Below are positions 1-64,000 of a stretch of DNA of 64,000 nucleotides, piece by piece. This stretch comes from Nitrospira sp. CG24C. Lineage in GTDB: Bacteria; Nitrospirota; Nitrospiria; Nitrospirales; Nitrospiraceae. The notes under the pieces are model-generated. The model saw only the letters and a list, made by a program, of their open reading frames with translations, was not told the DNA's origin and ran no database searches. A program made the position numbers and the translations under genes. Where the stretch lies: NCBI GenBank assembly GCA_002869885.2, contig NEWR02000010.1, positions 210,813-274,812 on the forward strand, read 5' to 3'. How positions within the stretch are numbered: position 1 is the stretch's first letter; each line of letters begins with the position of its first letter.

Positions 1-1778
1 TTCAGTTGAATCCCGAACTGCCCGCTCTGGAAGTTCGCATTCACCGTCAGCACGCCATTGACGATCAAGTGACCGCTTGAAATGACGTAGGTCTGGGAGC
101 CATCGAGGCTGTGATAGGTGGCACCGTTATCGGTACTGATCCCGCCTTGGAGCAGTCCACCGTTGAAAACGATCCGACCCGTGGCGTCGGAATCCTCGAT
201 CTGATCGATCCCGTCTCCGTTGTTGTAATAGTACGTGTCGTTCCCCGCGCCCCCTTCGAGGCGGTCATTGCCGGTGCCGCCTTGGAGCGTGTCATTACCT
301 TGATTCCCTTCGAGGTGATCCGTGCCACCTTGCCCCATCAAGACATCATGGCCGTTTCCACCGTAAAGCTGATCGTCGGCACTGTTGCCGGTGAGCGTCT
401 CTGAGTTGGCCGAACCAAACAGATATTCCTGTGGGGTCGTCACGAGTTGCGCGAACAATCCAGCGGAAATCTCATACCCGCTCTGGTAATCCTTGAAGTG
501 CACACCGTTAAAGACATTGGTCAGGCTGGTTAAGAGTCCACCGTCCGTCCTGTTGATCTCCATCTTCTTGGCCAGGAACGCCGCCCGGTCGGTGACATAC
601 TCCGTCGTCAGTTCACCGGTTCCTGTACTCGCGTTAAACAGCTCGAGCGCGCCCCCTTGGTTGTGAGGACTATAGAGGGCGGCACTGCCTGCAATAACAA
701 AGGAATTCAGCTCCCGCAGGGCATAGCGGGTTGCCAGCCCCAGCGTGGAATCGAACTGCGCCATGGCTTGCAGATCACCGGCGGACTCATGCACCAAACT
801 GACGACCACCTTGGTGCCATCCATATTGGAATTGGTCGCCAAAGTTTGAATCGCGTTATACAGCGTGTCACGATCGCCGGTCTGCAGCGTGAGGGGCTGA
901 GGAGTGGGCGCGAGCAATTTTTGAAGCGCCACGACGGCCTGTTCCAGGCTGGTGGCAGGCTCTTTCGACATCGCATTCAGAATGTCGGTGACCTGCTGGA
1001 CCTGTACTTGCGCATCAAGTTTGCCGAACAGATCATACACTGCTAACGCGTCGGTGAGCGTCATGATTTGGTGATTGTTGCGCGGCGATCCGGCTTCGAT
1101 GAAGACCGGCAGCACTTGGCCAATGTGGGCACCCAACCCCGCGATCGGCGACAGGCCATTGGAGGCGACAAAGTTCGTGACTTTTGCAGCAGAGACTGGA
1201 TCGATCAGCGGATTAGGGACCCCCAAGGCTTCGAGAATGCTTCCGACAGCACCGCCGAACCCAGGGGCGTTGTAGGTGTAGACCTGGTCGATCCTCGCCT
1301 TGAACTCACTGTCTGCCATTAAGCCCTGAGCCAGGAAGCCACCGAGAGAGTGTCCGGTGACCGTGAAGTTTTGTTCAAAAAGTGGGGCTCCTGGTAGATC
1401 GCTGATCTCTCGGATGTAGTCTCGAAGCGCAATGTATTGTGGATTCAGTGTTGTAGAGCCTGCTAATGCTACGTTCACCAGATCAACCAGGAGATCCGCA
1501 GGACCGTTCGTCCCTCGGATTGCTAGAATTTTCGGTCCAGTAGGCTGTTGATTCCCATCAAGTGCTTGCAGCAGCGTGGCCGAAAAGCCAGAACCGTCGT
1601 CAGGGTGATGGTCTAGAACCGTATAACTGCTAGAGAACTGGTTGGCCAGGGTGCTAGGAAACCCTGTGTCAATAAGCTGGTTTTGTGGAATTGGCCCTAT
1701 GAAATCATCGGGCAATTGTGCATAAGCTGCCATCGAGAGTTGGGAGTACTGGAAGTAGGTGTTGAATTCGCTCGACAT
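1..1778 (-). CDS. RTX-repeat lipase-like protein (3' part beyond window)
   Basis: The gene reads leftward from ATG at 1778 and runs off the window, so the C-terminus is missing. The strong ribosome site AAGGAGG ends 5 bases before the start. The N-terminal half has an alpha/beta-hydrolase look with the nucleophile motif GHSLGG near residue 145, as in class 3-type lipases. It is followed by a helical region and then glycine/aspartate nonapeptides of the form GGxGxDxLxG near residues 470-520. RTX nonapeptides bind calcium and usually mark proteins exported by type I secretion without a cleaved signal, and no N-terminal signal peptide is seen here. It lies 18 bp after the exported repeat protein and may share its transcript. 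Lipase versus phospholipase specificity cannot be told. Confidence 0.88.
   Translation of the reverse strand, partial: MSSEFNTYFQYSQLSMAAYAQLPDDFIGPIPQNQLIDTGFPSTLANQFSSSYTVLDHHPDDGSGFSATLLQALDGNQQPTGPKILAIRGTNGPADLLVDLVNVALAGSTTLNPQYIALRDYIREISDLPGAPLFEQNFTVTGHSLGGFLAQGLMADSEFKARIDQVYTYNAPGFGGAVGSILEALGVPNPLIDPVSAAKVTNFVASNGLSPIAGLGAHIGQVLPVFIEAGSPRNNHQIMTLTDALAVYDLFGKLDAQVQVQQVTDILNAMSKEPATSLEQAVVALQKLLAPTPQPLTLQTGDRDTLYNAIQTLATNSNMDGTKVVVSLVHESAGDLQAMAQFDSTLGLATRYALRELNSFVIAGSAALYSPHNQGGALELFNASTGTGELTTEYVTDRAAFLAKKMEINRTDGGLLTSLTNVFNGVHFKDYQSGYEISAGLFAQLVTTPQEYLFGSANSETLTGNSADDQLYGGNGHDVLMGQGGTDHLEGNQGNDTLQGGTGNDRLEGGAGNDTYYYNNGDGIDQIEDSDATGRIVFNGGLLQGGISTDNGATYHSLDGSQTYVISSGHLIVNGVLTVNANFQSGQFGIQL
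217..373 (-). repeat. RTX calcium-binding nonapeptide repeats
   Basis: About five consecutive GGxGxDxLx units are encoded here, including GGNGHDVLMG and GGAGNDTYYY. The pattern is the parallel beta-roll of the RTX family, and it sits C-terminal to the lipase domain. Confidence 0.85.
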
Positions 1779-1796
1779 GATGACCTCCTTAAAGAA

Positions 1797-3629
1797 TCAC
1801 AGAGACGAATCGACCAAAATAGGGCATTGATCTCTCATGGGTGTCTCGGGAGTCGATCGTTCTATATCTACGATACCCTCTCGCTCCATGAGGCCTAGCC
1901 CAACCCCTAACAAGGCTTGGGCTTTGGCAAACATATTCTTCTGTCGGCGAGTCCAGTCGATCGCGCTTGCGTCACCACCAGCCTTCGCTTCGGCCTTCGT
2001 CAACTTCAAGACTGAGCCTTTGATCTCTATTGCAAGCCAATCTTCTTTCATCGCAAGGATGACTTGTTTCGCACTCGCAAAGTCTCTTTTCGCCGTCAGA
2101 AGATTTGCGACTCTGCCATAAGCATCTTTTTGCCCAGACACAGAACTGATCGTGTCCGCGGTACGAAGTGCACTTGGAACATCACCAGCTGCAGCCAGGA
2201 CCAGCGCAAGGGACGAGCGCCTGGTGTCCCTCTTGCTGCTGTCTTTTGGCGGTGAGTGCTTCAACAATGTCGCCGCTGACTCGGCAAGTTGTCGAAACAC
2301 TTCCGGCGACCCAAACGGGTCGTGAGTTCTGACGAGGGTTCGGACGACGGCGGCCAAGACTCCGGCTCGCTCCCAATCGTCGGTAACTTGCGCTGCCAGC
2401 TCGATAGCCTGTTTCGGATCTCCGGCCAACACCGCCAAGCCAGCAGCTGACGCGATCGCTGTATTTTTTGCCTCTTGGTCCGTTAACGACTCTACCCTGC
2501 GAAGCAAGAGTTGGACTGTGTAACGAGCACCTTCAAGGTCTCGCGCTTTAATTTGCCAATTCGCAATCTCCATTAAAATCTGGCCTCTTTCGGCAACTGG
2601 TATCGCTTCAATATTCTCCAGCGCATCTCGAAAGGTTTTTTCAATGGCATTGTTCTGACCGCTGACCGACTGTGCCCAGGCAAGGCAACCCAAGTGAATA
2701 GCTCTAGCCAGTGGTCGCTTGTCGCTTTGCCCTAACTGAATAGCTTGCTGGAATACTTGCTCGCTCGCCGCCTTAGCTCCGACTTCGGCTTGTGCTTTTG
2801 CTACCCAGATCAAGCCTCCGCCCTTCACCCCTTCTCCGCGTACGCCAAGCGTGGCCACAATCGCTTTGCGAAAACTCTCCTCACTCCCTGCTCGATCGCC
2901 CATGGTGGCTTGTGTTCGTGCGACATGTAACAGAGCCAGATAGCGATCCGGCGTATGCTTGGGTTCCGGCACCGCTTTGATAGCGTTCTGTAATGTGGCC
3001 GGCGCCTCGGGATCACCGGCTTCATGCTGTCGCTTGGCAATCAGGGCGTATACCGCCGCCTGATTGCGTTGCCGCCAAAGCTCAACACCATTTTTTGCAA
3101 AATTGCTTTGGGCCATGGTGACCGCTGCGGGGATATCTCCGGCCTTGATCACGGTATCTACGAGAATGAGCAGTTCATTATCGGCCACCCTGTTGCGTGT
3201 AGCGGTTTGGATGGCTCCTTTAATATCGCCATACTGCGCTTGGGCTAACGCGAGTAGATCGAGGCGTTTTGTTCCCGCTGCAGCCGCAAGGTCCCCAGCG
3301 CGCAGTTGGGCCTGTTCGATTTCTTCCAACAGCACGGTTTTCCTCTGCTCCAATGCGCGCAGCATCGTGGGACTCGTTGTCAGCTTGCTGGGCAGCGTAT
3401 AGCTCTCCGCTGACTGCTTGGCTTCCCGCAGAATCTTCCGTACCTCTACCAGCGCAGCCCCTTGCTCTGGCGTGAGTTTCGTTGATGTGTTGGGGGATAG
3501 CCCGACTGCGTCTGTGGCCGTTGAAGACGCGCTCGACGTGGCCGACTCCATTCCTGTTCCATGAGCAGGCAGCCCAAGGCCGACGATGACGGCAAGTACC
3601 AGTACGAACGGCACGACCTGTTTCTTCAT
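1797..3629 (-). CDS. Exported alpha-helical repeat (TPR-like) protein
   Basis: This 610-residue protein starts with a cleavable-type signal (MKKQVVPFVLVLAVIVGLGL, then Pro-Ala-His-Gly). The rest is almost all helix-forming, with recurring blocks such as AxxQAxxGDIxxA spaced about 35-40 residues apart, which fits tetratricopeptide-like solenoid repeats. No catalytic motif is visible. The C-terminal 20 residues run up to the ribosome site of the downstream RTX lipase, so the two are probably co-transcribed. A role as a periplasmic scaffold or secretion partner is possible, but the sequence does not show it. Confidence 0.75.
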   Translation of the reverse strand: MKKQVVPFVLVLAVIVGLGLPAHGTGMESATSSASSTATDAVGLSPNTSTKLTPEQGAALVEVRKILREAKQSAESYTLPSKLTTSPTMLRALEQRKTVLLEEIEQAQLRAGDLAAAAGTKRLDLLALAQAQYGDIKGAIQTATRNRVADNELLILVDTVIKAGDIPAAVTMAQSNFAKNGVELWRQRNQAAVYALIAKRQHEAGDPEAPATLQNAIKAVPEPKHTPDRYLALLHVARTQATMGDRAGSEESFRKAIVATLGVRGEGVKGGGLIWVAKAQAEVGAKAASEQVFQQAIQLGQSDKRPLARAIHLGCLAWAQSVSGQNNAIEKTFRDALENIEAIPVAERGQILMEIANWQIKARDLEGARYTVQLLLRRVESLTDQEAKNTAIASAAGLAVLAGDPKQAIELAAQVTDDWERAGVLAAVVRTLVRTHDPFGSPEVFRQLAESAATLLKHSPPKDSSKRDTRRSSLALVLAAAGDVPSALRTADTISSVSGQKDAYGRVANLLTAKRDFASAKQVILAMKEDWLAIEIKGSVLKLTKAEAKAGGDASAIDWTRRQKNMFAKAQALLGVGLGLMEREGIVDIERSTPETPMRDQCPILVDSSL

Positions 3630-3717
3630 GCGGCTATCCTCTCGATGAAGGCTTGCTCACCTGGGGACAGACTCTTCTTTTTCCATTGCACATGTGCCAT
3701 TCGGATATCTCTCAGAC

Positions 3718-4041
3718 TTAAGGTTTCGGCTTCGGCTGCCGTGCATCGCGCAGCCCGACTAAGACTTGCTGAATCTGCTGATGCAATCGCGCCAGTATGT
3801 CCACGCTCATGGCCACGCGAGTGACGAGCGTGCCGTCCAATCCTTTTGGCGCGGCCTGTCCGTCTTTGGCCGTCTTGGCAATGGCAGCCAGCAGCGCCGG
3901 CTCGATGAACCCGAAATCGAGGTAGGCGATCCCCTGCGCGACGCCGACGTTCGTATAGTTCGTGGCTTTGGGATGGGCCGACGATTCGCCGGGTTTCAAC
4001 CGCACGTTCAACGAAATGGTCTTGTCTGTGGCGTCACTCAT
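3718..4041 (-). CDS. Small conserved-looking protein, possibly DUF3467-like
   Basis: This is a 107-residue protein with no signal peptide and no membrane segment. The core NYTNVGVAQGIAYLDFGFIE followed by VTRVAMSVDILARLHQQIQQ resembles the short beta-rich DUF3467 family, where an aromatic-rich LDFG stretch precedes a helix; this is recognised by eye only. The C-terminus is basic and proline-rich. It lies about 90 bp upstream of the exported repeat protein in the same direction. Function unknown. Confidence 0.6.
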   Translation of the reverse strand: MSDATDKTISLNVRLKPGESSAHPKATNYTNVGVAQGIAYLDFGFIEPALLAAIAKTAKDGQAAPKGLDGTLVTRVAMSVDILARLHQQIQQVLVGLRDARQPKPKP

Positions 4042-4085
4042 GTGAGACGGCTCCTTCTACGACAGATCCATGAAATAGGGCTCTC

Positions 4086-4127
4086 AGGTGCGAGGAGGTG
4101 CGAGGAGGTGCGAGGAGGTGCGAGGAG
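4086..4127. repeat. 10-bp tandem repeat, about four units
   Basis: The unit CGAGGAGGTG is repeated perfectly three times and followed by a partial unit. It lies in the 338-bp gap between the small protein at 4041 and the DUF62 gene at 4380. No gene is seen in that gap. The short period without spacers excludes CRISPR. Confidence 0.85.
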
Positions 4128-4379
4128 AATATATTTGCATACTCATCTTGATTCCTACGAAAGGTCGGCGGACTATAGAGAGCCATGTGGTCCCCTGTCA
4201 AGATACGTAGTATGCCTAGATGTTCCCTTCACACCGGCAGAAAACAGCTCCAGGAAACGTTTTCCACCCGTGCCAGAACAACAATCTTGGAAGTCCAAGC
4301 GGGTAACGCTGCAATCAAGGTTCTTCACCTCTCGCCTTTCGCGCACCTCCCGCATGTCTCGTGAATTTCGCGTGTGGGC

Positions 4380-5180
4380 TTACGACACTTCGATCCGTTC
4401 GCCCCTCCCCACCTGCAAGAGATCGGTAGCGGAGGCTTCTTTCAGAAAGACTTCGAGCTTGCCGTTGCTATTGATGAGCGCGGACGGATTCTCCGCCATT
4501 CCCTCGCTGTAACTATTCACCACCCCTTCAATGATCCGCTCACCGATCCGAATGGACAATTGCCGGCCCATCGCGACCGAACGCGCCTCTTCGAGATGCT
4601 GCTGGGTCAGGTTTGAAATCAGATTTCCGAACCGATCCACGTGGACAATCTCACCGACCAAGACGGTCTGCTCCCAACGTGGCTGAGCGATCAGAAAGGT
4701 CCGGTAATCTCCGATGACCGGCCCATACGACTCAAACGGTTCGTCTTTGGCGAGTCTGGCCGCGACCGGAGCAAGGAGATCCCGACCGTCGAAGGTATGG
4801 CCCGGCGATTCACGCCGAAACTTTCGCCGATCGATCTCGCGCACTTCGACCGACTGCTCGTCATCGAATATGTAGGTGAGTACGCCATTGTCCGGCGCGA
4901 GGAAAACGTACCCTGCGCTCTTGACGATAATTGCCCGCCGCTCGCTGCCGACGCCAGGATCGACCACCACAACATGGATAGTGCCCTCGGGAAACTCGCG
5001 ATAGCAGGATTTGAGAAAGTAACCGGCTTCGTCGATTCTGTGCGGAGCGATCTGATGGGAGAGATCGACAATACGGGCTTGAGGATGAATCGAGAGGATC
5101 GCCCCCTTCATCGCGGCGACGAACCAATCGCGGTCGCCGAAATCGGTCAGGAGCGTGATGAGCCTCAGAGAGGGCGGCAC
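4380..5180 (-). CDS. DUF62-family SAM hydrolase (SAM hydroxide adenosyltransferase)
   Basis: The N-terminal signature ITLLTDFGDRDWFVAAMKG and the later VVVDPGVGSERR and APDNGVLT are diagnostic for the DUF62/SAM chlorinase-fluorinase fold. Most bacterial members hydrolyse S-adenosylmethionine to adenosine and methionine. An upstream in-frame ATG at 5246 exists, but it lies inside a dispersed repeat element (5219-5384). I therefore prefer the GTG at 5180, which places LITLLTDFG a few residues from the N-terminus as in the family; no good ribosome site is visible for it. The gene follows greA on the same strand, separated by the element, and ends the minus-strand pyrimidine cluster. Confidence 0.85.
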   Translation of the reverse strand: MPPSLRLITLLTDFGDRDWFVAAMKGAILSIHPQARIVDLSHQIAPHRIDEAGYFLKSCYREFPEGTIHVVVVDPGVGSERRAIIVKSAGYVFLAPDNGVLTYIFDDEQSVEVREIDRRKFRRESPGHTFDGRDLLAPVAARLAKDEPFESYGPVIGDYRTFLIAQPRWEQTVLVGEIVHVDRFGNLISNLTQQHLEEARSVAMGRQLSIRIGERIIEGVVNSYSEGMAENPSALINSNGKLEVFLKEASATDLLQVGRGERIEVS

Positions 5181-5218
5181 GCTAGCCAGTATGTATTGGG
5201 CAAGAGGAAAATATTTTG

Positions 5219-5384
5219 CAGGATGCTCAAAATGGCCGTCCAGCAAGGCCGCAGCGATCTATCACCTACTAAGGGGTGGCTGGGATGATCCCCACTGCGC
5301 GCGTCCAACGAGGGCCTTCTCAGGCCGCGCGTTGCGCGAGCACAGGGATCGTCCCAGCTACCCCGCTCCATTTTCAGCATCCTG
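5219..5384. mobile_element. MITE-like element copy A
   Basis: The ends form an inverted repeat (CAGGATGCTCAAAATGG and CCATTTTCAGCATCCTG). The interior has the 24-nt core shared by all copies, GGCCGTCCAGCAAGGCCGCA plus four bases, and a GC-rich palindromic module also present in copy G. It begins immediately after the greA stop codon (TAG then CAGGATG on the minus strand). No transposase is encoded. Confidence 0.8.
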
Positions 5385-5861
5385 CTAGAGCTCCTCGAAG
5401 CGGATCTCCACCACTTCATATTCGACCATCTTCACAGGCGTCTTAACCTCGACGAAATCGCCGACTCGTTTTCCAATCAGCGCCTTGCCGACCGGAGATT
5501 GAATCGAGATGCGGTTCACTTTCATATCGGCTTCATCCTGCCCCACCAGCGTGTATTGCCGCTTCGACTGCGACTCCTGTTCGATCACAAGCACCGTGGC
5601 GCCGAACACGATGGTCTCAGAAACTCGCCCGGCGGTTTCGATGATCCGGGCCTCGGCCAGTTTCGACTGCAGTTCCACGATACGGGATTCGATGAATCCC
5701 TGGCGTTCTTTGGCGGCATCGTACTCTGCGTTCTCGCTCAAATCACCATGGGCGCGCGCTTCCGCAATAGCTTCGATATTTTTGGCGCGCTCGACTTTGC
5801 GAAGACGATCAAGCTCTGCCTGGAGCGCCTCATGTCCTTTTCTCGTAATCGGTGTCGGCAT
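5385..5861 (-). CDS. greA: Transcription elongation factor GreA
   Basis: GreA rescues backtracked RNA polymerase by inducing transcript cleavage through its N-terminal coiled coil. The protein has the full family layout: PITRKGHEALQAELDRL, the coiled-coil signature GDLSENAEYDAAKERQ near residue 40, and the C-terminal FKBP-like domain with SPVGKALIGKRVGD. Length (158-160 residues) is typical. ATG at 5861 is used here; an in-frame TTG two codons upstream (5867) is better spaced from AGAGGA and could be the true start. It follows carB by 9-15 bp, so it is co-transcribed. Confidence 0.95.
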   Translation of the reverse strand: MPTPITRKGHEALQAELDRLRKVERAKNIEAIAEARAHGDLSENAEYDAAKERQGFIESRIVELQSKLAEARIIETAGRVSETIVFGATVLVIEQESQSKRQYTLVGQDEADMKVNRISIQSPVGKALIGKRVGDFVEVKTPVKMVEYEVVEIRFEEL

Positions 5862-5876
5862 GGTCAACGATGTCCT

Positions 5877-8800
5877 CTATGAATGGTGGTGATATTCCTG
5901 CAACGACCGAATGGTGAGTTCTTTCTTGAGAATCGCTTCAATACCCATGACCGCCGCTCGCGCCCCTCGTATGGTGGTATAGTACGCCAGCCCTTTGTTC
6001 AGAGCCTCCCGGCGGATCGACAATGAATCGGCATGCGACGACGCGTTACTCACCGTGTTCACGACCAACGCCACCTGCCCGTTCTTGATATGGTCCACGA
6101 CATGGGGCCGGCCTTCCATGACCTTGTTCACGGTTTCCGCATGGACCTCATGGCTCCGCAAATACGCAGCCGTTCCACTCGTCGCTTGAATGTTAAACCC
6201 CAGCCGCTGGAGCTGTCGCGCGACTTCCAACGATGCCGGGCGGTCGCTCTCCTTGACACTGATGAATGCTGTGCCGCCCCTCGGCAGCGGCGCGCCGGCT
6301 CCTGCTTGGGATTTCGCGAAGGCCCATCCGAAATCCTGATCGATCCCCATCACTTCTCCGGTGGACTTCATCTCCGGGCCCAGGAGCACATCCACCCCTG
6401 GGAACTTATTAAAGGGGAAAACGGATTCTTTCACCGATAAGTGAACGGGAGTAGGGGCCTCGATCAACCCCAGATCGGGAAGGCTCTTGCCCACCATGGT
6501 CTTCATCGCCAGCTTCGCCAACGGCACCCCGATGGCTTTACTCACAAACGGCACCGTGCGCGAGCCGCGAGGATTGACCTCCAGTACATAGATGGTGTGA
6601 TCTTTGATGGCAAATTGCGCATTCATCAGGCCGATCACGCCCAGCTCCAGAGCCAGGGCCTTCATTTGCCGGCGAATCTCTTCGACCACGCTCTGATCGA
6701 GCGAATAGGGCGGCAACGAGCAGGCCGAGTCCCCCGAATGCACCCCGGCTTCTTCAATATGTTCCATAATCCCGGCGACCACGACGTTCGTTCCATCCGA
6801 TATGGCGTCGGCATCGACTTCAATCGCATCCGATAAATACTTGTCGATCAGTACCGGATGTTTCGGCGAGGCTTTGACCGCCGACTTCATATACTCCAGC
6901 AAGCTGGGTTCATCGTAGACGATCTGCATGGATCGCCCGCCCAACACATACGAAGGCCGCGCCATGACCGGATAGCTGATCTGCGCGGCAATCTTGAGGG
7001 CCTCGTCTACGGATCGAGCCATGCCGCTCTCCGCCTGGCGGAGTCCGAGCTTATTCAAGAGATCGCGGAACCGTTCCCGGTCTTCCGCGCGATCGATCGC
7101 GTCTGGACTCGTGCCCAGTATTCGCACCCCGGCTTTAGACAGGGGCAGCGCGAGCTTGAGGGGCGTCTGTCCGCCGAACTGTAACACGACTCCCAACGGC
7201 TGCTCGCGCTCTACGATGTTGAGAACGTCTTCTTCGGTCAAGGGCTCGAAATAGAGCCGATCCGACGTGTCGTAGTCTGTACTCACGGTTTCGGGATTAC
7301 AATTCACCATGATCGACTCGATACCTTCTTCCCGAAGCGCCATCGCTGCATGGACACAACAGTAATCGAATTCAATCCCCTGTCCGATACGGTTCGGCCC
7401 TCCACCGAGGATCATCACTTTCTTCCGGTCTGTCGGGCGAGCCTCACATTCGCTTCCGTACGTCGAATAGAGATAGGGCGTATGGGCTTCGAACTCTGCG
7501 GCGCAGGTGTCGACCCGTTTATAGGTCACCCCTCTCCTACCCTGGCCGGCCTTGGCACGTTGTTTCCTAACCGTAGCCGCGGTCGCGCCGACGAGATGAG
7601 CGATACGATCGTCTGAAAAACCCAATTCTTTGGCCTCCCACAGCAGCGACTCGTCAAGCACTGTGGGTTTCTTTCCGGCCCGAGTGGCCAGCAAGGTTTC
7701 AAATTGCATCAGCTCACGGATCTGTTCCAGGAACCAGGGATCGATCTTCGTGAGCGCAAACAGATCGTCATTGGAGAGGCCGAGACGTATGCCGTCCGCG
7801 ACGTGCCACAGCCGCTCGGCAATCGGGGTTCGCAAATGTTGGCGCACTCGCTCAAGCGCCGGTTGCCGATCGAACCCCTCGGGTATGCCGTGATCCAATC
7901 CCTCCCGCGACGAGAGCCCGTTCATGTTCAACTCCAGCGAACGAATCGCCTTCTGTAAGGACTCTTTAAAGGTGCGCCCGATTGCCATCACTTCGCCCAC
8001 CGATTTCATCTGCGTCGTGAGGGTGGGATCGGCCCCTCGGAATTTTTGGAAGGCAAAGCGGGGGATCTTCACCACCACATAGTCGATCGTGGGTTCGAAT
8101 GAGGCTTTGGTTACGCCGGTGATGTCGTTGGTGATTTCATCCAACGTATAACCCACGGCAAGCTTCGCGGCAATCTTGGCGATGGGAAACCCCGTGGCCT
8201 TCGAAGCGAGCGCAGAGCTCCTCGACACGCGCGGATTCATTTCGATCACCACCATGTCGCCGTTTTTGGGATCCAGGCCGAACTGCACGTTCGACCCGCC
8301 GGTATCGACGCCGATCTCGCGCATGATCCGTACAGCCGCATCCCTCATACGCTGATACTCTTTGTCCGACAATGTCATGGCCGGCGCGACCGTAATGCTG
8401 TCGCCCGTGTGCACCCCCATCGGATCCAGGTTTTCGATCGGACAGACAATGACGACATTGTCTTTGAGGTCCCGCATCACCTCCAACTCGTATTCTTTCC
8501 ACCCAATCAGGGATTCTTCGATCAGCACTTGGCTGACCGGACTCATGGCCAAGGCCCAATCGATCAGCTTCTCGAACTCTTCCCGGTTGTATGCGATATT
8601 CCCGCCGGTTCCACCCATGGTGAACGACGGCCGAATGATCGACGGAAATCCGGTCTGATCGAGAATCTTGATAGCTTCATCACGGGTATGCGCCGTACCG
8701 CTGGCCGGCACTCGCAGCCCGATCCGCTGCATCGCATGTTTGAAAGCTTCGCGGTCCTCGGCCTTGTGGATCGCCTCGGCAGACGCGCCGATCAATTTGA

Positions 8801-9137
8801 CGCCATACTTTTCGAGCGTTCCCCGCTTGACCAATGCCATCGTTGTATTCAACGCGGTCTGCCCGCCCATGGTCGGGAGCAGGGCGTCGGGGCGTTCGCG
8901 CTCGATCACTTTCTCCACGACCTCGACCGTAATCGGCTCCACATAAGTCCGGTCCGCCAACTCAGGATCGGTCATGATCGTCGCGGGGTTGCTATTGATG
9001 AGAATCACCCGGTAACCCTCTTCTTTGAGGGCCTTGCAGGCCTGCGTGCCGGAATAGTCGAACTCACAGGCCTGACCGATTACAATCGGTCCGGATCCTA
9101 TCAATAATATGGACTTGATGTCGGTTCGCTTTGGCAC
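5877..9137 (-). CDS. carB: Carbamoyl-phosphate synthase large subunit
   Basis: This 1086-residue protein makes carbamoyl phosphate from ammonia, bicarbonate and two ATP, for pyrimidine and arginine synthesis. Both ATP-grasp halves are present: the start [20 protein letters not shown] and the second-half [20 protein letters not shown]. The C-terminal MGS-like allosteric domain ([15 protein letters not shown]) follows. Length is normal. It pairs with carA at 12.1-13.3 kb, but the two are separated by sppA, an M48 protease, a truncated mrp and repeats. greA follows by a few bases. The last residues are LQEYHHHS. Confidence 0.98.
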
Positions 9138-9151
9138 AGAGACCTCATGAG

Positions 9152-9273
9152 CAGGCTGTTGATAAAGTCCGCCAGCGGCGTTCTCACATCGTGAAGAGGC
9201 TCAACGTACCGAAGCGTACGCCTCGCCTCTTCGCTCGCTGCGGCCTTGCTGGACGGCCTTTCTGAACAGCCTG
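9152..9273. mobile_element. MITE-like element copy B
   Basis: Diverged ends CAGGCTGTT and GAACAGCCTG enclose the shared core (TCGCTGCGGCCTTGCTGGAC) and the module CGCCAGC..CGTTCTCACATCG. It is the reverse-complement arrangement of copy E. It lies just upstream of carB. Confidence 0.7.
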
Positions 9274-9350
9274 CAAGCCATTCAACTTCCGTCAGTGATC
9301 TCAGGCGTGGTGTCGTTTCCGGTCTCGTCATTTAGTTTGTCAATAAACTG
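9199..9350. repeat. 152-bp direct repeat, left copy
   Basis: It is close to identical with 9791-9942 in the same orientation and of the same length, from TCAACGTACCGAAGCG to the end GTTTGTCAATAAACTG. It spans the right half of element B and the unique flank beyond it. The pair brackets the truncated mrp. Confidence 0.85.
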
Positions 9351-9365
9351 CTAGGGGTTCCCGTT

Positions 9366-9857
9366 ATGGCGGTTGAAAAAGATCTGAAGACCATTCTTGG
9401 CAAATTGAAGTACTCAGACGACGCCAAAGTGCTCGCACAGATTTCAGAAAATACTAAACAGGTCCATGCTCGCATGGCCGGCATCAAGCACAAGCTGGTG
9501 GTCATGAGCGGAAAAGGCGGCGTGGGCAAGAGCATGACCACGGTCAATTTGGCCTTGGCTTTTGCTCGGCAAGGGGCGAAGGTCGGACTGTTGGACGTGG
9601 ATCTGAATGGCCCCTGTGTGCCTCGCATGTTGGGGATGCACGGCCAGTCGTTGACTATGAGGCCTGAGGGGGCGATTCCCCCGGTCGGGCCACTCGGGGT
9701 GAAAGTCGCGTCGATGGATTTCTTCTTGGATGATGCATCGCCGGTTCGTTGGAAAGGGCCGATGGATGTCAGCCCGGTCTGGTTAGGGTTGCTCAACGTA
9801 CCGAAGCGTACGCCTCGCCTCTTCGCTCGCTGCGGCCTTGCTGGACGGCCTTTCTGA
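9366..9857 (+). pseudogene. mrp: Truncated Mrp/NBP35-type P-loop ATPase
   Basis: Mrp/NBP35 proteins are iron-sulfur cluster carriers. The intact N-terminal part has the deviant Walker A MSGKGGVGKS near residue 55, then GLLDVDLNGPCVPRMLG, and VRWKGPMDVSPVWLG. Family similarity stops after this point (about 9788). The remaining codons come from a dispersed repeat copy and end at a stop, so the rest of the ATPase domain and the CxxC cluster motif are lost. It is the only plus-strand gene in the pyrimidine cluster and is bracketed by a 152-bp direct repeat. A ribosome site AGGGG precedes the start. The product would be about 163 residues and is probably not functional. Confidence 0.85.
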
Positions 9858-9942
9858 ACAGCCTGCAGGCTACTCAGCTTCCGTCAGTAATCTCAAACTT
9901 GGTGTCGTTTCCGGTGTCGTCATCGAGTTTGTCAACAATTTG
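9791..9942. repeat. 152-bp direct repeat, right copy (contains half element C)
   Basis: This is the second copy of 9199-9350. Its first part is the right half of the MITE-like element (ending GAACAGCCTG at about 9865), and the rest copies the flank GTGTCGTTTCCGG. It joins directly to the broken end of mrp. Confidence 0.85.
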
Positions 9943-9951
9943 TTAGCAGCG

Positions 9952-10929
9952 TCAACTGGCTTCCGGCATCGGCCCGATCGTCGGCTTGTATGGCGCCAGC
10001 GGTGGTGGCGCTACGCCTCCCCCAGGACCATGATAATGCTGGAGCGCTTCGGGTAACCAGGCTTCGATCTGATTGATACGCGTTAAATCGGACGGATGGG
10101 TGGAAAGAAATTCCGGTACCGCCTGCTGCGACCGGAAACAGAGTTTCCCGATCATCTGCTTCGGACAGCCGCTCATCCGTTCCCAAAACGGCACAGCCTC
10201 ACGCGGATCGTACCCGGCCTGCGCCATCAATCGAAGTCCGATGTAGTCGGCCTCCGATTCTTGTTTCCGATTGAAGGGCAACGACACATTGACTCCATAG
10301 GCCCCCAGCAAGCCCTGGATCGCACCGGGGTTGGCGCGTCCGGATGCCGCCGCACCCAATGCGCCCAATTGCGCAATCTGGTCCAAGATACTCCGGCTCA
10401 TCCGCTCCACCCCATGACGTTGCAACGCATGCGCGACCTCATGACCCATCACCGTCGCCAATCCGGCATCGTCTTTCGTATGTTTGAGAATCCCGGTGAA
10501 GATGGCGACCTTCCCGCCCGGAAGAGCAAAGGCATTGACCATCTTGTCGTCTTGAATGACCGCGAACTCCCACTGATACTCCGGTTTGTTGGCAGCTTCA
10601 GCGATTTTTCGTCCCACGCGATGCACCAGCTCATTCACTTCCACGTTGTCGCTGAGCGGCGCGGCGCGCAACACCTCACGGAACGCGCTCAATCCGAACT
10701 GCAGTTCCTTCTCTTCGGAGAAAAAGATCACCTGATCGCGAGCCGTGCCTGGCGCCCGATAACAACCGGTCAGGCTGCCAAACAGACTCATAGTAGCCCC
10801 AACCCCAATGGCCGTACAGAGACTCATCGCCCCCTGAGCCCCCAGAGCCAACATCGCCCGGCGCCCGATCGGCTGGTTGAAAAATCGACTCATTGTGCCA
10901 TGTGAAGATTGGGTCATTGGGACATTCAT
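9952..10929 (-). CDS. M48-family metalloprotease
   Basis: This is a zinc peptidase of the M48 (HtpX/Oma1/BepA) type, probably for envelope protein quality control. The zinc motif HEVAH lies in VMGHEVAHALQRHG, and the later glutamate motif is ESEADYIGLRLMAQAGYDP. The N-terminus has arginines followed by a hydrophobic stretch (GRRAMLALGAQGAMSLC), so it is exported or membrane-anchored, perhaps as a lipoprotein (SLTGC). ATG at 10929 is given; 10893 is an alternative start. No clear ribosome site was seen for either. It follows sppA by 43 bp. Confidence 0.9.
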   Translation of the reverse strand: MNVPMTQSSHGTMSRFFNQPIGRRAMLALGAQGAMSLCTAIGVGATMSLFGSLTGCYRAPGTARDQVIFFSEEKELQFGLSAFREVLRAAPLSDNVEVNELVHRVGRKIAEAANKPEYQWEFAVIQDDKMVNAFALPGGKVAIFTGILKHTKDDAGLATVMGHEVAHALQRHGVERMSRSILDQIAQLGALGAAASGRANPGAIQGLLGAYGVNVSLPFNRKQESEADYIGLRLMAQAGYDPREAVPFWERMSGCPKQMIGKLCFRSQQAVPEFLSTHPSDLTRINQIEAWLPEALQHYHGPGGGVAPPPLAPYKPTIGPMPEAS

Positions 10930-10972
10930 TCAGCAAGGCAATGATTCAGTGATTCAATCATCAATTCTTGGA

Positions 10973-11971
10973 TTAGGGCATCCAGAGGTACATGAACTGC
11001 GGCGTTCCACCCCGCACCATCGTCAGCAAATCAAGATTGGCCAACCCGGTGATACCAGAGCTCGTTCCGAACAGGCGCGAATAGATATTGTTCTGATACT
11101 CCCCTCGCCGCCCATAGGTCACGACCCGCGCTTCCGTGAGGCCAGCTTTCTTCTTGGCCATTTCGATCGCATCATCGAGATACCCGATTTCGTCGATCAA
11201 ACCTGTTGCCTTGGCTTGGTCTCCGGAATAGATCCGTCCATCGGCCAGTTTTTTGATTTGTTCAGCCGACAGATTGGGACGCCCCTCCTGCACCACTGCC
11301 AGGAACCGCTGATAGAACGAGTCGATCACGCTTTGAAAGATCCCCCGCTCCTCAGCCGTCATGACCCGAAAGGGTGAGCCCATGTCCTTGCGGGGACCGG
11401 ACGTGATGGCGTTGGCCTCGACACCCACCTTTTCGAGCAATCCCCTGGCGTTGACGGTCAACATGATGACGCCGATACTGCCCGTCACAGTCGAGGGATG
11501 GACCATCACGCTGTCCGATGCCATGGCCACATAGTAGCCCCCCGACGCAGCCACATCCATCATCGAAGCAATCACAGGAACCTTTTTTTTGAGTTTGAAC
11601 TCACGCAACTCGTGGTACAGGATGTCCGAGGCGGTCACCGTTCCGCCAGGACTGTTGATGCGCACGACCACGGCTTTGATCTTCCCGTCCTTCGCAGCCT
11701 TCGTCAGCTCTTCCTTGAACATCGCCACCATGTTGGTCTGCGGGATAAGACCCTCTTTATCTTGTGAGCTGATTACCCCAGACACATCGAGCAGCAGGAT
11801 TTTTCCATCGCCTGTGCCACTGAGCTGCGCTTCCTTCACCGGCCCAGCTGGCTCGATAAGATTGAGCGTAATGCAACCGGATTGCAGACCGATGACGGCA
11901 ATGAGACAGAGCTGAGCAATTATGGCACGACATCTAACAGGCAGGAGGCTCAAAAAGGCCAGACTTCTCAC
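10973..11971 (-). CDS. sppA: Signal peptide peptidase SppA, lipoprotein form
   Basis: This is a serine protease of the S49 family that degrades leftover signal peptides in the membrane. The signature PVIASMMDVAASGGYYVAMASD (the nucleophile serine in ASGGYY), the upstream RINSPGGTVTAS and the lysine-containing region GPRKDMGSPFR are present. A lipobox (GLQSGC) lies about 30 residues after the GTG at 11971. All in-frame start options (GTG 11971, TTG 11953, ATG 12118) lie in or beyond MITE-like element D. ATG 12118 overlaps the carA stop as ATGA, but it would put the lipobox at residue 82, so GTG 11971 is preferred. The protein is short, a single S49 domain. Confidence 0.88.
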   Translation of the reverse strand: MRSLAFLSLLPVRCRAIIAQLCLIAVIGLQSGCITLNLIEPAGPVKEAQLSGTGDGKILLLDVSGVISSQDKEGLIPQTNMVAMFKEELTKAAKDGKIKAVVVRINSPGGTVTASDILYHELREFKLKKKVPVIASMMDVAASGGYYVAMASDSVMVHPSTVTGSIGVIMLTVNARGLLEKVGVEANAITSGPRKDMGSPFRVMTAEERGIFQSVIDSFYQRFLAVVQEGRPNLSAEQIKKLADGRIYSGDQAKATGLIDEIGYLDDAIEMAKKKAGLTEARVVTYGRRGEYQNNIYSRLFGTSSGITGLANLDLLTMVRGGTPQFMYLWMP

Positions 11972-12110
11972 CCGCCCAACCCCGGCGCGCCAAGACGCGC
12001 CTCTTCCCAAGCAAGGCCGCAGCGAGTGAAGGGCCGAGGCGTACCCTCTGGGGTACGTTGAGGATCTGAACGATGCGAGAACGACGCTGGCGGACTTTTT
12101 GAGGCTCCTG
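11942..12110. mobile_element. MITE-like element copy D
   Basis: Ends are CAGGAGGCTCAAAAAGGCC and TTTTTGAGGCTCCTG. The interior holds the shared core (CAAGGCCGCAGCGAGT) and the arm GGTACGTTGAGGATCTGAACGA also found in copy E. It begins four bases after the carA stop and contains every plausible near start of sppA. Confidence 0.75.
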
Positions 12111-12114
12111 CTAT

Positions 12115-13284
12115 TCATTGTTTCTCCATTCGCTGTATAAACTCGTTAAATAAGTATCCGGAGTCATGGGGTCCGGGAGACGCTTCCGGGTGATACTGCA
12201 CCGAAAACACCGGATGATCGGCACAGGCCAACCCTTCGACCGAGTGATCGTTCAGGCTCATATGTGTCACCAGCACTTGACCAAACGATGTATCCACCAC
12301 CGGTGGTCGATCGGGAATCGCACTGAATGTGCGAGTCACCTCTACGGCGAAATTGTGGTTTTGCGATGTGATCTCCACTTTTCTCGTGCGAAGGTCCATG
12401 ACCGGATGATTCGCCCCATGATGGCCGAACTTCAACTTATAAGTCTTGAGCCCCAGCGCGAGACCGAGAATCTGATGTCCTAAACAAATGCCGAAGATCG
12501 GACGACTCCCGATCAATTGACGCACCGCCTCAATCGCGTAGGGCACTCCTTCCGGATCCCCCGGACCGTTCGAAAGAAAAATTCCATCGGGCTTGAGGGC
12601 GTCAATCTGCACCGCGGTAGCCGAAGCCGGCACGACGGTCACATCGCATCCCACATCGACCAGTCTGCGGAGGATATTCAGTTTCACCCCAAAATCATAG
12701 GCAACGACATGCCATCGCCTGGTGGCGCCGGCCCGTGGTTTCTCGTCGAGCGAGGGGGCCCACTCGCCCGATCCTTCCGTCCATTGATAGGCCTTCCCAC
12801 AAGTAACGGCTGCCGCCAGATCACGGCCAACGATGCTCGGAGCAGCCTGTGCCTTTTCGACCATCCGACGATGATCTCCATCGACATGGGTGATGAGGCC
12901 CTGCTGTGAACCATGTTCGCGCAAGTGGCGAGTCAAGGCCCGAGTATCCAGCCCTTCAATGCCAACGATCTTCGCCTCATGTAAATAGTCTTGTGCCTGC
13001 TGCCGGCTGCGCCAGTTACTGGCGAGCCGGCTCGCCTCTTTCACAATGAATCCCTCAGCCCAAATCCGCCGCGACTCGGCGTCCTCCGATGTCATCCCAT
13101 AGTTTCCAATATGAGGAGAGGTCATGGTGATGATTTGTCCCTTATACGAAGGATCGGTCAAGACTTCCTGGTAACCGGTCATGGCCGTGTTAAACACGAC
13201 CTCTCCCACCGTCTCTCCTTCGTATCCGAAGGCACGGCCCTCGAAGATCGCGCCGTCTGCCAATGCCAACCATGCTTGCTTCAC
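12115..13284 (-). CDS. carA: Carbamoyl-phosphate synthase small subunit (glutamine amidotransferase)
   Basis: CarA hydrolyses glutamine and feeds ammonia to CarB. The N-terminal CPSase small-subunit domain ([32 protein letters not shown]) is followed by a class I amidotransferase with the cysteine motif [10 protein letters not shown] and the catalytic HxE in [13 protein letters not shown]. Length 389 is normal. Its ATG overlaps the stop of the preceding DUF4149-like gene by four bases (ATGA), which indicates translational coupling in the pyr operon. Confidence 0.98.
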
Positions 13285-13802
13285 GAAAGCGCTCCGTCCC
13301 GGTAGAGAGACCTATTCGCCTTGATTCCGATCAAGAGAATACCCAGTACAAGATCGACCATATAGATCCAGCGAATCGGTTTCAGCATACGAAACAACGC
13401 TTCGAAGGCCGCCTTCTTCGCCGCCTCCTCGTGCGCCGCGAAAGCCTGCGCTTGAAGCGATGCAGCAGAGGGATGCAGCCACAGAATAATGATTCCCGTG
13501 ATCACCACCATGCAGGCCAGCACCATCATCTCACCCCGGCCGACGCCGACTGCCGGATTTCCACTCCACCAGCGATACCACAATGCGGCCCACAGAATAG
13601 CCAGCGCTCCGATCATGAAGCGATGATAGCCCTCAAACGCCTTTGTCAGAAACAATCCGCCTGAGTCCTGCCCGCCGAACGTATTAAAGACTGCGGGAAT
13701 GACCGCTCCGATGAGCACTATTCCACCGCCGACCCAGACTCCCAACGCCAGCCATTCAAGCGTGAGGCAACCGACCATCCCCCAACGGGACATACGAAGC
13801 AT
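13281..13802 (-). CDS. DUF4149/TMEM205-like integral membrane protein
   Basis: This protein of about 173 residues has four predicted membrane helices: a first one around [20 protein letters not shown], a second around [17 protein letters not shown], a third around [18 protein letters not shown], and a last around [15 protein letters not shown]. The first-helix pattern with small residues and a following extramembrane loop resembles DUF4149. ATG at 13802 follows the pyrC stop by four bases; the longer ORF start (13847) would overlap pyrC. It lies between pyrC and carA, overlapping carA by four bases. Function unknown. Confidence 0.75.
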
Positions 13803-13806
13803 CAGA

Positions 13807-15111
13807 CTACTTCTCTGCCTGGCCGGTCTCGAATACGACCCGGCCACCCACGATCGTCGTCGTGACCCGGCCCTTCACCTTCCATCCGGCAAAGGGGGTA
13901 TTCCGGCTCTTTGAGTAAAACTTGGCCGGATCGACCTCCCACTGTTCCTGCTGGTCGACGACCGCCACATCGGCATCGGCCCCGACCGCCAACGTGCCTT
14001 TATCCAAGCTAAACGCCTTTGCCGGAGCCGTGCTCAACTTGTCGACTGCCGACTCCAACGATAGAACCCCCTCATCGACCAGCGCGAGGGTTAATGGCAG
14101 GGCCGTCTCCAGTCCGACGATCCCGAACGGCGCTTCTGTAAATCCCAGTTGTTTTTCTTGAGTGGCATGCGGAGCATGGTCTGTGGCGATGACATCGATC
14201 GTGCCATCGCGAAGACCTTCCTTAATCGCTTGCACATCCTTCCACGTCCGGAGCGGGGGATTCATTTTGGCATAGGTGTTATAGCCTCGGACGGTTTCTT
14301 CCGTGATCGTAAAGTGATGGGGGCAGGCTTCGGCTGTCACTTTGAGCCCACGCGATTTGGCCTCCCGCACCATCCGAACCGATCCCTCGGTGCTGATATG
14401 AGCCAGATGCAGCCGAGCCCCGGTCAGTTCCGCCAAGGCGACGTTACGCGCCACCATCACATCCTCCGCCGCCGATGGCATCCCGGGGAGCCCTAACTCG
14501 GTCGAGATGGCCCCTTCGTTCATACAGCCCCCCTCGGCGAGATGCAGATCTTCACAATGATCAACGACCGGCACATCGAAGGCCAAGGCATACTCCATCG
14601 CTCGCCGCATGACCAGACTGTTCATCACCGGCTTGCCATCATCCGAGATCGCGACGCAGCCGGCACGCCGCAAGTCTCCGATCTCCGCCAGTTCCTTCCC
14701 TTCCGACCCTTTCGTAATCGCGCCGATAGGAAAGATATTCGCCAGCCCGGCCTCCCGCGCACGATCGAGCATGAGTTTCGTAATCGCTTGATTGTCATTG
14801 ACAGGATTCGTATTGGGCATACAGCAGACCGAGGTGAAACCGCCGGCCACCGCCGCCGCCGCGCCACTCTGGATCGACTCTTTGTATTCGAAGCCCGGCT
14901 CCCGGAAATGGACGTGGAGATCGACGAAGCCGGGGAGGACCAATCGGCCAGTGGCGTCGATCTTCATGGCCCCAGCAGGAGCTTTGAGGTGAGGCCCTAC
15001 CGCAACGACTCGGCCCTCATCGATCAGCACATCGGCCAAGCCGTTGAATCGACCCGGGTCGATCACATGCCCGTTCGCAATAAGAATTTTCCGATTTGAC
15101 GATGGCTTCAT
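13807..15111 (-). CDS. pyrC: Dihydroorotase, class I
   Basis: It closes carbamoyl aspartate to dihydroorotate. The metal motif DLHVHFREPG follows LVLPGFV near residue 60. The sequence GGFTSVCCMPNTNP, the later DHCEDLHLAEGG, and ATDHAPHATQEK match the 430-residue class I enzymes that carry a binuclear zinc centre. Length 434 is normal. It lies downstream of pyrB and the inserted four-helix-bundle gene, and a DUF4149-like gene follows 4 bp after it. Confidence 0.97.
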   Translation of the reverse strand: MKPSSNRKILIANGHVIDPGRFNGLADVLIDEGRVVAVGPHLKAPAGAMKIDATGRLVLPGFVDLHVHFREPGFEYKESIQSGAAAAVAGGFTSVCCMPNTNPVNDNQAITKLMLDRAREAGLANIFPIGAITKGSEGKELAEIGDLRRAGCVAISDDGKPVMNSLVMRRAMEYALAFDVPVVDHCEDLHLAEGGCMNEGAISTELGLPGMPSAAEDVMVARNVALAELTGARLHLAHISTEGSVRMVREAKSRGLKVTAEACPHHFTITEETVRGYNTYAKMNPPLRTWKDVQAIKEGLRDGTIDVIATDHAPHATQEKQLGFTEAPFGIVGLETALPLTLALVDEGVLSLESAVDKLSTAPAKAFSLDKGTLAVGADADVAVVDQQEQWEVDPAKFYSKSRNTPFAGWKVKGRVTTTIVGGRVVFETGQAEK

Positions 15112-15127
15112 AGGTTCGAGATTTCCT

Positions 15128-15168
15128 TTAACTCAGGGGCTCAGGGATTCAGGGGTTAAGGCTGAAGG
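15128..15168. repeat. Inverted repeat flanking the four-helix gene, left arm
   Basis: This arm is built of the words CAGGGGCTCAGGGATTCAGG and GGTTAAGGCTGAAGG. Its complement (CCTGAACCCCTTCAGCCTG) lies on the other side of the gene at 15535-15567. The same words occur without a gene at 33545-33645, 38445-38480 and 39820-39842. Confidence 0.7.
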
Positions 15169-15528
15169 TTATACGTGATCTCGGAGAGCACGAATCAAAC
15201 CATTCAGCACCTTCTCGGTTTCTACGACCTTGGGTTCAAGCGACGAGAAATCCTCGTTGCCCAAAAAACCCAAGCGCTTCGACAAACGTAATTGATAGTG
15301 TAGTTCCCTCAATGACCCAAAGGCGATAGTAAGAAATCTGAGATACTCTGCCTCACTATCGCGGGCACAACCCTCCACAATATTCGAAGGAACTGACACT
15401 GCTGCCCGCCGTATTTGAGACGTCAGGCCAAACAACTCTTCCTTTGGAAACCCTGTGGTTGTCTGATACACCAACATGACGACTTCATCAGCCAACTCAA
15501 AGGCCCGAAGTTGTGCGTGATCCCGCAA
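15169..15528 (-). CDS. Four-helix-bundle protein (S23/IVS type)
   Basis: This is a 119-residue protein of the four helix bundle family (23S rRNA intervening-sequence type, related to the Avd fold). Conserved pieces are LRAFELADEVVMLVYQTT, FGLTSQIRRAAVSVPSNIVEG and EYLRFLTIAFGSLRELHYQL. The family's molecular role is mostly unknown. Here it is inserted between pyrB and pyrC and flanked by inverted repeats, which suggests a mobile cassette rather than a pyrimidine gene. The frame is intact. Confidence 0.9.
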   Translation of the reverse strand: MRDHAQLRAFELADEVVMLVYQTTTGFPKEELFGLTSQIRRAAVSVPSNIVEGCARDSEAEYLRFLTIAFGSLRELHYQLRLSKRLGFLGNEDFSSLEPKVVETEKVLNGLIRALRDHV

Positions 15529-15534
15529 ACTGAA

Positions 15535-15567
15535 CCCCTTACCCCCTGAACCCCTTCAGCCTGCATC
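15535..15567. repeat. Inverted repeat flanking the four-helix gene, right arm
   Basis: ACCCCTTACCCCCTGAACCC followed by CTTCAGCCTG is the inverse of the left arm at 15128-15168. It lies between the start of the four-helix gene and the pyrB stop. Confidence 0.7.
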
Positions 15568-15568
15568 C

Positions 15569-16489
15569 TCAATTGCTGCCCGATAAGAGATAGAGAATAC
15601 CCATGCGAACGGCCACGCCGTTCGCGACCTGCTCCAGAATCACCGACGACAAACTATCGGCCACCTCCGGAGCGATCTCGACCCCACGATTGATCGGACC
15701 AGGATGCATGACAATCGCACCAGGATTCGCCAACTCAACCCGCTCGGTCGTCAACCCATAGAGCCGCGCATATTCGCGGATGGTCGGGAACAGCGCAATC
15801 CCCTGCCGTTCGAGTTGCAAACGCAACATCATGATGACCTGCACGCCGCGCAATGCCTCGTCGAGATTGTAGTAGACACGCGCACCCAGCTTCTCGACTC
15901 CGCAAGGCATCATCGTCGGCGGCCCTACCAGCCGAACCTCTGCGCCCAGCTTCACGAGAGCATGGATGTTCGACCGCGCCACACGGCTATGCGCCACATC
16001 TCCGACAATCGCCACCGGCAGCCCCTCGAACGACAATCCACGCTCGCGAATCGTATAGAGATCCAAGAGGCCTTGCGTCGGATGCTCATGCCACCCGTCT
16101 CCGGCGTTGATCACGGAAGACTTCACCCCGCGAGCCAGGGCTTCGGCTGCGCCGGCCGAGGGGTGACGCAACACGATAATATCCGCCTGCATCGCTTCAA
16201 TGTTACGCGCGGTGTCGAGTAATGTTTCCCCTTTGACGACGCTGCTCGACGACGGCGAGAAGTTGATCACATCCGCGCTCAGCCGTTTTGCCGCCAATTC
16301 GAATGAGGTGCGTGTTCTCGTGCTGGGCTCGAAGAAGAGATTGACGACTGTCTTACCTCGAAGAGCCGGCACTTTCTTGATCTCGCGGCCCGTGACTTCC
16401 TTGAAGGAGTCCGCCGTTTCAAGGATGAGCGCGATCTCATCCACCGACAGGGGCGCCAGACTCAGCAAATCTTTGCGTTTGAGACTCAT
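15569..16489 (-). CDS. pyrB: Aspartate carbamoyltransferase catalytic subunit
   Basis: It joins carbamoyl phosphate to aspartate. Family motifs are [19 protein letters not shown] (phosphate binding), [28 protein letters not shown] and [12 protein letters not shown]. Length 306 is normal. No pyrI regulatory subunit is seen. It starts 13 bp after the pyrR stop. This PyrR-PyrB-PyrC order matches Bacillus-like attenuation-controlled operons. Confidence 0.97.
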
Positions 16490-16502
16490 GGCATCCTCCG
16501 CT

Positions 16503-17072
<570 letters not shown>

Positions 17073-17129
17073 TCATCCAACCGCTTCACCGTTCACGTTT
17101 CACTTTTCATGGGATACGTTCACCCTAAG

Positions 17130-17253
17130 CAGGATGCTCAAAAAGGCCGTCCAGCAAGGCCGCAGCGAGTAAAGACCGGAGGCGTACCCTCTGGGGTACG
17201 TTGAGGATCTGAACGATGCGAGAACGACGCTGGCGGACTATTTCAGCATCCTG
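17130..17253. mobile_element. MITE-like element copy E
   Basis: Ends are CAGGATGCTCAAAAAGGCCG and GACTATTTCAGCATCCTG. It contains the shared core and the arm GGTACGTTGAGGATCTGAACGA. It lies between the pyr attenuator and pyrR, so it is part of the pyr leader transcript. Confidence 0.8.
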
Positions 17254-17260
17254 ATCGCAT

Positions 17261-17294
17261 AAAAAAACCCTCCCATCGAAGTCCGACGAGAAGG
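17261..17294 (-). terminator. Intrinsic terminator of the pyr attenuator
   Basis: On the minus strand, CCUUCUCGUCG pairs with CGAUGGGAGGG over 11 positions (including G-U pairs) around a five-base loop, and seven U follow. It lies upstream of pyrR in the sense direction, so it must be bypassed for operon expression. Confidence 0.8.
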
Positions 17295-17341
17295 TTGCAC
17301 TGTGCAGACAGACACAGACCTGATGAACGTTCACGAGCACT

Positions 17342-17365
17342 CCTTGCTCACCTCGCAGGATGAGC
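17342..17365 (-). promoter_or_regulatory. PyrR-binding hairpin / antiterminator segment
   Basis: The minus-strand sequence AUCCUGCGAGGU matches the known PyrR loop consensus RUCCNGNGAGGY at every position. It is closed by the stem GCUCA/UGAGC. The 3' arm overlaps GAGCAAGG, which can pair with CCUUCUC in the downstream terminator stem (one bulge). The two folds are mutually exclusive, as in classical PyrR attenuation. Confidence 0.75.
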
Positions 17366-17551
17366 ATTAAAGGTTGCCGCATCTTACTGAGACCGGAAGA
17401 ATCCTGTCAAGGTGCAGGACGTACCGGCTCAGGTAATTCAGGCCGAAGATTATATCGGGTCCCAGCCGAAGCGTCTGTGCCGGAATTTGCCATAAAACTT
17501 TTCGATCGGCCTAGGGTGATCTATAGTTGTCTTTCCCAGGGAGAACATACG

Positions 17552-18250
17552 ATGAATCAGTCGGTCCGTTACGTCGCAATGGTCGTTGCAATTCTGATCT
17601 CCACCGGGGAGGCACTTGCCCTGGACACCGCCCTTTCACCGCTCTACATCGCGGGCAAGATCGGAGTTTCTGCGATGTCAGCAAACGACATTGCCAAGAC
17701 AGCAGGGACAGCCTTTCCCCTTACAAAGCCAGATGCTCACGACACAGTCGTGCCGGTCGGAGTGGCGATCGGTTACAACTGGCGCAAGCATGGAATCTCT
17801 CTCCGTACTGAATTTGAGTACCTCACTCGGGCAAACTTTGGCTACGCCTCGACTCCAGTGTTAGCGAGTCCTGCAACCTCAATAAGCTTGACCAGCAAAA
17901 CAAGAATCCAGACCCTGTTTGCCAACGTCTTTTATGACTTTCACAACGCGACCCTGTTTACCCCTTTTGTCGGAGGGGGAATCGGGGTGGCCTTCAACAA
18001 ATCCACGATGACTCTGAATGCTATCAACTCGTCTGTCTTCGATACGTTCGAGACAATTGATACGAGATTTGCGTGGAACATCGGCGCCGGCGTCGCCGTT
18101 CCTATCACCGAGATTCTGCTTTTGGAATTGAGTTACCGCTACACAGACCTTGGAGGCGCCGTATGGGGCACTAATGCGGTCGGCTTCGAGCTGACCACTA
18201 ACAGCTTCCATGCGAACGAGTTTCTCTTCGCTGCACGATTACAGTTCTAA
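17552..18250 (+). CDS. Outer-membrane beta-barrel protein
   Basis: This 232-residue protein starts with a Sec signal (MNQSVRYVAMVVAILISTGE, cleaved after LALA). The mature part alternates in the manner of amphipathic beta-strands (VGVAIGYNWRKHGISLRTEF, PFVGGGIGVAFN, LLELSYRYTDLGG) and ends with aromatic phenylalanine (LFAARLQF), the usual barrel-insertion signal. It resembles opacity/porin-like 8-strand proteins. ATG at 17552 has GGGAGAA upstream; the longer frame upstream is not coding-like. Its stop abuts MITE-like element F. Confidence 0.85.
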   Translation: MNQSVRYVAMVVAILISTGEALALDTALSPLYIAGKIGVSAMSANDIAKTAGTAFPLTKPDAHDTVVPVGVAIGYNWRKHGISLRTEFEYLTRANFGYASTPVLASPATSISLTSKTRIQTLFANVFYDFHNATLFTPFVGGGIGVAFNKSTMTLNAINSSVFDTFETIDTRFAWNIGAGVAVPITEILLLELSYRYTDLGGAVWGTNAVGFELTTNSFHANEFLFAARLQF

Positions 18251-18459
18251 CAGGATGCTGAAAAAGCCCGCCAGCATCGTTCTCGCATCGCTCAGAGGCT
18301 CAACGCTGAGGAACACCCCACGGATATTCGGAATACTGAAGGGGCTTTTCCGTTCGCCAAGATCTATTGGAAGGGCGAACGGCTACACGAAGTGCGGTCC
18401 GTACCTCCTCGCCTCTTCGCTCGCTGCGGCCTTGCTGGACGGCCTTTTTGAGCATCCTG
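18251..18459. mobile_element. MITE-like element copy F
   Basis: It begins directly after the TAA of the barrel gene with CAGGATGCTGAAAAAGCCCG and ends GGCCTTTTTGAGCATCCTG. It carries the shared core (TCGCTGCGGCCTTGCTGGAC). This is the longest copy (209 bp), with an extra GC-rich interior that contains the inverted words CCGTTCGCC and GGGCGAACGG. Confidence 0.8.
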
Positions 18460-18617
18460 AGCTATTGTTGCATCGGAGGCACTCAGTGAGATTTTAGCGG
18501 TGGTTCATCTATAAACCGAGATTTTCCGTAGCCTGATTGGAATCTGCCTGGGGACTGACACCCTTCCCCGCGTCCGCGTGTGGTGTCTGTCCCAGTCCGA
18601 ACCGCGTTCCCTGGCAG

Positions 18618-19250
18618 CTATTTCTTATTTTCCTCACCATCGTAAACCAGACTCTCTGACGAAATACCGGACGGAGGGGGACCGGATACGCCCTGGGAAC
18701 CGGGGGCGCCGGGGGCAGCAACGCCCTGTGTCCCAAACGCATGGACGAACTTCCAGTCCGCATACCGCTTCTTATTCGTGAAGGATATGTCTGCAGGCCG
18801 AAAGTTGCCGGTCTTGATCGGCGCCTCGTCCGAGAGGCTATACACCCCGACAATGCCGCCGTTCGGGAGCCTCACCAGTCCCCATCGTTTCTTTCCGGTG
18901 ATCGGGTCGGCATAAATTTTCCGCAAGTGGCGAACGGTGCCAGGGTACCGGGGATCCTTCAGCAGATCCTCAAGACGGCGCGGGTATTCCTTTTGAGGCC
19001 CCTTGGGATTCAGGTAGTACTGACTGATCGCGGTTCGGAACTGGCCGCCGACAGACAGCAACTCCCGCTCCTTCTGACGCGTTTGCGCAAAGCTCCACAC
19101 CACTCCTGCCAGGGCCAGCTGAATCCCGATGAGGCCGACTGCAAGCAGAACCCCGATATAGGTAAACCCCTCCTGCGATCGTATCGACCGGCATCCCCGA
19201 CAGACGCTCAGCCGGCGCGGAGCCGCTCCCCTCTGTCCATTACCACTCAC
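18618..19250 (-). CDS. Minor pseudopilin-like protein without Glu5
   Basis: A prepilin-type leader ends in EG, followed by FTYIGVLLAVGLIGIQLALAG, a typical hydrophobic N-helix. Position 5 of the mature part is Gly instead of the usual Glu; lack of Glu5 is known for GspK-type tip pseudopilins. A globular region with YPRRLEDLLKDPR and DPITGKKRWGLVR follows, as in the neighbouring pseudopilins. The C-terminal tail is rich in Gly, Pro and Ser (APGAPGSQGVSGPPPSG). GTG at 19250 is preceded by GGGGGA and overlaps the previous gene by 11 bp; GTG 19286 is an alternative. It is the last gene of the secretion operon. Confidence 0.8.
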   Translation of the reverse strand: MSGNGQRGAAPRRLSVCRGCRSIRSQEGFTYIGVLLAVGLIGIQLALAGVVWSFAQTRQKERELLSVGGQFRTAISQYYLNPKGPQKEYPRRLEDLLKDPRYPGTVRHLRKIYADPITGKKRWGLVRLPNGGIVGVYSLSDEAPIKTGNFRPADISFTNKKRYADWKFVHAFGTQGVAAPGAPGSQGVSGPPPSGISSESLVYDGEENKK

Positions 19251-19629
19251 TGTAGGATCCCCCACCCGTGGCTGTCCCTTCCGCACCGCTTTTCACGTCG
19301 TAGACGCCTCCCTTCTCAGGATCGTCAGGCGGAATTACACGCCAGGTCGTCGACGTCTCCGTAAGCGGATCGATCGGGACGGCGCGGAGATACTTCTTGG
19401 TGGCCAAATCTTGAAGCTGGTCCGGATACCTTCCAACGTCGCTGAAATGCTTATCCAGGGCGTCCCGCATGATCCAAAGGTTTTCCCTCATGACCACTTC
19501 TTTGGACTTTTGCAGGCTGGAGAAATACCGGGGCACTGCCAGGGTCAGCAGCGTCGAGACGATGGCCAGGACCACCAGCAGCTCGATGAGAGTAAAGCCC
19601 CGCGCGTCCTGTCGATTGCATAATCGCAT
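19240..19629 (-). CDS. Type II secretion/type IV pseudopilin
   Basis: The leader MRLCNRQDARG is followed by FTLIELLVVLAIVSTLLTLA with Glu5, the class III signal cleaved by a prepilin peptidase. Its globular part (YPDQLQDLATKKYLRAVPIDPLT, then GGVYDVKSGAEG) is similar to the upstream pseudopilin and to GspG-type C-domains. ATG at 19629 is used; an in-frame GTG at 19647 overlaps the previous stop. It is a middle gene of the pseudopilin trio. Confidence 0.88.
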   Translation of the reverse strand: MRLCNRQDARGFTLIELLVVLAIVSTLLTLAVPRYFSSLQKSKEVVMRENLWIMRDALDKHFSDVGRYPDQLQDLATKKYLRAVPIDPLTETSTTWRVIPPDDPEKGGVYDVKSGAEGTATGGGSYSEW

Positions 19630-19640
19630 CGCACCGCCCT

Positions 19641-20126
19641 TTACCACTTCGAATAGGGAATGCCGTTCAACCCGACACCCTTATTCAGGGAATACACATC
19701 GAAGACATCGTTGCCGGGACTCGGTTCCTCCGGCGGGCTATCGTAGCTCCTGAGCCCCCAGGTCTCCGCCGCAGACACCGATGGATCTGTAACCAGTGGA
19801 TCGCGCGGGAGCCGGCGCAAGTAGATAATGCGCTTCTTCTTCTGACTCGTCTGATCGACGACCCCTTCCGTAAGATCCTTCAATGACTTGGGATAGCCGG
19901 AATCCGTCGTGCCCTTGACAATCCGCCCGGCATCGAAATCTCTCCGGTGGGCGTCGATCGCCTCACGGATCTGCAGAAGCGATTGCCGGAGTTCCTGCTC
20001 TTTGCTGCGCTGCGAGACCAGGCTGGCAAGGGGCATGGCGGCCGAGGCGAGCACTCCGACGATCGCCACAGTCATGACCATCTCCACCAGCGTAAAGCCC
20101 CGCTCAGCTCGGATCCGCTCGTTCAT
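19641..20126 (-). CDS. Type II secretion/type IV pseudopilin
   Basis: This 161-residue protein has a short basic leader MNERIRAERG followed by FTLVEMVMTVAIVGVLASAA, with Glu5. The C-terminal part has YPKSLKDLTEGVV, YLRRLPRDPLV and DVFDVYS, matching the pattern of the next two genes. Its ATG overlaps the secretin stop by four bases. It would be incorporated into the periplasmic pseudopilus. Confidence 0.9.
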   Translation of the reverse strand: MNERIRAERGFTLVEMVMTVAIVGVLASAAMPLASLVSQRSKEQELRQSLLQIREAIDAHRRDFDAGRIVKGTTDSGYPKSLKDLTEGVVDQTSQKKKRIIYLRRLPRDPLVTDPSVSAAETWGLRSYDSPPEEPSPGNDVFDVYSLNKGVGLNGIPYSKW

Positions 20127-22276
20127 GGAACCGGCCCCGCGCTTTCTGTTCCTTCAGCCGGGATCGGCGCACTTTGAGCTGGAACCTCGGAGGCATCTTC
20201 GGCGGCGCCTTTTTTCGTTCCTTCCGGGTCCGGAGCGGGGGTCGGCTCAGTTCGCGCCGGGCTTTCAGGAGGATTTCCAGCAACGGGCGGCACAGTGACT
20301 GCCTTATGGCCGTTGGCTTTCTTCCCGCCAACCAGGGCTGTGGCAGAAGCCGGCTCATTTTGAGCTGGACCCTCGGAAGGGTTTCCGACTACGGCAGCCC
20401 CCATTGTCACAGTCGCAGGCAGCCCGGCGGGCCCCTTCGATTCCACAATGGGCCTGCGCTCGTTCTCACCTATCTTGACCGTCAAGGGAATGCCTCGCGA
20501 GCTTTCTGTGCCGTACAAAATTTCTGACGACGCAATGTTGGGGCGCCTGCCGTGCCGGATGACATGGGGTGTGATCGACAGGGCAATTTCCTGTTTGCTC
20601 TTATCGCTCTTCTCGGAGCTGAAGAGCCGGCCGAGGATCGGGAAACTACTGAGTCCCGGCACCTTGCTGGCCGTTTCACGATCAGCGTCGCTGATCAGCC
20701 CTGCCAGGACCTGCGTTTCGCCATCCCGCAATCGCAGCACGGTCGAGGCAGACCGCGTGCCGACCTGATAGGACAAGCTGGCCCCGTTCGTGCCGGGGGA
20801 GGTGACCTCTTTCACAATGTTACTGACTTCCAGGTTCAGCTTCATGGAGACTTCGTCGTCCCAATAGATTGTCGGCTCCACTTCGAATTTCAACCCGACA
20901 TCGAGGTACGTCACACTGCCGGTCACCACACTGCCGGATCCGCCGATGATCGGCGTCACCGCGTTTGTGAAGACAGGCACACGGTCTCCAACGTGAATCT
21001 TGGCCTTTTCATAATTCCGCGCTCTGATCCGCGGGCTGGAGAGGATATTGACATTGGAGTCTTCCCTTTTCAGATTGATCGTCGCCCCGAGACTCGACAT
21101 ACCTGTGTGTGCGCGGTCGAATATGAGATTTTGGAGCGTCTGGACCGCCGTAGTTCCTGTGGCCGCGACTGGGCCGAGGACGCTGAGGCTGACCTGGTTT
21201 GGGAACTTGATCCCGATCTCTGTCAGCTTCGAGCGCGTGATCTCCACGATTTCCACTTCCATCATGACTTCCGAATCCTCCAGGTCGAGCGAGATGAGAA
21301 GCTTCTCGGCCATGCGGACCACCTCCGGCGTATCCCTCATCACGAGCAGCCTCGCATGCTCGTCGATGAACAGGGACTTGGTGTCCAGCATCACCTTCAA
21401 CAGGCTCATTGCCTGCTTGGGGTCTGCGTTCGTGAGATGGAAGGACTTGACCATCTGCTCTTCGTAGCGCCGCCGTTTGTCCGGCGTGTCGGGGTAAATC
21501 AAGAGGATGTTGTCGGCGAGGAGTTTTCTCTCCAGCCCATGCTGGGTGAGCACCATGTCGAGCGCCGACTCGATCAGCATATCCTTCACAAAAATGTTCG
21601 TTTTGGCATCGCTCTTCACGTCTTTATCGAGCACGAAATTGATGCCGCTGGTGCGCGAGAGCGCCTCGAAGACCATGCCCAGTGGAGATTCGCGGAACTG
21701 CAGCACAGCGATTCGATCCTCTTTCAAGCGCAGCTTCGGCTTGACCGGCTCCGGTGGCGGGCTTTGCGAGAGAATACGGTCCAGCATCTGTTTCGCTTCG
21801 CTGTTGTTCGGGTCCGTGCTCAAGATATGCCCCAGCTGCGCCTGAGCTTCCTTGAGCTCATTGTGGCCGATCAGATCCTTGGCCATCCGGATCTCGAGCT
21901 GGTTCATTTCCGCATGCTTTGTCGACTCGAGGCCGGCCAACGCTTGGGCATTGGCTTTGTCCAGTTCCAGCGCGTGCTCATAGAGCCGGCGCGCCCCCGT
22001 GAAGTCCGAAGCGGCGCGGGCCGCATCCGCTTCCTGAAGCTCGCGTTGGACGACATATTTTCGCGTCATGCGCAACTGGGTCCGCAAGAACGTACTGTCC
22101 GGATCTTTTTTCACCGCATCTTCCATCTTGGCCAACCCGACATCCAATCGCCCGGCATTGATGTCCGACATCCCCTCGTTGAATAGCTGGTTGGCGCTGC
22201 AGCCGGCGAGCCAACCGGCGAGCAAGACACAGCCGAGTATGCCTGTCCAGAACCTGGCGCGAATGTAGCGTGTCAT
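20123..22276 (-). CDS. Secretin (GspD/PilQ/MshL family) with TPR-like N-terminus
   Basis: This 717-residue protein forms the outer-membrane gate. A lipoprotein signal ends in LLAGWLAGC. Residues about 30-170 are TPR-like helices (ALELDKANAQALAGLEST), then N-domains (DRIAVLQFRESPLGMVFEALS; HARLLVMRDTPEVVRMAEKL). The C-terminal secretin domain follows, with VGDRVPVFTNAV, TYLDVGLKFEVEPTI and the closing GLSSFPILGRLFSS. The last 140 residues are a low-complexity, Pro/Ala-rich tail, unusual for the family. Its start overlaps the PilP-like gene by four bases. Confidence 0.95.
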   Translation of the reverse strand: MTRYIRARFWTGILGCVLLAGWLAGCSANQLFNEGMSDINAGRLDVGLAKMEDAVKKDPDSTFLRTQLRMTRKYVVQRELQEADAARAASDFTGARRLYEHALELDKANAQALAGLESTKHAEMNQLEIRMAKDLIGHNELKEAQAQLGHILSTDPNNSEAKQMLDRILSQSPPPEPVKPKLRLKEDRIAVLQFRESPLGMVFEALSRTSGINFVLDKDVKSDAKTNIFVKDMLIESALDMVLTQHGLERKLLADNILLIYPDTPDKRRRYEEQMVKSFHLTNADPKQAMSLLKVMLDTKSLFIDEHARLLVMRDTPEVVRMAEKLLISLDLEDSEVMMEVEIVEITRSKLTEIGIKFPNQVSLSVLGPVAATGTTAVQTLQNLIFDRAHTGMSSLGATINLKREDSNVNILSSPRIRARNYEKAKIHVGDRVPVFTNAVTPIIGGSGSVVTGSVTYLDVGLKFEVEPTIYWDDEVSMKLNLEVSNIVKEVTSPGTNGASLSYQVGTRSASTVLRLRDGETQVLAGLISDADRETASKVPGLSSFPILGRLFSSEKSDKSKQEIALSITPHVIRHGRRPNIASSEILYGTESSRGIPLTVKIGENERRPIVESKGPAGLPATVTMGAAVVGNPSEGPAQNEPASATALVGGKKANGHKAVTVPPVAGNPPESPARTEPTPAPDPEGTKKGAAEDASEVPAQSAPIPAEGTESAGPVP

Positions 22277-22872
22277 GTTGCAGACCCCATGCTAATGGTT
22301 TGCTTGCGATCCAACGGCAGGTAGGTCATGTTCAACTGCCCCCCCTCCTCGCCATCGATGGAATACACAGAGTCGAGGATTTGTCCGACCTCAACGGTGT
22401 ACAGTTTGTTATCCTTGATCAAAAAATAGATCGTCTGCCCGGACAATTGCCGCTGAACTCCGGCAAATTTGAAGGGGAAGGGCGGAGTTGGAATCACGAC
22501 AGGCGGCGGTGGCTCTACCACAACCGGTTCGGTCGGCGCCTCCTCAATAATCACCTGACTTGGCGGCGGAGAGGAGGGCGGAGGCGCGGAATGCGACCTG
22601 CTCTTTTTAGACTTCCCATAAGAGCGAGGCCCGTCCTGTTTCGAGGAGGAGGACGGGGAAGAGGATAATGGAGACGGGCTCTCCTTTCTCATGCCATCCG
22701 GAAACATATCGTTCACACCCTTCCCGGTCACCCGCTGATTCAACTTGCTGAGATCGAGACCGAGATTCCCCTGAGGACTCGCCGTCGGGCTGCCTGCGGA
22801 CACGACGGCAGCCTCCAGGAGGATCACCAGGAGGGACGCAAGCATCACATATGTCGACGCGGAGGCGGCCAT
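22273..22872 (-). CDS. PilP/GspC-like periplasmic linker protein
   Basis: This 199-residue protein has an N-terminal signal or anchor (ASTYVMLASLLVILLEAAVV), a long Ser/Pro-rich linker (residues about 60-125) and a small C-terminal beta domain (FAGVQRQLSGQTIYFLIKDN, YTVEVGQILDSVYSI). That is the homology-region fold of PilP and GspC, which contacts the secretin. Identification rests on size, domain order and position between the PilO-like gene and the secretin. It overlaps the secretin by four bases. Confidence 0.75.
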   Translation of the reverse strand: MAASASTYVMLASLLVILLEAAVVSAGSPTASPQGNLGLDLSKLNQRVTGKGVNDMFPDGMRKESPSPLSSSPSSSSKQDGPRSYGKSKKSRSHSAPPPSSPPPSQVIIEEAPTEPVVVEPPPPVVIPTPPFPFKFAGVQRQLSGQTIYFLIKDNKLYTVEVGQILDSVYSIDGEEGGQLNMTYLPLDRKQTISMGSAT

Positions 22873-23690
22873 CAGCTGTCTCTCCGTAAAAATAGCGTGA
22901 AGCTGACCGTCGTCTTTGCCTGAGCGCCATCCATCATATTCTTCTCGACATCCACCTTTGCGAGAGCGGCGCTTGGAATCTCGGCCAACACCGCCCTCAG
23001 GAACTGGCGTACGTTGAGATAGGGACCGACCAACGGCAACGAGGCTTCATAACGGATCAGACGGCCTGAATGGTCGTCGATGACATGATAATGGCCGGCC
23101 TGTAAAACCAGATGCTGCTTTTCAGCCAATTGATTGATCTTCCGCAACGTCTCCGGCACTTCCTTGGCCGGGGGGAAAATGGCATAGAAGTCAGACAGTT
23201 GTTCTTTGGGGGTGCGGGGAGCCATGGCGGGAGATGCTCCCAATCTCTGGACACGCACCAGAGAAGCTTCGAGTTCTTCCAATATCTGTGCCTGTTCCGC
23301 CTCGAGGGTGAGTACCGCAGACAGGTAAAACATCACCGCAAACGCACAGAGGCCAAGACCAACGGCGCCCGAAACACCAAGTCGCTGCACCCACAGTGTG
23401 AGAGTCCATCCCATGTGCCCCACTGACGGCAGATTTCGCTTGGTCTTGGAGAGACTCCCCTCGAGGCTTGAAGCCACAAGCCGCTGCCCCAGGAGTCTAC
23501 GGGCCCACCCCGGCTGCGCGACTGACGGCTGGTTTCGCGTGGCCTCCTTGAGAGCGGTCATTCGGCCTGCCAGGATCTCGACCCAATGAATCGGCAGCCG
23601 GCGCAATAGGCTTGCTTTCCTGGCCTGCGGCGCAGGGTTGGTGACCGCCGATGTCGGTCCTGTCGATCTGAGGAAGCCGCTGAAGTTCAT
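22872..23690 (-). CDS. PilO/GspM-like inner-membrane assembly protein
   Basis: This protein of about 272 residues has a cytoplasmic N-terminus of roughly 100 residues containing two similar segments (NQPSVAQPGWARRLLGQRL and NLPSVGHMGWTLTLWVQRL). One membrane helix (GAVGLGLCAFAVMFYLSAVL), a short coiled coil (LEAEQAQILEELEASLVRVQ) and a ferredoxin-like periplasmic domain (FLRAVLAEIPSAALAKVDV) follow. This is the PilO/GspM plan. ATG 23690 overlaps the PilN-like stop as ATGA; the longer open frame upstream is an out-of-frame shadow. The duplicated cytoplasmic segment is unusual. Confidence 0.8.
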   Translation of the reverse strand: MNFSGFLRSTGPTSAVTNPAPQARKASLLRRLPIHWVEILAGRMTALKEATRNQPSVAQPGWARRLLGQRLVASSLEGSLSKTKRNLPSVGHMGWTLTLWVQRLGVSGAVGLGLCAFAVMFYLSAVLTLEAEQAQILEELEASLVRVQRLGASPAMAPRTPKEQLSDFYAIFPPAKEVPETLRKINQLAEKQHLVLQAGHYHVIDDHSGRLIRYEASLPLVGPYLNVRQFLRAVLAEIPSAALAKVDVEKNMMDGAQAKTTVSFTLFLRRDS

Positions 23691-24232
23691 GTTCGCACTC
23701 TCCACTCCGCCACGATAGAAAACCGCACCGGCTTCGCGCGATCCTTGTCTTCCCTCTGATGACGGCTGAGGTATGCATGATCGATGATGTCGAATCCCGC
23801 CAGTTGCGTCACGAAATCCAACAGGACATCGAAGTCGGCCGCTCGCCCATCGATCACCACTCGCTGTTCGCCCACGTCCGGATGGATGGCCATGAGGGCG
23901 ATTCGATCGCTGTGCCGGCCCCACACCTCTTCCACTGCGATGAAGAGCGGATCCCACGGAATGGTGAGCTGGCCCAACACAGTCTGGGATTCTTTGATGT
24001 CCGCGCGAAAGGTCTTGAGTTCCTCCGTCAACTTTTCCTTTCCCATGCGCTCCCGACCCGTCTGCTGCCTGAATGCCTCGATCTTCTCCATCACGAGAGC
24101 AGTCTCTTCCCCGAGATACCAGTAGTACGATCCGGTCACCACGACCAGAAACAGACCGATGCCCAGCCAGGCAGCCCCCTGGCTGGTCCACCACACCGCC
24201 CTGTTGGTATAGTCGAGCCTTAAAGGATGCAT
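23687..24232 (-). CDS. PilN/GspL-C-like assembly protein
   Basis: This 181-residue protein begins MHPLRLDYTNRAVWWTSQGA, followed by a membrane helix (WLGIGLFLVVVTGSYYWYL), a coiled coil and a small alpha/beta domain (VVIDGRAADFDVLLDFVTQL) ending in RFSIVAEWRVR. This matches PilN-type proteins. It sits between the PilM-like gene (13-bp overlap) and the PilO-like gene (4-bp overlap). Confidence 0.82.
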   Translation of the reverse strand: MHPLRLDYTNRAVWWTSQGAAWLGIGLFLVVVTGSYYWYLGEETALVMEKIEAFRQQTGRERMGKEKLTEELKTFRADIKESQTVLGQLTIPWDPLFIAVEEVWGRHSDRIALMAIHPDVGEQRVVIDGRAADFDVLLDFVTQLAGFDIIDHAYLSRHQREDKDRAKPVRFSIVAEWRVRT

Positions 24233-25074
24233 GAGAAATGGCTTGCCTCCTCAACCGCCTGAGGGCGCATGAGAGCCGTCCCCTTCCGGTTGTCCTTGCG
24301 ATCCTGTTCACCGAGAAATCTCACAGGGAGCCCCATGGACGTCGAATCGGTCCCCGCACGGGAAGGCGCCAATAGATACAGAGCGCCGGGCGGGACGGAC
24401 TCCTCACCGATCAGTCGCTCCCGTGAAAGCCATAGGGATAGCTCCGAAGCCCAGTCGCCCTGTGTTCGCCAGCGCCGCAGCGCAACCCAACGGTTGCGGC
24501 CCAGGAGGGCTCCGCACAGCATGCCGCTCTCCACAGTCACGAACCACTGACTCTCTTCACGGAAATCCTGCTGCCAACGGTTAAACGATGCCATGAGCAG
24601 AGGTTCCACACTCACGAGCTTCGTGTGGCTCGCCGCCGCCGCCAGGGTCAACCGGCTCATGAGAGACTCGTCCAGCGCGCTGGCGACATGAGATTCGCCC
24701 GGCCTGTCGAGGCTCATCCGGATCGCCCAGTTCTTGGCGACCGGGCCATGGGTCACCGCAAAATGGCGCCGGGCGAGCACCAGATGTTCCTTCTCGTTGC
24801 TCAAGTCGTCGCTCCAGGGCACCAAGACATAGCGCACAAAATGGTTGGAGAGGATGATCCGGAGCGATGCCCCCCGCCACTGGGGGTTGGCCGCTAAGTA
24901 GGCTTCCAGCGCTGCGGCAGCCGGCTCCCAGCCGGCGGAACCCTCGGACGAGCCGGATACCGGCACCGTCGTCGTTGCCATCAGTCCCGGGCGAAAACCG
25001 CGGGGCCGATGCGCCACCAGCAACCGGTCGGGGCATAGGAGGATGCTGAGCTGGTCAGCCCACAAAGGTAACAC
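24220..25074 (-). CDS. PilM/GspL-N-like cytoplasmic protein
   Basis: This protein of about 284 residues begins MLPLWADQLSILLCPDRLL and has an actin-like/GspL cytoplasmic look: SLRIILSNHFVRYVLVPWSD, then an EEHL-type helix and VSVEPLLMASFNRW and WFVTVESGMLCGALLG. It would couple the ATPase to the membrane proteins. GTG at 25074 has GGAGGAG upstream at good spacing and overlaps gspE by 20 bp; the longer ORF start would lie well inside gspE. Strong PilM ATP motifs are not visible, so a GspL-N-like role is possible. Confidence 0.75.
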   Translation of the reverse strand: MLPLWADQLSILLCPDRLLVAHRPRGFRPGLMATTTVPVSGSSEGSAGWEPAAAALEAYLAANPQWRGASLRIILSNHFVRYVLVPWSDDLSNEKEHLVLARRHFAVTHGPVAKNWAIRMSLDRPGESHVASALDESLMSRLTLAAAASHTKLVSVEPLLMASFNRWQQDFREESQWFVTVESGMLCGALLGRNRWVALRRWRTQGDWASELSLWLSRERLIGEESVPPGALYLLAPSRAGTDSTSMGLPVRFLGEQDRKDNRKGTALMRPQAVEEASHFSCIL

Positions 25075-26752
25075 GGTTGATCTCCTCCAACGTGGTAATG
25101 CCTTGACGAACGAGATCCATTGCGGAGTCCCGAAGAAAACGAGTGCCGGTTGCCCGTGCCGTATCTTTAATCCGGCGGATCGGTTCTTTCGCGACGATCT
25201 GCTCGCGGATCTCGTCGGTGAGCAGCAGCACCTCCGCAATGGCCCTGCGTCCTTTGTATCCGGTGCCATAGCAGTCCTTGCAGCCGCGGCCGGTTCGAAA
25301 ATTGAAGTTCGCGGCCTCCGCGTCGGCCAGCCGTGACGCGGCCAGAAGTTTGCTGTCCGGATGGTAGGGCTCGATACAATGGGGGCAGAGGACGCGCAAG
25401 AGGCGTTGCGCGATGACCCCGTTCAATGCCGAGACGAAATTATAGGGCTCCACGCCCATATGGATGAATCGCCCGATGATGTCCAGCACGTTGTTGGCGT
25501 GGACCGTTGCCAATACCAGGTGTCCTGTCAGTGCCGACTGAACGGCGATCTGGGCCGTTTCCGAATCACGAATTTCTCCGACCATAATCTTGTCCGGGTC
25601 GTGTCTCAGGATCGAACGCAGCCCGCGGGAAAACGTCAGGCCTTTCTTTTCGTTGACGGGAATCTGCAGAATCCCCGGCAGCTGATATTCCACCGGATCT
25701 TCGATCGTGATGATTTTGTCCTTGCCCTGGTTCAGCTCGTTGAGCACGGCATAGAGAGAGGTCGTTTTCCCGCTCCCCGTCGGGCCTGTGACCAACATCA
25801 AGCCGTAGGGCTCGGAGGCGAGTCCGCGGATCTGCATCACCGTCTGCTCGTCGAAGCCGATCATATCCAGCCGGAGCCCCTGACTCTGCTGCGATAACGA
25901 CTGCTTGTCCAGAATACGAATCACCGAGTCTTCTCCATGGATGCTGGGCATCACCGACACCCGGAAATCCACCGCGCGGCCAAGGACAGCCAGCTTGAAG
26001 CGGCCGTCTTGGGGAATCCGCCGCTCCGAGATGTCCAGTTCCGACATGACCTTGATGCGGGAGATCGCCTGCTCGGCCATTTCCTTGCCTTCCACCACTT
26101 TCACTTTCAGCAGCACCCCATCGATCCGATACTTGACCGTGAGATCCGACGTTCCCGCTTCAAGATGGATGTCGCTGGCGCCGAGCTTGAAGGCATCGTA
26201 AATCGTCGAATGCACCAGCTTGACTACGGGGCTGGTTCCTTCGCTGATCGATTTGATCGACAGATCCTCGATGGCCTCGGACGCCCGGCGTCCCTCCGGG
26301 CCGAGCGCGAGCACATCGTCCATCGCGCGGGCCTCGGCCTCATACTTCGCGAACATCGAGAGCAGCGCGGTGCGATGGACCAGAACCCACAGGGCAGGCT
26401 CCCGGAGTTGCTCATTCACCCAGGCTTGCTTGGCCGGATCGAACGGATCGCAAAAGGCCACACAGAGAAGCCTGTCCCCGTCTCGGAACGGCAGGCATTC
26501 GTGCGCCACCGCTTCGGGGTAGGAGATACTGTCGAAATTTGCCTCGCAGGCATTCAAGGCATCGTGGCTCAGGCAGCGGTACTGGAGGGTCGCGGCCAGT
26601 TTCGCCGCGAACTCGTCGTGGCCCAGCTTCACCTGATCGTCCAGCGTCTCAATCAGTGGCCGTTTCTCACGAGAGGCGCCCGTTTTCGCGAGCGACAACT
26701 CGCTCGATGAGAATCCGGCGTATCCGGCGATCGTGGACTCGATCTGGTTCAT
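25055..26752 (-). CDS. gspE: GspE/PilB-type secretion ATPase
   Basis: This 565-residue hexameric ATPase powers pseudopilus assembly. It has an N-terminal MshEN-like domain (YRCLSHDALNACEANFDSIS), a central domain (GASDIHLEAGTSDLTVKYRI), Walker A GPTGSGKTTSLY, Walker B IMVGEIRDSETAQIA and a tetracysteine zinc motif (CPHC and CKDC about 30 residues apart). ATG 26752 overlaps the gspF stop as ATGA; the longer open frame is spurious. Confidence 0.95.
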   Translation of the reverse strand: MNQIESTIAGYAGFSSSELSLAKTGASREKRPLIETLDDQVKLGHDEFAAKLAATLQYRCLSHDALNACEANFDSISYPEAVAHECLPFRDGDRLLCVAFCDPFDPAKQAWVNEQLREPALWVLVHRTALLSMFAKYEAEARAMDDVLALGPEGRRASEAIEDLSIKSISEGTSPVVKLVHSTIYDAFKLGASDIHLEAGTSDLTVKYRIDGVLLKVKVVEGKEMAEQAISRIKVMSELDISERRIPQDGRFKLAVLGRAVDFRVSVMPSIHGEDSVIRILDKQSLSQQSQGLRLDMIGFDEQTVMQIRGLASEPYGLMLVTGPTGSGKTTSLYAVLNELNQGKDKIITIEDPVEYQLPGILQIPVNEKKGLTFSRGLRSILRHDPDKIMVGEIRDSETAQIAVQSALTGHLVLATVHANNVLDIIGRFIHMGVEPYNFVSALNGVIAQRLLRVLCPHCIEPYHPDSKLLAASRLADAEAANFNFRTGRGCKDCYGTGYKGRRAIAEVLLLTDEIREQIVAKEPIRRIKDTARATGTRFLRDSAMDLVRQGITTLEEINRVTFVG

Positions 26753-27939
26753 TGGATACTCCCCGCGAGCTCGAACATGGGGAAATACATGAGGAGCACG
26801 ATCGTTCCGATCACGAGGCCGATGGCGGCCATCAGAGCAGGCTCGATCAATTTCGTCAGCCAATCCAGCACGCGCGCGATGTCTTCGTCATAGAAAACCG
26901 CGATCCGTTCCATCATCTCGCCCATCTGTCCGGTCCGCTCCCCGACTCGCAACATGCGGTGGGCGACCGGAGTGGTCAATCCGTGCGATTCCATCGCCTG
27001 GGAAACCGGCTTTCCTTCGCGGAGATCCCGCACAGCCGCGTGAAGCGGCCCGCGCAATGACAGGGGAAGAATGCCTGAGACCATCTCGATGGCGGCCACG
27101 ATCGGGATACCGCCCTTCACCAGCATGCCCAACGTGCGATAGAAGCGCGCCAGATCGAATACCTGGAGCTGGCTCCCGATAGCCGGAATCGATCGAAGTT
27201 GTGACAAGACCCGCGCTTTCACGGCGGGAAGCGTGAGACCGTAGGCAGAGGCGATCCCCACAAACGCCAGGCAGCCCATGACCAGGAGGCCGTGCTCCTC
27301 CATCACCTTTCCCCACTCCAGCAACAGCTGAGACAACACCGGAAGATCCTTGCCCGCGTCTTCATAGATGCGGCTGAACTTGGGCACGACATACATCATC
27401 AAGAACAGCATCACGAGTCCGCCGACGACGAGCAGCACGATCGGATAGATCGAGGCGCTTACGAGCTTCTTACGAACCTGATCCAGTTGCACCTGGTAGG
27501 CGATATACCGGGACAGGGCTTCGCGGAGATCACCGGTTCTCTCGCTTGCACGAACCGTCGCGACATAGAGCGCAGGAAAACTGGAAGGCAACTGTTCGAC
27601 CGACGAGGAGAACGTGAGCCCTTCCCGCAGTTTGGTCAGAATCTGTTCCAGCACTTGCTTCAAATCCGGATGGCGCTCTTTTTCCCGGAGTGTCTCGAGC
27701 GCTTCAACCAACGACAGACCAGCCCCCAGTAGGGCGATCAGTTCTTGGCTGAACAGAGTCAGAGGAAAAGTCGTCCTCCGCTTGAGATACGAAGCCAATC
27801 CAGCCCGTTTCGAACGAAGCGTCAACACCTCGTAGCCCAGCCGCTCGACCTGACGGCGAGCATCGTCGGCATCGACGGAGTCGACGCTCAGCTCCACCAC
27901 ACTCTCCAGCGACTGCATGGCCTTGACGTGGTACTGCAT
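26749..27939 (-). CDS. gspF: GspF/PilC-type inner-membrane platform protein
   Basis: This 396-residue protein has two T2SSF repeats (FSQELIALLGAGLSLVEALE and FYRTLGMLVKGGIPIVAAIE) and three membrane segments (IVLLVVGGLVMLFLMMYVVP; VMGCLAFVGIASAYGL; and near the C-terminus, LMAAIGLVIGTIVLLMYFP). It is the rotor-like platform between GspE and the pseudopilus. It starts 6 bp after gspG and overlaps gspE by four bases. Confidence 0.95.
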   Translation of the reverse strand: MQYHVKAMQSLESVVELSVDSVDADDARRQVERLGYEVLTLRSKRAGLASYLKRRTTFPLTLFSQELIALLGAGLSLVEALETLREKERHPDLKQVLEQILTKLREGLTFSSSVEQLPSSFPALYVATVRASERTGDLREALSRYIAYQVQLDQVRKKLVSASIYPIVLLVVGGLVMLFLMMYVVPKFSRIYEDAGKDLPVLSQLLLEWGKVMEEHGLLVMGCLAFVGIASAYGLTLPAVKARVLSQLRSIPAIGSQLQVFDLARFYRTLGMLVKGGIPIVAAIEMVSGILPLSLRGPLHAAVRDLREGKPVSQAMESHGLTTPVAHRMLRVGERTGQMGEMMERIAVFYDEDIARVLDWLTKLIEPALMAAIGLVIGTIVLLMYFPMFELAGSIQ

Positions 27940-27945
27940 AGCCCC

Positions 27946-28392
27946 CTACCAGTTCGTGATGTCTTCGTTTTCGACCGTTCCACCCGGTTGCGCATCTTTG
28001 CCGAACGACCAGAGATCGAACTCGTTGTGCTCCCCGGGGAATTTATACGAGTAGGGACGGCCCCATGGATCCGTGGGAAGGGCTTTCTTCAAGTAGGGTC
28101 CCTGCCATTTCGCTTCCTCCGCCGGTTTGACCATGAGGGCGGCCAGTCCCTGTTCCGTGGAGGGATAGTGGCCTACGTCCAAGCGGTATTGATCCAGCGA
28201 TTGCTCCACCGCAGTCAATTGGGCGCGGGCCGTCTTCGCCTCTGATTTCCCGATCTGTGAAAAGTATCGAGGCCCGACGAATCCGGCGAGCAGGCCGATG
28301 ATCACCATCACGACAAGTAATTCCAGAAGCGTGAATCCCCCATCCGTCCGGCGGGGTAGGAAATGGGTTTGATTCGCTAAAGTGGTTCCCAT
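27946..28392 (-). CDS. gspG: Major pseudopilin GspG
   Basis: This 148-residue protein has a leader ending in GG, followed by FTLLELLVVMVIIGLLAGFV with Glu5. The conserved C-domain shows YPSTEQGLAALMVKP, GPYLKKALPTDPWGRPYSYK and the calcium-site-like stretch FDLWSFGKDAQPGG. This is the true GspG signature, closely matching OxpG-type major pseudopilins. The ribosome site AAAGGAGCTG is strong. First gene of the secretion operon. Confidence 0.95.
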   Translation of the reverse strand: MGTTLANQTHFLPRRTDGGFTLLELLVVMVIIGLLAGFVGPRYFSQIGKSEAKTARAQLTAVEQSLDQYRLDVGHYPSTEQGLAALMVKPAEEAKWQGPYLKKALPTDPWGRPYSYKFPGEHNEFDLWSFGKDAQPGGTVENEDITNW

Positions 28393-28632
28393 AAACAGCT
28401 CCTTTGTTTAGTGCGGTCGGTTCGTTTTGCCGCGGTCTGAGCGAGGCTCAAGCGCGTTATCGATACCCTCTGAATTACCGCTGGATATAGACGATAGTAT
28501 TAACGAAAGGCATATCCGACAATACCCTCCCCGGTGGGGCCAGGCCCCTCCAATAGAGGGGTCTGAAGAGGGGCTAAAGAGGGGGGTCGTTCGTGAAGCG
28601 CGAAGCGTTTCAGAGGGGAGCACTCGGCAGTC
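28393..28632. other. Intergenic region upstream of the secretion operon
   Basis: This 240-bp gap between gspG and the SCO gene has no coding pattern. It contains GC-rich short inverted words (GGGGCCAGGCCCC near 28535) and gspG's ribosome site. The operon promoter should be here, but no confident -35/-10 pair was recognised. Confidence 0.4.
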
Positions 28633-29343
28633 CTACGTTTTACCTTTCACGTCTAACGTTTCACGGTTCCTAGCGATTCGGAGCACCGTCTGGGCGATTT
28701 GCCGATGGTCCATGAGGGCCGGCAACGACACCCACCGGTTTGTCCTGTCGTCGCCGACAATGACAATCCCCGCATGTTGTGTCTTGTCTGCGTCACGGGC
28801 TGGGTCAGGATCGTAAAGGCCCATCGCCCGGCGTAACTGTTCAATCTCCGATTCGTTTCCGGTTAAGAAATGCCAACCGCTGAATTGCCCGAAGCGCCCG
28901 GCATACTCCTTCAATATTTTCGGCCGGTCTACTGCAGGGTCGAGCGAGATCGAGAGGAAAATGAAGTCGCGCCCGGCCCGGTTCCCCAGAAGCTTGTGGA
29001 CCCTCGCGAGATTCGCCGTGGTTGGGCTGCAGCTCTGCTGACAGCTCGTATAGATAAAATTCACGAGGACGGTCTTGTCCTTGACAAGGTCATCGTAGAA
29101 GCGCACTGACTTTCCGTCTTGTGTCTGTAGAAGGATATTGGGAAAGGCGTCCGACGGTTTCCCCATGGAACCGTGCGGGTTCACATCGTCCGGTTCTGAG
29201 GCAGAAGCCGGTGGGCCGCTCAGGCTCTCCACATTGCTCGTGCCGGGAGACACCCCCACAGAGCAGGAACAGAGAAAGATGATTCCCGCACAGGCCACGA
29301 AGTCCCAGAAACCCCGTGACCGGCACGGAGCCTTTGCAATCAC
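28633..29343 (-). CDS. SCO1/SenC-family copper chaperone (SCO-A)
   Basis: This 236-residue thioredoxin-fold protein delivers copper to cupric centres. The copper ligands CxxxC (YTSCQQSCSPTTANL) and a distal His (DKTQHAGIVIVGD) are present, as are the family stretch FLSISLDPAVDRP and FLTGNESEIEQL. A lipoprotein signal ends in IIFLCSC. Its stop-side tail (NRETLDVKGKT) is encoded by a dispersed ACGTTTCACG-type repeat and may be an extension. It overlaps nothing downstream and is coupled to MCO-A by a 4-bp overlap at its start. Confidence 0.93.
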   Translation of the reverse strand: MIAKAPCRSRGFWDFVACAGIIFLCSCSVGVSPGTSNVESLSGPPASASEPDDVNPHGSMGKPSDAFPNILLQTQDGKSVRFYDDLVKDKTVLVNFIYTSCQQSCSPTTANLARVHKLLGNRAGRDFIFLSISLDPAVDRPKILKEYAGRFGQFSGWHFLTGNESEIEQLRRAMGLYDPDPARDADKTQHAGIVIVGDDRTNRWVSLPALMDHRQIAQTVLRIARNRETLDVKGKT

Positions 29344-31400
29344 AATTGATTGCCTCTTTTATCCATGTCGAAATTACAGTTTGGGAATCCCACTCCTCGA
29401 TCTTCGACGCGATCGAGGTCGCCTACCACATCGAAGTAGATGCGATGCTCTTCTTCCAACTCCTCACAGGTCGGCACGACTCCGGAGACATCTGGATCGA
29501 CTCTGGTTTCCCCGTCGAGCGGGCTGGGGACTCCGCTCGGTCTTGGGTCATAGGCCCCCATCATCCGCATGTCTTCGTGCTCGATGTTGTGACAGTGAAA
29601 GACGAATGGACCGGTGAAGGTGCGGAACTTCATCAACACTTCGGCGACTTCTCCTCCATGGAGAAGGACCAAGTCGCTGTTGAACGATCGCTCAAACGGA
29701 GGCGTCTTGCCGTTGAGGGTCTGGATCTGAAATCCCTCCAGGTGGGTATGAAACGGGTGCCACCAGCCGCCCGAATTGTTTTCGAAGCTCCATTGTTCGG
29801 TGGTGCCTAGTTCCGGTACCGCATCGGCGCGTCTCGGATTGAAAAAGCGGTTGTTGATCGTCCAGGCCCCGAGCGCGCGATCAGATCTAAAACTTCGCGT
29901 AGCGACGACTTCGTTTTGCGAAATTGGTTCCCACTGATCTCGGATGATCGTGCCATCGGTGATTGTGACGTCATTGGCCACCGGAGCCCCGGTGACCACG
30001 AACTTCATCAGCGCGGTCGGTTTGTTGGGATCCACTCCATCCCCCTTACGTCCGCTGGTTTGAAGCATGATGTTGTCGAGGAACATTTCGTTCGGTGCGT
30101 TCCTGAAGTCGATGATCACGTCATGCCGTTGGCCGGGAGCGATCTCAAAGGTCTTCACGGCACCGGCCCTTGGGAAAAGCCACGTGTCGGCCCCGAACAC
30201 CAGGAAGGGTTGGCCGCTGCTCAGCCGCAACTGATAGATCCGCGCACTCGAGGCGTTCAAGATGCGAAAGCGGTACTTGCGCCTCTGCACTTCCAGGAAG
30301 GGCTGCACCGTCCCGTTGACCGTGAACACATCGCCCAGGCGGCCGTCGTGGTCGAAGAAATCGAAGGCCAGCGTTCCGTCGGCGTTGAATTTTTGATCAG
30401 TCAGGGCCAGACCGATATCGAACCCCTCTGCTGGGTCTGGCAGAATCCTGTCCGCGATCAACTGTTCCTCACGTTCGTCGAACATGAGATAGAACCCGGC
30501 AAGTCCACGGCTCACATTAAACCCTGTGATGTCCATCGCATGGTCGTGATACCAGAGGGTGGAGGGAATCCAGGTTTGGTCGAATGCGCCCTCACAGGTC
30601 TTTGCCCACCGGTCTGCTTGAGTCATGCGGGGGATGATGTTGGGATAATAATAATCCTTGGCTTCACCGGCCAAGGTATAGAAGTCCGGCGCGCCATCCG
30701 CATGGGACGGCACATGGGAGCCATGGAGATGGACGGAGCTCTCGATATCGTGGCCGGTCGAGTTGATGGGCCCCCTGTTTTTTGTGAGATGATTCTCGTA
30801 CCGGACCACAACCGGTTCCCGGAAGCGAGTAACGAAAGTCGGCCCAGGGGTTCTTCCCGCTTGATTGCTTGCATAGGCGTCGCGAAAGGCGAAAATCGGG
30901 GTGGAGATTCCGGGAAAGAATGGATGGACGGTTTCCTCGATGATGATGCGATATTCTTTTTCGTGGGCATGGCTGGAGAAGCGGTTCCAGTCCGGACAGG
31001 GGAAGCCGGGAACGCGGCCATCGAACTCAGGAGCGATGCCGTGAGCGACATCCTCGAACTGCCCGCGAGGGGCGCGTGGTTTCCCGTTCAGTTGTCCGTC
31101 TCGTTCGTACTGGCCCGGCGCAGGCGAAAGGGCGCCACGGGGCTTGGCTTGGGCAATCGCAGGAATAAAGAGCGGCTGTGAAAAGGATCTGTAGCCGAAG
31201 AGCGTGCCGCTCCTGCTGGAGGGCGAGCCGCTTTGACTGGAAGATAAGCCGCTCTTGCCGGAGGACGGGCCGCTCTTTGCCGACGCCTCGCTCGGTCCAT
31301 CTAAAAATGGGATCGGAACCCGCCATTGGCCGAGAGCGAAGGCGCCAAGACCCGCGAGGCCGTACTTGACGAGATTTCGTCTGTTGATGGGGTGGGACAT
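29340..31400 (-). CDS. Tat-exported multicopper oxidase (MCO-A)
   Basis: This 686-residue protein has a twin-arginine signal (NRRNLVKYGLAGLGAFALG), then a Ser/Gly-rich linker (residues about 41-65). All four copper motifs are intact: HLHGSH near 224, LWYHDHAMD near 282, HPFHTHLEGF near 548 and HCHNIEHEDMRMM near 602. The Cys and following His/Met supply type 1 copper, and the paired His motifs supply the trinuclear centre. The layout resembles CotA/bilirubin-oxidase-like and metal-oxidising MCOs. The stop overlaps the SCO-A start by four bases, so copper delivery is genetically coupled. Substrate unknown; metal (Mn/Fe) or organic substrates are both possible. Confidence 0.93.
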   Translation of the reverse strand: MSHPINRRNLVKYGLAGLGAFALGQWRVPIPFLDGPSEASAKSGPSSGKSGLSSSQSGSPSSRSGTLFGYRSFSQPLFIPAIAQAKPRGALSPAPGQYERDGQLNGKPRAPRGQFEDVAHGIAPEFDGRVPGFPCPDWNRFSSHAHEKEYRIIIEETVHPFFPGISTPIFAFRDAYASNQAGRTPGPTFVTRFREPVVVRYENHLTKNRGPINSTGHDIESSVHLHGSHVPSHADGAPDFYTLAGEAKDYYYPNIIPRMTQADRWAKTCEGAFDQTWIPSTLWYHDHAMDITGFNVSRGLAGFYLMFDEREEQLIADRILPDPAEGFDIGLALTDQKFNADGTLAFDFFDHDGRLGDVFTVNGTVQPFLEVQRRKYRFRILNASSARIYQLRLSSGQPFLVFGADTWLFPRAGAVKTFEIAPGQRHDVIIDFRNAPNEMFLDNIMLQTSGRKGDGVDPNKPTALMKFVVTGAPVANDVTITDGTIIRDQWEPISQNEVVATRSFRSDRALGAWTINNRFFNPRRADAVPELGTTEQWSFENNSGGWWHPFHTHLEGFQIQTLNGKTPPFERSFNSDLVLLHGGEVAEVLMKFRTFTGPFVFHCHNIEHEDMRMMGAYDPRPSGVPSPLDGETRVDPDVSGVVPTCEELEEEHRIYFDVVGDLDRVEDRGVGFPNCNFDMDKRGNQL

Positions 31401-31457
31401 GGTTTTCCCTTAAATTCAATTGTGAACGTGATGCCCTTCGGTCACGTTGTAATCACC

Positions 31458-33500
31458 TCACAGGACAGGTGGGGGCCTCTTCGTGAGTTCGACTCCGAGA
31501 TCGCTGACCCCGAAATTAGGAGCAAACAGGCTGTTTCCATTCACTTCCAGTCGTTCGATCGTCGACACGTTCATCGGTCTATCGAGATTGTCGCGGAAAG
31601 AGTTCAGTACTCTAAACGGCAGTTCTCCGGCCTTCACAGTCTTTGTGTAGTAAAAATCCGTGACCCCGTGTTCACCAGTGTAGCCGGCGACGACAAAGGT
31701 GGTGTCAGTGGTCTCATTGCCGATCAGGGTCACGCCTAAAAATGTGAACTCCGGGCTATTGAATCTCTGGTTTCCATGACTGTCTATGATCACCGTCAGG
31801 TCCCCACGCACGATGATGGCCGAGCCACTGATTGTCGAGAAGGTATCCGGACCTTCATAGGTCCAGAGGCCCGGCTGAGTCACGTTGAAGCCACCCCTTG
31901 TCAGATCGTCAAATCCAAAAACCACGCCACTTGCCGGCGTGACAGGGTTCACGCTGATGATGAAGTCCTGGCTGACTGATAGGCCGCCAGCCGTGGCCAC
32001 CACCGTTACGGGATTGTTGCCTATCTGGGTCGCATCTGGTGTCCAGTCGATCACGCCAGAGTTTAGGCCGATCGTCATGCCGAATGGGACCGGCGCCACC
32101 GGGCTCGGCACCAGGCTATAGGTGAGCGTATCGCCGTTCGCATCCGTGGCATGTACGGTAGTCGTATAGAGCGTTTGCACAAGCGCCGGCGGTAGCGCTG
32201 TTGGGGTGAAGACTGGCGCGGCTGGCGCAACGACCGCCGCCACCTTCACAATGAAGGGATGGCTAGTCGCGAGGCTGCCATCCGACACCTGCACGGTCAC
32301 TGAATAGTCGTTTGCCGCGGCCGGTGGTGTCCATGAGATCAGGCCCGTGGCCGGATCGATCGTCATGTCCAACAGGACCGGTGGTACCAGGCTATAGGTC
32401 AGCGTATCGCCGTTCTCATCCGTGGCGTTCACGTCGTAGCTGTATGCCACGCCCTGAGTCCCTGTGAGGATCGGTGTTGAGGTGATGACCGGGGCTGCGT
32501 TGGCCACGACATGCGTCGCTGTCAGAATTCCGTTCGCTAACTGACCAGTAACAGACAGCGTTGCATTGACGGCGATCGTACCGAGGGTCACGCCGACGAA
32601 CTGCGTGCTGGCCGTCGTTCGCACCCTTGTCGTTCCAATCAAGAAATCGTCAGTTCCATCAACTTGCGTCTGGGTCACGAACCCTTGCAGGTCGAATTGA
32701 TCGATATTATTGATGGCGAGCCCCCGATTCTCCGGCTCGACCCTGCCGGCAGTGAGAGTGGTCGTCACGGGGGCGAAGCTGTTGGGGCCTGTTATTTCCA
32801 CGATGAGTCCGTCCCAAATGGTGACAGCAAGCGGCATGGCGCTGATGTCAGCCCCTGCGTAATTTACGTTGAGAGCGCCGATCTGGAAGGTCTTCGCAAC
32901 AGCGTCGTGCCCAGTCACAAACCCACGTACCTCCGGGGTTACAGCCCCAGGATCCTTCTTTTCAATGAAGGTTGCCTGGATCACGCCGTTTGGCCTGATA
33001 TGCCCGTTCACCTCGACAGAGTCTTGCCCCTGCAAGAGGCTCAAGATGTTTTGCCCTGGAATATTCTTGTCGATCAGCGTGGTGCTATCGACCAAAACCG
33101 TCTGCCCCATGACTACCAGGCTCAGCCCATCTGTTGCGATCGACTCTACCAAGCCCTCCACTGCATCCTTCTGCAGCAATGTGCTAGCCACCCATTGATT
33201 GCCGTTGAACGAGCCAGTGACCGTGACCGTCATCCCAAGCTTGAGGAGCTGGCGGAGCTCGAAGTCGTTCGGGCCGCCAGGCACGCCATCGACGATGAAC
33301 GAAGCCTTACTCGTGTCATACTCCTTGCCGTTCACAATGACGCTGCCGAAGCCTGTGACTGTACCGGAAGCCGCCGCAGATCCACTGCTCGTCCCGCCAG
33401 TGCTGGTCGTGGTCCCGCCACCACCGCTGCCACAGCCGCTCAACAGTCCGACCAGCCCCGCCGCACCGAGAAGATTGAACAGTATCGATGTCCGTTTCAT
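31458..33500 (-). CDS. Lipoprotein with DUF5666-like and Ig-like (He_PIG) domains
   Basis: This 680-residue protein has a lipobox (GLVGLLSGC), then a Gly/Thr/Ser stretch and several beta domains of the DUF5666 pattern (GTVTGFGSVIVNGKEYDTS; VRGFVTGHDAVAKTFQIG; LQGFVTQTQVDGTDDFLI). Two cadherin/He_PIG-type Ig modules follow (AYSYDVNATDENGDTLTYSL; TVHATDANGDTLTYSLVPS) and a C-terminal beta domain of about 170 residues. No enzymatic motif is seen. It lies 57 bp upstream of MCO-A on the same strand. A surface scaffold or binding role is an inference. Confidence 0.8.
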   Translation of the reverse strand: MKRTSILFNLLGAAGLVGLLSGCGSGGGGTTTSTGGTSSGSAAASGTVTGFGSVIVNGKEYDTSKASFIVDGVPGGPNDFELRQLLKLGMTVTVTGSFNGNQWVASTLLQKDAVEGLVESIATDGLSLVVMGQTVLVDSTTLIDKNIPGQNILSLLQGQDSVEVNGHIRPNGVIQATFIEKKDPGAVTPEVRGFVTGHDAVAKTFQIGALNVNYAGADISAMPLAVTIWDGLIVEITGPNSFAPVTTTLTAGRVEPENRGLAINNIDQFDLQGFVTQTQVDGTDDFLIGTTRVRTTASTQFVGVTLGTIAVNATLSVTGQLANGILTATHVVANAAPVITSTPILTGTQGVAYSYDVNATDENGDTLTYSLVPPVLLDMTIDPATGLISWTPPAAANDYSVTVQVSDGSLATSHPFIVKVAAVVAPAAPVFTPTALPPALVQTLYTTTVHATDANGDTLTYSLVPSPVAPVPFGMTIGLNSGVIDWTPDATQIGNNPVTVVATAGGLSVSQDFIISVNPVTPASGVVFGFDDLTRGGFNVTQPGLWTYEGPDTFSTISGSAIIVRGDLTVIIDSHGNQRFNSPEFTFLGVTLIGNETTDTTFVVAGYTGEHGVTDFYYTKTVKAGELPFRVLNSFRDNLDRPMNVSTIERLEVNGNSLFAPNFGVSDLGVELTKRPPPVL

Positions 33501-33544
33501 TGTATGGTTCTCTGGTTGATAAATTTGGCTATGAGTAAGGATGA

Positions 33545-33700
33545 AGGCTGAAGGGGTTCAGGGGTTAAGGCTGAAGGGGGGAAGGTCGGAGGTCCGGACG
33601 CTTCGGCCTTGATCCCTTCAGCCTGAATCCCTTCAGCCTTCCTTACACGCTTCACGTTTAACGCTTCACGTTTAACGTTTCACGTTTAACGTTTCACGAG
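33545..33700. repeat. Dispersed repeat cluster (CTGAAGG and ACGTTTCACG types)
   Basis: Inverted words GGCTGAAGGGGTTCAGGGGT and CCCTTCAGCCTGAATCCCTT are followed by tandem CGTTTAACG(C/T)TTCACG units of period 15-16. The latter run into the C-terminal codons of the SCO-cytochrome fusion. This is the gene-less version of the repeat around the four-helix gene. Confidence 0.7.
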
Positions 33701-34667
33701 TCTCCAGCCTTGCCGTCCGGTTATCCAGATAGGCTAGGAGATCTCCCACATCCGTTTCCGATAATCCGAGATTGGGCATCAAGACGCCGGGAAACTTCGC
33801 GGAGAGGGCGACGGCGATCGGATCCTTTTTCGCCCGCATGACGTTCGGCGCTTGCAGGAACTGAGAGAGCCAGGCTCGATCTCTCCTCGACGTCACGCCC
33901 TGGAGATCCGGCCCGACATGATCGCCCTGTCCGATCGTGTGACAGGAGGAACAGGCCTTGATGAAGAGGGCTTGCCCGGCCTGGCTCACGTAGGGGATGG
34001 CGGTCATCTCTGCGTAGGCGGTTCCCGGTTGGCTCCCCTTCTTGGCCCGGAAGGCCGGATCCATATTCAACATCACCAGGGCCAGCTTCCCCGTGTCCTC
34101 GAACAGGGAGGTGCGCTCCCACTCGCCGGTCGCGCCATTGCCGGCCATCGCGCCGTTGTTGTGGTCCGATAAGCTCTTGCTGCGCTCTCCGAGTTTGTAG
34201 CGCACGACGGCAATGTCTTCCGCCGTGCCTGTCAGAAACAGCCAGCCTGGCCCTGCGTGAAAGGCCTTGGCATGCTGCTTCAGCACCGCCGGCGTGTCAT
34301 GCTCCGGGTCGAGCGTGATCGAGTAGAGAAAGATGTCGCGCCCGACATGGTCGCCCAACTCCTTCTGGACCTGCGCCATGCGGGCTGTCGCCAGGGGACA
34401 GACTTGTTTGCAACCGGCGTACATGAAGTTGATTAGAACGATCTTGTTCTTGATCAAATCGTCGTAGAGACGGACGGTCTGCCCATCCTGGGTCACGAGA
34501 GGCACATTCGGGATATAGTTCTCGCCCCAGGTCGCAGCTGGCGCCGAAGTGGCAGTGAGCGATCCGGAGAGGGCACAGAGAAGCAGCGCACAGATCGTGA
34601 AGCGTGGAGCGTGAAGCGTATCTTGAAGAAAAGCGCCTAGTGTAGTGTGTCTAACACTTCTTGACAT
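33672..34667 (-). CDS. SCO1/SenC protein fused to a C-terminal cytochrome c domain
   Basis: This 331-residue protein has a signal (FTICALLLCALSGSLTATSAPA), an SCO domain with CxxxC (FMYAGCKQVCPLATARM) and LYSITLDPEHDTPAV, and then a class I cytochrome c with heme motif CSSCH near residue 241 (FIKACSSCHTIGQGDHVGPD) and a distal Met (GVLMPNLG). A disulfide or copper centre and a heme in one chain fit copper delivery tied to electron transfer. The last residues (LETRETLNVKR) come from the dispersed ACGTTTCACG repeat. The start at 34667 is the only ATG; a repeat-like stretch lies inside its signal region. Confidence 0.9.
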   Translation of the reverse strand: MSRSVRHTTLGAFLQDTLHAPRFTICALLLCALSGSLTATSAPAATWGENYIPNVPLVTQDGQTVRLYDDLIKNKIVLINFMYAGCKQVCPLATARMAQVQKELGDHVGRDIFLYSITLDPEHDTPAVLKQHAKAFHAGPGWLFLTGTAEDIAVVRYKLGERSKSLSDHNNGAMAGNGATGEWERTSLFEDTGKLALVMLNMDPAFRAKKGSQPGTAYAEMTAIPYVSQAGQALFIKACSSCHTIGQGDHVGPDLQGVTSRRDRAWLSQFLQAPNVMRAKKDPIAVALSAKFPGVLMPNLGLSETDVGDLLAYLDNRTARLETRETLNVKR

Positions 34668-34671
34668 ATTC

Positions 34672-34815
34672 CGTTCGCCCTGAGCTTGTCGAAGGGTTCA
34701 TGGTTTCAACGACTTCCGTTCATGCGATCCGACCGTGCTCACCGCAGGCTTCGACAGGCCTGTCCAGAGCGGAGTCGAAGGGCTCATGCTTCGACAGGCT
34801 CAGCACGAACGGTGT
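34672..34815. repeat. REP-like palindromic units (GCTTGTCGAAGG family)
   Basis: The units CCGTTCGCCCTGAGCTTGTC, CTTCGACAGGCCTGTCC and GCTTCGACAGGCTCAGCACG are in inverted arrangement. Words of this type form a widespread bacterial REP family often tied to RAYT transposases; no RAYT gene is seen here. Confidence 0.75.
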
Positions 34816-34836
34816 GCGCTCTTCAGACGGGGACTG

Positions 34837-34872
34837 GCTCCGCCGTTTCGGCGGTGCCAGTCCCCTCAGTCC
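34837..34872. repeat. GGGGACTGGCTCC palindrome
   Basis: GGGGACTGGCTCCGCCG and CGGCGGTGCCAGTCCCC form a near-perfect hairpin around a short loop. The same family is seen at 39888-39955, 40950-40982 and 44455-44520. It lies downstream of MCO-B and could act as its terminator. Confidence 0.75.
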
Positions 34873-34898
34873 CTTCAGCCTTAACCCCTTCCCAACAT

Positions 34899-37800
34899 TT
34901 ACACCGCCACCCGCACGTAGAAGGCCTGTTCTGTCGTGAGACCGGCGGTATCGCTCGCCCGCACCCGGATCCTGATACTCCCCGCCTGCGTCGGTGTCCA
35001 GGTGACGACGCCTGTCGTCGCGTGGACCGAGAAATTATTGGGGTTGCCGCCCCCCGCACGGTAGGTGACCGCATCGCCGTTGGCATCCGTGGCATGTACC
35101 GTATAGTTGTACGGCACTCCCACCTTGCCGGTCAGAGAAGGCCGCGAGTCGATGACCGGCGCAGCATTGGTCGCCACAGTCACGGTGAAGGACTGCTGGG
35201 CAAACAAACCACCCACATCCGTTACACGCACTGTTATGGGAAAGGCCCCATTTACCGTCGGCGTCCAACTGATCAGGCCTGTGGCCTGGTTGATCGTCAT
35301 GCCGGCTGGAATCGGCGCCACCAACCGATAGGTCAGGGTGTCGCCGTTGGCGTCCGTCGCGTCCACATCGTAGCGGTAGGCGGTGCCGACCTTCCCCGTT
35401 AGGATCGGCGTCGAGGTAATCGCCGGCGCCACGGACGTCTGCCCCACTGTGATGGTGAAGGACTGGGTCGCGAAGAGGGATTTCGGGTCCGCCACCCGCA
35501 CAGTCACCTGGTTGGCGCCCATCTGTCCCGACGTCGGCGTCCAGGTGATCTGCCCTGTCACCGCGTTGATACCCATGTCCACCGGCGCTGTATCCAGGCT
35601 GTAGGTCAGGGTATCGCCGTTCGCATCCGTGGCATTCACATCGTAGCTGTACGCTGCTCCAACTGTCGCTGCCAGAATCGGCGCCGAGCTGATGACCGGC
35701 GCGGCCGAGACCGTCACCTGGTTCCCCAAGGGGTTCCCCTCCGCCAACACATCCGGCGTCATATAGGTACAGCCGTCCGGGGAGGGAATCGGCGTCGGAA
35801 TGATGTCCACATGTACGTTCGAGGAGTTGGGATTGTCCTTATCCGTCAGGACCTGGTAGCGCATCAACAGGGCAAAGTCTTCGTGGACCGTGTTGTGGCA
35901 ATGGTTCACGTAGGCGCCGCCATATTCTCCAAATCGCACCTGGAACTTGACCTGGCCGCTGGGCCGCAGCCGCCAGACGTCCTTGCGTACCAAGTTCTCC
36001 GTGGCAGGGAAGCTGTCGCCGCCGCGATTCATCGTCACACCCTCTTCAAAATGGAGGTGGATGGGATGATCCCAGCCGCCGCCGCCGTTCTGATAGGTCC
36101 AATGCTCGACCTCCCCCGGTTTCGGGATCAAGAGCGAGATGCGGTTGGCGTTCATGGAATGAGGCGTTTCCCCGTTGACCTTGACGGTCCAGGGGAAAGA
36201 CATTCCTTCGGGGCAATCGGGGTTGCACTCCCCTGTGATGGGATCCCGTGAATCTCCGTTCCCGCTTTTCCCAAACTCGACGTGCCGCTCGCGCACCGGA
36301 GCCACGATGGGAATCTGCTCGGTCAAGGTCGAGGGCACCCGGCTCGGATCCGGGTCGCTCGCGCGGTGGATATGACCCGGCACATCCACGCTCTCGACCT
36401 CGCTCACGACCTGGAATTGCATCACCGGACCAACTGCCGGGTCCACCAGTGGATCCGTCGACTGCCACTGAGCCAGCGCCTGCGCCAGCGAGAGGGCTCC
36501 GTCAGGTTTGTTCCCGCCGGTCTGCTTCAATAGATTCACCAGGGTGATCTTGTCGCCGATCTGGTAGCGGGAGAAATCCACCACGATGTCGTACCGTTCC
36601 GCCGTGCCCTGTTCATCCAGCTGCGTCAGGGTGATCGGACGGACCGTAAAGTTGCCGTCGTTGGCGATGAATTGGAACGGGACGCGGTTGCCGTTCTGGT
36701 CTGCCAGGCACAACTGAATGAACCGCGACATGGAGCCGTTGATGAGGCGGAAGCGATATTTCCTCGGCAAGACCTCCATGTAGGGCTGCCAGGCCTGGTT
36801 GACGGTCAGCAGATCACCGACAAACCCCTCGGTGGTGAAGATGTCGAAACGGCACTGGCCGTCCAGATCTGTTCCTAAGTCGGAGATAAAGAGGTTCACG
36901 TCGAAATCGAGATTCCCGTAATCCAGCAGGCTGCCGCTGGGAAGCCGGTGGTTCACGCCGTCGTCGAGCGTTTCGTTGCCGCGATCCGGCCCGCTGTAGT
37001 AGTTCATCATCGCCGCCATGCCCTTGTAGACATTCTCGGCGGTGAAGAAGAACCGGTGGTCATGGAACCAGAGGGTGCCCTGCAGTTCGCGCCAGTCTCC
37101 CGGCACCTGGATCAAACCGCCATGGCCGTCGGGGCCTGACGCCCGTCGCTCCGTTGCGTCCCGATTGATCATGTCGTGCCGCGCGAGAGTTGTCCCCCAA
37201 TGGTAGTCGTAGAAAGTCCCCGGGAAGTGGAACGCGTTGGAGGCGCCGTCGCTCTCCGCTCCGTTGTGGGCATTGTGAAAATGTGTCGACGGCTCATTGC
37301 GGCCGAATCCGCCGTTGTTGGTGCGGTCCACCGGCAGATTGTTGTAGGCCCGCATGATGATCCCTTCGCCATAGCGCCCCTTCAAGAGGGGGATCGGGAA
37401 GTGGCCCTTTGCTCCAAACCCTTCGAAACTGTACATGGGCCACATCCTGTTCGCTCCCTGGTCCGGCCAGGCCGGGTGGAACTTGGTCCCAGAGGCACAT
37501 TCGCCAAACGCCAGGGCGTAGCCGACTTGCGGGAAGAACTCCTTCCAGCGCTGATGCCCGAACCACTCACCGGGCGGGCGGCCCTCCATGGGGCCCCGCT
37601 TGGTGACGGGGTTGATAAAGGGGTTCGACGACGTGTTGCCTGCTTGGTGCGCGCTGAAGTCCGTGTGCCAGGAAAGCCGCTTCGCGGTCGGATCTCCTCC
37701 GCTGGGCCAAGCCGCCTCCCACTCGCCGCTTGGCCGTACGAGCTTCGTCAGGGGCGTCGGCGGAACATAGGAGAGCCGATTCAAGGGCTGCGCAAAGGGC

Positions 37801-38048
37801 AACGCGCTCCCGACCGGCGATCGCGGAACGCCGATCGGAACCTGGGCGAAGGCGCTTTTGGCAAAGGGACTCAGGCCGTTCTTGCAGAGCAGCAGTCCTG
37901 CCGAGGTCAACAGCCCCCACTTGATCAGATCCCGCCGATTGATCTGGCCATGGGAAAGCGCTTTGACAATCTCCCAGCGATTGTTCCTCGCATTCTCCGC
38001 TTCGCGCACACGTCTCTTCGATGCATCAGGTGGTAAATACATAGCCAT
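34899..38048 (-). CDS. Large Tat-exported multicopper oxidase with three Ig-like modules (MCO-B)
   Basis: This protein of about 1049 residues uses ATG 38048, which is preceded by GGGGAG. A twin-arginine signal (INRRDLIKWGLLTSAG) starts near residue 36. Copper motifs are THFHNAHNG near 255 (in place of the common HLHG), LWFHDHRFFF near 326, DHPIHLHFEEG near 660 and HCHNTVHEDFALLM near 716. From about residue 780 to the end are three He_PIG/cadherin-like Ig modules (AYSYDVNATDANGDTLTYSL; AYRYDVDATDANGDTLTYRL; YNYTVHATDANGDAVTYRAG). The last one closely matches the end of the diheme peroxidase gene. It is much longer than typical MCOs (about 500-600). It is probably secreted or surface-displayed; substrate unknown. 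Confidence 0.92.
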   Translation of the reverse strand: MAMYLPPDASKRRVREAENARNNRWEIVKALSHGQINRRDLIKWGLLTSAGLLLCKNGLSPFAKSAFAQVPIGVPRSPVGSALPFAQPLNRLSYVPPTPLTKLVRPSGEWEAAWPSGGDPTAKRLSWHTDFSAHQAGNTSSNPFINPVTKRGPMEGRPPGEWFGHQRWKEFFPQVGYALAFGECASGTKFHPAWPDQGANRMWPMYSFEGFGAKGHFPIPLLKGRYGEGIIMRAYNNLPVDRTNNGGFGRNEPSTHFHNAHNGAESDGASNAFHFPGTFYDYHWGTTLARHDMINRDATERRASGPDGHGGLIQVPGDWRELQGTLWFHDHRFFFTAENVYKGMAAMMNYYSGPDRGNETLDDGVNHRLPSGSLLDYGNLDFDVNLFISDLGTDLDGQCRFDIFTTEGFVGDLLTVNQAWQPYMEVLPRKYRFRLINGSMSRFIQLCLADQNGNRVPFQFIANDGNFTVRPITLTQLDEQGTAERYDIVVDFSRYQIGDKITLVNLLKQTGGNKPDGALSLAQALAQWQSTDPLVDPAVGPVMQFQVVSEVESVDVPGHIHRASDPDPSRVPSTLTEQIPIVAPVRERHVEFGKSGNGDSRDPITGECNPDCPEGMSFPWTVKVNGETPHSMNANRISLLIPKPGEVEHWTYQNGGGGWDHPIHLHFEEGVTMNRGGDSFPATENLVRKDVWRLRPSGQVKFQVRFGEYGGAYVNHCHNTVHEDFALLMRYQVLTDKDNPNSSNVHVDIIPTPIPSPDGCTYMTPDVLAEGNPLGNQVTVSAAPVISSAPILAATVGAAYSYDVNATDANGDTLTYSLDTAPVDMGINAVTGQITWTPTSGQMGANQVTVRVADPKSLFATQSFTITVGQTSVAPAITSTPILTGKVGTAYRYDVDATDANGDTLTYRLVAPIPAGMTINQATGLISWTPTVNGAFPITVRVTDVGGLFAQQSFTVTVATNAAPVIDSRPSLTGKVGVPYNYTVHATDANGDAVTYRAGGGNPNNFSVHATTGVVTWTPTQAGSIRIRVRASDTAGLTTEQAFYVRVAV

Positions 38049-38168
38049 GAAATCTCCCCTTCCCTTTTTTAAAAGGGATGTCTGCTCAGCCGGCCAAAGA
38101 GCGAACATCGCCATGAGATGAATGATGAAACCAGTTAGCCTCCGTCTCCTTGGATCTATCTCGCCAGA

Positions 38169-38247
38169 TGGTTTGTTTGGTTCATTTGGTTTGTATCGTT
38201 CGTAAAACTAAAGAAACCAACCCAAACCAAACCAACGAAATAAACCA
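38169..38247. repeat. TTTGGTTTG-type long palindrome
   Basis: A run of TGGTTTGTTTGGTTC words is followed after a short loop by AAAGAAACCAACCC and CAAACCAAACCAACG, giving an imperfect AT-rich hairpin of about 35 bp arms. Similar hairpins lie at 50583-50680 and 50825-50899, and a half copy at 55913-55951. Confidence 0.7.
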
Positions 38248-38366
38248 GATCAATCAACCAGACCAGATCGCCTTAGACGTACAGACAAGTAACAGGTCAC
38301 TACGGTTTCAGTAAAAGTTCGTTGCCATTACGTCGCCCGAAGATTAGTATTTACGTGCGAGGCAAA

Positions 38367-38413
38367 CCTATTCCACAGAGGTAGCACCGACCCCTACGAA
38401 AGAGTGATTGACA
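38367..38413 (-). promoter_or_regulatory. Conserved upstream motif, copy 1 (upstream of MCO-B)
   Basis: Minus strand TGTCAA, ten bases, GTAGGG, eight bases, TAC, then TGTGGAATAGG. The arrangement and spacing match copies upstream of the 836-residue protein, the 101-residue protein and (partly) MCO-C. It is about 320 bp before the MCO-B start. The binding factor is unknown. Confidence 0.6.
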
Positions 38414-38714
38414 GCTAGAAGAGGGGACTGGCTCAGGCTGAGAAGGGGGGAAGGCTGAAGGGGTTAAGGCTGAAGTGCGAAGCGGGAAAGGTGGGATCCG
38501 ATAGTTCGAAGTTCTCGGTTCGACGTTCCGAACATGTCAGTCCTTAGCCCTCAGGCCACCTCATCCTCCCGCTTTTCTCGCACGTCACACAAGTTCCGCG
38601 CGAATAACATTTCACGAACAACGAGGATGGGCTAGGACGGCTCTCAGATTGTCGTCGAGCTTCACTGGGTGAAGGGAGACAGGCTTTGACCAATGGAAGT
38701 TATGCGTTTCATCA

Positions 38715-38987
38715 TCACGGGAGTCGGTCAACGTCAAGAAGCTTGATGACTCTATCTGTTTCGTCAATTGAAAAAACTATGGTCAAGGGTGGGAAGCACG
38801 CAATGGTTAACGCTCGCAGCCTGGTTCCAAAGACCTCCTCACACTCATATGGATTACGGGCGATGTCCTCGTCAAATGTTCGTTGAATGTCATCTCTGAG
38901 TCTAGGGTCGCGAACTAAACGAGCGAACTTTGCCGTATAGTGCGCCTCTTCAATAATGCTGAACCTTGGATTATCCTGCCAATCCAT
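38715..38987 (-). CDS. Candidate toxin of a Panacea toxin-antitoxin pair
   Basis: This protein of about 90 residues is encoded just after, and overlapping, the Panacea antitoxin gene (17 bp with ATG 38987; a TTG start at 39011 is an alternative). The C-terminal half (LTIACFPPLTIVFSIDETDR, then VIKLLDVDRL) has the strand pattern and order of RelE/ParE-type fold proteins. No known active-site set was confirmed. The genetic arrangement, antitoxin first, fits Panacea systems. Confidence 0.7.
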   Translation of the reverse strand: MDWQDNPRFSIIEEAHYTAKFARLVRDPRLRDDIQRTFDEDIARNPYECEEVFGTRLRALTIACFPPLTIVFSIDETDRVIKLLDVDRLP

Positions 38988-39558
38988 GCCGTGCCGCCAC
39001 TTTTCTCCCAAATTCTACTTGCTCTTCAGTAAGCGGCGATTTGGAAAGCCAGGCCGTTCTATAGTGGATTGTTTCTCCTAGTTTTGTTAGTCGCCATCCG
39101 AATTCCTTATGTGATCTCTCGCTTAACTCTGAACCGGTAAGCTCCCAGAATTCTTCAATGATGCGGTCAACAAGTTCCCTCTCTTGTTTGGAAAATACAG
39201 GATACGGTTTTCTTTTTGGCACGATTAAATGGATTGGATCTCCCACCACGGATGGCTTGTATACCATATCTATAGCACCGTCACGCCTTAATCTTGCTTG
39301 GGCTGGTAAGCCCTTTCGGGGCGCCGGCCCTTCTTGAAGATGTTGATATTCAGCCCCGGTGATGGCTCGACCTAGAAGCCGATACGCCGAAAAGTCAGCA
39401 TAATAGAGAAGCTTGTTCAGCTTGACTGCCCCACATCGCGGATCAGTCTTACTCTTCTGCGCGATGTAGAGAATCAACTCTCGAAGCTTCTCTTCGCTAT
39501 AGACGTTTTTCGAAAGTGTAGGCACGGGATCCCCCTTTTGGTAAACCGTAACCTCCAT
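38971..39558 (-). CDS. Panacea-domain antitoxin (SocA/DUF4065-like)
   Basis: This protein of about 195 residues carries the family core VKLNKLLYYADFSAYRLLGR, ITGAEYQHLQEGPAPR and later FSKQERELVDRIIEEFWELT, which is the Panacea (DUF4065) domain. Panacea proteins are known antitoxins that neutralise diverse, unrelated toxins encoded next to them. ATG 39558 is used; GTG at 39525 with GGGGGA before it is the other candidate. The downstream toxin overlaps its end. Confidence 0.85.
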   Translation of the reverse strand: MEVTVYQKGDPVPTLSKNVYSEEKLRELILYIAQKSKTDPRCGAVKLNKLLYYADFSAYRLLGRAITGAEYQHLQEGPAPRKGLPAQARLRRDGAIDMVYKPSVVGDPIHLIVPKRKPYPVFSKQERELVDRIIEEFWELTGSELSERSHKEFGWRLTKLGETIHYRTAWLSKSPLTEEQVEFGRKVAARHGLAG

Positions 39559-39599
39559 CGAAGCCCAAGTCAAGAATGAACAGCGGGATCGATGTGGGG

Positions 39600-39995
39600 G
39601 AAAATGATGGGTTTGTAAAGCGTCTCATCCTCCGGTGAAGGCCCAAGGCTGAGGCGGGTAAGGCGGGATAGGAAGTTCGAAGCTCTGGGTTCGAGGCTCC
39701 GAATACGTCGAACCTCGAACTCTCCCCCGTCCCGCATTTCGTGCGAGTCCCGCTTGCCCGCGCGAACATCGAGGAACGGCAGGGAACTGGCTCCGGGGGA
39801 GAAGGTGGGGGAAGGCTGAAGGGATGCAGGCTGAAGGTTGACCCTCGATGAAGTCATGGAGATCCATCGCGACCAGATCGAGGCCGGGGACTGGCTCCGG
39901 CTAAGAAGGGGGACAGTCCCGGTGCGGGACAGTCCCCGCCGGTGCCTGTCCCCGGTTCCCTCGGACGAGAATCAGCGGCCTGGCAGAGGGATGGG
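39600..39995. other. Intergenic repeat-rich region between two toxin-antitoxin loci
   Basis: About 400 bp without a gene. It has inverted words GGTTCGAGGCTCCG and CGAACCTCGAAC near 39690-39720, GGCTGAAGG words near 39825-39840 and a GGGGACTGGCTCCGG / GGGACAGTCCC palindrome at 39888-39955. Confidence 0.5.
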
Positions 39996-40304
39996 TTAGG
40001 ATGTTGATCTGATTCGCTTGAGTGAGGCTTGGTAGACGGCAAGATCCTCGCGTTTCCCGATCGCCACTACTTCCACAATCACTTCCTGGTCAATAATGCG
40101 GTAGACGATTCTGACCCCCTTCTTCGCCGTGTAGAGCTTGTAATAGCCCGTGAGGTCGAGACCCGCCCGATTTCCCAAGTGCTCGCCGAGAAGGGGAGAC
40201 GTTTCGAGCTTCTTAAGTTGCTTGGCGACCGGTTTTTTCAGGGAGCCATCGAGGTGTCGAAAGTCGTCAGCAGCTTCCGCCGTGAGGGTGACCCTATATG
40301 GCAA
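39996..40304 (-). CDS. RelE/ParE-family toxin
   Basis: This 102-residue protein with the RelE pattern begins MPYRVTLTAEAADDFRHLDG, followed by KKLETSPLLGEHL and the core GYYKLYTAKKGVRIVYRIID. RelE toxins cleave mRNA in the ribosome. It uses a TTG start at 40304, preceded by AAGGA; the gene overlaps the end of its antitoxin by 11 bp. This is the classical antitoxin-toxin order. Confidence 0.9.
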   Translation of the reverse strand: MPYRVTLTAEAADDFRHLDGSLKKPVAKQLKKLETSPLLGEHLGNRAGLDLTGYYKLYTAKKGVRIVYRIIDQEVIVEVVAIGKREDLAVYQASLKRIRSTS

Positions 40305-40587
40305 GGCGTTGTTCCTTCAAGAAGGCGTCGAGGCTGATGGCGTTGCGATGTTTCTTGCCCTTCCGTTCCTGCACGAGACGATAGATCTCAAGATGTTCCA
40401 GAATGGCGAGGGCCTCCGCCATTGCTTCGTAGTCCTCAATGGGGAGGAGAATCGCCTCCAGGTGGTTGTTCTTGACGACTGCCACACGGCGGCGGCGTTT
40501 ACCGCTTAGATCAGCCAGTACCTGTCCGAAGGAACGCGCCACTCGTGAAGCGCTGAGTATTTCATCTTTCTCATATGCCACGGCCAT
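40294..40587 (-). CDS. RelB/Phd-YefM-like antitoxin
   Basis: This protein of about 97 residues begins MAVAYEKDEILSASRVARSF and contains VAVVKNNHLEAILLPIEDYE, the Phd/YefM-like DNA-binding and dimerisation pattern. A helical basic C-terminus follows, which would wrap the toxin. ATG 40587 is used, with an upstream in-frame option at 40599. It overlaps the relE-like toxin. Confidence 0.88.
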   Translation of the reverse strand: MAVAYEKDEILSASRVARSFGQVLADLSGKRRRRVAVVKNNHLEAILLPIEDYEAMAEALAILEHLEIYRLVQERKGKKHRNAISLDAFLKEQRLAI

Positions 40588-40879
40588 CGTGCACCTCATT
40601 GTGATAAATCATGCGCACAATATAGCGCATGATTTGCATAGCTTCAAGAGATTAGAGTAGAGGGGCAGCCTAGTCGTCCTCCTGCTCGCGGAACGCGCAC
40701 CATAGGAATGTGCTCGTTCGACGCGCGCAATCGAGGATCGACCAGGCTGCCCTGAGAGAGATATGGAATGGGGGAAGGCGCGCAGTGAAGGGGAGGTTGC
40801 CGGCCCACTCTAGAGAAGGTGAATAATCAAGAGGTACTCGCTCGACGGCCGCAGTGGAACCAATACTGGCGCCAGTCCC

Positions 40880-40914
40880 AAAAAAACAGCGGGGCCACAT
40901 TTCCGTGGCCCCGC
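40880..40914 (-). terminator. Intrinsic terminator after the 836-residue protein gene
   Basis: A perfect 10-bp stem GCGGGGCCAC/GTGGCCCCGC with a six-base loop, followed on the minus strand after CTG by seven T. It lies 75 bp beyond the stop. Confidence 0.85.
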
Positions 40915-40949
40915 CAACCTTACCGACTTTTTACTCCTCTCCTCAAACT

Positions 40950-40982
40950 GGGACAGGCGCCAAGAAGAATGGCGCCTGTCCC
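40950..40982. repeat. GGGACAGGCGCCA palindrome (REP-like)
   Basis: GGGACAGGCGCCA and TGGCGCCTGTCCC are perfect inverted arms around AGAAGAA. It belongs to the same GGGACTGGC/GGGACAGG family as 34837-34872 and 44455-44520. Confidence 0.8.
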
Positions 40983-40988
40983 CAACGC

Positions 40989-43499
40989 CTACGGGATTAC
41001 ATTCACGAGGAAACCCTTTATCACGGTCGCACCGGCTGCATCAGTCACCCGCAACGCGAAGGTCTTATTAAGACCTACCTGCCCCGCAATCGGTGTCCAA
41101 ATGACCCGTCCGTTTGCCGTATTAGGCATGGTCATCAGTCCCGATGACCCTATCGCCCCCGCTGGCACTTGAACCAGGGCAAATCTCAGCACGTCTCCGG
41201 TGTTCGGATCGGTAGCGGCCGGTGTGAAGGCATATTGCACTCCCACCTTCGCGGTCGTAGGAGCCGTGACGGTGCTGACGAAGGACGGCGCTCCATTCAC
41301 AGCGATGACAAAGGCCTGCTCATCAGAGAGACCGCCGATGTCCGTGACTTTGACGTTCACACCCTGCGCCGGCGCCTGCGCCTGCGACGGGGTCCACGAG
41401 ATCAGCCCGGCTGGCGTGATGCCCATTCCCTGCGGCGCCGAACCACCGAATGTATAGGTCAAGTTCGCAGCCCCTCCGTCGTCCGTTGCACCGATCTGGT
41501 ACTGATAGAGGATCCCCGCCCTCGCGACCAGATTCGTCACAGGATTCATAACCGGCGGCAGGTTCGCCGCTGGTATCTCGACTACGGCAGTGATGGGGAG
41601 CGCGGCAGGATTCGCCGGCGGCCAAGAGAGAACCGTTGTAGGACCGTTGGCCCTTCCGGTCGCATCTACGAACGAAAGGATGCGGTCCGCTACCCTTGGG
41701 AGAGGTGTTGAAGTAAAGGCTAGGTCTGTATAGGCCCCTAGCGGAAGGCTCGCCTGGAGCCTCGGGTCAATGATTTCAAACGGGAAGGGTGTGAGGGGTT
41801 GAGCCGTCGGGTCGCAGACTCCATCCCCATTGGGAAGGCGGGGGAAACAGCCGCCAGGGCTCAGCCGCCGGTCCAGGTTCCAGGGAAGAGCAGAGAAAGC
41901 CATGGGGGTCGCAGTCGCATTCAGATCGATCTCGTCGAACTCCGGAAAAGAGACTCCTCCGAGACCTACGCCGAAAGGAAAGAGATATTGGCCATGCGTC
42001 GCTTCATTGCCGTTGATATCCACTGTCTTGAGGAGTCTCGGGCCAGGCAACGCGCCATCCACGCCATTCACAAAGAGATCGTTCATCTCATGGCCTGTGC
42101 GTGCCTGGATTTCATGTGGAATCGGAGCCAGGATGCCGAACATACCGATTGTGTTGGTATCAGCCGCACTGTTGTTGCAAGGGATGACTCCGTTCTTGTG
42201 CATCCGCGGATCCGCGATGAGGTGGGCGCAGGGGTTCACCTTGGGCTTGGCGCCGACCAGGAAATCGATGTCGTGGCGGATTTTAAAAATATTGGCGATA
42301 CCGGTGATGCCTTGCGCGCCGCAAGTCCCTGGCCCGCCGGCGATGTCGCAGCCCAAGACCGTGGCCAAGGGGAGTTCATGGGCCTTGTTGGTCGTCGGGT
42401 CGTAATGCAGGGACCAGATCAAGATATCTTCCGGCGCCTTCGTGGCGAAGCCGATGATCAAGGTCCGGGCCCGCTGATTCTGGAAGCCTGCTGCGTCAAC
42501 CTCGACTTCCGCCAGGAACAGGTAGTCCGGCTGGTCCGGCAAGTTCTGGGTGGTGAGCGCCTCACGGTCCGTGGACGAATGAGCAGACAGGAACCGCACT
42601 CCGTTGATCCTCTCGAAGTTGCCATCCACCGACATGCTGTCGCCCAGCATGATGGGCGCGAAGCGACGGGAGTCCTGGACAGGGTTGCCGCCGTTGACCG
42701 TGCGATTGGTCGTCGGACAAAGCACGTCGCCGCTGCCGTCTGGCAATGCCTTAGCGGCAGTGGTGCCGAGAACGAGCACGTCGATAAAGGTGCGCTGAGT
42801 CGTGCTCGGAATACAGACAGGATATCCGGTCATGAATACGTTCGTGTAGTTGTCCCCATCGAGCGTAAACCTGGGATCGGGGCTGCAGTTGCTCTGACCA
42901 GCCAGACAGCCGGGGCCTGTATTGGGCTGAACCGTATGGCGGCTGTCAGGATCGTTGATACGGACCATCACGCCGGTCGTCGGGTCGTTGAGAATCCCGT
43001 TCAACCTGAAATAGCCATTGACGTAATCGATGTAGGTCACGGTGCCTGAGACCGCGTCAATCCCCTTCTGGATGAAGACGTCGCCCGCGATCACGTTGCC
43101 GGCGCTTGTGCGATTGGCATGGATGAGGGCATAGCCAGGCTGGCCGCTGGTGTTGCAGAGTGGGCTGTCCGCCCTCGCAAGGCCGCTCTGTCCTTGCGTG
43201 AGACAGGGCGCCGGCGCTTGCGCAAAGAACTCTTGTAGAGTCAACCGATTGGCCGGCAGGTCCATCAGGAGATTTCTCGGAATGATCACCTTCTGCCCGC
43301 CTACCTCGATGGTGCCGCCCGACCAGTGGCTGCCTATATCATCGACCGTGATGCGGTCGATCGGGCCGTCGATGACCGTTGCGGTCGCTGTCTGGGCCTG
43401 GGCCTCACCAGGCCCTCCCAAAAGGCCGCCTAGCCCGAACAGGGCCAGCGCCAGGCCGGCTACCTTCGGAGAGTGACAGGAATTGCGTGGTTGTTTCAT
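40989..43499 (-). CDS. Exported protein of unknown function with C-terminal Ig-like modules
   Basis: This 836-residue protein begins with a Sec signal (LALALFGLGGLLGGPGEAQA, cleaved before QTATA). The N-terminal 550 residues have no domain I can name but contain many Cys (at least eight, e.g. in GCLAGQSNCSPD) and Asp/Asn-rich loops; a DUF5666-like stretch is possible (VSGTVTYIDYVNGYFRLNG). The last 220 residues hold two He_PIG-type Ig modules (LYQYQIGATDDGGAANLTYT; QYAFTPAATDPNTGDVLRFA). The leader and 5' region copy that of the 101-residue gene at 43773. It is preceded by the shared upstream motif. A terminator follows at 40880-40914. Confidence 0.8.
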   Translation of the reverse strand: MKQPRNSCHSPKVAGLALALFGLGGLLGGPGEAQAQTATATVIDGPIDRITVDDIGSHWSGGTIEVGGQKVIIPRNLLMDLPANRLTLQEFFAQAPAPCLTQGQSGLARADSPLCNTSGQPGYALIHANRTSAGNVIAGDVFIQKGIDAVSGTVTYIDYVNGYFRLNGILNDPTTGVMVRINDPDSRHTVQPNTGPGCLAGQSNCSPDPRFTLDGDNYTNVFMTGYPVCIPSTTQRTFIDVLVLGTTAAKALPDGSGDVLCPTTNRTVNGGNPVQDSRRFAPIMLGDSMSVDGNFERINGVRFLSAHSSTDREALTTQNLPDQPDYLFLAEVEVDAAGFQNQRARTLIIGFATKAPEDILIWSLHYDPTTNKAHELPLATVLGCDIAGGPGTCGAQGITGIANIFKIRHDIDFLVGAKPKVNPCAHLIADPRMHKNGVIPCNNSAADTNTIGMFGILAPIPHEIQARTGHEMNDLFVNGVDGALPGPRLLKTVDINGNEATHGQYLFPFGVGLGGVSFPEFDEIDLNATATPMAFSALPWNLDRRLSPGGCFPRLPNGDGVCDPTAQPLTPFPFEIIDPRLQASLPLGAYTDLAFTSTPLPRVADRILSFVDATGRANGPTTVLSWPPANPAALPITAVVEIPAANLPPVMNPVTNLVARAGILYQYQIGATDDGGAANLTYTFGGSAPQGMGITPAGLISWTPSQAQAPAQGVNVKVTDIGGLSDEQAFVIAVNGAPSFVSTVTAPTTAKVGVQYAFTPAATDPNTGDVLRFALVQVPAGAIGSSGLMTMPNTANGRVIWTPIAGQVGLNKTFALRVTDAAGATVIKGFLVNVIP

Positions 43500-43671
43500 G
43501 ATGCCGCTCCTTTGTGTGATGAATATGAAGACCGATGAGTGACTCCGATAATGACCGTCTCTCCGATCGATGCATGCATGCGTTCAGTTTCCATCTCTAT
43601 GTTCCCACTCTTCACGCAACCTCAACCTACTTCGACAACGCGCTTACCCTATGGCAGCCCTGCGACCGATT

Positions 43672-43718
43672 CCCATTCCACAACTGTAGGGCCACTCCCT
43701 ACTTAGGTGTTATTGCTT
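43672..43718 (-). promoter_or_regulatory. Conserved upstream motif, copy 2
   Basis: Minus strand AAGCAA, ten bases, GTAGGG, eight bases, TAC, then TGTGGAATGGG. Its next 30 bases (GGAATCGGTCGCAGGGCTGC) match copy 3 closely. It lies about 175 bp before the 836-residue gene. Confidence 0.6.
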
Positions 43719-43772
43719 TCACGTCTTGCTCCCTCTCCGGATCTGCCGGCTTCGCAGGGGACGTGCCCATCG

Positions 43773-44078
43773 CTACTGCTTCACCATCGGATCCACATCC
43801 ACGCGACAGACGAGGATGCCGGGCTTGCACGATGGAGGCTTCTCACAGTCGTTGTTGATGCTTCGCGTGCATTTCCGGTCATTGGTTCCACGCTTGACGA
43901 ACGTCGCTGCGTAGTCGCCCGTGCCGACGCGATCCGCCATGACGAAGGATTGCGACAGGGCCTGCTGACCTGCCTGGACCTCGCCGATCGATCCCGGACC
44001 AAGGACCGCACAGAGTCCGAAGAGCGCCAGCGCCATGCCGGCTAATTTCGGAGAAAGACAGGAATTGTGCTGCTTCAT
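43773..44078 (-). CDS. Small exported protein, Cys-containing
   Basis: This 101-residue protein has a Sec signal (LAGMALALFGLCAVLGPGSI, cleaved after EVQA). The mature part of about 65 residues has four Cys (RKCTRSINNDCEKPPSCKPG and LVCRVD) and ends DPMVKQ. The start and preceding AAAGGAGCGACATC are almost the same as for the 836-residue gene downstream, pointing to duplication of the 5' part. Function unknown; it could be a small metal-binding or partner protein. Confidence 0.7.
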   Translation of the reverse strand: MKQHNSCLSPKLAGMALALFGLCAVLGPGSIGEVQAGQQALSQSFVMADRVGTGDYAATFVKRGTNDRKCTRSINNDCEKPPSCKPGILVCRVDVDPMVKQ

Positions 44079-44405
44079 GATGTCGCTCCTTTGATGAGAT
44101 GAATGTGACGGTGATGAATGGACAGGTTGTGATGTGATGCGGGTCTTGGACGTTTCAAGTTTCCGGTTTCTAGCTTCATGTGGCAGATCGTTTAGGTAAC
44201 GTGAATCTCGAAACTTACAACCCCAGATTGAGCATCCTGCCACGAGTACCTCTACCAGCCAAGAATTCAGTGAAATACCTACGAGCTCAACCATAACCTC
44301 GACCTCAACCTACCCAGCCTTGCCCGCCTCGCATTTCTCGCCAGTCCCGCCTTATTTCGCGCGATTATCCGGCGCGCCCACCCTATGACAGCCCTGTAGC
44401 CGGTT

Positions 44406-44452
44406 CCTATTCCCCAGATGTATTGCTTTACCCTACTAACGGGTTGTTGACA
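44406..44452 (-). promoter_or_regulatory. Conserved upstream motif, copy 3
   Basis: Minus strand TGTCAA, ten bases, GTAGGG, eight bases, TAC, then TGGGGAATAGG. It shares the downstream stretch GGAACCGG..CAGGGCTGTCATAGG with copy 2. It lies about 330 bp before the 101-residue gene. Confidence 0.6.
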
Positions 44453-44454
44453 GG

Positions 44455-44520
44455 GGGACTGGCTCCGCCGCCTCCGGCGGTGCCTGTCCCCCTTCTCAGC
44501 CGGAGCCAGTCCACGTTCAA
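44455..44520. repeat. GGGGACTGGCTCC palindrome cluster
   Basis: GGGGGACTGGCTCCGCCGCC pairs with GGCGGTGCCTGTCCCC, followed by a third unit GCCGGAGCCAGTCC. It is directly downstream of the diheme peroxidase gene and may terminate it. Confidence 0.75.
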
Positions 44521-44542
44521 CCTTAACCTTAGCCTTTTACCC

Positions 44543-47191
44543 CTACGGCGCAACCTTCACGTAGAAGGACTGCTCGGCAGACAGGTTGCCCGTATCGGTC
44601 GCCCGCAACCGAAGGCGGATGCTCCCGGCTGCCGTCGGTGTCCAGGTGACGACTCCGGTTGCGCCGTTGATCGACAGACTGCTCGGATTCCCCGTCAGCC
44701 CGCGGTAGGTGATCGGGCCTCCGTTGGGATCCGTAGCAATCATTGTATAGTTATAGGGCACTCCGACCTTCCCCGCCGTAGGCGGCTTCGACGTGATGAC
44801 CGGCGGGAGATTGGCCACGACAGTCATGGTGAAGGTCTGCGTGGCATACAAGCCACCGGCATCCGTCACCCGCGCCTTTACGGTACTGACGCCCATCTGG
44901 ATCGACGACGGCACCCAACTGATCATTCCCGTGGCTGAGTTGATCGTCATCCCTGGCTTGATCGGAGCCACCAAGCTATAGACAAGGCTGTCGTTGGGAA
45001 GATCCGGATCTGTGGCATCCAATTGATAGTTATAGGGCGTCCCCACCACCCCGCCGACAGGCCCGGCGCCGTAAAAGGATGGCGCGCTATTCGCAGGGAG
45101 GAAGGGCTGGAGGCAGGAGATACCCTTGGCCGGCCTTCCCCCTGCTCCGACGGAAGGCACCAGGATCGTCAGATCGTCCAATTTGCCGTCATTGTTCTGG
45201 TCGACGGCTGAGTGTCCGTTGAAATTGGTCAAGGAGGGATGGTCGAAGGGCGCCTTCTCGCAACGCACTCTCTCATCGGTCAAGCCCTTCATGAAGGCCA
45301 CCAGGTCTGTTTGCTCCTGGGCGCTGAGTCCCAAGGGATGAATATCGATATCCAAATTGGTCGGATTGTTTCCCCACTCAGGGCTGTGGTCGAACCCTGA
45401 GGTGCCGCTGCTGTTGTTGAGCGGTCCACGGTGGTTACCGCCTCGATTGTAGAACTCCACGACCTGCTCCAACGTGGCATAGGAGCCGTTGTGAAAGTAG
45501 GGGCCGGTCAATTCCACGTTTCGCAGGCTGGGCGTTTTGAACGACCCGTCCACTGCGTCACGGTAGAACGGGCTCGTGATCGGCACGCAGGGTTGGTCCC
45601 CGAATAGGCAGGGATTGACGACGAAGCTATCCGGCACGACCTGCCCGCCGATCGACTGTTTGAGCTGCCGGGAAAAAGATAGAGGGTGGCCGAAGGGATC
45701 GCTCGCGCCGATACCCAGATCCCGGTTCGTCGGCGACACGCCGATGTTGTAGAACCCGTTGTCATAGATGGCTGGTTTGAAGTCGCCCATGGACATCCTC
45801 TGGACGACACTCTCCTGGTTGATCGTCTGGGTGAATTGCAGTACGAAGCCGGCGCCGGTGAAGTCCGGACCCTCGTGGCAGGTGATGCATTTACCCTTGC
45901 CGGAAAAGATCGCCATCCCATTGACCTGTGAGGGGATCAGCGCCGCGTAGTTAGGTTCGACGACGGTGCTTGTAATCCCGAACAGAGGAGGCAAGGGGCT
46001 CGAAGTATCCGGGGTGTCAGCCACGATTCCTGCAAACTTGTCAAACTGGGTCTCGTCTGAGACAAGCGTCGACTCGTACATCATGATCGCCAGGCCCCAG
46101 AACAGGGTAAAATTCTCCTCCATCAACGTGTACCCCTCCGGGGAGGCATAGCCCGGCGCGTACCAATACTTGTCGTGGAACGCCTCCTGAATCAGCGATG
46201 CATAGGTCACGCCGGTCTTGAGCCCGGAGTTCGTATCGGCATAAGGACCCAACACGCTGTCATCGAGCTCGACTTTTTGCCCGAACAGAGGCCGCGGGAT
46301 CAGAGTGAGGAGCTTGCGGGCCACCTGTTTAAACGTCCGATTGGCGCAGGACATTTCGAAATCGCTGAGCGTCGGCCCGACTGCCTGTGACGCCAGCGCC
46401 GCATTCTCCAGATCCATCACCTCGGGAACGATAGAGCCATCCGCCTGCCGGACAAGAACCCGCGCATTGGGATCGCGGCGGCCGAAGGGGTTGACCCCGT
46501 TGAAATGGTTGTTCGCCCTGCCGTCCCAGAAAGACCGGAACTGGAAGATGGCGTTGATCATCGTCGGTGTGTTGCGAGGCTCGACTTTGCGTGCCACCTT
46601 GCCGTCGACTTGGAAGATGCCGGACGTATCCAACGCACAGACCTCATCGCCTTGGCCGGCGAACTCACCGAACATACCCGAGAACGTTCCCAGCGAGGAG
46701 GCGACATCCGTCGAATCGAACAGGACCGTGGAATTCCGATCCAGCGGATTGCTCAGGACATGGAAGGGAAAGTCGCCCGCTTTCAGCTGATAGTTGGGTC
46801 CGCCACCGCCGGTCCTCGTCGGTTTGAAAACCGTATCCTCCGGCACGGCCCTGCCCCCCGGATTCAGTTGGTGCTTCGTCCGATTGTCTGCACCCGCGTG
46901 GAAATGGCAGCTCGCGCAGGCCTGTCCATCGCTGCCTGCCTGTTTGTCCCAGAAGAAGGCTTTACCCAGCACGATCGCCTTCTGGCGATCTTTGACGACC
47001 GTATCGAGCTGTTTCGGCAGAGGGACCGGGACCCCTTTCAAGCTGCCGACAACCGGCGCGAATTGAAAGGCCAGGCTCGGCAGGGTCGGACAGACCTGCT
47101 GCGCCACGGCAACCCCGGCCATTGCAACCACACCGGCCACAGCCCAGATGAGATGCATTCTTGAACGTCGGAATCTTGTGAAGATATTCAT
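44543..47191 (-). CDS. Diheme cytochrome c peroxidase/MauG-family protein with two Ig-like modules
   Basis: This protein of about 882 residues uses ATG 47191 (GAGGAGCGCC before it). A Sec signal precedes AQQVCP. Heme motif 1 is CASCH near residue 92; heme motif 2 is CITCH in GKGKCITCHEGPDFTG. The region between resembles bacterial CCP/MauG (RNTPTMINAIFQFRSFWDGR; TPSLRNVELTGPYFHNGSYATL). After a spacer (about residue 690) come two He_PIG modules (YNYQLDATDPDLPNDSLVYS; YNYTMIATDPNGGPITYRGL). The second closely matches the last module of MCO-B. It is far longer than a usual CCP (about 350). Role inferred as periplasmic or surface peroxidase or oxidant-linked electron transfer. Confidence 0.9.
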   Translation of the reverse strand: MNIFTRFRRSRMHLIWAVAGVVAMAGVAVAQQVCPTLPSLAFQFAPVVGSLKGVPVPLPKQLDTVVKDRQKAIVLGKAFFWDKQAGSDGQACASCHFHAGADNRTKHQLNPGGRAVPEDTVFKPTRTGGGGPNYQLKAGDFPFHVLSNPLDRNSTVLFDSTDVASSLGTFSGMFGEFAGQGDEVCALDTSGIFQVDGKVARKVEPRNTPTMINAIFQFRSFWDGRANNHFNGVNPFGRRDPNARVLVRQADGSIVPEVMDLENAALASQAVGPTLSDFEMSCANRTFKQVARKLLTLIPRPLFGQKVELDDSVLGPYADTNSGLKTGVTYASLIQEAFHDKYWYAPGYASPEGYTLMEENFTLFWGLAIMMYESTLVSDETQFDKFAGIVADTPDTSSPLPPLFGITSTVVEPNYAALIPSQVNGMAIFSGKGKCITCHEGPDFTGAGFVLQFTQTINQESVVQRMSMGDFKPAIYDNGFYNIGVSPTNRDLGIGASDPFGHPLSFSRQLKQSIGGQVVPDSFVVNPCLFGDQPCVPITSPFYRDAVDGSFKTPSLRNVELTGPYFHNGSYATLEQVVEFYNRGGNHRGPLNNSSGTSGFDHSPEWGNNPTNLDIDIHPLGLSAQEQTDLVAFMKGLTDERVRCEKAPFDHPSLTNFNGHSAVDQNNDGKLDDLTILVPSVGAGGRPAKGISCLQPFLPANSAPSFYGAGPVGGVVGTPYNYQLDATDPDLPNDSLVYSLVAPIKPGMTINSATGMISWVPSSIQMGVSTVKARVTDAGGLYATQTFTMTVVANLPPVITSKPPTAGKVGVPYNYTMIATDPNGGPITYRGLTGNPSSLSINGATGVVTWTPTAAGSIRLRLRATDTGNLSAEQSFYVKVAP

Positions 47192-47244
47192 GGCGCTCCT
47201 CGTACGATTCGTATCTCCCGGTGTGGAGGTGAGATGGATCTGGT

Positions 47245-47904
47245 TCATGCCGGCACCTGCCTGGAGCCTTCTACCCACCCGACGTACTTGACGATCTCCC
47301 TCGGTTCCGACAGGGCCGGACAGGCAGCCCAGCGATCGAACCGTTCGTTGCCATACAGGACGACTCCGATATGCTGGGACTTGTCTGCATCGATGACCGG
47401 ATCCAGATCGCGCAGGCCCAATCGGCGCCGCAACGTCGTGATGTCTGCCACCGACCCGGTCAAGAAGGTCCAGCCAGGCTGCACGCTATAGTTCCTGACA
47501 TAGTCGCGCAGGACTTGAGGGCTATCATGTTCGGGATCCAGGGAGATCGAGTACATGAACACATCGCGGCCGATTCGGTCCCCGAACAGCCGTTGCACAC
47601 GAACGAGATTGGCGGTGAAGGTCGGACAACTGTTCGTGCAGGTGGCGTACATGAAGTTGATCAACACGACCTTGCCCTTCACGAGGTCCTGATAAAACCG
47701 CACATCCCTTCCCTCATGCGTCGTGAGGGTGACGTCCGGAAAGCGAGCGGCGCTCGGCCCATCCGCCGTCATGGGCTTCGGCGCCGGCGCCGGTTTCGGC
47801 ATCGGTACCGTCATCGGCTTCTCCTCGGCCAGGCCCGCCCTTGTTGCCATGACTGTCTGGATGAGAGAGATCCCCATGCTGGTGAGAAATGCGCGTCGTT
47901 TCAT
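47245..47904 (-). CDS. SCO1/SenC-family copper chaperone (SCO-C)
   Basis: This protein of about 219 residues begins MKRRAFLTSMGISLIQTVMA (a Tat-like KRR signal). The copper motif FMYATCTNSCPTFTANL, MYSISLDPEHDSPQV and DADKSQHIGVVLYGN (His ligand) are intact. GGAGGAG precedes ATG 47904; upstream in-frame codons are in repeat-like sequence. It lies between MCO-C and the diheme peroxidase on the same strand. Confidence 0.93.
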   Translation of the reverse strand: MKRRAFLTSMGISLIQTVMATRAGLAEEKPMTVPMPKPAPAPKPMTADGPSAARFPDVTLTTHEGRDVRFYQDLVKGKVVLINFMYATCTNSCPTFTANLVRVQRLFGDRIGRDVFMYSISLDPEHDSPQVLRDYVRNYSVQPGWTFLTGSVADITTLRRRLGLRDLDPVIDADKSQHIGVVLYGNERFDRWAACPALSEPREIVKYVGWVEGSRQVPA

Positions 47905-47914
47905 GACAACTCCT

Positions 47915-48030
47915 CCGGTCAAAGTTTCTGGTTTCGCGTTTCTGGTTTCTGGTTTCTGGTTTCGCGTTCTGGAGTTTTCCGGCAACATGAAACTTGAAAC
48001 CTGAAACTCGCAACTTGCAAATTGCAACCT
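47915..48030. repeat. Low-complexity GTTTCTGGTTTC-type dispersed repeat
   Basis: Tandem-like GGTTTCTGGTTTCTGG words are followed by inverse GAAACTTGAAACCTGAAACT and GCAACTTGCAAATTGC words. It separates MCO-C from SCO-C. Confidence 0.6.
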
Positions 48031-48033
48031 CGC

Positions 48034-49728
48034 TCAGGGCACCACGTCGAACCGCAACATCATGGCGTGGTCCTCGTGAAGCAGGTTATGGCAATGCATG
48101 ACATACTTGCCCAAGAAGGTCCTGAAACGGATGTAGATCTTCACTTCCTCCCCCGGCTCGAGGAGGATCACATCGTGGCGGCCCTGATCTTCAGGAGCAG
48201 GGAGTCCACCGTTGCGAAGCAGGATGCGGCATTCTTCCAAGTGGACATGAATCGGATGCACCCAGCCCCCGCCTCCGTTCTTGAAGGTCCAGATTTCCGG
48301 CTGGCCCTGCTTGATCGTGAAGGTAGGAATGTCGCCGTCGTAGAAATTTCCGTTGATTAACCAGGCGCCGCTCTTCCGTTCGAAGATAAAGGTCCGCTGA
48401 TGCTGCTGCGCCGTGGCTAGATCCATCACCGGCATCTGGCGCAAGCTGAGCGGGACCTGGCTGAAGTCCTCCTCGGCGCCGACCGCGTCCCGGTCCACGA
48501 TGAATTTGAGAACCGGCGACCCGGGATGGAGCAGCTTGCCGGTCGGCATCCGCCCGTCCTTCTGCTCCAGGATATTTTCGAGAAGGATCTCTGTGCCGAT
48601 CGGATATTGGGAGAAGTCGATGATCACATCCCGCCGTTGCGCCACACCCAGTGCCACCTCCAATACGTTTACCGGCGCAGGCAAGAGATTGCCGTCGGTG
48701 GCGATGAGGGTCATCATCGCCCCGTTACTGAGGCCCAAGCCCCAGATCCGCGCGGGACCACCGCCGAGCATCCGGAAGCGATATTTTCTCCTAGCTACGT
48801 TCAAGTAGGGTTGAATTTTTCCATTGACCAGCCACTTATCGCCGAGGAAGCCGTCGAAGTTGAAGGGATCGAACCAGGCCATGCCGTCACTCTCGAAGGC
48901 CTTGTCCGTGAACATCAACGGGATGTCGAAGGCGCCGCTCGGCAACCGCAGGGCTTGCGGATTCGGATCTTGCTCATTGCCGGAGTCTATGTCGTCGAAA
49001 CAGAGATGGAAGCCGGCGAGGCCGCGATAGACGTTCTGCGCGGTAAAGTCCGCGCGATGGTCGTGGTACCAGAGTGTGCCAAGGGCTTCATGCTGGTCGT
49101 TCCCTGCGTAGACCTGGGGATAGTGGTGGTCCCGGTGTTGGCCTGAGATGAGGAAGCTGGTCGGATGTCCGTCGCTATACCATTCCTGATGTCCATTGTG
49201 GTTGTGGGTCGAGGTCTCAGGCACGCCGATGCCGACATGGTTGATCGGAAGTTGATTGCGGAACCGCACGATCTTCGGATGGCCGTACCGCGAGACCATT
49301 GTCGGACCAGGGACGATGCCTTCAAACCCCCACACCTCTTGTGTGGGAAGTTCCGGATGAAAACTGTGCATGCCGGGCTTGATATCCATCTGATAGAGAT
49401 CGTTCACCGGACCAGGGTCGCTAAGGCTGCCGAACCCCTTGTCCAGCTGGTGCTCCGACGGATTGACCGGAGGATCCAGGCTCGCCACTTGTTGCAGGAC
49501 CGGCGGGATCGGGAGCGGCACAACCCAGGGCGTCGTGGCCGGACTCCTTCCCCCCGGCATTCCCTGTAATACTTCCGCCAAGGGCATGGGATCAGTTCCC
49601 GGCGGAGGCGGAGGAGGAAGAGGCAGACAGACCTCCTGCGCTTGGGCGTACTTGAGCAGGCCCAAGCCCGCCAATGTGGCGCCTCCGGTCACAAGACTCC
49701 ATTTCATGAAATCACGACGTGAACTCAT
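48034..49728 (-). CDS. Tat-exported multicopper oxidase (MCO-C)
   Basis: This 564-residue protein begins with twin arginine (SRRDFMKWSLVTGGATLAGL). Copper motifs are THNHNGHQEW near 174, LWYHDHRADF near 219, VHPIHVHLEE near 490 and HCHNLLHEDHAMM near 545. The first motif is degenerate relative to HLHG but keeps two His. A Pro-rich segment (residues 34-44) follows the signal. The layout matches CotA/CopA-like metal-tolerance or metal-oxidising MCOs. It is followed by SCO-C. A copy of the upstream motif lies about 160-190 bp before it. Confidence 0.92.
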   Translation of the reverse strand: MSSRRDFMKWSLVTGGATLAGLGLLKYAQAQEVCLPLPPPPPPGTDPMPLAEVLQGMPGGRSPATTPWVVPLPIPPVLQQVASLDPPVNPSEHQLDKGFGSLSDPGPVNDLYQMDIKPGMHSFHPELPTQEVWGFEGIVPGPTMVSRYGHPKIVRFRNQLPINHVGIGVPETSTHNHNGHQEWYSDGHPTSFLISGQHRDHHYPQVYAGNDQHEALGTLWYHDHRADFTAQNVYRGLAGFHLCFDDIDSGNEQDPNPQALRLPSGAFDIPLMFTDKAFESDGMAWFDPFNFDGFLGDKWLVNGKIQPYLNVARRKYRFRMLGGGPARIWGLGLSNGAMMTLIATDGNLLPAPVNVLEVALGVAQRRDVIIDFSQYPIGTEILLENILEQKDGRMPTGKLLHPGSPVLKFIVDRDAVGAEEDFSQVPLSLRQMPVMDLATAQQHQRTFIFERKSGAWLINGNFYDGDIPTFTIKQGQPEIWTFKNGGGGWVHPIHVHLEECRILLRNGGLPAPEDQGRHDVILLEPGEEVKIYIRFRTFLGKYVMHCHNLLHEDHAMMLRFDVVP

Positions 49729-49888
49729 AGCGACGCCTCCTGACTAAGCTTCGTCCGGTTGCTCATTCTCCGTAACTTGCCTCTGCCCGCTCGACTGCTG
49801 CTTGTGCTCTGGCTGAATGGCGGTTCCTGTTCTTCATCATTTTTTACTGACCTATGGTGTCTGGTGTCTCATGAATCACCGTGATCGG

Positions 49889-49917
49889 CTATTCCCCAGA
49901 AGCTGGGAGGGGCCTAC
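49889..49917 (-). promoter_or_regulatory. Conserved upstream motif, copy 4 (partial)
   Basis: Minus strand GTAGG, then CAGCTTCTGGGGAATAG. It lacks the upstream TGTCAA hexamer and is one base shorter between the blocks. It lies upstream of MCO-C. Confidence 0.5.
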
Positions 49918-50187
49918 AAAAGGGGGGGGGGATAGCCATGCGAGAAACGCGATCCGAAGTTCTGAGTTCTGCGTTCTGAGTTACTGATCAGGTCGTCATA
50001 GTATGCGTGTATACCTTGGTCGCAAGTGGCATTTCTGCTGGAAAGCAGGCGAATATTGAAAATGTGCTACGCACTATTTAGTGAACTGATAAGCATCTGA
50101 CCTTCAGCCTTCAATCTCAGAACCGGCTTCATTCCACTCGTCGCGCGTTTCGCCCAAGTCTCGCGAGTCGCGCGCTGCATCAACTGC
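49918..50187. other. Intergenic region upstream of the vapC remnant
   Basis: This gap contains a homopolymer run of ten G near 49924, GTTCTGAGTTCTGCG words near 49960 and a region of no clear pattern up to 50187. No gene supported. Confidence 0.4.
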
Positions 50188-50568
50188 TTGCCTTGCTTGG
50201 TCAGATATTTGGCACAGGACGATCCCGGGCAATCGCGGAAAGCCATACAGGTGATCAGCAAGCAATGCACACGTGACGACCCCGGATTCATCAACCGAAT
50301 CGCCCTCTGCGAACTCGTATGGGTGTTGGAAAGCGCCTACGGCTATTCCAAAGACACGATTGTGGCTGTACTTGAAAAGCTGCTGCGAACCAGTCAACTG
50401 AAGATCGAGGATGTGCAGGCAGCATGGACCGCTTTTCGCATGTATCAGAAAGGGAAAGCCGACTTTGCTGATTGCTTGATGGGAACCACCAATCGGCTCG
50501 GGAGATGCGAGACGACCGTCACCTTCGATCAAGCAGCAATCAAGCTGGAAGGATTCCGGGTGATCTAG
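50188..50568 (+). pseudogene. 5'-truncated VapC-type PIN-domain toxin remnant
   Basis: The remaining frame reads LVRYLAQDDPGQSRKA then FINRIALCELVWVLESAYGY and later KADFADCLMG, the PIN order with the middle Glu and the distal Asp. The usual N-terminal MxxLDTN containing the first catalytic Asp is gone; sequence before LVRYL is unrelated. Only a TTG start is possible. No antitoxin is adjacent. Probably inactive. Confidence 0.65.
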
Positions 50569-50582
50569 AAGGCCGCGGTTGC

Positions 50583-50680
50583 TCTGGTTTGTTTAGTTGG
50601 TTTGGTTCGTTTTGTTTGTTTGGTTTGTTTGGTTTGAAGAACGAAAGAAACCAAAGAAACCAAACAGACCAAATGAACAA
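50583..50680. repeat. TTTGGTTTG-type long palindrome
   Basis: GGTTTGTTTAGTTGGTTTGG words are followed by inverse AAAGAAACCAAAGAAACCAA words around a short loop. It directly follows the vapC remnant stop. Confidence 0.75.
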
Positions 50681-50824
50681 GCTAGAGATGCGCCGGCTTT
50701 CGATCAGCCCATCGTGCCGGACACATTACGATACTCAAGACGGCCACTATGGCCCAGCCGACCACCTGAAACCAACCCAGCCAGGACGTCATGGAGACCT
50801 CCATCCACTGAGCATCGCAGCAAG

Positions 50825-50899
50825 CTGGTTTATTTGGTTTATCTCGTTTATTTGGTTGAGTCAGACCAGAGAAACCAAACAAACAAAACAAACCACATG
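50825..50899. repeat. TTTGGTTTG-type long palindrome
   Basis: CTGGTTTATTTGGTTTATCT and AGAAACCAAACAAACAAAAC are inverted arms with a loop near GAGTCAGACCAG. No gene overlaps. Confidence 0.7.
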
Positions 50900-50968
50900 A
50901 ACCAGATCCAGGCCAGTCGCGCGTTTCTCGCAAGCCCCGCGCAAATTCTGAGATCCGCTCCACGGATC

Positions 50969-50997
50969 GGAGGTCACGCCTTAGTGGCGTGACCTCC
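50969..50997. terminator. Perfect hairpin downstream of the LEPR/MBG gene
   Basis: GGAGGTCACGCC and GGCGTGACCTCC are perfect 12-bp arms around TTAGT. It ends 17 bp beyond the stop of the giant protein. There is no T-run, so termination is inferred from position. Confidence 0.65.
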
Positions 50998-51013
50998 CAC
51001 CATCCTATTACCC

Positions 51014-54000
51014 CTAGATGATGTAGCTCTTGACGACCTTGCTGGTTACCTTGTGGTTGGCATCGCCGAGGAACGTCACCGTATCGCTGTAGACCCCGGC
51101 GTCCGTGTGGGTCGTGCTCGTGAGCTGCGCGATCACCCCGTTCACCCCGTTCACCCCCACGCCCGTCACCGTGGCCGTGGCGGCATGCGCCTGCCCATCG
51201 TAGATCCCGAAGTAGCCGCTCCCGTTCAGCCCATCCCCCGTGATCGTCACTGACGCCTGCAGGATGTAGCTCTTCACGGTCTTGCTCGCCGCCTTGTGGT
51301 TGGCATCGCCCACGAACGTTACCGTATCGCTGTAGACCCCGGCGTTCGTGTGCGTCGTGCTGCTCACGAGCTGCGCGGAGAGCCCGCCCACCCCCGTCAC
51401 CGTGGCCGTGGCGGCATGCGCCTGCCCATCGTAGATCCCGAAGTAGCCGCTCCCGTTCAGCCCGTCCCCGGCAATCGTCACCGCGGCCTTCAGGATGTAG
51501 CTCTTCACCGTCTTGCTCGCCGCCTTGTGGTTGGCGTCGCCCGCGAACGTCACCGTATCGCTGTAGACCCCGGCGTCCGTGTGGGTCGTGCTCGTGAGCG
51601 TCCCGAGGACCCCGATCACCCCGTTCACCCCCACGCCCGTCACCGTCGCCGTGGCAGCATGGGCCGCCCCGTCGTAGATCCCGAAGTAGCCGCTCCCGTT
51701 CAGCCCATCCCCGGTGAGCGTCGCTGTCGCCTTCAGGACGTAGCTCTTCACCACTTTGCTCGCCGCCTTGTGGTTGGCGTCGCCCGCGAACGTCACCGTA
51801 TCGCTGTAGACCCCGGCGTTCGTGTGCGTCGTGCTGCTCACGAGCTGCGCGGAGAGCCCGCCCACCCCCGTCACCGTCGCCGTGGCCGCATGCTCCAGTC
51901 CATCGTAGGTGCCGAAGTACCCGCTCCCGTTCAGCCCGGCCCCGGTGAGCGTCGCGTCCGCCTTATCGATGGTGCTGATGACGGTCGCGAATGTATCGTT
52001 ATAGTTTCCCGTCACGTCGGTGAAGATCCAGCCGTCGGTATAGGTCCCGGCGTTGGTGTGTGCCGTGCCGCTCAGATCCAGCCCGAGCAGGCTCTCGATC
52101 AAGACGCCCGTCGCCGTCCCTGTCGCCTGGCTCACCAGCCCGTCGTAGACGCCCGTGTAGCCCGTCACCACGATCACCGCGTCCGCCTTGGCGATGTCCG
52201 CCGCGGCAGTAGTGTCCATCGTCAGGCTGTAGTTGCCCGCATCCGCCCCGTTGAGGAACGCGCCGGCGAGGGTCACGATCCTGCCGATGCCCGCGTTTGC
52301 CGTGTCGAAGGTCGCCGTCGCCGCAAGCGGATCATAGTCCAAGAACACGTCATCAGCCACGAAGATGCCTTCAACGAAAGTCCCGAGGATGCCTCCATCG
52401 AGTGTCGTGATCACCGAAAAGATGTCCGCGATGTCGGTGCCGTCGTACACCTTACCGTCCACTGTGAAGCTGCCTGTGAGACTGGCGAACGTGATGTTCG
52501 CCGTCGTCGTGATGGTGGACGACAGCAGGCTGTAGTTGCCCGCATCCAACCCACCGAGCCCCGCGTTCAGGAGCGTCACGGTCTTGCCGTCGCCGACGGC
52601 CTTCGTATCGAAGTCCGCCTGGTCGAAGGTCAGGATCACATCATCATTCAAAATCTCCCCCGCAAGCGATGTCCCTAACACGCCGGCCAGAGTGCCTCCG
52701 TCATAGCCCCTACTGACCGCTGTGAAGCTGCCGGTGATGCCCAGGCGTGTGATGTCCGCCGTCGTCGTCGCGACCGATGTCAGGCTGTAGTTGGTCGCGT
52801 CCGCGCCGTCGAGGATCGCGCCCGTGAGCGTCACGATCTTGCCGGTCCCGACATTCTTGCCGTCGCCGGCGACCACATCGCTGAAGGCAGCAGTGCCGCC
52901 GCTCAGGCTCACCACGTCATCCACAATGGCTCCCGTGAGCGTCCTGGTCGTTACGCCGGCTACATCATTGCCGTCATAGGTCTTGTTCGCCGCCGTGAAG
53001 TCGCCCGTGATCCCCAGGCGTGTGATGTCCGCCGTCGTCGCACTGACCGATGTCAAGGTGTAGTTGCCCGAGCCCGTGCCAGTGAGCCCCGCGTCCGTGA
53101 GCGTCACGGTCTTGCCGGTCCCGACATTCTTGCCGTCGCCGACGATCAACACATCGGAGAAGGTGGCCGTGCCGCCGAGCAGGTCCACGAAGCCCAGGTC
53201 ACCAGAGAGGACTCCGTTGAGCGATGTGCTCAACACAGCCGCCGAGGTGTTGCCGTTATAGATCTTATCAAACGCCGTAAAGCTGCCGGTGATTCCCAGC
53301 TGCGTGATGCTCGCCGTGGTCGTATTGACCGAGAGTAGGCTGTAGTTGCCCGCAGCCAACCCACCGAGCCCCGCGTCGGTGAGGGTTACGGTCTTGTTGA
53401 TGCCAACATCCTTCGTGGTGAAGGTGGCCGTGCTGCCGGTCAGGCTCACGTCGTCACCCGAGATCGTACCGTTGAGTGTCATGGTCTGCACAGTCGCGTC
53501 AGTGGTGCCGTTATAGACCTTGGTGTTTGCCGTGAAGTTGCCGGTGATCCCAAGGCGATCAATGGTGTTGGTGACGGCCCCCCCTACAAGAACATCGTTA
53601 TAGTTCCCCGTCACGTCGGTGAACGTGTAGGTGTCGTTGTAGATTCCGGCATCGATGTGCGTCGGCGTAGTCAAACCAGCCAAAACCTCGCCCAAGACGC
53701 CGGTTGCAATGGCCCCATGAGCCTGCCCGTTGTAGATGCCGTTGAAGCCGTTCACAATCGCGTCGGCCTTGGTGATTGTGATCGTGGCGGTACCGGTGCT
53801 ATCAAGATAGTTCCCCGTGCTGTCGGTGTAAGTCCAGGTCGTTAACTGACCTAGTGGCTCGTTGGCGCTGGTAAAGCTGTTGCTCACCAGGCCGGCGCTC
53901 AGATCTTCGCCGGGGACGCCCGTTGCAATAGCCCCATGAGCCAGGCTGTCATAGACGACCGTGTAATCGTTGACCGCCACGCTAGCCTTGGCCACATCCA

Positions 54001-55666
54001 CAGTTGTGTCGGCTGAGGTGCTGGTAATGAAGGTCGCGGTCGCGGTGAAGACTGCATGGATCGCAGTATGATTCACAGCATTGAGAGTCGCGACATCAAG
54101 GGTAAAGATCGAATCCAATCCGACAGCGCTGCCGCCAGAAATAGCACCTAGTGATGTCGCCCCATCAAAGAACTCAACCGTGCCGCTCGGGGCGCCAAAA
54201 CCAGAAACCAAGGCTAAGACGGTCGCGGTGAGAGTCACAGATTGTCCGTATGTGGACGTAGGAATACTGGCGGAGATCGTGGTTGAGGTACCGACAGTAG
54301 GAGCCTCGTTAATCACGATCGCCACCGTGCCGCCGATGAGGTCGTCGTTGTAGTTGCCCGTCACATCGATGAAGGTCCAGACTGCCGTCCCGCCGGGGAC
54401 ATCCGTGAATTGTGCGCCCAGGTTGAGTCCGTTTAAGGGCTCGCCGAGCACGCCAATTGCCGTGCCGGTGGCTCCGTGAGGGGTGCCATCGAAGATGCCG
54501 GTAAAGCCGTTCACTGTGACAATCGCATTAGCCTTATCGATATCCGCCAAGGCCGTAGCGACAGACGTCAGATTGTAGTTGCCGGCTGCCGCGCCGTCCA
54601 GCGTTGCGCCGGTGAGTGTCACAATCCTGTCGATGCCGGCATTCGCATTGTCGAAGGTGGCAGTGCCACCGACCATGAATACCTCGTCGAAGCCCACGAC
54701 TCCATCGATAATCGTCCCAGACGCGATGGCATCAGTGGTACCATCGTAGGTCTTAATACTGCTTATCCCATCGAAGCTGCCTGTGACGTCCTTCTGGTTC
54801 ACTGTATGATCTACAGGGACGACTGAGGTGCTATTGTTGTAAGTGTCTTCACCGGCGGCGGCGCCGGTGAAGGCTGCATGGACCACATAGGAGCCGGCAG
54901 CGAGCTGCGAGAAATCGGCTGCTGATCGGGTGATCGTAAAGATCGAGTCCAATCCACCGCCGGGGACGGCGCTCGAGGTGGCCCCTAGTGAATTATTCAG
55001 TGCGTCGAAGAACTCGACCGTGCCGACCGGTCCGATCGATCCAACCGCAGCCGTGACCGTCGCGGTGAACGTCACGTCATCTCCATAGATGGACGTAGCA
55101 GCGCTGATGGAGACCAGGGTGTTCGTATTGATTGCCGCGTCCGTGAAGGCCTGGGTGGCCATAGCCCCGGACTCTTGCCCGGCGGCCGTGACTAAGAGGG
55201 ACGAGTTCCTGTACTGCGCTTCCACATACCATGTCGTGCTGATGCTGCTGTTGACAATGAGGTCGTTGTCCGGCGCGATCCAGTCGGCGACGCCGTCGCC
55301 GCTCACATCGGAACCCAGGTGCGCGGTAAACCCGCCGATTCCGTCTGTGACATACCAGGCTTCGTTGCCTGCCGGCCCCACGCCGGACGTCTGGCTTGCG
55401 GCATCTGCCATGCCGTCGGTGCGGGTGACCTGAAAACTCACCATTTCACCGGCTGAGAATTGCAACCCGTCGCCTGCCTGATTCGACGTAGTGATCACCG
55501 CCGTCTCGCCCGGCGCATAATCCACATGGTCGGTGGTCACCACCGCCGCCGTCATAGGCGTGGCTGACAGCAGCAGACGCGGCTCCAGCGGCTCCACTGC
55601 AAAAGCATTGGCACGCGGCTCACGGCGGTTACGTTTCTTGAGATTAAGCAATTTCTTGAGCTTCAT
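51014..55666 (-). CDS. LEPR-XLL giant surface protein with MBG/YDG and Ig-like repeats
   Basis: This 1550-residue protein begins MKLKKLLNLKKRNRREPRAN and has the LEPR-XLL motif (LEPRLLLSATP) near residue 27, a hallmark of large exported repeat proteins. Ig-like domains follow (SIYGDDVTFTATVTAAVGSI, then VGTVEFFDA; a second near residue 465), then many YDG/MBG-type modules (KTYDGTTDA.., GNYNLTSVAT, VNGFTGIFDGTPHGATGTA). The last 400 residues are five near-identical copies of GSGYFGxYDGxxHAATATVT. No peptidase motif or classical anchor is seen, and it ends KSYII. Likely an adhesin or matrix protein; export route unknown. Confidence 0.88.
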   Translation of the reverse strand: MKLKKLLNLKKRNRREPRANAFAVEPLEPRLLLSATPMTAAVVTTDHVDYAPGETAVITTSNQAGDGLQFSAGEMVSFQVTRTDGMADAASQTSGVGPAGNEAWYVTDGIGGFTAHLGSDVSGDGVADWIAPDNDLIVNSSISTTWYVEAQYRNSSLLVTAAGQESGAMATQAFTDAAINTNTLVSISAATSIYGDDVTFTATVTAAVGSIGPVGTVEFFDALNNSLGATSSAVPGGGLDSIFTITRSAADFSQLAAGSYVVHAAFTGAAAGEDTYNNSTSVVPVDHTVNQKDVTGSFDGISSIKTYDGTTDAIASGTIIDGVVGFDEVFMVGGTATFDNANAGIDRIVTLTGATLDGAAAGNYNLTSVATALADIDKANAIVTVNGFTGIFDGTPHGATGTAIGVLGEPLNGLNLGAQFTDVPGGTAVWTFIDVTGNYNDDLIGGTVAIVINEAPTVGTSTTISASIPTSTYGQSVTLTATVLALVSGFGAPSGTVEFFDGATSLGAISGGSAVGLDSIFTLDVATLNAVNHTAIHAVFTATATFITSTSADTTVDVAKASVAVNDYTVVYDSLAHGAIATGVPGEDLSAGLVSNSFTSANEPLGQLTTWTYTDSTGNYLDSTGTATITITKADAIVNGFNGIYNGQAHGAIATGVLGEVLAGLTTPTHIDAGIYNDTYTFTDVTGNYNDVLVGGAVTNTIDRLGITGNFTANTKVYNGTTDATVQTMTLNGTISGDDVSLTGSTATFTTKDVGINKTVTLTDAGLGGLAAGNYSLLSVNTTTASITQLGITGSFTAFDKIYNGNTSAAVLSTSLNGVLSGDLGFVDLLGGTATFSDVLIVGDGKNVGTGKTVTLTDAGLTGTGSGNYTLTSVSATTADITRLGITGDFTAANKTYDGNDVAGVTTRTLTGAIVDDVVSLSGGTAAFSDVVAGDGKNVGTGKIVTLTGAILDGADATNYSLTSVATTTADITRLGITGSFTAVSRGYDGGTLAGVLGTSLAGEILNDDVILTFDQADFDTKAVGDGKTVTLLNAGLGGLDAGNYSLLSSTITTTANITFASLTGSFTVDGKVYDGTDIADIFSVITTLDGGILGTFVEGIFVADDVFLDYDPLAATATFDTANAGIGRIVTLAGAFLNGADAGNYSLTMDTTAAADIAKADAVIVVTGYTGVYDGLVSQATGTATGVLIESLLGLDLSGTAHTNAGTYTDGWIFTDVTGNYNDTFATVISTIDKADATLTGAGLNGSGYFGTYDGLEHAATATVTGVGGLSAQLVSSTTHTNAGVYSDTVTFAGDANHKAASKVVKSYVLKATATLTGDGLNGSGYFGIYDGAAHAATATVTGVGVNGVIGVLGTLTSTTHTDAGVYSDTVTFAGDANHKAASKTVKSYILKAAVTIAGDGLNGSGYFGIYDGQAHAATATVTGVGGLSAQLVSSTTHTNAGVYSDTVTFVGDANHKAASKTVKSYILQASVTITGDGLNGSGYFGIYDGQAHAATATVTGVGVNGVNGVIAQLTSTTHTDAGVYSDTVTFLGDANHKVTSKVVKSYII
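51030..51985 (-). repeat. Near-identical ~240-bp DNA repeats inside the giant gene
   Basis: The DNA shows about four copies of a 230-250-bp unit with near-identical blocks (e.g. GAAGTAGCCGCTCCCGTTCA repeated). Each encodes one GSGYFG module with the linker KAASKTVKSYIL. High nucleotide identity implies recent homogenisation. Confidence 0.8.
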
Positions 55667-56058
55667 GTTGGAATCTCCTCTTAGTGTGTTTGTATTAGTG
55701 ATGATGAGCCGCTGACTGTGTTTCCAATGGGGGGGATCGCATACCTGCTGTTGACTTCGACCTCACATGACATGTTGTCGTCCTCTGCCTGCCGGAACCA
55801 CTGACGATTGCATGGAGTATTTGTATGCTCGTTACTCACAAGAGACCATCCATCTTAGGTGCGGACATACCCCTCTTTAGTTGGCCCCCATTGGAGGGAG
55901 GCGATGGCTGATTGATTTGGTTCATTTGGTTTGTTTTGTTTATTTGGTTATGCTCATTCACCCCAACAGACCTCGGACACAAGAGAAACAAGCCGGCTCT
56001 CGCGCTCCACTGATCGTTGGTCACATTGCAAGACGTGACCGACGATCGTCCTCTGCCC
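55667..56058. other. Intergenic region between the two MBG genes
   Basis: No gene is seen. Contains the ribosome site of the giant gene, a TTTGG half-palindrome (55913-55951) and the hairpin at 56012-56047. Confidence 0.5.
56012..56047. terminator. Hairpin downstream of the truncated MBG gene
   Basis: GATCGTTGGTCAC pairs with GTGACCGACGATC (one G-T) around a ten-base loop. It ends 11 bp beyond the stop of the fragment at 56059. It plays the same positional role as 50969-50997. Confidence 0.6.
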
Positions 56059-56637
56059 CTAGATCACGCGAATTCTGTCGCTGACCAACTTGACGGCATC
56101 CTTGTAGTTCGTCCCACCGGTGAACGTCACGGTCTCGTTCAGATACACCCCGACGTTCGTATGCGTCGTAAGACTGAGGTTCAATCCGGCGCTCAAGTCC
56201 TCGCCGTTGACCCCCGTCGCCGTGCCCGTGGCCGTATGCGCCGCTCCATCGAAGACCACGTTGTAGCCGGTCACGGTGATCACGGCCGTCGCCTTCAGGA
56301 TGTAGCTCGTCACCGTCTTGCTCGCCGCCTTGTGGTTCGCGTCGCCTGCGAACGTCACCGTATGGCTCACCACTCCGGCGTCCGTGGCGGTCGTGTCGCT
56401 CGTGACCTGCCCGATCACCCCAATCACCCCGTTCACCCCCACGCCCGTCACCGTCGCCGTGGCCGCATGGGCCAGTCCATCGTAGGTGCCGAAGTAGCCG
56501 CTCCCGTTCAGCCCAGCCCCGGTGAGCGTCACCGCGGCCTTCAGGATGTAGCTCGTCACCGTCTTGCTCGCCGCCTTGTGGTTCGCGTCGCCTGCGAACG
56601 TCACCGTATGGCTCACCACTCCGGCGTCCACTCTCAT
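56059..56637 (-). pseudogene. 5'-truncated MBG/LEPR repeat-protein fragment joined to an rRNA leader
   Basis: This 192-residue frame consists of two GSGYFG-type modules and a C-terminal module (TGYNVVFDGAAHTATGTATG, ending RIRVI), so it is the 3' end of a second gene like the one at 51014. Family sequence begins abruptly at GGACGCCGGAGTG (about 56630). The bases before it (TTTATGAGAGT) match the start of a 16S rRNA leader, which by chance offers an in-frame ATG at 56637. A hairpin follows at 56012-56047. It may be an expressed chimera or an assembly join. Confidence 0.75.
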
Positions 56638-56744
56638 AAAGGTGTTCTTAGAATTTGGACCAAGGGCCACCACTTCAATACACTTACACCATTGCTCAAC
56701 ATTCTCTATTCAGTTGTCAAAGAACAAAAAACTCGTCACGCGAG
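56631..56744 (-). promoter_or_regulatory. rRNA-operon-like leader (boxA and start of 16S)
   Basis: On the minus strand, TGTTCTTTGACA (56715-56726) matches the boxA antitermination element (TGCTCTTTAACA) in 10 of 12 bases, followed by ACTGAATAG. The leader ends TTTATGAGAGT at 56631, where a 16S gene would continue TTGATCCTGG. The 16S itself is absent; the MBG fragment follows instead. Confidence 0.75.
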
Positions 56745-56750
56745 CCGTGC

Positions 56751-56780
56751 ACTATACTCCGTGCACGAAAAGCGTGTCAA
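56751..56780 (-). promoter_or_regulatory. Strong sigma70-type promoter of the rRNA-like leader
   Basis: Minus strand TTGACA (56775-56780), 18-base spacer, TATAGT (56751-56756), then the GC-rich discriminator GCACGGCTCGCG typical of stringently controlled rRNA promoters. Confidence 0.7.
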
Positions 56781-56934
56781 GGGACCCTTTTACCAAATCT
56801 ATGGCCGGGTATTCCCTAAAACCGCATGCCCTCACCGCACACTCGCACGCGGCCAACAGGCAGGAAGCACGAACACCATCGAACAGGCGGCAAGATAACA
56901 AAGCTTCAGATGGGAGTCAAGCATCATTTACGTG

Positions 56935-56940
56935 TATAAT
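56935..56940 (+). promoter_or_regulatory. -10 box close to the molybdoenzyme start
   Basis: A perfect TATAAT lies 8 bases before the ATG at 56949 with no ribosome site between, so the transcript may be leaderless. No good -35 was found. Confidence 0.45.
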
Positions 56941-56948
56941 AAAAAACA

Positions 56949-57986
56949 ATGTCACTGTACGAATCACCCCTATCCATGCGGCGGCGGACCATTCTGAAGG
57001 CCCTCGGCCTTGGCACGCTCGCCGGAGTCACCGGTGGCTGCGATGCAGTGGGGTCGACATTCGGGCGCATGTTTGCCATTCCTGCGCGCGACACAACCTA
57101 TTTCACACCGAACGCAAAATTCTATGTCGTGAACTACGCCGACGGGGCCGTGTCGATGTCGCGCGATCTCAATATCGAGCAGTGGAAACTCCATGTCAAA
57201 GGCGCCGTGAGCGCGCCGATGTCGCTCGGCTGGCGCGATATTCTCAATCGCGACTCCTACGATCAAGTCTCGACGCTCATGTGCATCGACACGTTGCCGG
57301 GCGGAGACAGTATGGGCAACGCCACCTGGCGCGGCATTTCGCTCAAGAAGCTGCTCAAAGACGCAGGCGCCGATGAAGAGACTGCGCGCGATGTAGTCTT
57401 CCGCGGTATCGACGGCTACGACGACAGCATTCCCTTCAAACGGGCCATGCAGGACGACGTGATGCTCGCCTTCCTAATGAACGGCGAGAAGTTGCCGAAG
57501 GAGCATGGTTTTCCAATTCGACTCCTTGTGCCAGGACTTTACGGGATCAAGAATGTGAAATGGATCGTCGAGATCGAAGTCTATCCCGGAGACTATCAAG
57601 GCTACTGGCAGCGCAAAGGCTGGACTGACGACGGCACCATCAAAATCTTTTCACGCATCGACAGCCCCGGCCATTATCAAACGCTCCGCGGGCAAGAGCA
57701 ACAGTTCCGCGGCATCGCCTTCGGCGGGCCGAACAGCATCAGCAAAGTGGAACTAAGTCTTGACGCGGGCCGCACATGGAACGAGTGTGAAATTGAAACG
57801 CCCATGTCGCCCTACTCCTGGGTCATCTGGAACTACACCTGGAAACTATCTCAGCGCGGCAAGTTCCAAACCGTAGTGCGCGCAACAGATACAAAAGGAC
57901 AGCTTCAGATCGCAGAGATCGTGAGACCACAACCGGCTGGAGCGAGCGGGCTGCACACGATTATTTCGGATGTCGACTCAGTCTAG
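56949..57986 (+). CDS. Sulfite-oxidase-family molybdopterin enzyme (SoxC/YedY-like)
   Basis: This 345-residue protein has a twin-arginine-like start (SMRRRTILKALGLGTLAGVT) followed by GGC, so it may be a Tat-exported lipoprotein. The molybdenum-cysteine region STLMCIDTLPGGDSMGNATW and the substrate/cofactor stretch FPIRLLVPGLYGIKNVKWI are intact. A dimerisation domain follows (GIAFGGPNSISKVELSLDAG). No heme partner is adjacent. Substrates in the family include sulfite and oxidised Met residues; this one cannot be assigned. Confidence 0.9.
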   Translation: MSLYESPLSMRRRTILKALGLGTLAGVTGGCDAVGSTFGRMFAIPARDTTYFTPNAKFYVVNYADGAVSMSRDLNIEQWKLHVKGAVSAPMSLGWRDILNRDSYDQVSTLMCIDTLPGGDSMGNATWRGISLKKLLKDAGADEETARDVVFRGIDGYDDSIPFKRAMQDDVMLAFLMNGEKLPKEHGFPIRLLVPGLYGIKNVKWIVEIEVYPGDYQGYWQRKGWTDDGTIKIFSRIDSPGHYQTLRGQEQQFRGIAFGGPNSISKVELSLDAGRTWNECEIETPMSPYSWVIWNYTWKLSQRGKFQTVVRATDTKGQLQIAEIVRPQPAGASGLHTIISDVDSV

Positions 57987-58121
57987 CGGCTAGTGCAGAG
58001 ACAGCCTGCTTCAATTCCGTCTCTACCTACTCCGCTTCATGCCGCCGTTGAACGCAGCGCCGTATCGCTCGGCGAAGTTGCCAACTGCCTTCCGAGGCTC
58101 AAGCCCGCTGACAGCTCCCTC

Positions 58122-59270
58122 CTACCACAACCGCTGAACTGCCGTTCCAGACTTCGGCAAGCAGGATTCCAGCTCGGGCTTTGAGGCTCTGGTGACGACA
58201 AACGCTGCAGGCACATGTTCCCAATGCCGCAGGTCAGGCTGTAGCGCACCTTCCATCACCGCCGGCGCGGTGCGCATCATGACCGCTCCTCCAACAATGG
58301 ACAACTGACAGAGCGCTCCATTACCTTTGCCCGCCGCATCGAGCATGCAACCTCCGACCATCACGCCGGCTCCTGCAGCCAACGGAACCAGACTGTAGGT
58401 CAGACCGATCGGCAATCGGATCCATGCCTGCACGTTCAAGAGCGGGTGATACCCGTGGCTATGGCGAATCGCCACCTTCTCGAACCAACTTTTGGTAGAC
58501 AACCTCACCCCGGTATCGGACCGGCAGGCGGAAAGAAATTCCTCGTTTGCCTTCACGGAAAAATATCCGCTCGCGGATCCAAAGAACTGCAGATCCCACG
58601 TCAGTCCAGGAAATCGGCCGATGCCATAGACGCGCCACGGCTCGCTGCCCCCCTGTCCCGCATCGATCCAAGCCACCTGTCGTGCTGCAAATATACGAAC
58701 TGCATCCTGCTTACCCTTCCACATCACGTCCAGATCTCTCAGTCGAAGCCAATCGACGCGCGCCTCGTTTACTTCCCCCACTCGCTCCCATAACACAGCG
58801 GACAGCAACAAATTGACCGGGTCTTCGCCGTAATTGTAGAGCGGCGTAAATAGCTCATGATCCAGCTGCCTGAGTTCGACCTTTGCCTCCTCCATTTTCT
58901 GCACATTCGCATAGCTCGCCGCCAGTAAGAGGCTAAGGTAGCCGCGCTCATAACTTTCCAAGACGTAATCGATGAAAGAACCCTCCGGAATGAAGACATT
59001 GGTGGTTTCCTTGAGAAGGGAGAACGTCTTGTGCCGGAATTCTGACCTGGCCTTCTCGCCATGCACAATCACGGTCTCATAGCACCGCCGCTCAAAAGCA
59101 TCGGCCAATCGGTTAAGCGTATCGATCCTCTCTGAAAGGTCGATCTGCCGTTCAATCTCAGAACAGGATGCCCCATACAGGGTCCGCCCACCTCCGGTCT
59201 GACAGCCAACGAGGCCAATCAACAGGCCTATGACTAACGCGATCGTACAGCGAGAGTGATTTCGGACCAT
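58122..59270 (-). CDS. Uncharacterised lipoprotein, TPR-like
   Basis: This 382-residue protein has a lipobox (LLIGLVGC at about residue 23). The middle is helical with TPR-like blocks (ERGYLSLLLAASYANVQKME). The C-terminal part has two hydrophobic Gly-rich segments (LVPLAAGAGVMVGGCMLDAA) separated by polar turns. It resembles the COG3014-type lipoproteins by eye. It precedes the RluE-type gene by only 6 bp in transcription order. Function unknown. Confidence 0.75.
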   Translation of the reverse strand: MVRNHSRCTIALVIGLLIGLVGCQTGGGRTLYGASCSEIERQIDLSERIDTLNRLADAFERRCYETVIVHGEKARSEFRHKTFSLLKETTNVFIPEGSFIDYVLESYERGYLSLLLAASYANVQKMEEAKVELRQLDHELFTPLYNYGEDPVNLLLSAVLWERVGEVNEARVDWLRLRDLDVMWKGKQDAVRIFAARQVAWIDAGQGGSEPWRVYGIGRFPGLTWDLQFFGSASGYFSVKANEEFLSACRSDTGVRLSTKSWFEKVAIRHSHGYHPLLNVQAWIRLPIGLTYSLVPLAAGAGVMVGGCMLDAAGKGNGALCQLSIVGGAVMMRTAPAVMEGALQPDLRHWEHVPAAFVVTRASKPELESCLPKSGTAVQRLW

Positions 59271-59276
59271 TAGACC

Positions 59277-59885
59277 TTACACCTTCAACACATTCTGGAC
59301 TTTTTGACGAATAGCGGAATAGATCTGCTCAATCTCGCCGCTTGTCAACTCCCGCCATTCGCCTGCCTGGAGCCCCCCCAGTACAATCGGCCCGACCGCC
59401 ACCCTTACAAGCCGCAAGGTCGGATGCCCCACAGAGGCAGTCATGCGCCGGACCTGTCGGTTCATCCCCTCGCGCAACGTCATTTCCACCCAAGCAGTCG
59501 GCACATTTTTACGAAAACGGATGGGCACGGAGCGGTCAGACAACTGCGGATGGTTCGCCAGCAGACGTACTTCAGCAGGTCTGGTCTTCTTACCACTCAA
59601 CACGACGCCCGCTCTCAACTGCTCCAACGCCTCCTCGTTCGGGATGCGTTCGATCTGCACGAGATAGATTTTCGCCAGCTTATGCTGCGGGTCCGTGATG
59701 TGGGAGGCCAACCGTCCGTCCGACGTCAGAAGCAGGAGCCCTTCACTATCCAAATCGAGACGACCGGCTGCATAGACGCCAGGCAGATCGATATAGTTCG
59801 CCAAGGTCTTCCGCCCACCAGGGTCGGTAAAACAGGGCAAGATCCCGTAGGGTTTATTGAACGCGATCGTGCGAAGAGTCGGCAT
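59277..59885 (-). CDS. Pseudouridine synthase, RsuA/RluE family
   Basis: This protein of about 202 residues isomerises a uridine in rRNA. The family motif with the catalytic Asp (YAAGRLDLDSEGLLLLTSDG) is near residue 40, preceded by FNKPYGIL, and the later REGMNRQVRRM and GLQAGEWRELT are present. It lacks an S4 domain, as in RluE, which modifies 23S rRNA. ATG 59885 is used, with a GTG one codon upstream. The lipoprotein gene follows directly. Confidence 0.93.
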   Translation of the reverse strand: MPTLRTIAFNKPYGILPCFTDPGGRKTLANYIDLPGVYAAGRLDLDSEGLLLLTSDGRLASHITDPQHKLAKIYLVQIERIPNEEALEQLRAGVVLSGKKTRPAEVRLLANHPQLSDRSVPIRFRKNVPTAWVEMTLREGMNRQVRRMTASVGHPTLRLVRVAVGPIVLGGLQAGEWRELTSGEIEQIYSAIRQKVQNVLKV

Positions 59886-60158
59886 CACCAGAAAGCCATA
59901 TCGTCCGACTTGGTTAGTCCGCAGTCGGCAATCGAGTCAGCATCTGTTCACTATATCCAACCCCCTTCGACAGAACAACGTGAGACAGCGCTGTCTGACG
60001 CTGGGCCTACCCTCCCCATCAATCCTGCCGACTGTATAGATGAAGGCACTCCCCTTCAAGATCCCCCCTCCTATTGCTATACGTAGCTTTATCCGACCAC
60101 TTTGCCAGAATCTGTATGGTAGTCCATACAGTGCTTGTGGCGTTATACTCCATTTCTC

Positions 60159-60186
60159 TTGTTGGCCGCACAAGTTAGGCTATAAT
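60159..60186 (+). promoter_or_regulatory. Promoter of the OmpA-family gene
   Basis: TTGTTG, 16-base spacer, TATAAT (60181-60186), followed by a 110-base leader to the ATG at 60303. The -10 is perfect and the -35 weak. Confidence 0.55.
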
Positions 60187-60302
60187 TCCCCCTCAAATCC
60201 CAACGAAATGAGCAATTATCTTCAAACATGGTTCCGGCATACTGGGCATTGGGATTGCTCCACTACACAATGTTCCGTTCATCTTCATTACAGGAGGAAG
60301 CT

Positions 60303-61349
60303 ATGAGGAAAATTTCATTCGATCGAACCACTCCCCTACGAGGCCCAGCATTGACGATACTCTGTGCCCTGGCGGTGGTGGGATGCGTGAGTACGGAAAC
60401 CCACACGAAAGCGCTTGCCGAACTTGATGCCGCGAAGAAAGCTACCGCACAGCTGCAACAGAAACTGGACCAGGAAGCCACGCAGCGCAAAGTGGCCGAA
60501 CAGCAGGCGGTCTCGTTGGCCAAAGAGCGTGAAGCGCTCGCGGCGCGGTCGAGCGAGTTGCAATCTCGCCTGGACGGCCTCGAGAAGGAGAAAGGACAAC
60601 TGAATAGCGAACTCGGCACTGTGCGCGGTCAAATCACTGATCTTGAACAAAAGCTCACGAGCGGAAATGCTTCTTCGCAGGAAGAAATCACCAAGCTCCA
60701 GAAACAGGCTGCTGAGCTGGCGGACAACGCCTCTCGTATCGCGAAAGAGCGTGAGCAACTACAGCAGGAACAATCACAACTTGCCGCAACGTTGGAGCAG
60801 GAGCGGCTGGCAAAACTGGCAAAAGAAGAAGAGATCACCCGCCTGACTCGCACACAGGAAGAGCTGTCCAAGTCGCTGCAAGACGAAATATCCAAGGGCA
60901 ATATCACCATACAGCAGGTACGGGACCGCCTGACGATCAACATGGTGGACCGCGTCTTGTTTGATTCCGGACAGGCCCAAGTAAAACCGGCCGGCGTGAA
61001 AGTCTTGAAACCGGTCAGTGACGTCCTCAACAAGATCTCAGACAAACAAATCAGGATCGAAGGCCACACCGACAACTTGAACATCAGCCCAAAGTTACAA
61101 GATCGATTCAAGACAAACTGGGAACTCTCGACGGCGCGAGCCACGACCGTGGTGCGCTACCTGATCGATCAGGGCGGCGTGGACCGCCAGCATCTCTCCG
61201 CAGTCGGCTATGCCGATACCCACCCCCTCGCCTCGAACGAGACGGAACAGGGCAGGGCTTCAAATCGGCGGATCGAGATCGTGCTGTACCCGAAAGACCT
61301 CAAACGCATTGCCGGCCAACTGGAGAACACCACCTCAGTGGCAAAGTAG
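60303..61349 (+). CDS. OmpA-family lipoprotein with coiled coil
   Basis: This protein of about 348 residues has a lipobox (LAVVGC), then a long coiled coil rich in Glu, Gln, Lys and Ala (residues about 30-215), and a C-terminal OmpA peptidoglycan-binding domain (LFDSGQAQVKPAGVKVLKPV; EGHTDN; TARATTVVRYLIDQGGV; YADTHPLASNETEQGRASNR). It likely links the outer membrane to the cell wall. AGGAGGAAGCT precedes the ATG; the longer open frame upstream is not used. Confidence 0.92.
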   Translation: MRKISFDRTTPLRGPALTILCALAVVGCVSTETHTKALAELDAAKKATAQLQQKLDQEATQRKVAEQQAVSLAKEREALAARSSELQSRLDGLEKEKGQLNSELGTVRGQITDLEQKLTSGNASSQEEITKLQKQAAELADNASRIAKEREQLQQEQSQLAATLEQERLAKLAKEEEITRLTRTQEELSKSLQDEISKGNITIQQVRDRLTINMVDRVLFDSGQAQVKPAGVKVLKPVSDVLNKISDKQIRIEGHTDNLNISPKLQDRFKTNWELSTARATTVVRYLIDQGGVDRQHLSAVGYADTHPLASNETEQGRASNRRIEIVLYPKDLKRIAGQLENTTSVAK

Positions 61350-61362
61350 TCATCCATCCTCC

Positions 61363-61391
61363 GGAGGTGCTCACCATAGGTGGGCACCTCC
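61363..61391. terminator. Bidirectional hairpin between convergent genes
   Basis: GGAGGTGCTCACC and GGTGGGCACCTCC form 13 bp (one G-T pair) around ATA. It lies between the OmpA-family gene and the convergent exported gene at 61428. No T-run; termination inferred. Confidence 0.65.
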
Positions 61392-61427
61392 ACATCGGTC
61401 AGTCTCCAGGATCTCACCGCACATGCG

Positions 61428-61751
61428 TCACTTCGTCCGAGCTCGCACGATCACTGCGCTGACGTGATCGAGCCTGACCATAGCATCGAAGAACTCCGCC
61501 CCGGTCAGTTGCGTGAGCTGTACAGTTTGCCCCGTCACACTTGCTACGGTTCCTTCCAAATCCTGCCCCGACGTCAGCTTAAGCTTCACACGTTTTCCAA
61601 TCAGTTGATCCAACGCCTGCTTCAGGCTCTCCGAAACCGCCTGTTCCGCATGCTTCTCCTCAGCCCAAAGATCCGAACCCACTGCCCCGGCACTCAACAC
61701 GAGGCTCCCAATCAACAGGCTGGTATAGAGACCAGAGATGTTTTTGACCAT
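61428..61751 (-). CDS. Small exported protein with Sm-like pattern
   Basis: This protein of about 107 residues has a signal (MVKNISGLYTSLLIGSLVLS, cleaved near GSDLWAE). The mature part ends with a strand-rich run, GKRVKLKLTSGQDLEGTVAS then VRLDHVSAVIVRA, that resembles an Sm-like barrel in order of strands. GGAGGAACGT precedes ATG 61751. Function unknown; the Sm-like reading is tentative. Confidence 0.65.
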   Translation of the reverse strand: MVKNISGLYTSLLIGSLVLSAGAVGSDLWAEEKHAEQAVSESLKQALDQLIGKRVKLKLTSGQDLEGTVASVTGQTVQLTQLTGAEFFDAMVRLDHVSAVIVRARTK

Positions 61752-61868
61752 ACGTTCCTCCTTGTTCATCAAAGCCGGCGCAGCTATATCAGGTCTGCAT
61801 TCCCTGATCAATAAGATTGACGGGAGCCTTCCCCCGCTTCCCTGCTTCGGTTATGATGTACTACGTAA

Positions 61869-62006
61869 TTGGCGTCGGTATCACAGCTCAGAAAAGAAGA
61901 GCTGGTGAAGGTCGATGCTCAGGTCGATCGCCTGGTCCGAGAGGTGAACCGCTCCATTGCTGAAGCCGACAAGTTTATTCAGGCCCTGGAGAAAGAGCCG
62001 GCCTGA
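61869..62006 (+). CDS. Possible 45-residue helical protein
   Basis: TTG start, then ASVSQLRKEELVKVDAQVD and RLVREVNRSIAEADKFIQAL, a continuous amphipathic helix. No clear ribosome site. It lies 45 bp upstream of the metallopeptidase. Codon pattern looks protein-like, but it is not proven. Confidence 0.35.
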   Translation: MASVSQLRKEELVKVDAQVDRLVREVNRSIAEADKFIQALEKEPA

Positions 62007-62050
62007 TCCGCCCATTCATTCGAGACAGTACGTTCTGTCAGGAGGTTCTC

Positions 62051-62923
62051 ATGCGCTGGGAAGGGCAACGAGAAAGCGACAATGTTGAAGACCGTCGAGG
62101 CATGGGACCGGCCAGAGTCGGAGGCGTGGGAGGACTGGGACTCGGCGGCATCGTGCTTGTGCTGGCCGTCAGTTATTTCACCGGCATCAATCCCGTGACC
62201 CTCCTCAACATGCTTAATGGCGTGCAAGAGATAACCGACTCATCGGCACCCTCCGATCCCGCGCCGACCGCACCAACTGGAACCCCCGACGACAAACTTG
62301 GAAAATTCGCCGGGGTTGTCCTCGCCGACACGGAAACCACCTGGAGGCAACTTCTCGGACCGCAGTACGAAGATCCTCGACTCGTACTCTTTACAGGCGC
62401 AGTTCAGTCTGCTTGCGGAACCACGTCGTCTGCCGTCGGCCCCTTCTACTGCCCTAGAGATCACAAAGTGTATTTGGACCTCTCCTTCTTCAACGAGATG
62501 TCGCACCGCCTAGGCGCACCCGGCGACTTCGCTCAGGCCTATGTCATCGCCCATGAGGTGGGCCATCACGTACAGAACCTCATGGGCATTGCAGAGAAGG
62601 TGACCCGCCTCCAGCGCCAGGCCTCTGAACGAGAGGGGAATGCCTTGTCAGTGAGAATGGAATTGCAGGCCGATTGTTTCGCCGGTGTCTGGGGCCACCA
62701 TGCCAAGCGTGAGCGGAACCTGATCGAGCCAGGCGATTTCGAAGAAGGCTTGAAAGCCGCTTCCGCCATCGGCGACGACCGGCTTCAAAAAATGTCTCGC
62801 GGCTCTGTTCAGCCGGAAAGCTGGACGCACGGCTCCTCCGAGCAACGCATGACGTGGCTCCGCAAAGGATTGGAGACGGGCGATCCGAAGGCCTGTGATA
62901 CCTTCACAAACAATCGGCTCTAG
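62051..62923 (+). CDS. Neutral zinc metallopeptidase, YpfJ family
   Basis: This 290-residue protein has one N-terminal membrane helix (GGIVLVLAVSYFTGI) and a YpfJ-type domain: GPFYCPRDHKVYLDLSFF, the zinc motif AYVIAHEVGHHVQNLMG, and MELQADCFAGVWGHHA (third ligand). Length is typical. Stop codon TAG is immediately followed by MITE-like element G. AGGAGGTTCTC precedes the ATG. Confidence 0.94.
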   Translation: MRWEGQRESDNVEDRRGMGPARVGGVGGLGLGGIVLVLAVSYFTGINPVTLLNMLNGVQEITDSSAPSDPAPTAPTGTPDDKLGKFAGVVLADTETTWRQLLGPQYEDPRLVLFTGAVQSACGTTSSAVGPFYCPRDHKVYLDLSFFNEMSHRLGAPGDFAQAYVIAHEVGHHVQNLMGIAEKVTRLQRQASEREGNALSVRMELQADCFAGVWGHHAKRERNLIEPGDFEEGLKAASAIGDDRLQKMSRGSVQPESWTHGSSEQRMTWLRKGLETGDPKACDTFTNNRL

Positions 62924-63090
62924 CAGGATGCTGAAAAATGGGACGGGGTGGCTGGGACGATCCCCGTGCTCGCGCAACGCGCGGTCGCAGACTCCCCTCG
63001 TTGGACGCGCGCAATTGGGATCATCCCAGCCACCCCTTATTAAGTGATAGTTCGCTGCGGCCTTGCTGAACGACCATTTTGAGCATCCTG
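62924..63090. mobile_element. MITE-like element copy G
   Basis: Ends CAGGATGCTGAAAAATGG and CCATTTTGAGCATCCTG. The interior module (GGGTGGCTGGGACGATCCCC, later TGCGCGC) is the same as in copy A but inverted. It abuts the ypfJ-like stop codon (TAG then CAGG). Confidence 0.8.
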
Positions 63091-63184
63091 CTGATTATTC
63101 AAACACTATCACCTTACGTGTGACCACAACAGCGAGTCGTGCAAGAACAGAGTTCTTCAGCAAACTGCTAGACCACTTCATTAT

Positions 63185-63637
63185 ATGGATATAGACCACT
63201 ATCAGGAGCCGCCACACGAATCGGCCTCCCAGGGAATATGGGCAGCGCTTCTAGCCGAAGCGCCCTGGAATGCCAAATCCGTCATCGCCGCCGGCATCGC
63301 AACGGTCGGAGGTCTCACCTCATGGGCAGCTAACTTCTCATCGCCTGCTGTGGCAGGCATCGGTGGCAGCTACCTGGCCGGATTTTTCATGGGCTGGGTA
63401 TCCCGACGGTTTCTGAGAATGGCTGCCCTGATCACAGGCGGACTGCTGGCAGGCATCGCCGTATTGGAAGAGACCGGCTGGATCGATCTCGATTGGGCGT
63501 CAGTAGAAACGCAGATCAGCCACGCCATCGCGGCAACACAACAGGGTGCTCAAGGGCTGAAACACATCCTCTCCGGATATCTCCCGTCAACTGGGGCAGC
63601 AGCGGTCGGGATGTTTTTCGGATTTCGGAAAAAGTAA
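63185..63637 (+). CDS. FUN14-family small membrane protein
   Basis: This 150-residue protein has Gly-rich membrane segments (SVIAAGIATVGGLTSW; GIGGSYLAGFFMGWVSRRFL; MAALITGGLLAGIAVLEETG) and the motif GWIDLDWASVE that is typical of FUN14. It ends GMFFGFRKK. The role of bacterial FUN14 proteins is not established. Confidence 0.8.
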   Translation: MDIDHYQEPPHESASQGIWAALLAEAPWNAKSVIAAGIATVGGLTSWAANFSSPAVAGIGGSYLAGFFMGWVSRRFLRMAALITGGLLAGIAVLEETGWIDLDWASVETQISHAIAATQQGAQGLKHILSGYLPSTGAAAVGMFFGFRKK

Positions 63638-63664
63638 TAACCGAGGATAAGCAGGAGATACATT

Positions 63665-63811
63665 ATGCTGAAATACACTTGCTGCTCATCAAGGATAATT
63701 GCCTATAATGGAAGGAGCTGCACCGCAGGACACGGTACAGCCCCTTCTAGAATGCCAGACTCTCACTCTCTAAAAGAAGTGGTTCCGGTTGGCTCCATCA
63801 AACCGACCTGA
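63665..63811 (+). CDS. Possible 48-residue ORF
   Basis: ATG preceded by AGGAG at normal spacing; product starts [18 protein letters not shown] and ends GSIKPT. Its end overlaps the opposing SEC-C gene by 14 bp. No similarity recognised; may be chance. Confidence 0.25.
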
Positions 63812-64000
63812 AGTCATACAACAATTCTTGAAATCTCCTCCCTGAGTGGCATGGACAGAGATCGTTCCGACCTAACTTCTCGACGAGTTCCTTCCCATCG
63901 TTGATCACGCGATAGCCTCGCTTGACCTGTGTCTCTGAAGGGAATCCCTTCCGGCGCTTACTCGATATTTCAAAAGCAGCTCCCCTCCATAGGCCTTTTC
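63798..64000 (-). CDS. C-terminal part of a SEC-C motif protein
   Basis: The frame is open to the window edge and gives 66 residues ending [13 protein letters not shown]. It contains [14 protein letters not shown], the SEC-C zinc-binding motif (CxCx8(C/H)), here with the later ligand pair absent or replaced. The motif occurs at the C-terminus of SecA and of many other proteins. The rest of the gene lies outside the window. Confidence 0.7.

Follow-up and report, generated by a model that had tools for sequence, protein, structure and literature searches.

A Panacea antitoxin and an overlapping RelE/ParE-fold toxin candidate in Nitrospira sp. CG24C: a separate branch within a known type of pair

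Introduction

Does the small gene that overlaps a Panacea gene in Nitrospira sp. CG24C encode a toxin, and what would such a toxin act on? RelE and ParE toxins have a common fold and different targets, and what determines the target is an open question. The locus lies in a stretch of 64,000 nucleotides (contig NEWR02000010.1, hereafter the window) of a genome of 3.0 Mb, whose near relatives include Nitrospira sp. CG24E. An initial annotation of the window proposed a Panacea antitoxin with an overlapping, possibly new toxin, which resembles RelE/ParE only loosely, in its C-terminal half, and whose target is open. We propose that the two genes are probably a type II toxin-antitoxin module, in which a RelE/ParE-fold protein is the toxin candidate.

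Results

Gene layout

The coordinates of both open reading frames were checked and confirmed on the minus strand:

38971..39558, minus strand: Panacea antitoxin gene, panA-like; 195 aa, with Panacea as the sole recognised domain
38715..38987, minus strand: RelE/ParE-fold toxin candidate; 90 codons, 90 aa
38971..38987, minus strand: overlap of the antitoxin end and the toxin start, 17 nt

The two small genes are thus adjacent, co-oriented and, as described below, co-inherited, as in type II modules. An overlap of the same length is found in two relatives (L006 and L012), and it suggests translational coupling. When the region upstream of panA was scanned for promoters and terminators, no clear site emerged.

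Some features of the surroundings may be recorded here. Upstream of the Panacea gene, at a distance of 0.4 kb, there is a second toxin-antitoxin pair (window 39996-40587, minus strand), which consists of a Phd/YefM-like antitoxin (E = 1.4e-5) and a basic RelE/ParE toxin (E = 1.7e-7). On both sides of the Panacea module there are related repeat stretches (window 38423-38538 and 39640-39836); parts of the stretch 39630-39840 are short dispersed repeats with about 40 copies in the genome.

The Panacea antitoxin

The upstream protein carries a Panacea (SocA/DUF4065) domain (PF13274, E = 4.8e-17), scoring 63.3 bits against the Pfam cut-off of 25.7, and is the only PF13274 protein of the genome. Its AlphaFold2 model is confident (pLDDT 92.5), with residues 1-6 of the long form disordered and with helices 166-170 and 178-190 placed C-terminal to the Panacea core. 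A likelier start than that of the 195-aa form may be the GTG at 39525-39523; it would give 184 aa, close to the 181 aa of the relative at L009, whose antitoxin starts at the equivalent of residue 12-14, and a GGGGG ends 5 nt upstream of it. Compared with the PDB, the model has no confident match and no solved template, the best hit being a chain of a DarTG complex (E = 0.015, TM 0.38). Matches of the antitoxin to RecA were dismissed, because no single stretch passes by itself.

A small protein under purifying selection and its family

The downstream protein has a single Pfam match, to ParE (PF05016, E = 0.057), which at 14.4 bits stays below the gathering cut-off of 23, so that membership in ParE is not reached by score; only 4 of its 46 relatives match PF05016 at E < 0.1. 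The NCBIfam scan of the single sequence gave nothing relevant, and the candidate accordingly belongs to a branch of the BECR fold without a curated Pfam or NCBIfam model. One reading of such a result, for which the missing match above threshold in curated libraries would speak, is that of a chance open reading frame beside the Panacea gene. The conservation tests refute it, and what probability it retains is negligible. Relative to its 88%-identical relative in the genus genome G007, the gene is under purifying selection (dN/dS 0.12, with dN 0.078 and dS 0.66), and the window's toxin reaches 29.9 bits with a family profile from which it had been left out, while the best of 2000 shuffles reaches 11.1. 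The split-half test and the confident fold, both given below, also stand against chance, and the proposal of a real 90-residue partner is thereby borne out.

Best kept within the family are Pro66, Tyr/Phe72, Leu42 and Pro46, together with a basic position 44 and two acidic positions, 32-33. Sequence searches of plasmids and phages with the toxin alone found no relatives, nor did a search of plasmids with a Mesorhizobium query. The one match on a viral contig (L007) was rejected, as it is a 40-residue stretch inside a longer unrelated gene.

Co-conservation of the two genes

Among 32 genomes of the genus, relatives of the toxin and of the antitoxin occur in the same three. In G007 (L003, C46, 1302-1920, near the contig start), the toxin gene is intact, and the antitoxin lacks its first 75 residues, with unrelated DNA in their place; this is either a natural test of the neutralising half or an assembly join. 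With a potent toxin, an intact toxin gene beside a broken antitoxin gene would be unexpected, unless the 120 residues that are left are enough or the toxin is silent. In G019 (L006, C16), the toxin gene has a frameshift near codon 55 (about 890-910), beside an intact antitoxin gene with 78% identity.

On a larger scale, we scanned the genome_contigs collection with a Panacea alignment and obtained 80 loci, which are spread over more than a dozen phyla. Phylum-wide, a small open reading frame nearly always follows within about 20 nt of the Panacea frame. An iterated profile search places a member of the toxin family directly downstream in 64 of the 80 loci, always on the same strand (64/64), and the homology begins a median of 16 nt from the Panacea stop. 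Some of these 64 members are cut short or broken; L039, L045, L046 and L097 are among the relatives in which the Panacea gene is kept and the toxin frame shortened. With half of the loci as seed, the split-half test recovers 30-34 of the 40 held-out loci in the downstream slot and none outside it, among about 2400 reading-frame fragments. Furthermore, the distance matrices of toxin and antitoxin correlate at r = 0.62 (maximum of 2000 permutations: 0.16), a mirror-tree value to which related hosts contribute, though the loci span many phyla. Charge complementarity of the partners reaches only r = -0.21 across pairs and is not used as evidence. The strong co-conservation, together with the PF13274 match and the gene order, supports the proposed Panacea antitoxin with an overlapping toxin; a toxin not co-conserved with its antitoxin would have spoken against it.

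Within the same phylum, Panacea proteins of 260-320 aa also occur, followed by a different, basic family of 121-137 aa with a pI of about 9.5 (L013, L015-L024, L027, L030, L033, L034, L036 and L037). In a profile comparison, this family matches HigB-2 weakly (E = 9e-4), and it has no Pfam match above threshold.

Predicted fold of the toxin candidate

An AlphaFold2 model based on 46 relatives is confident (pLDDT 91.5) and has the topology b-a-a-b-b-b. The topology, Foldseek and VIA all place the predicted model in the BECR fold. The top PDB matches in Foldseek (E from 9e-5) belong without exception to the RelE/ParE superfamily (HigB2, RelE, RelE1/RelE2, ParE2, PfiAT and YoeB), and VIA yields Z scores of 12.6 for RelE2 of M. 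tuberculosis, 12.3 for RelE1 and 12.0 for the PfiAT complex, with a best match of 1.5 A over 78 residues. The family profile independently points in the same direction when compared with the PDB: YoeB ranks first (E = 0.009), followed by RelE2 (Rv2866 RelE) and, as the next toxin in rank, HigB-2, each of them individually weak, and the matches to YoeB and RelE cover the full length. The 46-member alignment was needed for these profile matches; a nine-member alignment (A3) had given chance matches only (DJ-1).

According to the model, then, the 90-aa protein adopts the known RelE/ParE (BECR) fold from end to end. The resemblance to RelE/ParE noted initially is confirmed, but it extends across the entire protein (model residues 7-90) instead of the C-terminal half alone. 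What was called a possibly new toxin is not new in its fold, and RelE/ParE partners of Panacea had already been predicted; what does stand is the branch, for which there is no Pfam or NCBIfam model and which is devoid of canonical RNase residues. For the same two reasons, the initial view that the target is open remains appropriate.

Active-site columns and charge

In an alignment that is weak (E = 0.009) and may be off by 1-2 residues, column 69, which corresponds to YoeB R65 and RelE R61, is Thr69 in this toxin and Arg in 8 of 46 members. With the same uncertainty of 1-2 residues, the columns matching YoeB H83/Y84 are unconserved (Leu89/Pro90 here), columns 87-90 have no common His, Arg or Tyr, and the combination typical of RelE/YoeB mRNases, a conserved catalytic Arg with a C-terminal His/Arg-Tyr, is not found. 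The family is predominantly acidic (85% of members, median pI 5.2); a RelE-like toxin 1 kb away has a pI of 9.7.

Discussion

Proposed module and alternative readings

The most likely interpretation is a type II toxin-antitoxin module whose toxin is ParE-like or non-canonical. The upstream gene would encode an antitoxin with Panacea as its only recognised domain and the overlapping downstream gene a small RelE/ParE-fold toxin, both presumably translated from one message. We infer direct neutralisation, in which the Panacea protein would bind the toxin and keep it inactive, because the antitoxin has no other recognised domain and because stand-alone Panacea proteins are reported to neutralise directly (PMC10440598; precedents also in PMC8832971). 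When the antitoxin is lost, or when a trigger such as phage infection is sensed, the toxin would halt growth; a role of Panacea as trigger sensor was proposed in PMC10440598.

As for the activity of the toxin, the fold matches RelE, YoeB and HigB2, and BECR-fold families are mostly mRNases (PMC11980606). A canonical ribosome-dependent mRNase of the RelE/YoeB type is nevertheless disfavoured, since the catalytic columns are unconserved and the family is acidic; it would require relocated catalytic residues, and we consider it improbable. This leaves a protein target as for ParE, or a non-canonical RNase as for RelE1/RelS. Because the branch is acidic and lacks the RelE/YoeB catalytic residues, we think a ParE-like binder likelier than the canonical mRNase, and we tentatively favour, at somewhat less than even chances, a protein target, for instance gyrase or a different factor of replication or translation. 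The nearest solved structures are RelE2 and RelE1 of M. tuberculosis, and the site at which RelE1 and RelS cut is the anti-Shine-Dalgarno region instead of mRNA (PMC12620021, PMC13284704). Like the M. tuberculosis toxins RelE1 and RelS, which trim the 3' end of 16S rRNA, the toxin could be a RelE-superfamily RNase of a non-canonical type, which appears rather unlikely: RelE1 needs R60, R65, R85 and Y89 (PMC12620021), whereas no comparable conserved basic or Tyr columns stand out here, and the family is mostly acidic. A more speculative proposal, which we hold to be unlikely, is a widespread acidic and catalytically empty RelE/ParE-fold branch, paired one-to-one with Panacea, whose protein target is neither gyrase nor the ribosomal A site and for which Panacea would be inhibitor and trigger sensor at once.

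The small protein might also be no toxin at all; in a regulatory or defence unit, it could serve the Panacea protein as co-factor or sensor partner. Its acidic character, the missing conserved catalytic site and the intact small gene beside the broken Panacea gene of G007 are consistent with such a role. Yet the fold is of a toxin type, and the two genes are arranged, overlap and are inherited one-to-one as is typical of toxin-antitoxin modules; the several relatives, such as the four loci named above, that keep Panacea though the toxin frame is shortened likewise speak against a co-factor, which we judge quite unlikely. A caution for the proposed module is that Kurata et al. found 8 of 25 tested PanT candidates to be non-toxic in E. 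coli (PMC8832971).

Comparison with known systems

The locus resembles the PanAT modules (Kurata 2022, Ernits 2023) in having a Panacea antitoxin and a small adjacent toxin gene. ParE is among the conserved-domain matches of predicted Panacea toxins (PMC8832971), and RelE/ParE is among the common folds of the Panacea toxin network (PMC10440598). Panacea toxins described as validated in the text of these two papers comprise membrane, toxSAS, Fic/Doc, MazF-like, MqsR, nucleotide cyclase and FtsL-like toxins; the main text of both contains no validated Panacea pair with a RelE/ParE toxin of this branch, and the supplementary lists may contain the cluster. MqsR is RelE-like and validated with Panacea, but it is neutralised by a zinc-binding domain, and no domain besides Panacea is recognised in the present antitoxin. 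SocAB of Caulobacter is similar in that the antitoxin SocA has a Panacea domain (PMC8832971); it differs in that SocA acts as adaptor to ClpXP for the replication toxin SocB.

On the side of the toxin, the ParE family (PF05016) shares the fold and the absence of RNase residues, whereas the window's toxin scores below its gathering cut-off and is partnered by Panacea instead of a ParD-type antitoxin. In structure, the protein matches RelE, YoeB, HigB2 and RelE1/RelE2 of M. tuberculosis best, with Z 10-12.6 across about 80 residues, but here the catalytic Arg/His/Tyr columns are unconserved, the protein is acidic and sequence identity is 8-20%. For the BECR fold, 13 Pfam families are listed in PMC11980606, in whose text the terms Panacea, PanA, SocA and DUF4065 do not occur; the present toxin branch would be a family beyond these 13. 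The pair is a branch of its own within a known type, as the pairing of Panacea with a RelE/ParE-type toxin is already predicted in the literature. A multi-phylum branch without RNase residues, held by Panacea with no added neutralising domain seen, would show whether Panacea alone blocks the RelE/ParE fold.
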